Made by a program: the position numbers and the translations under genes
The notes under the pieces: generated by a model
What the model was told of the DNA's origin: nothing
Database searches by the model: none
Seen by the model: the letters and a program-made list of their open reading frames with translations, nothing else
Virus record (IMG/VR): IMGVR_UViG_3300005253_000077
Span: 1 to 36,079 of that record
From: a virus
Length of the DNA stretch: 36,079 bases
Strand: one strand, 5' to 3'
Part shown: one piece after another, positions 1 to 36,079 of the stretch
How positions within the stretch are numbered: the first letter of the stretch is position 1
How the letters are laid out: each line of letters begins with the position of its first letter

Positions 1-120
1 TGTAGGGAGCATGATCGCCAACTTGGGCGACCTGCCGGTGCCGATAGTGACGCGCTCACAGATGATCGCTTTGATTCAAATGGTTATTGGGCAAGCCGAA
101 GCCGCCGCCCGTGCTGACGA
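1..120. repeat. Terminal direct repeat, left copy
   Basis: The first 120 bases are identical to the last 120 (35960-36079). Exact identity of this short length with an open reading frame running smoothly across the join is what a circular assembly graph leaves at its ends. It therefore shows a circular or circularly permuted genome of 35,959 unique bases, rather than a genuine biological terminal repeat. Confidence 0.95.
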
Positions 121-400
121 GGGGGTGAAGGCGACAGCGTTGCGGGAGGCTTTAAGGGAATACGCCACAAACGAGATGATCATGGCTACAGGAACTCTTT
201 TGACTTGCATGATTTGCAGCCAGAATACTTGGCGGGAAACCCGTGGCCCGATTGAGCACCTAGATAGCTGCCCACTTTACGAGTTACCCGAAGCCCCACC
301 AGTTGAGCTGAGTGAAGAACAGGAGCGTGAGCGCATGATGGACGCGAAGGTGATCCCGGATGATCGATTTCCTGGTATCAGCAAGGGCGAGGGAACATGA
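11..400 (+). CDS. Hypothetical protein with C-x2-C...H-x3-C motif (5' part lies at the right end)
   Basis: The frame is open upstream of position 11 and continues, through the circular join, back to an ATG at 35904 that overlaps the stop of the preceding gene as ATGA. The full product is then 151 residues, 22 more than from the ATG at 11. Visible features are an alpha-helical middle and a metal-binding-like CMIC ... H-LDS-C pattern near residues 85-105 of the full form. Function is not recognised. The last residues, GEGT, are encoded by the ribosome binding site of the next gene, whose ATG overlaps the stop. Confidence 0.75.
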   Translation: MIANLGDLPVPIVTRSQMIALIQMVIGQAEAAARADEGVKATALREALREYATNEMIMATGTLLTCMICSQNTWRETRGPIEHLDSCPLYELPEAPPVELSEEQERERMMDAKVIPDDRFPGISKGEGT

Positions 401-618
401 GCTGGCATCCGGGGTTTATTGTTTGGGATGAGCGCGAGATGAATGACCCCGGTAGCGCGAACTGCCTAACGTGCGAGGACACGCGACAGGAGGCGGTGGA
501 CGCAATCGAGGAGCTATTCGGCTACCCAGCGGTGATTGAGGACACGGCAACTGGAATACTTGAACTCTATACTCCAAAGGCCATGTGCCAGCCTAAGAGC
601 GATGGGGAGGGAACGTGA
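397..618 (+). CDS. Small hypothetical protein (73 aa)
   Basis: The ATG overlaps the previous stop (ATGA) and sits behind a GAGGGAAC ribosome binding site. The product is acidic, with a C-x2-C pair (CLTC, about residues 23-26), a helix, then a strand-rich second half that may form a small alpha/beta domain. It ends in GEGT, again from the binding site of the following gene. I do not recognise a family. Coupled overlaps on both sides are the main support that it is real. Confidence 0.65.
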   Translation: MSWHPGFIVWDEREMNDPGSANCLTCEDTRQEAVDAIEELFGYPAVIEDTATGILELYTPKAMCQPKSDGEGT

Positions 619-824
619 AACTCACCGGAGGTATTCGATCAGGTTCGCAAGGAAACGGTGATTGGCTCACTGCTCAGGCGTTACGTGAATGGGCCGAGCG
701 GAAAGGGTTGCGGGTGCATGAGTTGCCATGCGGCGAAGTCGAAGTCATCTGGGAGGCTGAAGGTGATTATGAGATCGGCCCGGACAAGATTGTCAGGAAG
801 CGTGGCGAGGGGGAGGGGACATGA
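615..824 (+). CDS. Small hypothetical protein (69 aa), GTG start
   Basis: It starts with GTG overlapping the preceding TGA as GTGA, behind GGGAGGGAAC. The product has a short helix (WLTAQALREWAERKG) followed by beta-rich sequence and ends in GEGEGT encoded by the next ribosome binding site. An overlapping frame beginning at 658 lacks a binding site and ignores the coupling pattern, so I reject it. Function unknown. Confidence 0.6.
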   Translation: MKLTGGIRSGSQGNGDWLTAQALREWAERKGLRVHELPCGEVEVIWEAEGDYEIGPDKIVRKRGEGEGT

Positions 825-934
825 GACGGATTATGTGTTGGCTCGGCTTCGGTGACGATTGCGGTCAGCCGTGGTACCTCTGCCCTGTATGCGGACTGGC
901 TAGATTGTTTCGTGGGAGCGAGGGGGAGCGGTGA
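821..934 (+). CDS. Very small Cys-rich protein (37 aa)
   Basis: The ATG overlaps the previous TGA (ATGA) behind the strong binding site GGGGGAGGGGAC, and its own TGA overlaps the GTG of the next gene (GTGA). This gives an unbroken coupled chain, the best argument for coding. The product has Cys at residues 6, 14, 21 and 24, the last two as C-P-V-C-G, a half zinc ribbon. It is below usual length cutoffs. Function unknown. Confidence 0.55.
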   Translation: MRRIMCWLGFGDDCGQPWYLCPVCGLARLFRGSEGER

Positions 935-1119
935 ACACGCACTGTGAGGATTGCGGCACAAGATTGTATGGGATGCGGTGCGATAATTGCCACGAAGAAC
1001 TGGTGATTTTCGAGGAGCAGATGAGCGAACATCCACGGGCGGCAGCGCATGAGTTTATGGAGAAGGTGGAAGATCAGCGTGAGGAAATACGACAGCGCAG
1101 GATTGAGGCCCAGCCATGA
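931..1119 (+). CDS. Small zinc-ribbon protein (62 aa), GTG start
   Basis: The GTG overlaps the stop of the 37-residue gene, preceded by GAGGGGGAGCG. The N-terminus has a compact four-Cys motif, C-x2-C-x8-C-x2-C (residues 5-20), typical of small zinc ribbons. The rest is a charged helix rich in Glu and Arg. A role in binding nucleic acid or protein is only an inference from the fold. Its stop overlaps the next ATG. Confidence 0.65.
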   Translation: MNTHCEDCGTRLYGMRCDNCHEELVIFEEQMSEHPRAAAHEFMEKVEDQREEIRQRRIEAQP

Positions 1120-1424
1120 GCCAGCGCACCCGGACTATTTGGGAGGACGTGTTCAAAAAGGACCCGAGTTGCCAGCACCAATGGGATAAGACGTTCATCG
1201 GCGATGGGTTGAATTGGGGCTTTGGCGTTCACTCTCGAAGGTGCAAAAAATGCCGTAGCGTCCAAAGCTGGACGCCTCCTGCGCCAGTTAGGGTGAAGCC
1301 AGGTGAAACCGACGAGGCTGCATCTACGCGCCGGTACAGGGAAGCAATCAAAGCTGCCGAGAAGGCTGAGAAGCTACTGAAGGGTGGCAGGTATAGGCTC
1401 GTCCTCGTGGCGGTGCCTGAGTGA
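1116..1424 (+). CDS. Hypothetical protein with CxH...CxxC zinc-like motif (102 aa)
   Basis: It starts at an ATG overlapping the previous TGA. The N-terminal half has C-Q-H-x-W followed about 24 residues later by C-K-K-C, a potential Zn site. The C-terminal half is a basic helix. The C-x-H-x-W ... C-x2-C arrangement recurs in the gene at 3053, so the two may be distant paralogues. Function unknown. Confidence 0.65.
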   Translation: MSQRTRTIWEDVFKKDPSCQHQWDKTFIGDGLNWGFGVHSRRCKKCRSVQSWTPPAPVRVKPGETDEAASTRRYREAIKAAEKAEKLLKGGRYRLVLVAVPE

Positions 1425-1458
1425 ACCAGTCACACAAGATGGGTAAGGGGAGGAAACG

Positions 1459-2052
1459 GTGAGCGAAACGACGGTGACGGGCGACAACGGATTCATGACG
1501 ATCACAAAGAGCCTCTTTGAACATGAGAAGCGCCAGCAATTCGAGGCGGGATGGCGAGAGGGTGTTGAAGATGCGGCTCAAGAGCTTGAAAACAATTACG
1601 AGCAGTACGTTCCGTGTGACCCGAGTCAGACGGCAAAAGATTTACGCGAGCAGTTATTGGTAATAGAGGGTCCACCCGCAGCGCAGCCAGCGGATGAAGG
1701 GAAGCCATTGAAGCAGTTGCGGTTGGAAGGCGTGGTCAGTTTCGATTGGGGAGGAGAAGATGGTGGGGGTGAAATTAAAATAGGCGAGTGGGGTTTGATC
1801 TGCGAGATATTGAAGCTCTTTAAATCTGGCGTCAAAGTCACCATTGCAATTATGGACGAAACTTTCGACGGCGAGCTGTTTGCTGATGTGGGTTGTGGTG
1901 GATATAGCGAATGGACTCCGGGTGATCCGGCGGAATTGAAGGTGGGGCCGCACAACATCTTTTATGAGCTGCGTAGGTTTGAAGGGAAGAAGGTGACCGT
2001 GGTCGTGGCTGAGGGACCCGTCAATCTGTTGGCGGAGGAGGGGAAGCCATGA
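1459..2052 (+). CDS. Hypothetical protein (197 aa), GTG start
   Basis: GTG start behind GGGGAGGAAAC, after a 34-base gap from the previous stop. The first 60 residues are helical and acidic. The rest alternates strands and a Gly/Glu-rich segment (about residues 95-110), suggesting a beta-rich second domain. No catalytic motif is visible. Opposite-strand frames over this interval have no binding sites. The stop overlaps the ATG of the next small gene. Confidence 0.6.
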   Translation: MSETTVTGDNGFMTITKSLFEHEKRQQFEAGWREGVEDAAQELENNYEQYVPCDPSQTAKDLREQLLVIEGPPAAQPADEGKPLKQLRLEGVVSFDWGGEDGGGEIKIGEWGLICEILKLFKSGVKVTIAIMDETFDGELFADVGCGGYSEWTPGDPAELKVGPHNIFYELRRFEGKKVTVVVAEGPVNLLAEEGKP

Positions 2053-2228
2053 ACCACAATAAAAGCGCACACAAGAGAGTCCCGTTGAATCGTACCCGGG
2101 AGCGGCTCAGAAGGATGGAGCAGATTCGGCGGGGCTTGCTGAAGGCTACCCCGTTGCCGCTGTCGATTCCGTTGTCGGTGGTGAGCGTGAATGCGAAGCG
2201 GCCGATGATAAAGACAGGGAAGTCGTGA
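2049..2228 (+). CDS. Small basic hypothetical protein (59 aa)
   Basis: The ATG at 2049 overlaps the previous stop (ATGA) and its TGA overlaps the next GTG (GTGA). The product is rich in Arg and Lys in its first 35 residues, then has a hydrophobic stretch of Pro, Leu, Ser and Val. A DNA-binding or structural peptide is possible but nothing is recognisable. It is one residue below a 60-residue cutoff. Confidence 0.55.
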   Translation: MNHNKSAHKRVPLNRTRERLRRMEQIRRGLLKATPLPLSIPLSVVSVNAKRPMIKTGKS

Positions 2229-2422
2229 AGGGGAAGTCACCAAAGCCTTGCAACGATTGCAAGGGCGAGGGATTCACTCATCGGATGAGTACCGGGCATC
2301 GCATGTGTGTGCGTTGTCAGGGGATGGGGATCGAATGGAAGCTGGTCCCGGAATACGTGAAGCACGCCCGATGGATGGACCGATGGGCGAAGCGGCGCGC
2401 ACTGATGAAGCCATGCAGTTGA
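2225..2422 (+). CDS. DnaJ-type zinc-finger-like protein (65 aa), GTG start
   Basis: Two repeats of the C-x2-C-x-G-x-G type are clear: CNDCKGEG near residue 9 and CVRCQGMG near residue 28. This is the signature of half a DnaJ cysteine-rich domain, which binds one zinc ion. The rest is a basic, Trp-containing tail. There is no J domain, so chaperone partnering is not implied. Such stand-alone modules are common in phages with no known role. It is coupled upstream by GTGA. Confidence 0.7.
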   Translation: MKGKSPKPCNDCKGEGFTHRMSTGHRMCVRCQGMGIEWKLVPEYVKHARWMDRWAKRRALMKPCS

Positions 2423-2514
2423 CGGCGTGGATGCTGGAGCCTGCGGTGTGGCCGCCGCTGATCCTAGTGGGCGCCATCATCTACCTCGGAGATCGTTTGT
2501 TTCATTCGGCCTGA
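2413..2514 (+). CDS. Very small membrane peptide (33 aa)
   Basis: This ATG lies 10 bases inside the end of the DnaJ-like gene. The product is one probable membrane span (about residues 13-27, VWPPLILVGAIIYLG) with short polar ends. The frame stays open upstream to 2248, but that part is out of frame with the zinc-finger gene and looks like shadow. The TGA overlaps the ATG of the next small gene (TGATG). The binding site is weak. Confidence 0.35.
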   Translation: MQLTAWMLEPAVWPPLILVGAIIYLGDRLFHSA

Positions 2515-2642
2515 TGGGCTACCATCTGAATACAGGACCTGTTCGGTGGACCCTTTACAGGGAGCCTCCGCCGACGCAAGCTCGTTGTCTGGTTCATGGT
2601 TGTCCCAGCTTCGGGGCAGGTCCTTGCAATCATCGTGAGTGA
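2514..2642 (+). CDS. Very small Cys/His protein (42 aa)
   Basis: The ATG overlaps the stop of the membrane peptide (TGATG). The C-terminal half carries a compact C-x2-H-x-C ... C-x-H pattern (CLVHGC then CNH), consistent with a small zinc site, echoing the many Cys/His peptides in this region. An alternative longer frame beginning at 2427 has no binding site. Function unknown. Confidence 0.45.
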   Translation: MGYHLNTGPVRWTLYREPPPTQARCLVHGCPSFGAGPCNHRE

Positions 2643-2676
2643 ACTGAGGATAAAGGGAATCGTCGGGAGGGAAAAC

Positions 2677-3075
2677 GTGGTCGATGGGCAGAGGATGAAG
2701 TACGCCCCCGGGGTCCTCGAGTCCATCGCCACTGAGCTCGCAGATACTGCGGTCGTATATTGTTTTAATAAGGAGAAGCTGGTTGGCGTCGTGGAGTCCG
2801 GCCGCATGGTCGGCCCGAATCTTGAGGTGACCGTGAAGCTCGCGGAAGAATGGGCCACATACATTAAGGGCAAGCCGATTACACTCAGGCCTGGTTTTCA
2901 GTGCAGATATCACGAGGACGGCTTGGTGGTTGTCATCGACGAGATCACCACTATCTGGATCAGCATCGTCCCGGAAGAGCTGTCCTACGCCATCGACGCC
3001 GAGGCCGAGGTGCGCGGGGCGTTGCTGCTCAAGCAGATGGAGGACGCCAAAGATGAGCCGACCCACGGCGATTGA
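2677..3075 (+). CDS. Hypothetical protein (132 aa), GTG start
   Basis: The frame is open from an ATG at 2596, but the best ribosome binding site in it, GGGAGGGAAAAC, precedes a GTG at 2677, as in the genes upstream, so I choose that start. The product is mixed alpha/beta with a strand-rich centre and an acidic helical C-terminus. No family recognised. A longer start at 2596 would overlap the 42-residue Cys/His gene. Confidence 0.55.
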   Translation: MVDGQRMKYAPGVLESIATELADTAVVYCFNKEKLVGVVESGRMVGPNLEVTVKLAEEWATYIKGKPITLRPGFQCRYHEDGLVVVIDEITTIWISIVPEELSYAIDAEAEVRGALLLKQMEDAKDEPTHGD

Positions 3076-3289
3076 ACGTGAATGGCGGAAGGCGCTACGG
3101 CCTATCGAAAGAGCCCTTAGGCAGATCTCGTCCGGCCTCCGCTGGTGTCAGCGGCCATGGTGCAAGCATGAATGGGGCATACACGTTACGGCCAAGTTTC
3201 GATTGAACAAGAAGGGAAAGCGTATATGGCCGGGAAAGATAACCAGGGCCGTAGCGAAGTGTCAATTCTGTGGGATACGGATGCCATGA
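3053..3289 (+). CDS. Basic zinc-like protein with CxH...CxxC motif (78 aa)
   Basis: The ATG at 3053 sits behind GGAGGACGCC and overlaps the end of the previous gene. The same frame runs back to 2930, but that part lies inside the upstream gene. The product is basic and has C-K-H-x-W near residue 37 and C-Q-F-C-G near residue 70. This is the same arrangement as the product of 1116-1424, suggesting a related small zinc-binding fold. The stop overlaps the next ATG. Confidence 0.55.
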   Translation: MSRPTAIEREWRKALRPIERALRQISSGLRWCQRPWCKHEWGIHVTAKFRLNKKGKRIWPGKITRAVAKCQFCGIRMP

Positions 3290-3576
3290 GGCTGATCCCG
3301 CGCTGGGTCTGGAGGCTGATACCGCATGAGCACCTGTACGTTGTGCCGTCCATAACGGTGAGGATAGGTGAGCCGGTAAGGTTTGAAGTGAAGCCTTGCT
3401 CACGGTGTGCGAAAGAGGTACCGGGATGGCCTGACCTCATGGCGCTGGTCGATGCGTGGCAAGCCCGGAAGCACGCGCGTGCGGCACAGCAGCGTGGGCA
3501 GCATCGCTCTCGCAGGAGGAAAAGCTGGAGATCATCAAGGCGGAGAATCAGCGCTGCAAGGGCGTGCTGGGGCTGA
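3286..3576 (+). CDS. Hypothetical protein, tandem paralogue 1, probably frameshifted at its 3' end
   Basis: The ATG overlaps the preceding TGA. The N-terminus MRLIPRWVWRLI is nearly identical to that of the next gene (3581), indicating local duplication. A C-x2-C pair (CSRC) lies near residue 41. After about residue 65 the reading becomes a low-complexity Arg/Ser tail. A different frame (3435-3584) there encodes a well-behaved helix and ends exactly in ATGA over the next start. A one-base deletion, a sequence error or a -1 shift is likely. Confidence 0.5.
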   Translation: MRLIPRWVWRLIPHEHLYVVPSITVRIGEPVRFEVKPCSRCAKEVPGWPDLMALVDAWQARKHARAAQQRGQHRSRRRKSWRSSRRRISAARACWG

Positions 3577-3584
3577 GGCCATGA
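3456..3584 (+). CDS. Possible true C-terminal part of the 3286 gene in another frame (or a separate 42-aa ORF)
   Basis: This frame opens after a TGA at 3432-3434 and has only a GTG at 3456 with no ribosome binding site, so independent initiation is doubtful. It encodes a credible charged helix (SLSQEEKLEIIKAENQRCKG) and ends on the ATGA overlapping the start at 3581, matching the coupling rule of the neighbours. I infer it is the displaced 3' end of the preceding gene. Confidence 0.35.
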   Translation: MASPEARACGTAAWAASLSQEEKLEIIKAENQRCKGVLGLRP

Positions 3585-3832
3585 GACTCATCCCGCGCTG
3601 GCTCTGGAAGTTGATACGGCACAAGTGCTGCTTCCGACCGAGCCATCTGGTGAAGACGTTCCTGGGCCACAGGCAGTTCAATCAGAAGCAAGTGGGAAAT
3701 ACGGCACTGATGAAATGCCGGTGCGGCATGCAGACGTTTCGATCACTCCGGCCGGATCAACCAGACCCCTATGCTCTATATGTGAATTATGTGAAGACGG
3801 GACGGTTCAGGGGTAAGGTGATGAGCGTATGA
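3581..3832 (+). CDS. Hypothetical protein, tandem paralogue 2 (83 aa)
   Basis: It starts MRLIPRWLWKLIRHK, closely matching the start of the gene at 3286, and has a CRCG motif near residue 47 where the paralogue has CSRC. The frame also runs upstream to 3407 but that segment overlaps the paralogue. The product is basic with a Tyr-rich C-terminus. Function unknown. Two diverged copies side by side suggest duplication followed by divergence. Confidence 0.6.
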   Translation: MRLIPRWLWKLIRHKCCFRPSHLVKTFLGHRQFNQKQVGNTALMKCRCGMQTFRSLRPDQPDPYALYVNYVKTGRFRGKVMSV

Positions 3833-3856
3833 CGAGACACCTCAAGCGGGACAAGG

Positions 3857-4366
3857 ATGCCACCCCGACGATTTGACTGGGACGCTGTTGTCGAAGCCTG
3901 GAGGGTAGCGAAGGCCAAGAATCCCTTACTGACTCAGGAACAGTTCTACCGAGACGAGGGGATCAACGCCAAGACGGCCTCACGGCGCATCGGTAGGAAG
4001 CTAGCGGAAACCTGGAGGGCGATTCAAGCAGAAGCCGAGAAGGCAGCAAACACTCGGCACGGCATCAACCTGGCTGAAGAGCTGGTTGAAGTCTTCAGGA
4101 AAGGCAAGAAGCTATACCTGTTCGCAACGGACAAGCTGCTCCCGGAAGTTAAGAAGGTGGACGGCAAGGAGGAGCTGGCTGATCCAGCGGTGCCCCTGGA
4201 GAATGCGGCAGACGCAACCAGGCTCGGGGCCCTGGGCCAGTCGGCTATACTGGATGTCACCCGATTGATGTCGGGAGGTCAGCCCATCATGAGACCGACC
4301 GGCACGGTGCCGACGTTCAGGTGGAATGATCCAGTGAAACCAAAGAAAACTAGGAGGAAACCATGA
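3857..4366 (+). CDS. Putative terminase small subunit
   Basis: This is the first larger gene (169 aa) of the packaging block, two genes ahead of the large terminase. The first 60 residues look like a helix-turn-helix domain (LTQEQFYRDEGINAKTASRR), as expected for a subunit that recognises the packaging site. A helical oligomerisation-like middle and a basic tail (KPKKTRRKP) follow. The basic tail partly encodes the binding site AGGAGGAAACC of the next gene. The call rests on position, size and the HTH pattern, not on a distinctive motif. Another DNA-binding regulator is possible. Confidence 0.5.
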   Translation: MPPRRFDWDAVVEAWRVAKAKNPLLTQEQFYRDEGINAKTASRRIGRKLAETWRAIQAEAEKAANTRHGINLAEELVEVFRKGKKLYLFATDKLLPEVKKVDGKEELADPAVPLENAADATRLGALGQSAILDVTRLMSGGQPIMRPTGTVPTFRWNDPVKPKKTRRKP

Positions 4367-4572
4367 GGGGCCACCATCTAACCCCAGAGGGCGAGTTCCA
4401 GAGCGACAAGTACAAGGATTGGTGCCCAAAGGGCTACTTCGCCCTGAAGTTCACTGACCCGATGGCGCAGCTTGTGATCCTGCACTATGCCGACATCACC
4501 CTGGACGAAGAGTTGGCCTTCGACCTTCGGGCCGCCGTGAAGGTGGCGCGCGGGGGGAAGCTCCAGGCATGA
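4363..4572 (+). CDS. Small hypothetical protein (69 aa)
   Basis: The ATG overlaps the stop of the putative small terminase behind the strong site AGGAGGAAACC, and the stop overlaps the ATG of the methyltransferase (ATGA). The product is soluble, slightly acidic and Tyr-rich in its first half, with a helical C-terminus. No family recognised. Its place between terminase genes could mean a packaging accessory, but that is inference. Confidence 0.65.
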   Translation: MRGHHLTPEGEFQSDKYKDWCPKGYFALKFTDPMAQLVILHYADITLDEELAFDLRAAVKVARGGKLQA

Positions 4573-5639
4573 ACGAATCGGGGCCTGGATGGGAGCTCCG
4601 TCAGGGTGATGTCCTGGCGGAGCTTGGCCGGATGGAGGACAACTCGGTCCACTGTGTCGTGACGAGCCCGCCGTACTGGGGACTGCGGGATTATGGAGTG
4701 AAGGGACAAATCGGCTTGGAAGAAACGATCGAGGAGTATATCGCAAAAATAGTCGAGGTATTCGAGCAGGTCAGACGCGTGCTGCGACCCGACGGCACAC
4801 TATGGCTGAATCTCGGCGACTCCTATGCTGGCTCTTGGTGTGGGAATAGCATGAGACCAGGTGGCGGAAGTCAGCGTCCAGGCTTACCGGGATTTCAGCC
4901 CCTCGATGCGCGGGTACCTCCTCGCAATGGCTACATTCCAAAAGGACTCAAGCGAAAGGACCTCATGGGGATACCTTGGCGGATCGCGTTCTCCCTGCAG
5001 GGAGCAGGATGGTGGTTGAGGTCAGATATCATCTGGTCGAAGCCGAATCCGATGCCCGAGAGCGTGACCGACAGACCTACCCGGGCGCACGAATATCTAT
5101 TCCTGCTCACAAAAGCAGAACGGTATTATTACAATGCAGACGCGATTCGGGAGCCGTTATCACCGGCGACGAAGATACGGATTACCCAGCCGACCTTTGA
5201 TCGGCAAACTGGCGGACCGAAGGACAATGGTACCGGGAACAGGTCTCATCGAAAGGCCTTGCGGAACCTACATGCAAAACATGAGGACGAGAACGGTAAG
5301 TGGCGATGGAACGGGTCTGAGTTTCATACGGTACCCGACAGCAGCATCGGCGCCAACAAGCGCACCGTCTGGGAGATTCCCACCCATCCCTATACTGGGG
5401 GCCACTTTGCGACCTTTCCGGAGAAGCTCGTGCGGCCTTGTGTGTTGGCAGGGTGTCCCGACGAAGGCCTCGTCATGGACCCGTTCGCCGGATCGGGCAC
5501 GGTGGGGATTGTGGCGCTCGATCTCGGTCGCCGCTTCGTCGGCATTGAGCTCAAGCCGGAGTACTCCCAGATGGCAGCGAAGCGACTGAGGGCGACACCA
5601 TGGCAGACTCAAATCCCTGAGGGCTCCCCGTCCAAGTAG
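4569..5639 (+). CDS. Site-specific DNA methyltransferase (N4-cytosine or N6-adenine type)
   Basis: The 356-aa product has the catalytic motif TSPPYW (residues 32-37) before the AdoMet-binding motif DPFAGSGT (about 304), the order of beta-class amino-methyltransferases. SPPY is frequent in N4-cytosine enzymes but also occurs in N6-adenine ones, so the target base is undecided. The middle region (about 90-280) should hold the target recognition part. No restriction enzyme gene adjoins it, so it is probably an orphan that protects phage DNA or marks a packaging or regulatory site. The start overlaps the previous stop as ATGA. Confidence 0.85.
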   Translation: MNESGPGWELRQGDVLAELGRMEDNSVHCVVTSPPYWGLRDYGVKGQIGLEETIEEYIAKIVEVFEQVRRVLRPDGTLWLNLGDSYAGSWCGNSMRPGGGSQRPGLPGFQPLDARVPPRNGYIPKGLKRKDLMGIPWRIAFSLQGAGWWLRSDIIWSKPNPMPESVTDRPTRAHEYLFLLTKAERYYYNADAIREPLSPATKIRITQPTFDRQTGGPKDNGTGNRSHRKALRNLHAKHEDENGKWRWNGSEFHTVPDSSIGANKRTVWEIPTHPYTGGHFATFPEKLVRPCVLAGCPDEGLVMDPFAGSGTVGIVALDLGRRFVGIELKPEYSQMAAKRLRATPWQTQIPEGSPSK

Positions 5640-6964
5640 AATTCAACCGTCTTCCCTGGCAGAAGGAAGCGGCGGAGCTGCTCGAGGAGTTCAGCTATCT
5701 TGTCGCCGAATGCGCGGTCTACACCGGGAAGACCCACTGGGCAGCCGCCCATTGTCTCGAGAATATGTGGCAGCATCCGACGGGAGAAACCTTCTGGTGG
5801 GTGGCCGCGATCGACTGGCAGATCAAACGGTTCTGGCAGGAGTTCGAGCCGGCCGCGAAGTATACCGGAGCTGCCACGCGAATCATGCCGCACTGCTACG
5901 CGGAGCTGCCCCCACTGGAAGGAACCACTGAACGGCCTACCGTGCTCTATGGTGTGACAGCAAAGAGCCTCGATTCGATCTCGGCGTTTCACCCGACCTT
6001 TATCTACGTCGATGAGGCTGCCATGTTCTCACCGCAAGCCTGGAACAGAATACGAATCCGGCTGCTCGGCGGCCGTGGAGCCGTGATCCTGAGCACACCC
6101 CGACCGAACTTCTGGGCGAAGATTGCAGAGTGGGGCCGGGCTCGCCGTCACAAGAAGTGGTGCTACGTCCATTGCACGACGGAGGAGGCTGGAATCTTGA
6201 ATCCGCAGGAGATCGAGCTCCTCAAGGAAGACTTGCCTGCAGCCCTGTTTGATCAGGAGGTGTTGGCGAAGGTGGTGGCCGATGCTGGGGCCGTCTTCCC
6301 GAACGTGGGCACCGTTGCAGTCGGTGCGATCGAGAAGCCTCGGGAGGGCGTGCGGTACATCGTGACCTATGACCCCGCGAAGTTTCGGGATTATGCTGTC
6401 GTCGCTGTCTGGCGAGGGCTAAAGCAGGTCTTTGCTCAACGCTGGCAGAAGATGAACTATACCGTGCAGGTCCCGCTGGTGGCTGACGTGGCTGTCGAGT
6501 ACAACATGGCCGACATCATCATGGACTCTCAGGGCCCCGGGGAAGCCCCGTTCGAGATGCTTGAGGATGAGTCGATCACCCGGGTCAACAAGGAAACCGG
6601 GGAAGGCTTCTATGTGACCGGCGTCAAGTGGGACAACGCCTTGAAGGGGCGGCTGGTGAAGGATGCCATCATCGCCTTTGAGCGCAAGCACATAGAGCTA
6701 GTTGACCCGGAACATGGGGAAGTGTATTCTACGTTCGTTAACGAGCATCAGAGGTTCGAGCAGCGCCGGTCACCGTCCGGCATCTCGTACACCTACAACG
6801 CCCCGCCAGGCGAGCATGATGACTGCGTTAGCAACACACTCTTGCTGATGCACGGTGTTCGGAGTCCACAGATCACCCACATCGAGCCGGAGAAGGAGAA
6901 ACGCGAAGAAGATGCTGCAGGAGATGGCCGCACTCGTACGCCGCGCATCACGGTTATACGCTAG
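5600..6964 (+). CDS. terL: Terminase large subunit, with an in-frame TGA at codon 7
   Basis: This is the packaging ATPase/nuclease. Counted from the ATG at 5600, I see a deviant Walker A (AVYTGKT, 39-45), Walker B (FIYVDE, 134-139), a coupling motif (LSTPRP, about 164), and RNase H-like nuclease acids in YDPAKFRDYA (about 257), MDSQGPG (about 308) and EHDD (about 405). The ATG at 5600 is in the same frame but followed after six codons by TGA (5618-5620). Between that stop and the ATG at 5765 there is no ATG, GTG or TTG, and starting at 5765 would delete Walker A and the preceding LPWQ motif. A CTG at 5678 behind AAGGA would keep Walker A only. A point mutation or sequence error (CGA to TGA), readthrough, or a non-standard start are the options. 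Confidence 0.85.
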
Positions 6965-9041
6965 AGTTAAAGAGGTCGACTTCCTCAAAATCTTCTCGCT
7001 GCAGCAGACGCGCCGGCGCAGCCGGCCGACGAGCTTCCAGGAGTTCTTACGGATCACCCTTCAGTCGGAGTGGATGGCGGTCTCCATTCTCCGGATCGCT
7101 GATGCGATCATGTTCAACGGCTGGAAGATCGTCGACAAGCGAACCAAGAAACCCATTGAAGACCCTGACGCTCCGGTCGTCTCAATCTTCACCACTCCGA
7201 ACCTTGCGAGCACCTGGCACCAGTTCATCGAGGAGCTCGTCTGGTTCTGGATGGCGACGGGGAATGCGTTCATCTGGAAGCGCAGAAGCGCCGAAGGAAC
7301 GGCACCGTTTCAGCTTTGGTTGCTAGACCCCGTGCGCGTGACAGTCGTGCCAGACCCAGTAAACTTCATCAGCCACTATGAGCTGCTCGCGTCCACTGGA
7401 AACAAGAATGCACGGTTCGAGCTCGAGGTGATTGAGCATGTTCGCTTCGGTAACCCATTCGATCCATATCTCGGGCTGGGCAGGGTTGAGGCAAACCCGC
7501 GCATGTATCGGGTAGACGACGCGGCTGCATCCTACGCTGAAAACTTCTTTGAGAATGACGCGAGCCCGGGCCTCGTACTTCAGACAGCAGGCCGCCTTCA
7601 TCCGTCGACACTGAATCACCTTAAAGAGCAATTCGAGGAGCAGCACAAGGGACATAGGCGGTCACATGGGCTGTCGATCTTAGAGGAAGGCTTAACGATC
7701 GAGAAGGGCCTGACCTCGATGCCGCGCGAAGCTCAGTTTCTCGAAACTCGGAAAACAATCCGTGAATCCATCCTGGGCGTCATGGGAGTTCAGCCGCTTC
7801 AAGCCGGAATCACTGAAGGCGCGAACCGCGCGACGGCATTCGTTCAGATGCGCCTGTTTCAGAAGCACACTATCGCACCACTACTCAAGCGTCTGCAGCT
7901 CAACTTCAGCAAGATCGCCGCGAACTTTGGGCCGTTCGCCTTTGTGTTCGACGAGATGGTTCAAGAGGACAACCTCGAGGACGCCCAGATCGCGCAGCAA
8001 TACTTCGCGGTTGGCGCGATCACCCCGAACGAGATCAGGGTCATCTACGCTGGGCTGCCGAAGGTCGAAAACAATCCTGCCATGGATGACTTTTACTTCC
8101 AGGGTGGGCTATTCAAGGTTGGTGAAGAGCAAGCGATCCCGTTCGGTGCTTCGACGGAAGGAGATACGCCGGCCGAACCGGGTGCCGAGCTGCCCGAGTT
8201 GCCTGCAGAGCCTGAGGCGAAGGCGCCACAGGGTACGCCATTACAGCAGCGGGTGCTTCGTCATTACAGGATTCGCCAGGCATCACAGACCGTCAATATC
8301 CGGATGCAGGTTCGTCGCTTCTTCCGGTCGCAGGGTGACGCGGTTATCAAGCGGCTCCTGACGGGTGAGGCGAGGAGCTTCACAAAGGGCGTCGACGACA
8401 TCTTCAACACCGAACAGGACGATCGGATCTGGCGGCAGACCATGCGCTCGATCTTCACGGGCACTGTGCTCGAGGAATTCACCCTCACGTCGCGGCTGAT
8501 GGGACTTGAGGACCGACCGGGCCGGCTGCCCTTTGAGCCCGGTGAAGCCAACTTCGAGCAGCGCATCGACCGGCTGGCGTCGAAGGTGACCAGGGTAAGC
8601 CAAGCGACTAAAGAGAGGCTGGATGTAGTTGTGGCAGAAGGCATCAGGCTCGGGCTCAATCCATCGGCGATCGCTAACGGCGCACCAGACCAGGGTTACG
8701 CTGGTATTCGTGGAATCTTCGAGGGAGAGTTCGCGCAGAACCGGGCACAGCTCATCGCGCGCACGGAGTCAGCCAAGGCGCTCGAGCAAGCGAACACGGC
8801 AGTCTATAAGGGGCTCGGCGTGACGGTGTGCGATGTGATCGGCTGCGAGGATTCGGAGATCGTGCCGGGTCAGAAGTGGGGATGCAATAGCCGAGGCATT
8901 CCGATCGATGAGGCCGCCATGATCGAGTTTCACCCGAACCATAAGGGCGCGATCGTCCCGAGGGTGAGCAAGGCGGCCGACATTCAGGTCATCATGGCTT
9001 CCATGCTGCCGGGGCCAAAGAAGAGCAAGCCTAAAGCCTGA
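6912..9041 (+). CDS. Portal protein fused to a MuF-like minor head protein
   Basis: The 709-aa product begins with an HK97-type portal domain (about residues 30-420, including WMATGNAFIW and LGVMGVQPLQAG segments typical of the family). It forms the dodecameric gate at one capsid vertex. A Pro/Glu-rich linker (about 425-455) leads to a helical region and a C-terminal MuF/gp7-like end (ARTESAKALEQAN, then CNSRG and HPNHKGAIVP). These are usually two genes, so the fusion is notable. I chose 6912 because GGAGAAACG precedes it. The frame is open from 6855 inside terL. The last segment resembles the end of the protein at 29607. Confidence 0.85.
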   Translation: MLQEMAALVRRASRLYARVKEVDFLKIFSLQQTRRRSRPTSFQEFLRITLQSEWMAVSILRIADAIMFNGWKIVDKRTKKPIEDPDAPVVSIFTTPNLASTWHQFIEELVWFWMATGNAFIWKRRSAEGTAPFQLWLLDPVRVTVVPDPVNFISHYELLASTGNKNARFELEVIEHVRFGNPFDPYLGLGRVEANPRMYRVDDAAASYAENFFENDASPGLVLQTAGRLHPSTLNHLKEQFEEQHKGHRRSHGLSILEEGLTIEKGLTSMPREAQFLETRKTIRESILGVMGVQPLQAGITEGANRATAFVQMRLFQKHTIAPLLKRLQLNFSKIAANFGPFAFVFDEMVQEDNLEDAQIAQQYFAVGAITPNEIRVIYAGLPKVENNPAMDDFYFQGGLFKVGEEQAIPFGASTEGDTPAEPGAELPELPAEPEAKAPQGTPLQQRVLRHYRIRQASQTVNIRMQVRRFFRSQGDAVIKRLLTGEARSFTKGVDDIFNTEQDDRIWRQTMRSIFTGTVLEEFTLTSRLMGLEDRPGRLPFEPGEANFEQRIDRLASKVTRVSQATKERLDVVVAEGIRLGLNPSAIANGAPDQGYAGIRGIFEGEFAQNRAQLIARTESAKALEQANTAVYKGLGVTVCDVIGCEDSEIVPGQKWGCNSRGIPIDEAAMIEFHPNHKGAIVPRVSKAADIQVIMASMLPGPKKSKPKA

Positions 9042-9268
9042 TGGCAACGATCACGTCCTTCTCGCCCCGGGGAGTCAGAACGATGTCCGTCAGCGATGAG
9101 GAGCGGTCAATCATTCACCACTGGCGTCGGATTACAAAGCGTGGACAGCTCATTCTGGCGAAACTAGACGGTCGGCTCGACAACTGCGAAGTGAAGGTGC
9201 AGCATAACAGGTCGTCTTTTATGGGCTCAGTGGACCCAGGGCTTGACAGTGGTGATACCGACGATTAG
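9041..9268 (+). CDS. Small hypothetical protein (75 aa)
   Basis: The ATG at 9041 overlaps the portal stop (TGATG). An alternative ATG at 9083 has a better binding site (GGGGAG, 9 bases upstream) and would give 61 residues. The product has a helical DEERSIIHHWRRITKRGQ segment and an acidic tail. No family recognised. The -35 box of a good promoter lies within its last codons. Confidence 0.5.
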   Translation: MATITSFSPRGVRTMSVSDEERSIIHHWRRITKRGQLILAKLDGRLDNCEVKVQHNRSSFMGSVDPGLDSGDTDD

Positions 9269-9271
9269 TAT
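9243..9271 (+). promoter_or_regulatory. Sigma70-like promoter upstream of the head genes
   Basis: TTGACA (9243-9248), a 17-base spacer and TAGTAT (9266-9271) form a near-consensus promoter. Transcription would begin near 9278. It faces the prohead protease gene but an intrinsic terminator lies between them. Confidence 0.7.
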
Positions 9272-9277
9272 CGTTTG

Positions 9278-9383
9278 AACGGGCCCACCAGGGCCTCAAA
9301 AATCGAAGCAGATAAAAACGCCTGAGGGCGGTTGAGTCGAACCTAAGCGGAAGCTGGGGCGGCGCGACCGCCCTCTTTTTTTT
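9278..9383 (+). ncRNA. Candidate small RNA or attenuating leader
   Basis: The interval from the predicted start site to the terminator's T-run is about 106 bases and holds no credible ORF. Three hairpins can be drawn: GGCCC/GGGCC (9282-9295, loop ACCA), CGCC/GGCG (9319-9330, loop TGAG) and the terminator stem (9357-9373). The sequence GGGCGG occurs at 9326-9331 and 9357-9362, and either copy can pair with CCGCCC at 9368-9373. A switch between terminator and anti-terminator, or a stable small RNA, is therefore possible. No known riboswitch class is recognised. Confidence 0.4.
9357..9383 (+). terminator. Intrinsic terminator before the prohead protease gene
   Basis: A 6-bp GC stem, GGGCGG / CCGCCC with loop CGCGA (9357-9373), is followed by TC and eight T residues (9376-9383). 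It is the only clear intrinsic terminator seen in the window. It could end transcription of the packaging operon or of the short leader from the 9243 promoter. Confidence 0.8.
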
Positions 9384-9401
9384 GACGATGGAGGGCATCG
9401 C

Positions 9402-10268
9402 ATGGAAAAGAACATCTTCCTGGAAGCGAAAGCGGTCGGGGTCGATTCAAAGGCAGGCACCGTCACCGGTTTCGCAACCGTCAAAGAAGTGGATCGCCAC
9501 GGCGATCTGATGTTGCCGACGGCCTTCAACGATACGCTCGAAAACTTCAAGAAGAATCCAGTCCTTTGCTGGTGCCATGATCTGCAAGCTCTGCCGATTG
9601 GCAAAGTGATCAGCATTGATGTTCGGGAAGAAGGGGTCAAGTTCACCGCCAAGTTCGCAAGCTCGAAATTCGCGCAAGAGATTCTGCAGCTCTTTAAAGA
9701 GAAAATCCTGCGAGCATTTAGCGTTCAGTTCATTCCCAAGAAAACCCGCGACCCGAGCGACGAGGAGAAGACTCTTCACGGTGACGAACTCGGCAATGTT
9801 ATCGAGAAGGCCGATCTGCTCGAGATCAGTCCGGTTACCGTGCCGGCCGTGGTGAATGCGTTGACCACGAAAGGCTTTGGTTCTGAAGTCAAGCGACTTC
9901 ACGGCTGGTATGCAACGGAGCAAGGCAAGGCTGAAGCTGAAGCCGAGGAAGTCAAAGAGGATGACCCCGAACCCGACAGCAAGACCGTTCACGATCACGT
10001 CCGGGCAGCTCAGGAGTTCATCGCCCAGTCCGGACAATCGTTGAACGGTGCCAAAGAACAGATCGATCTGGCGGTCGAGATTCTGAATGCCGACGAGGAA
10101 CCGGCTGAAGAGCCGGGCGATGAGGGGTCGGGGCACGAAGAAGAGGAGAAGCCCGACCAAGAGCAGGCGAGCGCAAAGGATCAGGCATCGTTTGACACAC
10201 TGTTAAAAAACATCGAGTCGGATTTGACTTCCCTTGAGAAGCAGCCGGCTCACCAGGGAGGAAACTGA
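9402..10268 (+). CDS. Prohead protease (HK97 gp4-like, peptidase U35 type)
   Basis: The 288-aa product cleaves the capsid precursor's scaffold segment during head maturation. Typical landmarks are DRHGDLMLP (31-39), the likely catalytic His59 in CWCHD, Ser107 in LRAFSVQF and Glu141 in LLEISPV. The C-terminal third is very acidic and helical, longer than the protease core needs, and could add to scaffolding before self-cleavage. GGAGGGC lies just upstream of the ATG. It sits directly before the capsid gene, as usual. Confidence 0.88.
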   Translation: MEKNIFLEAKAVGVDSKAGTVTGFATVKEVDRHGDLMLPTAFNDTLENFKKNPVLCWCHDLQALPIGKVISIDVREEGVKFTAKFASSKFAQEILQLFKEKILRAFSVQFIPKKTRDPSDEEKTLHGDELGNVIEKADLLEISPVTVPAVVNALTTKGFGSEVKRLHGWYATEQGKAEAEAEEVKEDDPEPDSKTVHDHVRAAQEFIAQSGQSLNGAKEQIDLAVEILNADEEPAEEPGDEGSGHEEEEKPDQEQASAKDQASFDTLLKNIESDLTSLEKQPAHQGGN

Positions 10269-10269
10269 C

Positions 10270-11460
10270 ATGGATAAAGCAACGCTCAAGCGGCTCGAGG
10301 ACGTCCTCCGTGGGGTGAGCGGACAGATCAAGCTGCTCCAGAAGGAAAAGATCGGTAGCACGGCCGCGCTCGAGGCGTTAGGTGAGGAGATGGAGAAGCG
10401 GTTGCGCGAGCAGATCATGACGGAAGTGCTGCAAAAGCTGCCGGGCGACAGGATGGTTGATCTTCACGGCAAGGCTGCGGCAAGCCGGAAGCGGCTGAAT
10501 GAGCAGTGCCACTTCATGCTGCAACACGAACAGGCTCGCAAAGCTCCCCAGACGGAGATGAAGGCGCTCGGGCTGGACGTTGGAAGCGCCGGCGGCTTCC
10601 TGGTGGCCGAAGAGTTCCGGGCCGAGGTTCAGCGGAAGCTGATCAAGCGGTCAGTGATTCGACCGAACACCCGCGTCTTCACTGGCGTCGGGAAGAAGGG
10701 CACCCTTCCGCAGGAGACCGGGACGGTCAATACGACCTGGGAGAACGAGAACGTCAAGGGCACGGAGAACACGAATCCGAAGTTTGGGGCCCTGTCCTGG
10801 AACCTGAACAAGCTCCGGGTGCTCGAGAAGATCAGCGATGAGCTAGTCATGAACTCGGAGGTCGATATCGTCGATCTGGTCACCGACCTGATCGCCGAGC
10901 AGATCGAGGTCGAAGAGGACAAGGTGTTCATGAACGGTTCAGGGTCGAACCGGCCGAGCGGGTTGCGGCTCCTTGCGAACGTCGGGTCGCGTGCCTTGAC
11001 GGGTGCGCTGGACTATGACTTCTTCGTGGACCTCAAACACGATCTCTTGAGTCAGTACCGCCGGGGCGGGACCTGGCTGATGGAGAACACCATCCTTGCG
11101 TTGACGGCGAAGGTCAAAGACTCGAATGGGTTGCCGATCTTTGTGAGCCTCAATTCGTTTGGTAGCTTTACCACGGAAAACACCCCGGTCAACACTGTCG
11201 GGTTTATCCTTGGTTCGCCGGTGCTTGAGCAAAACAACATCCCGACCAATCTGGGAGCAGGTTCGGATGAGTCGGAAATCTGGTTCACCGACCTGATGAA
11301 GTCGTACATCATCTTTGATGGTGGAACGATGGAAGTCAGCTCGACGACCGAAGGCTTCGAGACCTTCGAGTCAGACCAGATCGGGATCAAGGCGAAGATG
11401 TTCGTCGACGGTAAGGGTAACATCGCCGAGGCCGCAGTGAAGGGCACGGCGGTCAAATAA
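10270..11460 (+). CDS. Major capsid protein (HK97 fold)
   Basis: The start at 10270 follows GGGAGGAAACTGAC. The frame extends to 10234 but that would overlap the protease. The 396-aa product begins with a coiled-coil delta-type region (about residues 1-90), the part the protease removes. The mature shell domain follows: GSAGGFLVAEEF, the E-loop region around WENENVKGTENT, then ISDELVMNSEVDIVDLV. This pattern is characteristic of the HK97 capsid family. No cross-linking residues are proposed. Confidence 0.92.
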   Translation: MDKATLKRLEDVLRGVSGQIKLLQKEKIGSTAALEALGEEMEKRLREQIMTEVLQKLPGDRMVDLHGKAAASRKRLNEQCHFMLQHEQARKAPQTEMKALGLDVGSAGGFLVAEEFRAEVQRKLIKRSVIRPNTRVFTGVGKKGTLPQETGTVNTTWENENVKGTENTNPKFGALSWNLNKLRVLEKISDELVMNSEVDIVDLVTDLIAEQIEVEEDKVFMNGSGSNRPSGLRLLANVGSRALTGALDYDFFVDLKHDLLSQYRRGGTWLMENTILALTAKVKDSNGLPIFVSLNSFGSFTTENTPVNTVGFILGSPVLEQNNIPTNLGAGSDESEIWFTDLMKSYIIFDGGTMEVSSTTEGFETFESDQIGIKAKMFVDGKGNIAEAAVKGTAVK

Positions 11461-11484
11461 CGGGGCCACAAGGAGGCTTTTGAT

Positions 11485-11916
11485 ATGAGTCAAGCAACAG
11501 GATCAATCAGTCAGGGAACGATCCAGGAACAGACTAAGACCCTCCAGGGCCTGCGTCCCGTGGCGCTTACCGCAACCGTGAACGGGATCGTGTTGGATCG
11601 AAGCACTTTCCAGGCTTTGCTGTTAGTCCTCAGTGTCGGGGCGATCTCGGGAACGCCGACCCTCGACGTGAAGGTGCAGCACGGCACGGAGAGCGACGGC
11701 TCGGACATGGTCGACGCAGTTGCCGGCCCTCTGCCGGGCAGCGGCGTGACCTTCGCTCAGATCACCACGGCGAACCAGGACGCGATCGAGCTCCTGGTCG
11801 ACGTGCGGAAGCTCAATCAATTCGTCAGGCCCGTGTTCACCGTCGGGGGTGGATCACCGAACCTCGTGACATCGCTGATCGCGGTGCTCTCGGGTGCTGA
11901 CAACTACCCGGCATAA
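11485..11916 (+). CDS. Putative capsid decoration or head-associated protein (143 aa)
   Basis: The product is beta-rich, with VNGIVLDRSTFQALLLVLSVG followed by VKVQHGTESDGSDM. This resembles small structural proteins often found right after phage capsid genes. Position and composition support a head-surface or stabilising role, but no defining motif exists. An AAGGAGGC site precedes the ATG. Confidence 0.5.
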   Translation: MSQATGSISQGTIQEQTKTLQGLRPVALTATVNGIVLDRSTFQALLLVLSVGAISGTPTLDVKVQHGTESDGSDMVDAVAGPLPGSGVTFAQITTANQDAIELLVDVRKLNQFVRPVFTVGGGSPNLVTSLIAVLSGADNYPA

Positions 11917-11926
11917 GGAGGAAACC

Positions 11927-12145
11927 ATGAAGCTCGTAGTCAAAGACAAGTGCGTTGTGAACGAGAGTTTTCAGGTGGGTGACCCACCGCATGTTCGGGA
12001 AAAGTCTCGCAAGTTTCTGGCTGGACAAGAGTTCGAGGTGAGTGAGGCCCGGGGTAAGCAGCTCCTGGGCATCACCCCTTGCACGGTGCAGCCGGCCGGC
12101 CTGGTCGCTCAGGTGAAAGAGAAGCTCAAGAAGGTCAAGAAGTAA
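11927..12145 (+). CDS. Small hypothetical head-region protein (72 aa)
   Basis: The ATG at 11927 is preceded by the strong site AAGGAGGAAACC. The frame runs to 11894 but that portion lies inside the preceding gene. The product starts with beta-type sequence, contains a FLAGQEFEVSEARGKQLL stretch and ends in a Lys-rich tail. Short proteins of this kind are common between capsid and connector genes. Function unknown. Confidence 0.65.
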   Translation: MKLVVKDKCVVNESFQVGDPPHVREKSRKFLAGQEFEVSEARGKQLLGITPCTVQPAGLVAQVKEKLKKVKK

Positions 12146-12169
12146 CAGGGCCGACGGAGCAGCGGGTGG

Positions 12170-12754
12170 ATGGCGGACTATGTAACGCTTGTCGAGGTCA
12201 AGAACCATATAAGCCTCGAACAAGATTCGACGGAGCAGGACACCAAACTGACCGCCATGATCAAGCAAGCGCAGAAGGCCATCGAGACCTGGACCGGGAC
12301 ATGGTGGGACGCTCGAACCAAGACCATTCAGACCGAAGCGACTCACAGACGTCAGATCAAGCTGTTCATGCCGGCCCGGATCATCAGCCTTACCAGCGTC
12401 ACGGACGGGGTCGAGGGCGGGACTCAGACGGGCACGGTGATTCTAGCAGCGGACCTTCGGGTTTACGAGACATACATCGAAAGAAGCGGGAGGGTATTTT
12501 GGAGCGACGAGCAACTGGACATCGAGGTGGTGGGGAGCTTCGGGTACACGGTGGTGCCCGACGACATCAAGGTTCTCACCCTCGAGACCATCGGTATTCT
12601 GGCGGCCATGAAGCAGAAGTCGTTCACTCAGGACGATGGAGTCGAGCGCACGGTCTTACTGAACGCACTCCCGACCTGGGTCAAGGAGATCATCCAATCT
12701 CGCCGGATGCACAACTTCGTCAATCAGCCGTGGCTGATCACCCCGGTCGAGTAG
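12170..12754 (+). CDS. Head-tail connector protein (HK97 gp6-like)
   Basis: The 194-aa product begins VTLVEVKNHISLEQ, then TKLTAMIKQAQKAIETWTG, the layout of the gp6/gp15-type adaptor family that forms a ring under the portal. The helical core and C-terminal region also fit. Its place after the capsid genes and before the tail tube is the standard one. Confidence 0.75.
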   Translation: MADYVTLVEVKNHISLEQDSTEQDTKLTAMIKQAQKAIETWTGTWWDARTKTIQTEATHRRQIKLFMPARIISLTSVTDGVEGGTQTGTVILAADLRVYETYIERSGRVFWSDEQLDIEVVGSFGYTVVPDDIKVLTLETIGILAAMKQKSFTQDDGVERTVLLNALPTWVKEIIQSRRMHNFVNQPWLITPVE

Positions 12755-13234
12755 ATGGGGCTATGGGCGAACACGATCAACAAGCTGCAGGACGTCTTGG
12801 AAGCGAACATTGCGTCGGGGCAGCCGTTGCAAGTGTTCAGGGATTTAGTGGTCGGGGAGCAAGAGGCGGTGACGTCATTGAAGCCGCCGTTTCTCTGGTT
12901 GCATCTGGACACCGACCCGATCATCGAGGACTGGCACGCAGCGAAGGACCGGAAGCAAGCGGAGTTCACTTGTCTGGTGCATGTGGTCGTACCAATCAGG
13001 AAGGCCGCGAGACCTTACGGAGTGGAGGGCGATTCGGCCCAGTTCGGTGTGTTAGTGGGGCTGGCTGACGTGATGAACGTCATCGACAGCAACCGGTCCG
13101 CGATCATAGCTTCAGATCTCGACAATGTCGACATGAATCTAGGTGTGAGGGCCGTAGTCAATCAGGGCAACAAGGACATGAACGCGATCATCGCCGTTAC
13201 CTTCCTGCAGCAGTACGGTGCAGGTGGACGGTAG
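12755..13234 (+). CDS. Putative neck or tail-completion protein (159 aa)
   Basis: The ATG follows the connector's TAG with no gap. The product is mixed alpha/beta with a helical start and beta strands around FTCLVHVVVPI. In siphoviruses this slot, between connector and tail tube, usually encodes a head-closure or tail-terminator protein. I infer that role from position and size only. Confidence 0.5.
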   Translation: MGLWANTINKLQDVLEANIASGQPLQVFRDLVVGEQEAVTSLKPPFLWLHLDTDPIIEDWHAAKDRKQAEFTCLVHVVVPIRKAARPYGVEGDSAQFGVLVGLADVMNVIDSNRSAIIASDLDNVDMNLGVRAVVNQGNKDMNAIIAVTFLQQYGAGGR

Positions 13235-13245
13235 AGGAGGGAACC

Positions 13246-13479
13246 GTGGCGGTTAAAGAGGGATCGAACAAAGCAATCTTCGGAGCGGAAACGAAAGGCC
13301 CGGTCAAGATCGAGTATGTCGGCCCGAAGGATGAGGTCTACATGCCGGCCGATGTGCGGCTACCCGGCGGGCATACGTCTCGCCACACCGTCTTCACGAA
13401 GGGGAAGGCTGTCGAAGTCGCGGGCCCGATGGCTGCGGAGCTTCTCAAGCAGCCGGACAAGTTCAAGGCGGTGAGCTGA
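13246..13479 (+). CDS. Small hypothetical tail-region protein (77 aa), GTG start
   Basis: GTG start behind GAGGAGGGAACC. The product is strand-rich with a helical end (EVAGPMAAELLKQPDKF). Small proteins of this type recur among phage neck and tail genes, but I do not know a function. It lies directly upstream of the tail tube gene. Confidence 0.65.
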   Translation: MAVKEGSNKAIFGAETKGPVKIEYVGPKDEVYMPADVRLPGGHTSRHTVFTKGKAVEVAGPMAAELLKQPDKFKAVS

Positions 13480-13480
13480 T

Positions 13481-14437
13481 ATGCCTCCGGGTCTAGGGCA
13501 TCTCGCATACCTCGCTGTCGTCAAAGAGTCGGTTTGGGGTACGAAGGTCGTCGCCGGCATGGACTTCCTCGAGTTCCTGAATGAGACTCTCGATGAGACG
13601 GTTGAAGAGAAGATAGTCCAGGGCATCAACAAGGGTCGCGTTCGGACCAAGCGCGTGCAGGGTGCGAAGACGATCGCAGGAGACATCAACTGGGAAGTGA
13701 ACGTCGAGGACGTCATCGGAGACATCATTAAGGGTATCCTGCCGACCGAGGTCTTTGTGGACGATGGCGGCGGCAACGGCGGTCAGCACACCTTCACCCC
13801 GGGCAACGTCCCGACGATCGGGCTTACGGTTCAGGTCGGAAGGGATACCGCAGTCCGTGACTTCTTCGGCGGGAAGGTCGGGGCTCTGGTGCTCAATGCG
13901 GCTTCCGGTGAGCTCCTACAAGCTACGGCCAGCATGGTGTTCAAGAATGCCGATTCGGGATCTGATCAGGCGGTCACCTATAGCACGCAGAAGCCGCTGG
14001 TCTATCACACCGGAGTCATTCAGATCGATGGGGTAGCCTTCGAGATCAGCGAATTCGCCTTGACGATCGCGGCGGGCCTGAAGCAAGATCGGCGTATCCT
14101 GGGGTCGAATCTTATCATCGAACCGCAGCCCGGAATGTACGAGGTCTCCGGGACCTTCCAGATCGCCTTTGACGATGAGGTTCAGATCAACAAGTTTCTG
14201 AATGGCACGGCGTCGAAGTTGTCCATCGATTTGACGGGTCCGTCGATCGGTACGACCGTCCGTCGGTTACGGCTGGTTGTACCCGAGGCCTTCTTTAACG
14301 GCGAAACGCCGAAGGTTGGCGGGGCGGATGAAGAGACTCGGATCACGATTCCGTTCATGGCTATCAAGACAGGGTCCGGGACGCCTGACGAGCTCGTTGA
14401 ACTCAAGCTCGATAACAGCCGGCAAAGCGTGTACTGA
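13481..14437 (+). CDS. Major tail tube protein
   Basis: The 318-aa product is beta-rich with the features of siphovirus tail tube subunits: an N-terminal strand region after LAVVKESVWGT, a central segment with DINWEVNVEDV, and repeated strand patterns to the end. Subunits stack in rings to form the DNA channel. It lies between neck genes and the tape measure block, the expected position. No extra Ig-like domain is obvious. Confidence 0.72.
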   Translation: MPPGLGHLAYLAVVKESVWGTKVVAGMDFLEFLNETLDETVEEKIVQGINKGRVRTKRVQGAKTIAGDINWEVNVEDVIGDIIKGILPTEVFVDDGGGNGGQHTFTPGNVPTIGLTVQVGRDTAVRDFFGGKVGALVLNAASGELLQATASMVFKNADSGSDQAVTYSTQKPLVYHTGVIQIDGVAFEISEFALTIAAGLKQDRRILGSNLIIEPQPGMYEVSGTFQIAFDDEVQINKFLNGTASKLSIDLTGPSIGTTVRRLRLVVPEAFFNGETPKVGGADEETRITIPFMAIKTGSGTPDELVELKLDNSRQSVY

Positions 14438-14502
14438 TGCAGGTCAAGAGCGCCGTGGTCGAGAGCTTCGAGACTCCCCGGATACATGGCACACTAATCT
14501 AG
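14437..14502 (+). CDS. Possible 21-aa peptide
   Basis: The ATG overlaps the tail tube stop (TGATG), and 21 codons follow to a TAG at 14500-14502. It occupies the small gap where tail chaperone genes are often found but is far too short for one. Only the coupling supports it. Confidence 0.2.
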   Translation: MQVKSAVVESFETPRIHGTLI

Positions 14503-14517
14503 GATCGGAGCGGCGGT

Positions 14518-15051
14518 ATGCCCGTAACGCTCAAATTCGAGATTGACAAGGCCGCCCAAAGGTCCATCAACCGCCTCAACCCGCGAGCCGTGGAAGATGC
14601 GTTACTGGAGGGCGGCCGTCAATTTAGAATCCTGATGCTCAGAGCTCTGGTGCAGTCCACTCAGAGATTGACCACCACAAGAACCGGCACGCTGGCGAGG
14701 TCCTGGCGATCGAAGCAGAAGCAGCCTGGCACGATTGAGTTTACGAACATCGCAAAATCCAGCGGAGCTCAGGGTATACCCTACGCCAGCTTCCTCGAGT
14801 TCGGCACCCGCCGACATCGGATCGTACCCCGATTCAAGAAGGCTTTACGGTGGAGACTGGGAAGCGGCCAGCCGGTCTCGTCATTCCAGGCGACCACGGC
14901 GCTCGCATCCAATCAGTTCGCATTCAGCAAGGGGCATTTTGTGGCCGGCATAAAGAAGCGGCTGATCTTCCTCAAGACATTCAGGAAGGAAGGCGCACAG
15001 TTGGGCGTGTTCGTGGGGAGGGCGATCGAGCGTGCTTTGGCAAAGACTTAA
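14518..15051 (+). CDS. HK97 gp10-like tail/neck protein (177 aa)
   Basis: The product is basic and contains YASFLEFGTRRH followed by IVPRFKKALRW, the hallmark segment of the HK97 gp10 family, in which the Glu-Phe-Gly-Thr turn is highly conserved. Members act at head-tail joining or tail termination. Here the gene comes after the tail tube gene rather than before it, a modest departure from usual order. GGAGCGG precedes the ATG. Confidence 0.75.
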   Translation: MPVTLKFEIDKAAQRSINRLNPRAVEDALLEGGRQFRILMLRALVQSTQRLTTTRTGTLARSWRSKQKQPGTIEFTNIAKSSGAQGIPYASFLEFGTRRHRIVPRFKKALRWRLGSGQPVSSFQATTALASNQFAFSKGHFVAGIKKRLIFLKTFRKEGAQLGVFVGRAIERALAKT

Positions 15052-15313
15052 AGAGATATATAGGAATCATCGAGCTGGCAACGCAGTCGTCGGCTCCGAG
15101 AAGGGCCCCCATCCGCTGATTCCGTCCCGGGGTGAGATGGCGATATTGAAACGTCTGATCATTCAAGGGAAGGGCCGGGTGTATGGTCCACGCTGGCACC
15201 GTGGAGCTGTCTACTGGGAAGGTCTCAGGGTAGGCGGGACACACCAGGAAGCCGTCGACTTCGCGCTCGAGCCGGAGTTCAGTCGAGTGAGTTTTAAGAT
15301 CGAGAGGGTCTGA
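15032..15313 (+). CDS. Hypothetical tail-region protein (93 aa), GTG start
   Basis: The GTG at 15032 lies 20 bases inside the gp10-like gene, behind GGGGAGGGCGATC, and the stop overlaps the tape measure ATG (TGATG). The product is basic with several aromatic residues (YGPRWHRGAVYWEG). Its place just before the tape measure is where a tail-assembly chaperone is expected, but no slippery site or chaperone motif is seen. Confidence 0.5.
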   Translation: MLWQRLKEIYRNHRAGNAVVGSEKGPHPLIPSRGEMAILKRLIIQGKGRVYGPRWHRGAVYWEGLRVGGTHQEAVDFALEPEFSRVSFKIERV

Positions 15314-16944
15314 TGGCGAGATTTAACTTCCTCCAGTACACCATCTCGGTCGAGAAGAAGACCGGGGCTATCGTTAAAGTCCAGACGGAGCTAAAGGGCG
15401 TCGAGCAGGCCGGCAAACGTGTTGAACAGGGCGCCAAGAAAATGGAGTCCGCCTTCGGCGGCATCGGGTCCACGCTCAAGACGATCGGAATTGCTGCTTT
15501 CCTGTTCAGCGCGGTCAAGCAAGCAACGGCAGCCAGCGATTCGCTAAACGAGCTCAATAGCGCATGGAAGGAAGGCGTCGGCACGATCATCAATGAGTTC
15601 GAGCCTGCCCTTGCTCTTATGAGTCGCGGCCTGCAGGGCGTCATCTTGTTAATCACTGGATTAGTGAAGGTCATCAGTACCGGATTCAAGGGGGCCCTTG
15701 AGGTGATCACGAAGCTGCTCGCGCGGGACTTCACGGGTGCATTGAAGGCGGCCGAGACCACGGTCGAAGTGGGCTTCGAGAATATCCTTGACACCATTCA
15801 GGCGGCCGGCGATCGTGCGGCCCAGATCACGCGCGTCAGCGAACAGGTGCAAAGCAAGATCATCCTAGAGGAAGGTAAAATCCGCCTGGGGAATCTGAGC
15901 CTTACTGGCGAAGAGCGGCTGGCGCTTGTTGACGACATAGAGAAGCGTGCGCTGGCAGTTCTGAGGGCTTCGGGCGAATTCCTGATTGCCGATAAGACGC
16001 GCCAGGCCAAGCTGGAGATTGAAATCCTCAAAGAGCTGGCTACAGAACGGGAAGCGGCGCAGCGCGAAATTATCACCAATGACACGATCCTGGCTCAGAC
16101 GCAGGCAGAAATTCGTCAGGTGGCGATTGATGATGAGGCGACGTCAGCCGAAGAGCGACAGGAACTTCTTGTTGAACAGCTGGCTCTACGGATAGAAGCC
16201 ATCCAACAAGCCGCTCAGGTTCAATCGCTGACAGAGGAAACTGTTAACGCAAAGATAGAGCTGGCAACGCTCAAGCACATAAAGACTCTAAAGAAACTCA
16301 AGGATGATCAGTTCAAGGGTGATGTAGCGGCCACGAAGAATGACCTTAATCTGAAGCTCAAGGCTTTGAAGACCACGACGGGCCTCGATGCTCAACGGAT
16401 AGCGGGCATTAGCTCTGCCGCATCCGCCGAGTTACAGATCGCTGGCAATGCAGCCAATGCAGCGCGCGCTGGTGGAGCTCAGGCAGTAAAAGATGCAGGA
16501 GCTTTTGCAGCCCGGATCATATCGATCAAAGGTGCAGAGGCAACGGCCCGGGCCTTCGCTGCTGCTGGCGGATTCCCGCTCGGGATTCCGGCTGCGATCG
16601 CTACTGCCGCAGTCTATGCTGGGCTGGCGGCAACTGTGTCGGCCATTAGCGGAGCCGTCGCCGCAAAGATCGCACCACCAAGTGGGGGTGGTGCTGCAGG
16701 ACCGGCCGGCCCTGGAGGTGGAGCATTCGGCTTTCCGACACCTGTTGAGGTTGTAGAGCCTGTTGGTGGTGGCGGTGGCTTTACTCCATCCGAAGCTGCA
16801 GTGGTTCCTGGTGCGGCTCCTGGATTCGGCCGTGAAGATGGTGGCGGTCCAGTAGCGATCGTGCAGGTCTTCACCGTGGCTGGTAAGATACCGCCCGAAA
16901 CGGCAAAGCTGATCGCGCAAGCGTTGAGAGACAATCAGAGGTAG
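15313..16944 (+). CDS. Tail tape measure protein
   Basis: The 543-aa product is mostly helical, with an N-terminal beta-alpha segment, hydrophobic spans (about residues 105-135 and 410-450) and a long coiled-coil middle (about 190-370). The C-terminus is Gly/Pro/Ala-rich. This is the usual composition of a tape measure, which sets tail length and is ejected into the host envelope. It is short for the family, so a short siphovirus tail is expected. No transglycosylase or peptidase domain is visible. Confidence 0.8.
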   Translation: MARFNFLQYTISVEKKTGAIVKVQTELKGVEQAGKRVEQGAKKMESAFGGIGSTLKTIGIAAFLFSAVKQATAASDSLNELNSAWKEGVGTIINEFEPALALMSRGLQGVILLITGLVKVISTGFKGALEVITKLLARDFTGALKAAETTVEVGFENILDTIQAAGDRAAQITRVSEQVQSKIILEEGKIRLGNLSLTGEERLALVDDIEKRALAVLRASGEFLIADKTRQAKLEIEILKELATEREAAQREIITNDTILAQTQAEIRQVAIDDEATSAEERQELLVEQLALRIEAIQQAAQVQSLTEETVNAKIELATLKHIKTLKKLKDDQFKGDVAATKNDLNLKLKALKTTTGLDAQRIAGISSAASAELQIAGNAANAARAGGAQAVKDAGAFAARIISIKGAEATARAFAAAGGFPLGIPAAIATAAVYAGLAATVSAISGAVAAKIAPPSGGGAAGPAGPGGGAFGFPTPVEVVEPVGGGGGFTPSEAAVVPGAAPGFGREDGGGPVAIVQVFTVAGKIPPETAKLIAQALRDNQR

Positions 16945-16946
16945 CT

Positions 16947-17621
16947 ATGGCACAAGGCGATTTCAAAACTACCATCTCGCTGGGCCCTCCTGGAAAGGAG
17001 ATGGCTCTGACCAACGCCAACGACGCGCAGATCGTCGAGCCGTTCCAGGAAGCCGCGGCGCGGGTCGAGGCCACGGCAGAGAACGTAGTTGGGGAGGCGT
17101 TCACCGAAGTGTTCTCGCAGTACGCGCCCGACTTCACCATCACGCTTGACGCGGCCAACAAGAAAACGCGCGATGCAATCCGGGCAATCTACGCGGTCGC
17201 CGACACACACCTGAGCTTCCTATACGCGGACGACTGGGAAGCCATCTCGGAGCGGTACATCCTGAAAACCCCCACGACATTCGAGGTGCGCACGAACCCG
17301 TACCAGCGGCTCGACAAGGAGTACCAGGATCTCAGCCTCGGCACGATCATCGATAACTTCAAGGTGTTCAGCGACCGAGACATGCGGGCCGGCCAGGTCA
17401 CCACCGACTTCTTCGCTGGTGGCGGAACCTATAATCGGGACAGCAGGCTCATCACGCTTGCCACATCGCCGGGCCCTGCGGGGACCGTCGTGTTCATGAA
17501 TTACACCTTCGAGGGGTGTCGCGTGCGGATCGTTGGGCCTCCCGTCATGCGGACCATCAGGTTCTTCGATTCGACGGGACAGAATCGGTGGGCGATACGT
17601 CTTAGGCTGCGAGCGGCCTAG
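16947..17621 (+). CDS. Putative distal tail structural protein (224 aa)
   Basis: It follows the tape measure with a 2-base gap and overlaps the next start by one base (TAGTG). The product is mixed, with an Ala-rich helix (about residues 30-60) and a beta-rich second half. Position suggests a distal tail or baseplate component. I do not recognise a family signature. Confidence 0.55.
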   Translation: MAQGDFKTTISLGPPGKEMALTNANDAQIVEPFQEAAARVEATAENVVGEAFTEVFSQYAPDFTITLDAANKKTRDAIRAIYAVADTHLSFLYADDWEAISERYILKTPTTFEVRTNPYQRLDKEYQDLSLGTIIDNFKVFSDRDMRAGQVTTDFFAGGGTYNRDSRLITLATSPGPAGTVVFMNYTFEGCRVRIVGPPVMRTIRFFDSTGQNRWAIRLRLRAA

Positions 17622-18427
17622 TGGCGATCGTTGGGATTACTTCGGCCTTCATCAAGAAAACACTCACGGCGAGTGACGGCGCAATAGTAGTCCCCAACCT
17701 GAACTCAGACGGTTTCGAGCCCATCATCGTCGTCAAGACGTTCGTGAACACGACGAACGGCCCGGGCTCGAATGCGCCTGCAGTAAGCGGCATCACGTTC
17801 GGGGTGACGGCACTTACGAAATTCACTGAGATCATCTCAACGGGGTTGCTGCGCTCAGAGATTTTCACGCTCGTTGGATTGTCTGCTCTGCGCGACATCA
17901 CGGTGACGTTTGCAGCGCTCTCTGGTGGAGAGACTGCGGAAGCCGTTGTACTGGTCGAGGTTTATACTGGAGTCAACCAGTCAACGCCTCTAGGTGGTAC
18001 GACCTTCACCAGCTTTGTGGATGGCGCGACCATCTTCTCCTCAAACATCGACAGGCCATCGACCAGCCTACTCACAGAGGTGGCGATCGCCAGAGTGGAC
18101 CATGCGCTGAGTCCTGCTGGTTCGGATCAGGCGGAGCATTTCAGGCAACTTCAAGGTTCTGGCTCTTCAGCGGTTCGGGCTACGGCGAGCACGGCATTCG
18201 GCAAGTCGCCAGCGGTGTTTAAGTTCTCGTGGGGGCTGGGCGCCGGCGGGCCGTTTGATGAAGCGGCCATGCTCGTGTTCGAGTTGCTGGAAGGCTCTAG
18301 TGTCGGCCCCGGAACGATACCTGCGCGACTGAAGCGGCGGGTGACGGTTGCGGGCGGGCAGAACCCGGCGAGCCCGGCCTTCCTGTCTCAAGAGCTTGAG
18401 TCCACCAGGCAGTTCTCGCTGCTATGA
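17621..18427 (+). CDS. Putative tail protein, beta-rich (268 aa), GTG start
   Basis: The GTG overlaps the preceding TAG. The sequence is dominated by Val/Thr/Ser-rich strands with few charges. It is likely a beta-sandwich structural protein of the tail tip. The stop overlaps the ATG of the giant hub gene (ATGA), indicating coupled expression. No enzymatic motif is visible. Confidence 0.55.
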   Translation: MAIVGITSAFIKKTLTASDGAIVVPNLNSDGFEPIIVVKTFVNTTNGPGSNAPAVSGITFGVTALTKFTEIISTGLLRSEIFTLVGLSALRDITVTFAALSGGETAEAVVLVEVYTGVNQSTPLGGTTFTSFVDGATIFSSNIDRPSTSLLTEVAIARVDHALSPAGSDQAEHFRQLQGSGSSAVRATASTAFGKSPAVFKFSWGLGAGGPFDEAAMLVFELLEGSSVGPGTIPARLKRRVTVAGGQNPASPAFLSQELESTRQFSLL

Positions 18428-21400
18428 AGCTGCTGGCGACTCTACGCAACGTGGCCTCAGCCGACGAGGGCGCAGTGGCTACCGCAGCCTCGGAGTTCAG
18501 CACGGATTTCCCGGCGAGCGGAGCGATCGATGGGGACAAGACGCATATCAACTTCGGGCCGGCGTCGGGGGCCGACAACGGCATCGGCAAGAGCGGGTGG
18601 AAGTCGGGCAGCACGGAGTTCTCGAACGTCAAAACAACCGCCGCAGACTGGAATGGCGGTACGCAAACGCGGGTCGAGACAGTCGCGGACTCCGTGGAGC
18701 TCGTGCTCAAGACCTCAAGGTATCAGCAGGATTTCAACTCGCTCAACACTGCTCCGCTGGCGACACAAGATTTGTGGGTGAGCGGCGGAGGGACCGCGCT
18801 CATCGAGGTGGACCCCGTAGCCGACTTTGGGGGCGGCGGCAAGGGTGTCAGACTGCGGCTCAGTGGCGGAGGAAACGGCAATGTGTTCAGGCCGGTCACG
18901 TTCGGTACCGGGATCGTCTACATCTCGTTCAGGATCAAGGCCATCCTGCTCGGCACCACAAACAGCTATCTCAGGTTTGATCTCGAGGACAGCGGCGTGG
19001 GAGCGCGCGCGCTGTTCTTCACGGCGTTCGATGTCTCGGAAGATGCAAGCGGCCCGGTGATTCCTGGTCGGCTTTCGTGGCCATCGGGGCTTGCGAGCGG
19101 AACGGATGTAGGAACGGACGTCACCGTGCCGGAATGGCACAAGCTGGTATTTAGGCTTGATAGGACGACCCCCGCGAGTACGGTAACAAAGATGTACTTC
19201 GACGGGCGCCATGTCAAAGACGTGACCGTGGACACGACCGGGATCGACCGGATTAGGCTGCACTTGTTCTCATCACTCAACATTGTGGAGTACTACTTCG
19301 ACGAGCTCAGAATCGGTGACGACATTGAGCAAGATGGCACGCAGGATAACGTGATCGATCTCGTCACCGCTCCCACAGCTGCCGAGGCTAAGCTCGAGTT
19401 CAACGGGGAGAACGCGCGCGTCGAGCGGCTGTTCGCGGGCGTGTACCCCATCACGAACAACAACACAGACGCCCCGCTGCGCGATGTCGCGGGGAATGAG
19501 GAGCGGGCGCAGGTATGGCGCGCCACGGCGACGGGACAGGTGGATGGAGTGTACTTCGAGCTGAGACGTATAGGTACCCCGGTGGGGAACGTCGTTGTGG
19601 AGCTGCGCAAGGTGGTCGGTGGGTTGCCGAGCACGACGGAGATCTTCGCCACTTCCGAGCCGTTGCTGGCTTCTACGATTCCGATCGACAAGGACAACTC
19701 CTTCAAGTTCACGTTCCCTTTCCCGTTCACGGTCCAGTCGGGCACCGACTACGCCTATGTTTTTAAGGGCACCTTCGCGATCAACGGCTCAAGCCACATC
19801 ATCGTATTGTTCGACACGACTGGGACGCTCTCACATGGGGAGATGGCAACCTTCAACGGTACGAGCTGGGCGACGAACGCGGGGGACGATATCGGGTTTG
19901 CCTCGGTCGCGTGGCATCAACCGGAAACACTCTATGCCGTTGCAAACCAGGATTCAGATGCACAGCTCGGTAGAGATGCGACAAACCACTTCTTGAGTCA
20001 GGGGTTCAAGGTGCCCTTCGATGTGGACATGCAGCATTTCCAGGTGCTCGTCAAGGTGCCGACCGGAGTTACCTTTGATTCAGGAGACAGGTTTTTCCTT
20101 GAGGCCGATACAGGTTTCGATGATGACAGATCCGGCCTATCCCTCTCCCCAACTGTTATCGAAAAGCATGTCAAACAGGCGATCGCAGGGGCCTCAACGG
20201 ATCTCACTCAGCACACGTTCGCGATCGGAATTGGCCAGGTGGCGTTCACTATACGTTACGTGCAGACGTTCACACCGACTGAGAACGCCACCGTCGGCAG
20301 CCTCAGCGTGGAGCTGTTCAGATTCGGTACCCTTCCGGCAGGGGTTACTGTGAGATTTGCGATCTTTGAGACGGCAGGTGGCGATGCGACATTCCAGATC
20401 AACGGGGGGATCTCGGACGCCATTTTCGCCTTTGACATCGCCAACAATACGATTGAGGAAGGCGGACCTAAAATATACAACTTCGTCTGGAGCGGCCTGA
20501 AGCCAACGCTCATCGCAGGCAGGCAGTACGCGCTCGAGATTATCATCACTCGCACCGGATCGAACGCGCGAAATTTCATCGCATGGAGGGGCCGCGAATC
20601 CTGGTTTTGGGGGCCACCGGATTACCTGGGGGGAGACTTCCGCAGTAGTGATGCGCTGGGTGGCTGGCACGGCCAGATTGGTGGGGGGACTGATTTGGGA
20701 TTCGTCTTGTTTACGGAGGAACAGCTCATCGTATCCGAGGGGCCCCCTGAACTCGTTCTAGCTGAGCCTCCACTCGAGTTGGATTTTCATGGCTATGATC
20801 CATCGCTGGTAGGCGCCGCTGGTGGACCATACGTGCTGTGGACGATGAGCTTGCCTGCCGCGTTCAGATTCGAGGCAGGGAGGCAGTATTATCTCAAACT
20901 TAAAACCAACTGGCTCGGCAGCGCGTCGAAGTTCCTGCACATTGGCTTCGACGCGAGCGCCCCGTCCTACGTGGACGGCAGATTCTACAAGTCGGACCAG
21001 TCGGACCCGGTCGTCTGGTCAGTGACGCTTGGCGATATGATCTTCACGGCGCTGGGCGAGCACAAGCCGTTCATTAGATGGGACGCCGCCTTCTCGGATG
21101 ATAATGTGATTTTCACCGCGTTCGAGAACGTCTTCGACAACCCGGGCAGAGTGGCGTCGCGTACCGGCGCGGTGGCCGTCGAGTTCACTGGCCAAGCGAA
21201 GCGATTCTGGAAGATCAGGGCTGACTTCAGGCGCAAGCTCACGGATTGGGTGGACGACCTCAGATGGACCCCGACCTTGTTCGACTACACGCTCAGGGTC
21301 GCGTCAGCCGGACCCAAAGCGTTGAATATAGATTTTCTTCAGGCCGCGGACGCGACACGCAAGGTGCGGGGTATCGAGATATTCGGGCACCCATTCGACG

Positions 21401-24069
21401 CGGGGATCAGGAAATTCAGACTGGAGTTCAAGACGACAGACGCGGGGCCGCTGACTCAGATCGACGCCTTCGTGGACGTGGACGAGCGGCTTTCACTCAG
21501 CCGGAAGAAGGGCGGGGACGCCACGATTGCCGCGAGCGGCTCCGACTTTGAGATGACGGGCGACTACGCCTTCATCGTACTCAACAACGAAACAGAGATG
21601 ACTGACCTACAGATCACGGTACTCGACACGGGAGGCGATGCGTTCGCGCGCATCCTGGAGGTCAACGCCTTCCGGGTGATCGACATGACCGACAGGGTGG
21701 CCAAGGGCAATGGCATCAGTTTGTCAGCTGACACCGCAGACTTCACCTTCCGAGAGCCGAAGGCAAAAGTGCTCACGCTCACGCTGACGAACGCGGACCA
21801 CAATCTCTCCGTGCTGCGGACAGAGGGCGGATTTAATGCAGAGCTCGGGGATATGGTGCGCTTCTTCCTTTGGTGGGGCTTCGAAGGCACCGAGCTCATT
21901 CAACAGGGCGAGTTCTATGTCTCATCGGAGTGGCAAGAGGTACCGGCGGGTGCCGTCGTCACCGTCACCGCAAAGGATCTGGCGTTCCTCATGGACACAG
22001 AGAGGCAGGCCAGATCGCAGGTCGACTTCCAGAAGGACCAGATCATCGAGTACTTTGCAAATCTGGCGGGCATCCCAAGCCAATTCATGATCCTGGACTT
22101 TTCCTCGGGCATCGTCGATTTCATGCCGGCGAAGGAGATCAATGTTTGGGATGAGATACAGAAGGTGTCACAGTCTGCAGCGCTGGGCCTTACGGAGATC
22201 CGGACGGACGGGTATCTGGAGTTCAGGGCGACGGGAAATACGGCGCGGGACACACGGCTGGAGGATCTCTTGGGAGCCGAGGGAACGGTCAAGACCAGCG
22301 GGGCGGCGGTTCTCGCTGGCAAAATCTACTGGCTCGCCTTCGTGGTAGACCAAAACACCGGATTTGAGGACATCAAGGTCGTCGAGTACGACCTAACGAA
22401 GAAGACGTGGGCGCTCGTGGGAAAGGTGAACGCCCTGCAGTTGCTGGGCGGACGCGGCGGATTGATCGCGGCCTTTGCGGGTGAGTTGTTCATACTGACC
22501 TGGGAGACCGAATCAGGGGATGCGGTGCATCCGCTGAAGCTCTATCGCTGGGACGGCATCATTCCCGGCACCTTCACCCTATTGGCCAACATGGACTTCG
22601 GGCCGGGGACATACAAGATTCCGGGCGAAGGGGCGATCAGAAACGGCTATACGTCGATGCAGGATGGAGCCATCTGGCGCATCTGCCTGGGCGACGCCGA
22701 TGTCAACGCGGACCACGGGGTCCAGGACATCGACCTGGTGAATTTCACGCAGCTCAACCGGGGGGCGATCGGGAGTTCGAAGCGTGCGATGGCGATTGCG
22801 AAAGAGGGATCGACGCTGATGGTGGTCACGCGAACTGGAACCACGACGCTCAAGGCCGAAGAGTGGAACGCCACCACCAACGTGTTCACCGAGAGGGCGA
22901 CGCTATCGGCGAATGGTAACACGACATTCTATGGCATCAGTTCCACACAGACAGGGCGCGTGTGGATGGCGGCCGCCGGAGACGGCAGTCCTGCAAACTT
23001 TGGAGTGTTGGATGAGCTGAGCGTTCCCGGATTCGTGCTCACGCCGACGACGGCGCTCCCGGGCGATCCTGCGCTCCCGGAGCAGTCGGGAGCCGCGCTG
23101 GCGTTCATAGATGACTCTGTCCTGACGGTGGCGACGCGCGTGGGTGGGACGAACGGCACGATGGCCTTCCTGGTCCACGAGGAAGAGACCGGCAAGACCT
23201 TTGCGTATGGCAGGACGGGCCCGAGCTCATCGGCGCTGGGCAACTTCATCGCCGTCAAGTTCAACGAGAGGTTCTTCGTGCTTGGCACAATGGACAACGG
23301 CAGGGTGTTCGAGTTCTCGCTGAGACGGAAGATCCCGCGGGACATCGACCCGTCGCTCACGATATACGATGATCCAGGCGGCACCCTGCTCAGGGCGACC
23401 TTGTCGTTCAGCGGAGCAGAGGGCGGGGAGCAGTTCATCGTCAATAGCGTACTGGTGAAGTCCACGCCGATCGTTCCAGGGGGCTTTGAGGTGGTCTGGT
23501 CGGGCCAGGATGAGGAGCTGCCCTGGAAGGTAAGGGCTGGCGATCGCATAGAGTTCGAGGCAGAGCTGGAGCAGCCGAGCCTGGAGGCCACGATTATAGA
23601 TGTATTGGTGACGGAGCCTGCGGGCATCGCCACTGGTTCGGTCAAGCACCTGGGCACCCAGCGGGTACGATTCACGATCGACGTGACGGGCAACGGAATC
23701 ATTAAAGACCTGGCGCTCAATCGGCAACCGCTGAAGGCCAAGGGCACCATCCTGTCTGTGGTGGTGACGGATACCCAGTCGAAGAACCGTTACAAGGTGC
23801 GATCGCTGATTGTGGAGAACCAGTACATCAACGACTCGATCTCGTCGGCCATCATCGCGGGCTCCATTCTGTCCCGGCTCGAGTCCAGTTACCCCCGGTT
23901 GGATGGCGTGCAGGTGTGGTCGCCTATGCACATCAGGCGGTTCGATCGCGCGACGGTGACCGACACGCGGCTCGGCATCTTTCAGCAGGACTTCTACATC
24001 GTCTCGTTCACGCACCGCCTGAACATGAGGACGGACATGAAGCTCGTCCGGGTGATTCCGCTACCATGA
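18424..24069 (+). CDS. Giant tail hub / receptor-interaction protein (1881 aa)
   Basis: The largest gene, about 16% of the genome. The order I read is: a discoidin-like start (SGAIDGDKT, 1-95) and a LamG-like jelly roll (about 100-310, WHKLVFRLDR). Repeated beta modules follow at about 365-870, with GVYFELRRIGTP, SLSVELFRFGT and paired AGRQY segments. Then a baseplate-hub segment (about 1090-1270, GDMVRFFLWWG, QQGEFYVSSEW, VWDEIQKVSQSA), a kelch-like beta-propeller (about 1290-1630), and a hub-type end (about 1780-1881, SPMHIRRFDRATVTD). The hub appears split by an inserted propeller. It probably closes the tail tube and carries carbohydrate- or receptor-binding domains. Confidence 0.72.
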   Translation: MKLLATLRNVASADEGAVATAASEFSTDFPASGAIDGDKTHINFGPASGADNGIGKSGWKSGSTEFSNVKTTAADWNGGTQTRVETVADSVELVLKTSRYQQDFNSLNTAPLATQDLWVSGGGTALIEVDPVADFGGGGKGVRLRLSGGGNGNVFRPVTFGTGIVYISFRIKAILLGTTNSYLRFDLEDSGVGARALFFTAFDVSEDASGPVIPGRLSWPSGLASGTDVGTDVTVPEWHKLVFRLDRTTPASTVTKMYFDGRHVKDVTVDTTGIDRIRLHLFSSLNIVEYYFDELRIGDDIEQDGTQDNVIDLVTAPTAAEAKLEFNGENARVERLFAGVYPITNNNTDAPLRDVAGNEERAQVWRATATGQVDGVYFELRRIGTPVGNVVVELRKVVGGLPSTTEIFATSEPLLASTIPIDKDNSFKFTFPFPFTVQSGTDYAYVFKGTFAINGSSHIIVLFDTTGTLSHGEMATFNGTSWATNAGDDIGFASVAWHQPETLYAVANQDSDAQLGRDATNHFLSQGFKVPFDVDMQHFQVLVKVPTGVTFDSGDRFFLEADTGFDDDRSGLSLSPTVIEKHVKQAIAGASTDLTQHTFAIGIGQVAFTIRYVQTFTPTENATVGSLSVELFRFGTLPAGVTVRFAIFETAGGDATFQINGGISDAIFAFDIANNTIEEGGPKIYNFVWSGLKPTLIAGRQYALEIIITRTGSNARNFIAWRGRESWFWGPPDYLGGDFRSSDALGGWHGQIGGGTDLGFVLFTEEQLIVSEGPPELVLAEPPLELDFHGYDPSLVGAAGGPYVLWTMSLPAAFRFEAGRQYYLKLKTNWLGSASKFLHIGFDASAPSYVDGRFYKSDQSDPVVWSVTLGDMIFTALGEHKPFIRWDAAFSDDNVIFTAFENVFDNPGRVASRTGAVAVEFTGQAKRFWKIRADFRRKLTDWVDDLRWTPTLFDYTLRVASAGPKALNIDFLQAADATRKVRGIEIFGHPFDAGIRKFRLEFKTTDAGPLTQIDAFVDVDERLSLSRKKGGDATIAASGSDFEMTGDYAFIVLNNETEMTDLQITVLDTGGDAFARILEVNAFRVIDMTDRVAKGNGISLSADTADFTFREPKAKVLTLTLTNADHNLSVLRTEGGFNAELGDMVRFFLWWGFEGTELIQQGEFYVSSEWQEVPAGAVVTVTAKDLAFLMDTERQARSQVDFQKDQIIEYFANLAGIPSQFMILDFSSGIVDFMPAKEINVWDEIQKVSQSAALGLTEIRTDGYLEFRATGNTARDTRLEDLLGAEGTVKTSGAAVLAGKIYWLAFVVDQNTGFEDIKVVEYDLTKKTWALVGKVNALQLLGGRGGLIAAFAGELFILTWETESGDAVHPLKLYRWDGIIPGTFTLLANMDFGPGTYKIPGEGAIRNGYTSMQDGAIWRICLGDADVNADHGVQDIDLVNFTQLNRGAIGSSKRAMAIAKEGSTLMVVTRTGTTTLKAEEWNATTNVFTERATLSANGNTTFYGISSTQTGRVWMAAAGDGSPANFGVLDELSVPGFVLTPTTALPGDPALPEQSGAALAFIDDSVLTVATRVGGTNGTMAFLVHEEETGKTFAYGRTGPSSSALGNFIAVKFNERFFVLGTMDNGRVFEFSLRRKIPRDIDPSLTIYDDPGGTLLRATLSFSGAEGGEQFIVNSVLVKSTPIVPGGFEVVWSGQDEELPWKVRAGDRIEFEAELEQPSLEATIIDVLVTEPAGIATGSVKHLGTQRVRFTIDVTGNGIIKDLALNRQPLKAKGTILSVVVTDTQSKNRYKVRSLIVENQYINDSISSAIIAGSILSRLESSYPRLDGVQVWSPMHIRRFDRATVTDTRLGIFQQDFYIVSFTHRLNMRTDMKLVRVIPLP

Positions 24070-24785
24070 GCGCGGCGTTTGGATTCAGGAAGCTCTCGAT
24101 CGCCGATGGACCCGACCGCAATAAGGTCATCGTGACAGCCGAGCGCGTGGTACTCGGGCTGCGGGAGTTCAAGTTCGACGACGTGAGCGTGACCATAGAT
24201 CTGGCCGCCAAAGGAGAGGACGGTCTCGACTTCGGGACGAAAGTAAACAACGCCTGGTATCAGTTCGGCCTCACGACGGACGTGAGCGGTAACGAGGTGC
24301 GAGGCTTGGCGGTGAAGGACGGGAGCGCGATCAAGTTCCCGCCGGGGAAGACGGCCTTTGAGCTCTGCCATTTCGGGCGAGTGAATGGGTCGGGTGACCT
24401 GTATCGGATCAGCAACGCACCCGACGACGACTGGTTTTTCTACAAGGAGGCGCTGTTTGCCGGCGACTTCTTGGCGCTGAACGGAGGCACCGCGACTGTC
24501 TTTACGGCGGTCCCGGGGCTCACCGCGTTTCTCCCGCCCGGCTGCCGGCGAGCCTTGTTTATGGGCGACGTGCGGCGGACGGCCGTCGGTGCTCAAGGTT
24601 TGCACATACGCGAAACAGGTTCGGGCGTGACGCTCGACGCTGGTGCGCGCGTCATGCACGGAAACTCGAAGCAGGTCGGGAACCTGTTTCTTGCCAGAGT
24701 CAGCCCCGCTCAGGCCATGGAGTACGCCCTCGAGACGCCTGGCACCGCGTTCATTAACGGTGTAGCCTACGAGCTGAAGAGATGA
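24066..24785 (+). CDS. Tail-tip associated protein (239 aa)
   Basis: The start at 24066 overlaps the hub stop as ATGA. An in-frame ATG at 23916 lies inside the hub gene and is not preferred. The product is beta-rich with several aromatic pairs (DDDWFFYKEA) and ends NGVAYELKR. Coupling to the hub gene suggests a tail-tip or fibre component. Family not recognised. Confidence 0.55.
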   Translation: MSAAFGFRKLSIADGPDRNKVIVTAERVVLGLREFKFDDVSVTIDLAAKGEDGLDFGTKVNNAWYQFGLTTDVSGNEVRGLAVKDGSAIKFPPGKTAFELCHFGRVNGSGDLYRISNAPDDDWFFYKEALFAGDFLALNGGTATVFTAVPGLTAFLPPGCRRALFMGDVRRTAVGAQGLHIRETGSGVTLDAGARVMHGNSKQVGNLFLARVSPAQAMEYALETPGTAFINGVAYELKR

Positions 24786-25213
24786 GCCGCACACAGCAAG
24801 GGGCGACCGATTGGTATGAACAGGACGCGATGAGCGAGGACGTCCGGACAATGGTCTGTCCTCTGATGTTTTTCTTTTCCAATACCGGGACAGGTTCTTA
24901 CCAGGAGATGACGGGGATGGAAGTCGCTTTTGAAGACTCGGGCAAGCTGGTCAAGCAGGAATTGGCGATGTTTAAGGTACGGGGAAAGGTCGACTCCGGT
25001 ACCGACTGGGACGTCCAGCTCTGGAACGATACTGACTCCGTGGAACTGGCGGTTCTGAATTTCACTGAGACATCATTCACGAACAAGATAGCGACCTTTA
25101 GCTTACCCAGCGCCACGAAGACGGTGCTGCTCAGGTACCGAAGAAACACTGGAGCATCAAACAAGACGTTTGTGATCGGGATTGCAGCCTTTACATGGGT
25201 TGTGACGCCATAA
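24782..25213 (+). CDS. Putative tail protein (143 aa)
   Basis: The ATG overlaps the preceding TGA. After a polar N-terminus the sequence forms regular strands (WDVQLWNDTDSVELAVLNF, KTVLLRYRR), suggesting a single beta-sandwich. It closes the run of coupled tail genes: an 89-base gap with promoter-like sequence follows. A receptor-binding or capping role is inferred from position only. Confidence 0.5.
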   Translation: MSRTQQGATDWYEQDAMSEDVRTMVCPLMFFFSNTGTGSYQEMTGMEVAFEDSGKLVKQELAMFKVRGKVDSGTDWDVQLWNDTDSVELAVLNFTETSFTNKIATFSLPSATKTVLLRYRRNTGASNKTFVIGIAAFTWVVTP

Positions 25214-25220
25214 CTGGACT

Positions 25221-25250
25221 TTGGGGCCTGACTAGGGTCCATGGTAGAAT
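25221..25250 (+). promoter_or_regulatory. Possible promoter for the signal-peptide genes
   Basis: TTGGGG (25221-25226) and TAGAAT (25245-25250) are 18 bases apart in the only real gap of this region. The inverted repeat CTAGG/CCTAG (25232-25236 and 25251-25255) flanks the -10 box and could be an operator. The -35 box is weak. Confidence 0.35.
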
Positions 25251-25302
25251 CCTAGCTGGCCGGCTCGCGGGATTCGGCTTGCGGGAAAAAGGAGACTGTG
25301 CG

Positions 25303-26085
25303 ATGAAGAGAATCGTGTCGATCCTGTCGACCTTGATGGTCGGCGTATTGCTGGTCTTCGCCCTTCCGGCGCAGGCCGATCAGCCAGGTGTTCCAGCAGC
25401 AAACCCGAACAGCGCGGGTCAGGTGATTGTCATTGCCGATCTGAGTGCGAGCGGCAGCCCGTTAACTGAATCTCAGGTCACCAATCCTTCTACGTCGCCG
25501 ATCCCGGTTACGACTTCGACCACGTCGCCGTTCCAGGATTCCAAGCGTGACGATGTGCTTACTGATTTGGGCGGGTCCGATGGAGACCCGCAGCAGCAGC
25601 TAGTCGACGCGAAGGGTGCCGGCTGGACGCGCGAATCGCCGAACGTCGAAGTGTTCAGTTACACGTTCACGCCAGACACGAGCGCCTATACTTCGGGCTT
25701 TGCATTCGGGCCGAAGGCTGAGATCACGAACTTCGCCCGGGCTACTGGGGAAGGCGGGATCATTCATACGACCGTGACCATCGACACCGAAGGCAAGAGC
25801 CCCGAGATGGATATCTTCTTGTTCGAGGTGGACTTCACGGGACAGAGTGACAACACGGCTTTCAACGTGTCTGATTCGGAGATGCTCACATCGATCGGCA
25901 CCATCTCGATTACCACGGCGAACTGGAAGCCTGGGGCATTGAATAGTGTTGCGACCGTACCGAACCAAGGGCATACGTTCCAGGTCACCGGCACGAGCTT
26001 GTTTGTGCAAGCTGTGATCCGTGCAACGCCCACATACGCAGGCGGTCAAACCTTTAAAATTAGGTTCAAAGTCATCCAAGAGTGA
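25303..26085 (+). CDS. Secreted protein with signal peptide (260 aa)
   Basis: I start at 25303, behind AAGGAG, because this gives a textbook Sec signal peptide: Lys-Arg, a hydrophobic core, and a likely cleavage after Ala25 (PAQA/DQ). An in-frame start at 25195 would bury it. The mature part has a Thr/Ser-rich stretch (about residues 50-80) and then beta-sandwich-like sequence. Phage tail proteins do not carry Sec signals, so the product probably acts in the host periplasm or surface. Family unknown. Confidence 0.7.
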   Translation: MKRIVSILSTLMVGVLLVFALPAQADQPGVPAANPNSAGQVIVIADLSASGSPLTESQVTNPSTSPIPVTTSTTSPFQDSKRDDVLTDLGGSDGDPQQQLVDAKGAGWTRESPNVEVFSYTFTPDTSAYTSGFAFGPKAEITNFARATGEGGIIHTTVTIDTEGKSPEMDIFLFEVDFTGQSDNTAFNVSDSEMLTSIGTISITTANWKPGALNSVATVPNQGHTFQVTGTSLFVQAVIRATPTYAGGQTFKIRFKVIQE

Positions 26086-26912
26086 TCAGACTTCTAGCGG
26101 TCCTCGCGCTACTGCCGACGATCGCGCTCGGCATCAAGCCGACCTTCAAGCCGTTCAATGTAGCCGCTGGCGTCGGTGGTGGCGGTGGCGGCATGTGTCC
26201 CGATCCGCTTCAGTATGTGAAGACGCAAGCCGTAGGGGCGACGATCACAGACAGCAGCACTCTTGTCAGCATGTCGTTCACGGTCGATGGTAGCTCGTGT
26301 CCTGATCGAATGATGTTCGTCACAATGGCGAGGAATAACGTCTACAGCGGCTCAAATAGTCCGGCAGTACAAAGTCTCACATGGGGCACAACGCCACTTA
26401 TTTTCGAGTTTTCCGAGGGGGGAACTACTCCGATTGATTGCGGTCCTTCATCGGCCTGCGCGAGGATGGAGTTGTGGTCGCTCAAAAATCCTCCATCTGA
26501 TACCAGGACATTGACCGCAGTCTTCCTTGAGACGGATGGAGTCGGGGGAGCGGGAGCCATCATCGCAGCCTGGCAGTTCAACGGCGTCGATCAGGTGACG
26601 CCGTTCGGGACACATGCGGTGAACCAATCTCAAGCCGAGCAGCATTCCGTCAACTGCACCGGCGGGATCAGTGACTTTTACATCGGCTGGCTTCATGCCC
26701 GGCACAATCACGACAGGACAGAGCCGGGCGGTGATCAGGTGAACCAGTTCGGTGTGGTACATATCGGCCCCGCTTCAACTGATAGGCATGCTTCATCGAA
26801 AGGGGCAACGCAGATACCGGGGCGGCTGTCAGCGACCTTCGCGTGGAATAACAGCGGCAATAACCAGGACGAGTCGAAGACGATATGTCTGCCCATCCAG
26901 GCGGCACAGTGA
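26082..26912 (+). CDS. Secreted beta-rich protein with signal peptide (276 aa), GTG start
   Basis: The GTG overlaps the previous stop (GTGA). The N-terminus has Arg, a Leu/Ala core and a probable cleavage near residue 17 (ALG/IK). A run of six Gly residues (about 32-37) is followed by a beta-rich domain with several Cys (for example CPDP, SSCPD, CGPSSAC), which could form disulfides after export. Function not recognised. It is translationally coupled to secreted proteins on both sides. Confidence 0.62.
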   Translation: MIRLLAVLALLPTIALGIKPTFKPFNVAAGVGGGGGGMCPDPLQYVKTQAVGATITDSSTLVSMSFTVDGSSCPDRMMFVTMARNNVYSGSNSPAVQSLTWGTTPLIFEFSEGGTTPIDCGPSSACARMELWSLKNPPSDTRTLTAVFLETDGVGGAGAIIAAWQFNGVDQVTPFGTHAVNQSQAEQHSVNCTGGISDFYIGWLHARHNHDRTEPGGDQVNQFGVVHIGPASTDRHASSKGATQIPGRLSATFAWNNSGNNQDESKTICLPIQAAQ

Positions 26913-27364
26913 AGGCCATGCTGGCCGCTGCGCTGATGTTGCTCGCCGGCGGGGCGCGCGCTGCGGTAAGCACGACGGCTCTAGCCGAACCGGAGAGCCT
27001 CTATGAGCAGCTCGGCATCACGGTCACCTTCTGCGAGATCAGGAAGGAAAGCAAGCGCGTGTGGGTCGAGTATGATCTGAGCCGAGCTGTCGATCGGGCG
27101 GCAGGGGAGCTCGTGACAGTGCTTTGGTACGCTCCAGATGGCACTCAATGCGTCAGCGAGCCCTATATACCGAGCTACCAGGGGCCGGGAAGGGGTAAGG
27201 CCTACCGGACGTGGCGGCCGGTCTGGAAGGGTCCAGGGAATAAGGACGTGGGCACGACTTGCGCTGGCTCCTGGCGGGCGGAAGTGGTGCTGCTCTACGA
27301 CATGAATGAGCCGGGAGACCCGAAGGAGCTCGTGCTGGCCGAGGTCAGCGTGAACGTAAAATGA
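26909..27364 (+). CDS. Secreted protein with signal peptide (151 aa), GTG start
   Basis: The GTG at 26909 overlaps the previous TGA (GTGA). An ATG at 26885 would add eight residues and is less consistent with the coupling pattern. Residues 1-18 form a signal peptide (MLAAALMLLAGGARA/AVS). The mature part is beta-rich with three Cys and a Trp/Tyr-rich centre. It lies directly before the lysis genes, so an envelope role at lysis or in exclusion of other phages is possible, without a family to confirm it. Confidence 0.6.
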   Translation: MKAMLAAALMLLAGGARAAVSTTALAEPESLYEQLGITVTFCEIRKESKRVWVEYDLSRAVDRAAGELVTVLWYAPDGTQCVSEPYIPSYQGPGRGKAYRTWRPVWKGPGNKDVGTTCAGSWRAEVVLLYDMNEPGDPKELVLAEVSVNVK

Positions 27365-27486
27365 TCGACTTGGCGATCGATAATGCAGCCAAACTTATTG
27401 GTGGCCTCATCGTGCTGGGTGCGCTCATCATCGGGCTCGCCTTTCTCTTAGGGCGGATCATTCGGCAGGGTGGCGGCAGTGAGTAA
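27361..27486 (+). CDS. Small single-span membrane protein (41 aa), holin-like candidate
   Basis: The ATG overlaps the previous TGA (ATGA) and the TAA overlaps the next start (GTGAGTAA). A long hydrophobic segment (about residues 10-31, LIGGLIVLGALIIGLAFLL) is followed by a short basic tail. It begins the lysis cassette and may be a holin, antiholin or lysis accessory. It is too short for a 60-residue cutoff. Confidence 0.55.
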   Translation: MIDLAIDNAAKLIGGLIVLGALIIGLAFLLGRIIRQGGGSE

Positions 27487-27844
27487 CGGCGAAAACGGAA
27501 ACGGGAGCAAGGCGATGGCTCCGATCGTCAAGAAGATACTGGGCGCATTGGTGATAATCCTCACCGCTGGAATTATAGGGTGGGGGAAGTGGGTCACCAA
27601 TAACGCGCTGGCGTCCGGCCAGGCTCGGGCGGCCGACCAGACTGCGAAGGCAGCGCACGATACAGAGCTCAAGCGGATGAGGGAGGCGCACGCCGCAGCA
27701 ATGCAGCGGCTGAAGGAGGCCCAGGTCCAGCAAGCGAAGGAACAGAATGCACATTTAAAGGCGATCCGTGAGCGGCTTCGGAACATCGAACAGACGCTCG
27801 CCGTGCATGATGTTCGTGGCGGGCGACGGCATCCTACGCATTAA
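27479..27844 (+). CDS. Membrane-anchored coiled-coil protein of the lysis region (121 aa)
   Basis: I take the GTG at 27479. A GTG at 27470 in the same frame would add three residues. The product has a polar start, one membrane span (about 18-37, ILGALVIILTAGIIGWG) and a long Ala/Glu/Gln/Arg coiled coil to about residue 110. This shape fits a lysis accessory such as an i-spanin-like or holin-related protein, but no lipoprotein partner is evident. Confidence 0.55.
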   Translation: MSNGENGNGSKAMAPIVKKILGALVIILTAGIIGWGKWVTNNALASGQARAADQTAKAAHDTELKRMREAHAAAMQRLKEAQVQQAKEQNAHLKAIRERLRNIEQTLAVHDVRGGRRHPTH

Positions 27845-27859
27845 CACAGGAGGTAACTG

Positions 27860-28084
27860 ATGGAGCAAATTGGCAAGTGGGTTACAAGGCCGCATCGGTG
27901 GATACTCGTGGCCTGCATCTATATGTTCGTCAAGGCTGGCCTGGCCTGCCTGGAGGCGGACGTGTCGGAGGAAGCGATCACGGTGTTTAAGGTTTCGCGG
28001 GACGGCATGATGGCCGCTGCGCTGATCATTGGTGGTCTTACGAAGGCTCCGGAAATGCTGAAGGCTGCGACCGGCAAAAAGTGA
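27860..28084 (+). CDS. Putative holin (74 aa)
   Basis: A strong ribosome binding site (AGGAGGTAACTG) precedes the ATG. Two hydrophobic segments (about residues 13-30 and 48-62) separated by a charged loop, and a Lys-rich end, resemble small class II holins. It is 11 bases from the endolysin gene. The first segment is a clear membrane span, the second less so, so the call rests on context. Confidence 0.6.
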   Translation: MEQIGKWVTRPHRWILVACIYMFVKAGLACLEADVSEEAITVFKVSRDGMMAAALIIGGLTKAPEMLKAATGKK

Positions 28085-28095
28085 TAGGTCTATAG

Positions 28096-28680
28096 ATGGC
28101 GTCCTTTCAGCTCGCCATCGTCAAGACTCTCCGGGCCGAAGGGGTTTTGTATGGGGATGACGGTCAGCCGATCATGGGAAGGACCGGCTACGGCAATCAC
28201 CCGCGAGACCCCGGCCGAGAGACGAACTTCGGCGTCACACATCAAACAGCGATGGAGTACGGGTACAACGGGTCCATGCGACATATTCCGTACTGGAAGG
28301 TCCTGGAGATTTATAAGAAGTATTTCTGGGACCTGCTGCGGTGCGATGAGGTTGTGCATCAAGGCGTCGCTGAAGAGCTGTTTGATACCGCAGTCAACTG
28401 CGGCCCATGGTATGCGGTGAGTTTTCTGCAGCGAGCCATGAACAAACTGAACAATCGACAGACGCTCTATCCGGACATAACGCTGGATGGCCGCATGGGG
28501 CCACAGACCGTCAAGGTTTTAGGAGAAGCTCTCAAGTGTGGAGATCAGCATCGGGAAGCTCTGTTGATCTTCGTGAACTGTCAGCAGGGTTGCCGCTATC
28601 TTGACATTGCGGATGCGAATGAAGACTGGGAGGCGTTTATTAAGGGCATCGCTCGGCGCGTGAGGTTGAACGGAACATGA
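28096..28680 (+). CDS. Endolysin, GH108-type N-acetylmuramidase with peptidoglycan-binding domain
   Basis: The 194-aa product cuts the glycan strand of peptidoglycan to release progeny. The likely catalytic Glu15 lies in LRAEGV, and the family's DPG-x-ETNFG-V-T motif is at residues 38-47. The family commonly has Gly-Gly where Gly-Arg occurs here. The second half (about 95-180), with VSFLQRAMN and LDGRMGPQTVKVL, matches the small binding domain that follows GH108 domains. There is no signal peptide, so it should rely on a holin. Confidence 0.85.
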   Translation: MASFQLAIVKTLRAEGVLYGDDGQPIMGRTGYGNHPRDPGRETNFGVTHQTAMEYGYNGSMRHIPYWKVLEIYKKYFWDLLRCDEVVHQGVAEELFDTAVNCGPWYAVSFLQRAMNKLNNRQTLYPDITLDGRMGPQTVKVLGEALKCGDQHREALLIFVNCQQGCRYLDIADANEDWEAFIKGIARRVRLNGT

Positions 28681-29339
28681 TCTGGATATTGACCAGCATC
28701 CTCGGCAGCCCTGCCAAGGCGAAGAAGATGTGGCGCTGGCTCCGGTGGGTACTGCTCGCAGCGATCGTGCTCGCGGTGGGCTCGGCAACCTTGACCACGA
28801 TCAGGATCGTAGCGAAGGAGAAGACCGCCCGGGTACAGGCCGAGAAGTATGCCGTCGAGCTTCAGGGTTACTACGACACCGCCCAGGCCGCCATCATTCA
28901 CAAGGATCGTCAGCTCAAGCAGGCCCGTGAGAAGTTGAAGAAGCGCAAGCGCAAGAAGACGACGCACACGACCTTCGACCCCGTGACAGGTTTGCCGATC
29001 GACAAGGTGGAAACGGAAGAAGAGGAGGAGAGCGAGAGTGATCGATCCAGTAGCAGCGAGGATGCACGGTCGCCCGATGTCCCGATTGCTACGCCTACGG
29101 CGCCGGCTAGCTTGCTTGCACCGTCATGTCCTGGGCTGAGGCCTCTTGGCTTCGCTGCTGGCATCGACAAAGATGGTCGGCTGGCCGCCGGCCTACGGTG
29201 GCGACTCATTCCTCGAGTGGTCCTGCCGATCCTGCCGGACATCTCCGTCAGCATCGAAGGGCTGGGCACCGACATCATGGGCCGGCCGGGCGGCATGATC
29301 TTGGCTGACATTGAGTTCTGGAGGCCCGCCAGCCGCTAA
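28677..29339 (+). CDS. Membrane-anchored lysis-accessory protein (220 aa), spanin-like
   Basis: The ATG overlaps the endolysin stop (ATGA). After a basic start there is one membrane span (about 22-42), then a coiled coil with Lys-rich end (about 46-95), an acidic/Ser patch (about 113-130) and a hydrophobic, strand-rich C-terminal third. Position after the endolysin and the N-terminal anchor plus coiled coil suggest an inner-membrane spanin. There is no lipobox gene within it, and the extra C-terminal domain is unusual. Function remains inferred. Confidence 0.5.
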   Translation: MIWILTSILGSPAKAKKMWRWLRWVLLAAIVLAVGSATLTTIRIVAKEKTARVQAEKYAVELQGYYDTAQAAIIHKDRQLKQAREKLKKRKRKKTTHTTFDPVTGLPIDKVETEEEEESESDRSSSSEDARSPDVPIATPTAPASLLAPSCPGLRPLGFAAGIDKDGRLAAGLRWRLIPRVVLPILPDISVSIEGLGTDIMGRPGGMILADIEFWRPASR

Positions 29340-29341
29340 AG

Positions 29342-29371
29342 TTATCCACAAGTTATCCACAATTATCAACA
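29342..29371 (+). promoter_or_regulatory. Cluster of three DnaA boxes
   Basis: TTATCCACA occurs exactly at 29342-29350 and again at 29353-29361, and TTATCAACA (one mismatch) at 29363-29371. All face the same way with 1-2 bases between them. TTATCCACA is the consensus binding site of bacterial DnaA, and tight tandem copies are typical of origins. Confidence 0.8.
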
Positions 29372-29392
29372 GTCCCGAAACACAAGCCCTGC

Positions 29393-29408
29393 TGTTTCAC
29401 GTGAAACA
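29393..29408. promoter_or_regulatory. Perfect parS centromere site (ParB-binding)
   Basis: TGTTTCACGTGAAACA is an uninterrupted 16-bp palindrome and equals the consensus parS bound by chromosomal ParB in most bacteria. No ParA or ParB gene is visible on this phage, so the expected partner is the host protein. I noticed no second copy in the window. Confidence 0.85.
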
Positions 29409-29436
29409 TTCCACCACCCCATGCGTATGGGCCGAC

Positions 29437-29455
29437 TTATCCCCATCTTTCCACA
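29437..29455 (+). promoter_or_regulatory. Two weaker DnaA-box-like sites
   Basis: TTATCCCCA (29437-29445, one mismatch to consensus) is followed one base later by CTTTCCACA (29447-29455, two mismatches). They face the same way as the upstream cluster and lie right before the trinucleotide tract. Confidence 0.45.
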
Positions 29456-29458
29456 GCA

Positions 29459-29482
29459 CTACTACTATCTTCTCTTCTTCTA
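29459..29482 (+). promoter_or_regulatory. DnaA-trio-like repeated trinucleotide tract
   Basis: Three CTA repeats are followed by CT-rich triplets (CTT/CTC/TTC) ending in CTA. The complementary strand reads as successive GAT and GAA type triplets, like the DnaA-trio element that loads DnaA onto single-stranded DNA in bacterial origins. It starts three bases after the second weak DnaA box, the expected order. Confidence 0.4.
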
Positions 29483-29494
29483 GGATGAAGACTT

Positions 29495-29519
29495 AAAGCC
29501 TAGAGAGACTCAAAGCCTA
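29495..29519. repeat. Short direct repeats AAAGCCTA
   Basis: AAAGCCTA occurs at 29495-29502 and 29512-29519, with start points 17 bases apart, just upstream of the -35 box. They may be binding sites for a regulator or remnants of origin repeats. Confidence 0.4.
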
Positions 29520-29528
29520 AGAGGGGGC

Positions 29529-29557
29529 TTGACACGAAGCCGAACGGCTGCTACTCT
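29529..29557 (+). promoter_or_regulatory. Sigma70-like extended -10 promoter of the early operon
   Basis: TTGACA (29529-29534), 17 bases, then TACTCT (29552-29557), with TG one base before the -10 (29549-29550) as an extended -10 element. Transcription would begin near 29564. It faces the recombination/SSB gene run, all on the same strand. Confidence 0.7.
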
Positions 29558-29563
29558 GACCTC

Positions 29564-29582
29564 GTGATCGATGGTCGATCAC
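29564..29582. promoter_or_regulatory. Perfect inverted repeat at the early transcription start
   Basis: GTGATCGA-TGG-TCGATCAC is an 8-bp perfect inverted repeat with a 3-base centre, starting at the predicted +1. It could be an operator for a phage or host repressor, or a stabilising hairpin at the 5' end of the early mRNA. Confidence 0.5.
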
Positions 29583-29606
29583 AACAACGACAACGGAGGA
29601 ATGACG

Positions 29607-29951
29607 ATGGATGAGATGGACGAAATTAATGAGATTGATGTTGCGGAGCAACACGTTGATGATGGGGAATGTCCGTGTCCGCTTTGTCGGCTTGCTGTAA
29701 AGATTCGCGCCCGTTATTGGGAAGCCAGAGATAAGCTCCGAAAGATATTCACCCATCAATGCGTGTGGAAGTCGGGCGGGAAGATTCCGTGGAAGACGTG
29801 TTCGGATTCCGATGTGATGATGGAACTTGAGACATTTTGGTGCGCCAAGTGCGGGAAGATTTACATTCCCGTACTTGACGATATACCGTTTCACCCGAAC
29901 CACAAAGGCTGCATCGTGCCTGTTCTACCTTCGGCATCTGATATAACATGA
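29607..29951 (+). CDS. Zinc-ribbon protein with a MuF-like C-terminal motif (114 aa)
   Basis: The GGAGG at 29595-29599 is best spaced for the ATG at 29607. The same frame opens at 29571 inside the palindrome. The product is acidic at first, then has C-P-C-P-L-C (about residue 22) and WCAKCGKIY (about 79). The end, DIPFHPNHKGCIVP, closely resembles the end of the portal-MuF fusion (EFHPNHKGAIVP, 8928-8965), including a trailing Ala-x-Asp-Ile. It is the first gene of the early operon. Function unknown. Confidence 0.65.
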   Translation: MDEMDEINEIDVAEQHVDDGECPCPLCRLAVKIRARYWEARDKLRKIFTHQCVWKSGGKIPWKTCSDSDVMMELETFWCAKCGKIYIPVLDDIPFHPNHKGCIVPVLPSASDIT

Positions 29952-30073
29952 CACGGGAAGCCGGTGTCGTCGTTGCCTCTGTGAAAGCGGAGCGGGTCCA
30001 GATGGGCGTGGTGTCTGTAACCTCCTCCATCCCCCGGCCGGCGACCCTTAATTTAACCAGGAGGAAACCATGA
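29948..30073 (+). CDS. Very small basic protein (41 aa)
   Basis: The ATG overlaps the previous stop (ATGA) and the TGA overlaps the next ATG. The last residues, TRRKP, are encoded by the ribosome binding site AGGAGGAAACC of the following gene. The product is Val/Arg-rich without cysteines. The coupling on both sides fits this genome's pattern, but the peptide may serve mainly as a translated linker. Confidence 0.4.
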   Translation: MTREAGVVVASVKAERVQMGVVSVTSSIPRPATLNLTRRKP

Positions 30074-30786
30074 AGACCGGATCAGCAGTTGCATCACGAC
30101 CACAGACAGCGAGTCTCGTGCCCGCATCATTCACACCTGAGAACGCCCAGGAAGCCGAAGAATTAGTCAAAAGAACTCTGGGCATCAAAGACTTGACGCA
30201 GGAGCTTGCGCGTCTCGCCCTGAAGTTGAATGAAGAATCCCAGTTGATGACCGTGGACAGTGAGGCCGACCAGCAAGCTGCGGAGATGATGCGCGGCAAG
30301 TACGCGGCCGGATTGAGTCGAGTAATAGCTGCGAAGGAGCAATACTCGAAGCCGTGGTATCGGTTTTTCAAGCTGGTCAATGGATGCTTCTCTCTGACGG
30401 AAGACTCGTTCGGTCAAGGGAAGAATCGCATGTCGGGATTGATGGCAGGCTGGCAGCGAGCCAAAGAAGACAGAGCGCGACAAGAGCGTGACCGTTTGCA
30501 GGCGATCCAGAACGAGAAACTTCGGAAGGAGTCACTGAAGGCCAAGAGCAAGGGGCTTCCGCCGCCACCCAAGAAGCCGGACGTAGAGGTCTCGGTGCCT
30601 CGGCACGTCGGCACATCGACGTTCGTGAAGACTTGGAACTATCGGATCACCGATGAGGATAAAATCCCGCGCGCATACTTGACTCCCGACTTTGCTAAGA
30701 TCAAAAAGATGGTGACGGGCGGGGCAAGGGATCAGGACATTCCGGGCGTGGAGATTTACCAGGAGACCGGAGTCAGGGGCGGCTGA
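30070..30786 (+). CDS. Conserved phage recombination-associated protein (238 aa)
   Basis: Strong binding site AGGAGGAAACC. The first two thirds are helical and coiled-coil (about residues 30-165) with a Pro-rich hinge (PPPPKK, about 170). The C-terminal domain has KTWNYRITDEDKIPRAYL ... DIPGVEIYQE, a segment I know from phage proteins encoded next to Erf/RecT/Rad52-type annealing proteins. Exact function unknown: a partner or regulator of recombination is the likely role, supported by the annealing candidate at 31042. Confidence 0.65.
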   Translation: MKTGSAVASRPQTASLVPASFTPENAQEAEELVKRTLGIKDLTQELARLALKLNEESQLMTVDSEADQQAAEMMRGKYAAGLSRVIAAKEQYSKPWYRFFKLVNGCFSLTEDSFGQGKNRMSGLMAGWQRAKEDRARQERDRLQAIQNEKLRKESLKAKSKGLPPPPKKPDVEVSVPRHVGTSTFVKTWNYRITDEDKIPRAYLTPDFAKIKKMVTGGARDQDIPGVEIYQETGVRGG

Positions 30787-30788
30787 CC

Positions 30789-31025
30789 GTGTTTTGCGAT
30801 GGGTGCCATCGGGAGTCTATGACGCCACTCATCCTCGAGGTTGACAGCTTCGGGCCGATGCTAATGTTTAGGGCGGTGCCGGGCGAGATAATCGCCCGGC
30901 GCTTCCGTCTCTGCCGGTCTTGCCTCGCTGGAGCCCAGGCTATTCTCAATCAGTTCAAGATGGAGTATTCTGTGTATCCGAACGAGACGATCCGGAGGCC
31001 AATGTGGACTCATCGGAATCGTTGA
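30789..31025 (+). CDS. Small zinc-finger-like protein (78 aa), GTG start
   Basis: GTG start two bases after the previous stop, with AGGGGCGG upstream. Cys pairs CDGC (3-6) and CRSC (about 42-45) could bind one zinc ion across a beta-rich domain. The C-terminus is basic. It lies between two recombination-related genes. Function unknown. Confidence 0.6.
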   Translation: MFCDGCHRESMTPLILEVDSFGPMLMFRAVPGEIIARRFRLCRSCLAGAQAILNQFKMEYSVYPNETIRRPMWTHRNR

Positions 31026-31041
31026 AGCGGAGGAGGAAACC

Positions 31042-31881
31042 ATGAAGAAGGAGTCAGTCGGGATGGTCGATGCGTTCGGGGTCGCCATCAGTTTCAAGGA
31101 TCGAGAGATGGTGGTCGCACTTCAAGATGAAGCCGACGCGATCGCCGCAGCCCGTCATCAAGTAACCGGAGAAGAGCTTCAGACGTTCGCTTATGAATTC
31201 CCGGGCAGTGATGGCAGAATGCACCACGGCCTAGCGATCGGCGGCGTAGGCTTCCTGTTCGAGTATCACTTCAAGCGGATTGCGACGTTCACTGACATGC
31301 AGGTTCACGTCTCGGAGGTCCCGCAGGAAGATGGCCGGGTGTTTACGGTGGGCATCACATGCCACGACCCGAAGGGCAACACAGCGACAGGTCTCTGCTC
31401 GACCCAGGAGCGGCCGTGCAAGCGCGGCAGCACGATCAGATATTTCAATAAGCACGCTGCACCGATCGCGCTCTCTTGCGCGAAGCGAAACGCCATGCGG
31501 GATTTACTGCCGCGCGCGATTCGGACTAAGTTTCTAAAAGAGGTCTTGGACGCGAAGCACGGTGTCGGTCGGGTGGAGTCATTGAGGCCGCGGCGGCTGG
31601 CACAACGGCGGGCCACCGATGAATGGCTGGTGCAGAACAGCGAGCTGCACAAGTTGGCGGGGCCGAAGTATCTCGACCTCGACAAAGACAGGCTGCACCG
31701 CCTAATGGAGAAGAGCGAGACCAAGCACCTGAAGCGTCCGATCACCGACATCAATCAGCTCTCGGTGGGGAGGATGCAGGTCTGGGTGCAACTGTTGGAG
31801 ATAGCAAGGAGAAACCCGGTCCAGTTACGGAAGCTCGAGGCGAACGTCGCCAAGCAGGTGCCGGGGAAGAAGCAATCATGA
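31042..31881 (+). CDS. Putative single-strand annealing/recombination protein (279 aa)
   Basis: A strong site (GGAGGAGGAAACC) precedes the ATG. The centre has regular strands, then RGSTIRYFNKHAAPIALSCA followed by KRNAMRDLLPRAI. The pattern in which a strand region is followed by a helix ending in A-x-RNA-x-R-x-L-x-P recurs in phage recombination proteins of the Rad52/Erf-like groups. The C-terminal 80 residues are helical and basic. The context (SSB, two exonuclease-like genes) supports pairing of DNA ends, but the family is not firm. Confidence 0.45.
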   Translation: MKKESVGMVDAFGVAISFKDREMVVALQDEADAIAAARHQVTGEELQTFAYEFPGSDGRMHHGLAIGGVGFLFEYHFKRIATFTDMQVHVSEVPQEDGRVFTVGITCHDPKGNTATGLCSTQERPCKRGSTIRYFNKHAAPIALSCAKRNAMRDLLPRAIRTKFLKEVLDAKHGVGRVESLRPRRLAQRRATDEWLVQNSELHKLAGPKYLDLDKDRLHRLMEKSETKHLKRPITDINQLSVGRMQVWVQLLEIARRNPVQLRKLEANVAKQVPGKKQS

Positions 31882-31970
31882 CGCCGGGGGAGAAGTTGCG
31901 GGCGAGCCTGGTCAATCTCCGTGCCCCTGACGTGATGGAACGACAAACACAAGGAGGTAATGATGGCTAA
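31878..31970 (+). CDS. Very small protein (30 aa)
   Basis: The ATG overlaps the previous TGA (ATGA), and the last codons contain the next gene's binding site GGAGG, so the stop overlaps the next gene. An in-frame region reaching back to 31623 lies within the annealing-protein gene and is shadow. Nothing is recognisable in the peptide. It may serve to couple translation. Confidence 0.3.
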   Translation: MTPGEKLRASLVNLRAPDVMERQTQGGNDG

Positions 31971-32232
31971 ATGCAAATTTGAGATTGGCGCGATATTAAA
32001 GGATTCGCTAACGGGATTCACCGGGCCAGTGCTGGGGCGCACGGAGTACTTCACGGGTTGTGTCCATTATGGATTGCAGAACACGAAGTTGGAGAAAGAC
32101 GGTGCGCCACAATTTCAGTACGTGTGGTTCGATGAGAGTCGGCTTGTGGATACGGGCAAAACCATGAAACTGCCGAATAAGGCAACGGCAGCGCGAAGCG
32201 GACCACACCCGAACGCGCCGTCGGTTTCCTGA
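31963..32232 (+). CDS. Conserved small phage protein with WFDE motif (89 aa)
   Basis: The ATG at 31963 is five bases after GGAGG. An adjacent ATG at 31960 is possible. The segment LTGFTGPVLGRTEYFTGCVHYGLQ, here shown as LTGFTGPVLGR and TGCVHYGLQ, with YVWFDESRLV, is typical of a widespread small phage protein: a probable single beta-barrel domain of unknown function. The usual Gly-Pro-rich end is present as SGPHPNAPS. Confidence 0.65.
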   Translation: MAKCKFEIGAILKDSLTGFTGPVLGRTEYFTGCVHYGLQNTKLEKDGAPQFQYVWFDESRLVDTGKTMKLPNKATAARSGPHPNAPSVS

Positions 32233-32369
32233 CACATTGAATAGGGTGTGTGCGACGGAGGAGCGCCGTCGGGAGGTAACTGGGCGAGATCACTGAGCAA
32301 CCAACGGACCCGGTCACACGCTCTGGACTTATAGAAGTGACTTTGATACAACTGATCCAGGAGGAAACC

Positions 32370-33464
32370 ATGATAGGCAAGAGGCGCAAGCCCTTTCCTG
32401 GGGCTCGCGGCATGTTTGACAAGAACTTCCCGCATGACAGCTATTCGCAGATCGCGCAGCGGATGCGCTGCCCGTCACAGTACGAATGGATATATAAGCT
32501 CGGTCATAAAATGGAAGGGCTATACCTCGAGCTGGGCGCGGTGCTACATGAGGGAGCCAGGGAGATCAACGAGCTTGCTAAGAACTCAGCCGATGGAATC
32601 GGCCCGGATGAGCTCGCCCAGGTGTTGTCTCATCCACGGCTGACGACCTTCCGGGACTTCGGGTCCTACAAGAGCGGCTGCTTTGCACTTCAGAAGTACG
32701 CCGAGATGGTTAATGAAGATCGCCGCACGATCATCGATCTTGAGATGCCCGTCCAGTTCCAGGTGGAAGTTCTGAATCGACGGACAAAGCGGAAACGGCT
32801 GGTCAAATTCAATAGTGTGATCGACCGGATCGACCGCCTAAAGGATACTCGCTACCGGTTCTGGGATTACAAGCTCGTCGGTGCGATTCGCAGCCGGGAG
32901 GAGCTGAAGAAGGATATCCAGATGAACCTGTACAACCTACAGATCAGACGGCACTATGGATATCAAGGCGAGATCGTGTGCTTCTACTTCTCGTTGCTGA
33001 CCGGCCGGATTACCGAATGCGTCTTCGATGAGTCTGACGCCGTCGCCACCGAGCGGTTCGTCATCGGCAGCATCGGGGATCAGTTGGCAGACACGAAGTT
33101 CGAGGCGCGGTTTAACGATCGATGCTGGGAGTGTGGGCGTCGGAGCTGGTGCGCTGAGTTCAAGCGTCATACGGCGTGGACTGAAAGCCAGATTTTAGAG
33201 CCGACCCTGAGGGCCTACGTCGAATCGAAGGCAGCGATCAAGGTTTTCACGGAGCGCAAGAAGATGTTGGGCGACATGCTTGGTGTCCGGATCGACCAGG
33301 AAGGGCCGGAGATCATAGAGGAAGGCTGGACAGCGTATTACAGCCATCACCCTGCACACACAGTCGCGGCGCATGACGTGGCAGCGTCAGAAGTTTTGAG
33401 TGTTACGAGGTCAGTGAGATCAGGTAGAATGCAACAACAACAACGAGCCCGGCGTGCCGGGTAG
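32370..33464 (+). CDS. PD-(D/E)XK nuclease with AddB/Cas4-type cysteine set (364 aa)
   Basis: Start at 32370 behind AGGAGGAAACC. The frame remains open back to 32280, with a GTG at 32337. The catalytic core is visible: His60 in AVLHEG, Asp152/Asp155 in IDRID, Asp167 and Lys169 in WDYKL, and Gln184/Tyr188 in QMNLY. Cys34 near the start and Cys252, Cys255 and Cys261 near the end (CWECGRRSWC) match the one-plus-three cysteines that hold an iron-sulfur cluster in AddB, Cas4 and Dna2. It probably resects DNA ends for the annealing protein. Confidence 0.78.
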   Translation: MIGKRRKPFPGARGMFDKNFPHDSYSQIAQRMRCPSQYEWIYKLGHKMEGLYLELGAVLHEGAREINELAKNSADGIGPDELAQVLSHPRLTTFRDFGSYKSGCFALQKYAEMVNEDRRTIIDLEMPVQFQVEVLNRRTKRKRLVKFNSVIDRIDRLKDTRYRFWDYKLVGAIRSREELKKDIQMNLYNLQIRRHYGYQGEIVCFYFSLLTGRITECVFDESDAVATERFVIGSIGDQLADTKFEARFNDRCWECGRRSWCAEFKRHTAWTESQILEPTLRAYVESKAAIKVFTERKKMLGDMLGVRIDQEGPEIIEEGWTAYYSHHPAHTVAAHDVAASEVLSVTRSVRSGRMQQQQRARRAG

Positions 33465-33473
33465 GAGGAAACC

Positions 33474-33704
33474 ATGAAGGTCGATGCAAGTACGATTCAT
33501 GAGCGAATGAAGTCTGTAGGGCCTCAGGGCGTGACGGTTGCCGAGATGACAACCATACTAGAGCAGCAATTCAAGGCTTGGATTGCCAGCGAATTCGAGA
33601 GCATGTTAGGCATGCACCAATGTGAGCTGGTTCTATCAAGAAGGGAAAGCGGGTATTTCGAGGAACCGCGCTTTGTTTACCTTGCAACCGGCGAGACGAA
33701 GTGA
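33474..33704 (+). CDS. Small hypothetical protein (76 aa), possible winged-helix
   Basis: A strong site (GTAGGAGGAAACC) precedes the ATG. Helices at the start and middle (GVTVAEMTTILEQQFKAW) followed by two strands at the end (CELVLSR, RFVYLATG) suggest a winged-helix-like fold. It lies between two nuclease genes. No residues allow a firmer call. Confidence 0.6.
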   Translation: MKVDASTIHERMKSVGPQGVTVAEMTTILEQQFKAWIASEFESMLGMHQCELVLSRRESGYFEEPRFVYLATGETK

Positions 33705-34405
33705 TGGCCGATACACAGCTCATCAAACTCAGCCCCTCGGACCTGACCTACGCCTGGAAGGATTGCAAGCGGTGCTTTTGGTTGAAGGCGACCGGGAAGA
33801 TGTCGAAGCCCTGGTCGCCGATGCCGGGCATCTTCACGAAGATCGACGGCAGCATGAAGGCGTATTTTCAGGATACGTCCACCGAGCGACTTGCGAAGCA
33901 GCTCGGTGTGGACATACCGGCCGGCAAGATTCGCCGAGGTCAGGAGATGGTGAAGTCGGCCGAGATCATGGCGCACGGGAAGCCCACCGGGCTATATCTT
34001 AGCGGCAAGATCGACAGCCGGATCATCTTCGAGGATGGCACGATCGGGATACCCGACTTCAAAACGTCCAAGATTGACGCGGCGAAGGCGGCCATATACG
34101 CGCCGCAGTTGAGGGCATACGCCTATTGCATCGAGCATCCGGCTGGAGGGAAGGAAGGGCTCATGGTCAGCCTGCTCGCGCTGATCGGATTCTCACCCGA
34201 GCGGTTTGGGTTTTCGAGCGGCAAGACGCCGAGCTACGGACTAACGGGATCGGGGAGTTGGGCGCCCATCGACCTAGACCGCGAGGCCTTCGAGGACCTC
34301 ATGGCTCAGATATCGACGATCGTCAATAACCCTGAGCCACCGAGCGAGGGGTCAGGGTGTGGGCTGTGCCAGTATCGGAAGCTCGCTCGCGAGCTGGGGT
34401 TTTAG
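33704..34405 (+). CDS. Second PD-(D/E)XK nuclease, Cas4-like (233 aa)
   Basis: I use the ATG at 33704, which overlaps the previous stop as TGATG. A GTG at 33701 adds one residue. The start LSPSDLTYAWKDCKRCFW is typical of RecB/Cas4-family nucleases. Asp104 (GKID), Asp118 and Lys120 (PDFKT) and Gln135/Tyr139 (QLRAYAY) form the core. Cys21, Cys24, Cys219 and Cys222 make a two-plus-two set which may bind a metal or an iron-sulfur cluster. With the 32370 gene it makes a pair of diverged nucleases, and it is not part of a CRISPR locus. Confidence 0.72.
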   Translation: MADTQLIKLSPSDLTYAWKDCKRCFWLKATGKMSKPWSPMPGIFTKIDGSMKAYFQDTSTERLAKQLGVDIPAGKIRRGQEMVKSAEIMAHGKPTGLYLSGKIDSRIIFEDGTIGIPDFKTSKIDAAKAAIYAPQLRAYAYCIEHPAGGKEGLMVSLLALIGFSPERFGFSSGKTPSYGLTGSGSWAPIDLDREAFEDLMAQISTIVNNPEPPSEGSGCGLCQYRKLARELGF

Positions 34406-34407
34406 TC

Positions 34408-34899
34408 GTGGCGTCGGGAGTGAACGTCACCTTTTTGATCGGCAATTTGGGGCGTGATCCCAAGCTGACCTATATCCCGTCCGGGACTGCATTGTGCAAA
34501 TTCAGCATCGGCGTCAACGAACGGGCCAAGATTAACGGGGAATGGACGAGCAAGGTGACGTGGTTTGATATCGTTGTCTGGGGCAAGCGCGGCGAGACTG
34601 TCGCCGAGCACCTACGCAAAGGAAGCCAGGTTTACATACGCGGTCGCATCCAGCGGGGAGAATACGAAAGCAAGAAGTCCCCGGGGCAGATCGTTAAGAC
34701 CCTGGATATCATTGCTGACGATGTGCAGTTTTTGGGCGGGAAGCCAGCGCAGCGGGAAGCAAGCGAGCAGGTGGACACGCCCCACCAGGACGACGCGCCG
34801 AGTCGGCAGACAGCAGAAGGCGGGACAACAACGGCACCATCTGCAGCACCTGATGAGCCGTTGCCTGTCTTAGAAGACGAACCGGAGAGCGAGCTATGA
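34408..34899 (+). CDS. ssb: Single-stranded DNA-binding protein (SSB)
   Basis: GTG start at 34408, two bases after the preceding stop. A second GTG at 34420 would give the more usual short start. The OB-fold segment FLIGNLGRDPKL and later WFDIVVWGK and VYIRGRIQ are characteristic of bacterial-type SSB. The 163-aa product has a disordered Ala/Pro/Thr tail ending EDEPESEL: acidic, but lacking the DIPF-type tip that recruits host partners. It coats single-stranded DNA in replication and recombination. Confidence 0.9.
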   Translation: MASGVNVTFLIGNLGRDPKLTYIPSGTALCKFSIGVNERAKINGEWTSKVTWFDIVVWGKRGETVAEHLRKGSQVYIRGRIQRGEYESKKSPGQIVKTLDIIADDVQFLGGKPAQREASEQVDTPHQDDAPSRQTAEGGTTTAPSAAPDEPLPVLEDEPESEL

Positions 34900-35210
34900 G
34901 CCGGCGCGAATGTGGGGCGTGTGGAAGCTGGACTCCATGGGGAGGGTTTGAGCGCGCGCACTTCTTCTCTCGGGGTTCTGGTGGGTGCATGTGCAAGAAC
35001 AATCTGATCGACCTCTGCAAACGTCCATGCCATCGAGACATCGTACACGGGGTCAAGGGTGGATGGGGCGCAATTATCAAGAGGTATCCAGACCTAAAGC
35101 CAGCCTACGACCTCGCAATAGCACACCATGATCTTCGGGAGAAGGGTCTCGGATGTGGATTGAAAACCAAGGTCGGGCAGACAGCGCGTGTGCGGCAGGC
35201 GCAGTCATGA
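34896..35210 (+). CDS. HNH-type nuclease-like protein (104 aa)
   Basis: The ATG overlaps the SSB stop (ATGA). Cys6-x2-Cys9 and Cys41/Cys45 frame a zinc site. The stretch ERAHFFSRG (His22), NNLIDLC (Asn35/36) and CHRDIVHG (His46, His51) reads as an HNH (beta-beta-alpha-metal) nuclease core. Known phage relatives of this layout act in recombination or packaging. Position after SSB favours replication or recombination. Confidence 0.65.
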   Translation: MSRRECGACGSWTPWGGFERAHFFSRGSGGCMCKNNLIDLCKRPCHRDIVHGVKGGWGAIIKRYPDLKPAYDLAIAHHDLREKGLGCGLKTKVGQTARVRQAQS

Positions 35211-35599
35211 AGAAGCGCACCAGACCGATCACCGAGGAGTTCAAGAATATCGCCGAGAAGCTGAAGACCTATCTGCTTCGGGAGGCATACGGTCGGGCTA
35301 AGGCCAAAATCAAACCCGCGATCGTGGAGGCTGTCAGCAACGCTGGGGCACCCTGCGAATGGAGAACGCTGTGCGCCGTGCGGCGGTATCTCCTGAAGCA
35401 GGACATCCCGATCGCATCGTGCAACGATGGCTGGTTTATAGCCGAACACCTTCACGAGCTTGCCGAGATGGTCCGACGGGAACATGCGAAGGCCATGCAC
35501 ATCCTCGAAGGGATCAGCGACACCCGGAAGGCGTTCCATGGCTTCCACAAGATCAGGGTCGAGCATGTGAATCTTGACCAGGAGGTGCTGCCGGTATGA
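35207..35599 (+). CDS. Conserved phage protein with winged-helix-like end (130 aa)
   Basis: The ATG at 35207 overlaps the previous TGA. An in-frame GTG-type start at 35153 would lie within the HNH gene. The C-terminal part (about residues 45-120) has RRYLLKQDIPIASCNDGWFIA then HELAEMVRREH and AMHILEGI. This pattern, in which a winged helix is followed by a helix, is frequent in small phage proteins near replication genes. It is probably DNA-binding. Its stop overlaps the next start. Confidence 0.6.
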   Translation: MKKRTRPITEEFKNIAEKLKTYLLREAYGRAKAKIKPAIVEAVSNAGAPCEWRTLCAVRRYLLKQDIPIASCNDGWFIAEHLHELAEMVRREHAKAMHILEGISDTRKAFHGFHKIRVEHVNLDQEVLPV

Positions 35600-35907
35600 G
35601 GTGGGACGCAAACGGCGAGTTCATAATGTGGTATGACCGGCAGGGCAATCCCGTAGATGGCGAAACCGTTGTCCGCAAAATGAAGGACTTGGCTTACAAG
35701 ACGGTTTTAAAAACTTCACTTGCAAACGGACGCTCTCTATCAACGATTTGGCTCGGGACGGATTACAGCCACACAGCAGGCCCACCGTTAATTTTCGAGA
35801 CTGCGGTGTTTGTGGGAGGTGAGATTGAGGTTTTAGAGAGGTATGCCAGCGAAGCGGAAGCCCTGGAGGGTCACGCTCGTGCTGAGCAGTGGCAGGGAAA
35901 ACTATGA
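35596..35907 (+). CDS. Conserved phage hypothetical protein (103 aa)
   Basis: The ATG overlaps the preceding TGA (ATGA). The product has STIWLGTDYSHTAGPPLIFET followed by ERYASEAEALEGHA, a signature I know from a very common phage protein of unknown function. It usually continues further after the GH motif, so this copy ends slightly early. Its stop overlaps the ATG of the gene that crosses the circular junction. Confidence 0.68.
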   Translation: MRWDANGEFIMWYDRQGNPVDGETVVRKMKDLAYKTVLKTSLANGRSLSTIWLGTDYSHTAGPPLIFETAVFVGGEIEVLERYASEAEALEGHARAEQWQGKL

Positions 35908-36079
35908 CGCCGCCCCAGGGGATGAGTGCAAGGCAGAGAGCTATGGAGCTGATGTCCTGTGTAGGGAGCATGATCGCCAACTTGGGCGACCTGCCGGTGC
36001 CGATAGTGACGCGCTCACAGATGATCGCTTTGATTCAAATGGTTATTGGGCAAGCCGAAGCCGCCGCCCGTGCTGACGA
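35904..36079 (+). CDS. 5' part of the junction-spanning hypothetical gene
   Basis: The ATG at 35904 overlaps the previous stop (ATGA) and opens a frame that continues to the window end and, on the circle, joins the frame stopping at 400. The first 22 residues (MTPPQGMSARQRAMELMSC then VGS) precede the Met at position 11 of the left end. Another frame over this interval (35843-36076) has no binding site and is not supported. Confidence 0.7.
   Translation, partial: MTPPQGMSARQRAMELMSCVGSMIANLGDLPVPIVTRSQMIALIQMVIGQAEAAARAD
35960..36079. repeat. Terminal direct repeat, right copy
   Basis: Exact copy of bases 1-120. It marks the end of the unique sequence at 35959. Confidence 0.95.

Follow-up and report, generated by a model that had tools for sequence, protein, structure and literature searches.

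A phage intergenic region with DnaA boxes, a DnaA-trio module and a perfect parS is a probable host-DnaA-dependent replication origin

We analysed the whole 36,079-nucleotide stretch of the IMG/VR virus record IMGVR_UViG_3300005253_000077 (hereafter the window), and its non-coding gap at 29340-29570 is probably (at a probability of about 0.65) a phage replication origin that depends on host DnaA and contains a built-in site for host ParB. Through this element, the phage probably starts and steers the copying of its own DNA with proteins of the host chromosome in place of proteins of its own. The record carries an exact 120-base terminal repeat, leaving 35,959 unique bases, and the phage genome is therefore probably complete. 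The gap separates a lysis-side gene (28677-29339) from the first early gene (29571-29951), and its GC content was 48%, compared with 58% genome-wide. The features of the gap and of the early module are as follows.

29340-29570, no strand: oriC-like element, the non-coding gap of 231 bp between the chosen ORFs
29342-29350, + strand: DnaA box TTATCCACA, perfect
29353-29361, + strand: DnaA box TTATCCACA, perfect
29363-29371, + strand: DnaA box TTATCAACA, one mismatch
29393-29408, no strand: parS TGTTTCACGTGAAACA, a perfect 16-bp palindrome
29437-29445, + strand: upstream DnaA box of the unwinding module (BUS), TTATCCCCA, one mismatch
29447-29455, + strand: second DnaA box of the BUS, CTTTCCACA, one mismatch to TTTTCCACA
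29459-29482, no strand: DnaA-trio tract CTACTACTATCTTCTCTTCTTCTA (lower strand 3'-GATGATGAT...), 13 bp past the upstream box
29445-29530, no strand: putative DNA unwinding element, the weakest duplex of the genome
29529-29557, + strand: possible early promoter TTGACA-N17-TACTCT with a weak -10, assigned by eye
32337-33464, + strand: PD-(D/E)XK exonuclease of the early module (Pfam PDDEXK_1 1.8e-17, phrog_69)
33701-34405, + strand: second PD-(D/E)XK nuclease (PDDEXK_1 6.7e-8)
34357-34899, + strand: single-strand DNA-binding protein, SSB (phrog_44 3.5e-37; Pfam SSB)

The five DnaA boxes, two of them perfect, all lie on the + strand and span 114 bp around parS, the nearest being 21 bp upstream and 28 bp downstream of it. 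DnaA-box words with at most one mismatch occurred ten times genome-wide, and five of these fell inside the gap. Compared with the five observed, 400 simulated genomes gave at most two boxes per 115 bp on one strand, and 20,000 simulations at the gap's own composition gave at most three. The candidate promoter at 29529-29557 was not picked up by a promoter scan.

The bacterial BUS is composed of one or more DnaA boxes, a spacer (most commonly 13 bp) and DnaA-trios (3'-GAT-5'), and is recognised by box(es) within mismatch limits at a set distance from at least three DnaA-trios (PMC8287927). The phage module has the same order, with the upstream box TTATCCCCA, 13 bp holding the second box CTTTCCACA, then CTACTACTA and a pyrimidine tract, so that its sequence agrees with this definition. 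CTAx3 was found once in the genome, at the trio tract, and none of 300 simulated genomes contained a BUS. In a nearest-neighbour profile, the weakest 50-, 70- and 100-bp segments of the genome begin at 29459, 29445 and 29434, that is, at the trio and just beyond; by this estimate a duplex unwinding region adjoins the module. The motif and stability analyses, resting on different sequence properties, agree. Bacterial BUS origins likewise show tandem boxes, a 13-bp spacer, GAT trios, an adjacent weak duplex and extra co-oriented boxes (PMC8287927), but they are chromosomal, whereas the phage version sits on 36 kb beside lysis and early genes, without dnaA, dnaN, rpmH or gid neighbours; phage genes lie on either side where a chromosomal location would bring dnaA, rpmH, gid or parAB. 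A strict version of the phage BUS had no match in 84,980 bacterial and archaeal genomes. Searches of open-licence papers showed no report of a phage BUS or DnaA-trio, nor of a chromosomal parS that a phage carries as part of an oriC-like element. The sequence of the phage element matches the definitions of both parS and BUS; by location it is not a chromosomal oriC, but it most likely functions like one.

The parS TGTTTCACGTGAAACA lies exactly at 29393-29408, as an earlier note on this DNA had claimed, and by sequence is the 16-bp palindrome of the chromosomal type. It is the only copy in the 36,079-base genome, the next best 16-mers carrying four mismatches. The earlier note had also raised the frequency of the site in random DNA of similar composition; 3e-6 to 6e-6 sites are expected per genome (Markov orders 0-3), which excludes chance. 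Because the bare 16-mer is not rare in a viral collection of millions of contigs (at least 120 stretches), its context is stronger evidence than the site itself. A bare parS as the entire explanation was dropped on the DnaA context. The note had taken the site for a centromere that recruits host ParB; the recruitment fits a perfect parS in a phage with no detectable ParA or ParB, but a stand-alone centromere is less likely given the flanking DnaA boxes, DnaA-trio and weak duplex, which that reading had overlooked.

Recognised genes encode a DNA methyltransferase, terminase, portal, protease, capsid, tail, a GH108 endolysin, two PD-(D/E)XK nucleases and an SSB, with the SSB and the recombination nucleases just downstream of the oriC-like element. 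Pfam and PHROGs searches of the 57 ORFs (the PHROGs alignment scan covered the 25 most-matched families, and many early-region proteins were additionally scanned one by one) found no ParA, ParB, DnaA, Rep, integrase, helicase, primase or polymerase, and recognised no repressor or other lysogeny gene. A profile search for ParB-like proteins, a check proposed earlier, was run in six frames with ParB_N and found none in the phage genome, while control genomes gave a signal. The claim that no partition genes are present was thus borne out by both searches, and parA and parB are not encoded alongside the site as in a self-contained ParABS. With neither protein detectable, presumably only host ParB could read the parS. 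Many tailed phages encode an initiator or, failing that, a helicase loader. Here, use of the host replisome is proposed because no phage initiator, helicase, primase or polymerase was recognisable. The proteins encoded at 29571-31881 had no family assignment in Pfam or PHROGs, and an unrecognised initiator is therefore possible among them; a single-sequence fold prediction of the 31042-31881 protein was uninformative (pLDDT 37). Relatives of this protein and of the 32337-33464 protein were not found, and the portal relatives were two distant 5-kb fragments (54% and 52% identity), both ending short of the oriC-like region. Most relatives of the GH108 endolysin come from phages that infect Gram-negative bacteria, which suggests a Gram-negative host. 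Scans of the phage for tRNA and Rfam families returned none.

A scan of 84,980 bacterial and archaeal species for a parS flanked by boxes, with strand order and spacing fixed, matched three loci. Two are on Treponema contigs (L136 and L138) with gyrB/gyrA-like genes, and the third is in Clostridia (L137), in an rpmH-yidC-parAB type of context with rnpA-, yidC-, parA- and parB-like genes (all named by eye from translations). Because all three are chromosomal-origin neighbourhoods by these gene names, the phage element resembles a real, though rarely so compact, oriC-parS arrangement. Like the phage element, these origins have DnaA boxes on either side of a perfect parS within a single short stretch of non-coding DNA; unlike it, they adjoin gyrB/gyrA or parA/parB, and the phage has no parAB. 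None of the three genomes was judged a likely phage host. The Treponema MAGs have four perfect parS interleaved with many DnaA boxes, an unusually parS-rich chromosomal origin.

Since parS is embedded in an oriC-like element, DnaA-dependent initiation is the likeliest primary function and ParB would be accessory. Judged from this arrangement, the five boxes, which share one orientation, would be bound by host DnaA. From the tandem pair at 29437-29455, DnaA would spread onto the trio at 29459 and open the weak duplex beside it, where host helicase and replisome would load. Host ParB would be loaded as a CTP clamp at the parS, which lies amid the boxes, and may in turn recruit host ParA and/or SMC to new phage origins, hold these origins close or segregate them in the manner of sister origins, and locally tune DnaA through ParA. 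Soj/Spo0J in Bacillus is such a ParA-type route from ParB to DnaA. If true, the phage would be wholly dependent on host DnaA and ParB, with a natural minimal oriC-parS cassette of 230 bp. The effect of parS on the DnaA activity of a neighbouring origin, help versus hindrance of ParB/SMC to phage DNA, and host defence by sequestering its own initiation factors would then become testable.

Among other viruses, boxes together with parS were found in group A (L124, L125, L127, L128, L130, L135, L152) and group B (L129, L131, L132), most of which have a terminase-like gene together with, if the contig extends far enough, a T7-type primase-helicase-like gene (by eye). L153 has parS, two boxes and, adjacent, the weakest duplex of its locus. 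Two contigs that are related to each other, L148 (94 kb; 12089-12537, reverse complement) and L151 (59 kb; 1963-2597), have three to four perfect parS, with boxes next to one. A BUS without parS occurs in L139/L140, a second lineage, and in L141 (G009), where nine boxes, the BUS and a weak spot lie between lysis and early genes, a position similar to that in the phage. ParB_N was found in 0 of 9 other viral records tested, several of them short fragments. Group C (L058/L126/L134) and L133, with a single box, were not counted as composites, nor was L154, with one exact box and one with one mismatch, nor were L149/L150, whose parS is within coding sequence. In the latter, contigs of ~410 kb, parS is followed by TTTTCCACA inside a conserved gene resembling a sigma factor, and because of this conserved coding position the parS may be a coding coincidence. 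Five perfect parS within less than 1 kb were seen in each of L017 (2657-3444) and L044 (10535-11462). Across the 120 viral stretches listed, exact boxes near parS numbered 2 versus about 1.2 expected. A general association of viral parS with DnaA boxes was dropped, as this frequency is about background, and the composite is thus limited to certain lineages. That several unrelated phage lineages independently built mini chromosome origins (boxes with BUS and/or parS), at which host DnaA would start and host ParB/ParA/SMC would position phage replication, is a tentative idea, and we lean slightly against it. It would amount to mimicry of the whole origin, with the phage genome resembling a newborn host origin.

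DnaA-box arrays were also found in named phages: P483 (E. coli), S16a (Klebsiella), Bo-Finn (Butyrivibrio) and the microvirus Cap1_SP_240. As in the phage element, the boxes of these arrays are co-oriented, and most arrays lie between genes without being labelled as DnaA boxes, but the stretches read contain no parS. Escherichia phage P483 (L155), a T7-like Berlinvirus classed in Autographiviridae, carries eight DnaA-box words in one orientation, within a gap that has no annotation (1419-1544). In Klebsiella phage S16a (L160, PV239575.1), a region with few genes at about 15,600-15,780 contains seven DnaA boxes, and a CTAx4 tract, CTACTACTACTA, lies about 250 bp from the array. S16a is T7-like and encodes an RNA polymerase, a primase-helicase and a DNA polymerase of its own. 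This points to a role of DnaA boxes other than in an origin, so box arrays alone are no proof of an origin. Because T7-like phages combine such arrays with their own replisomes, another reading stays alive, in which the box array titrates host DnaA and the parS titrates or mis-positions ParB, blocking host initiation and segregation, and the phage replicates otherwise, by recombination or an unrecognised initiator. The dense arrays of S16a and P483 speak for it, as do groups A and B, in which boxes and parS occur with the T7-type primase-helicase. SGI1 uses the ParB of IncC plasmids via its own parS copies, a precedent for both stabilisation and interference, and these copies destabilise the plasmids, which was ascribed to ParB titration or competition (PMC10954446). 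We nevertheless consider titration unlikely: it needs neither the DnaA-trio nor the correct 13-bp spacing nor the placement at the genome's weakest duplex, the phage has no recognisable initiator, and a single parS per genome is a small number for titration if the copy number is not high.

As in SGI1, the window is a mobile element with a parS and no ParAB of its own (no ParB_N in six frames), and its ParB binding is putative. SGI1, with its two parS sites and its repA operon, takes the ParB of another replicon, a plasmid, whereas the phage has a chromosomal-type parS in an oriC-like element (PMC10954446). The SGI1 case of stabilisation by a borrowed parS (PMC10954446) would also suit an extrachromosomal prophage, replicated by DnaA as a mini-chromosome and partitioned by host ParAB, for which the circular-looking genome without integrase speaks and for which oriC plus parS are what a low-copy plasmid requires. 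No lysogeny gene was recognised, however, and a search with the terminase brought up no relative among 72,556 plasmid records, which makes such maintenance quite improbable. Phage-plasmids combine their own initiator and partition genes with the lack of an integrase; here the integrase is absent and rep/par genes are not recognisable. Extrachromosomal prophages such as P1 and the mycobacterial ones encode their own ParAB, which was not recognised in this phage. Like the phage element, they bring an origin and a centromere together on phage DNA, but their origins are RepA-like or RNA-based, and none of these was recognised here (PMC7157519).

A captured host oriC fragment, functionless chance motifs or a palindrome serving as operator of a phage regulator would fit the occurrence of bare parS in at least 120 viral stretches, where it is not box-associated, but is very improbable for an element for which simulation excludes chance in the phage genome, which has no host gene remnants and fits tightly between phage genes, and whose layout was seen again in unrelated phages. 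Compared with this and the preceding alternatives, initiation by host DnaA with ParB as accessory is the reading that we prefer.

Elsewhere in the window, the overlapping small ORFs at 3172-3576 and 3407-3832 hold the near-duplicate peptides MRLIPRWVWRLIPHEH and MRLIPRWLWKLIRHKC, which suggests a local duplication.
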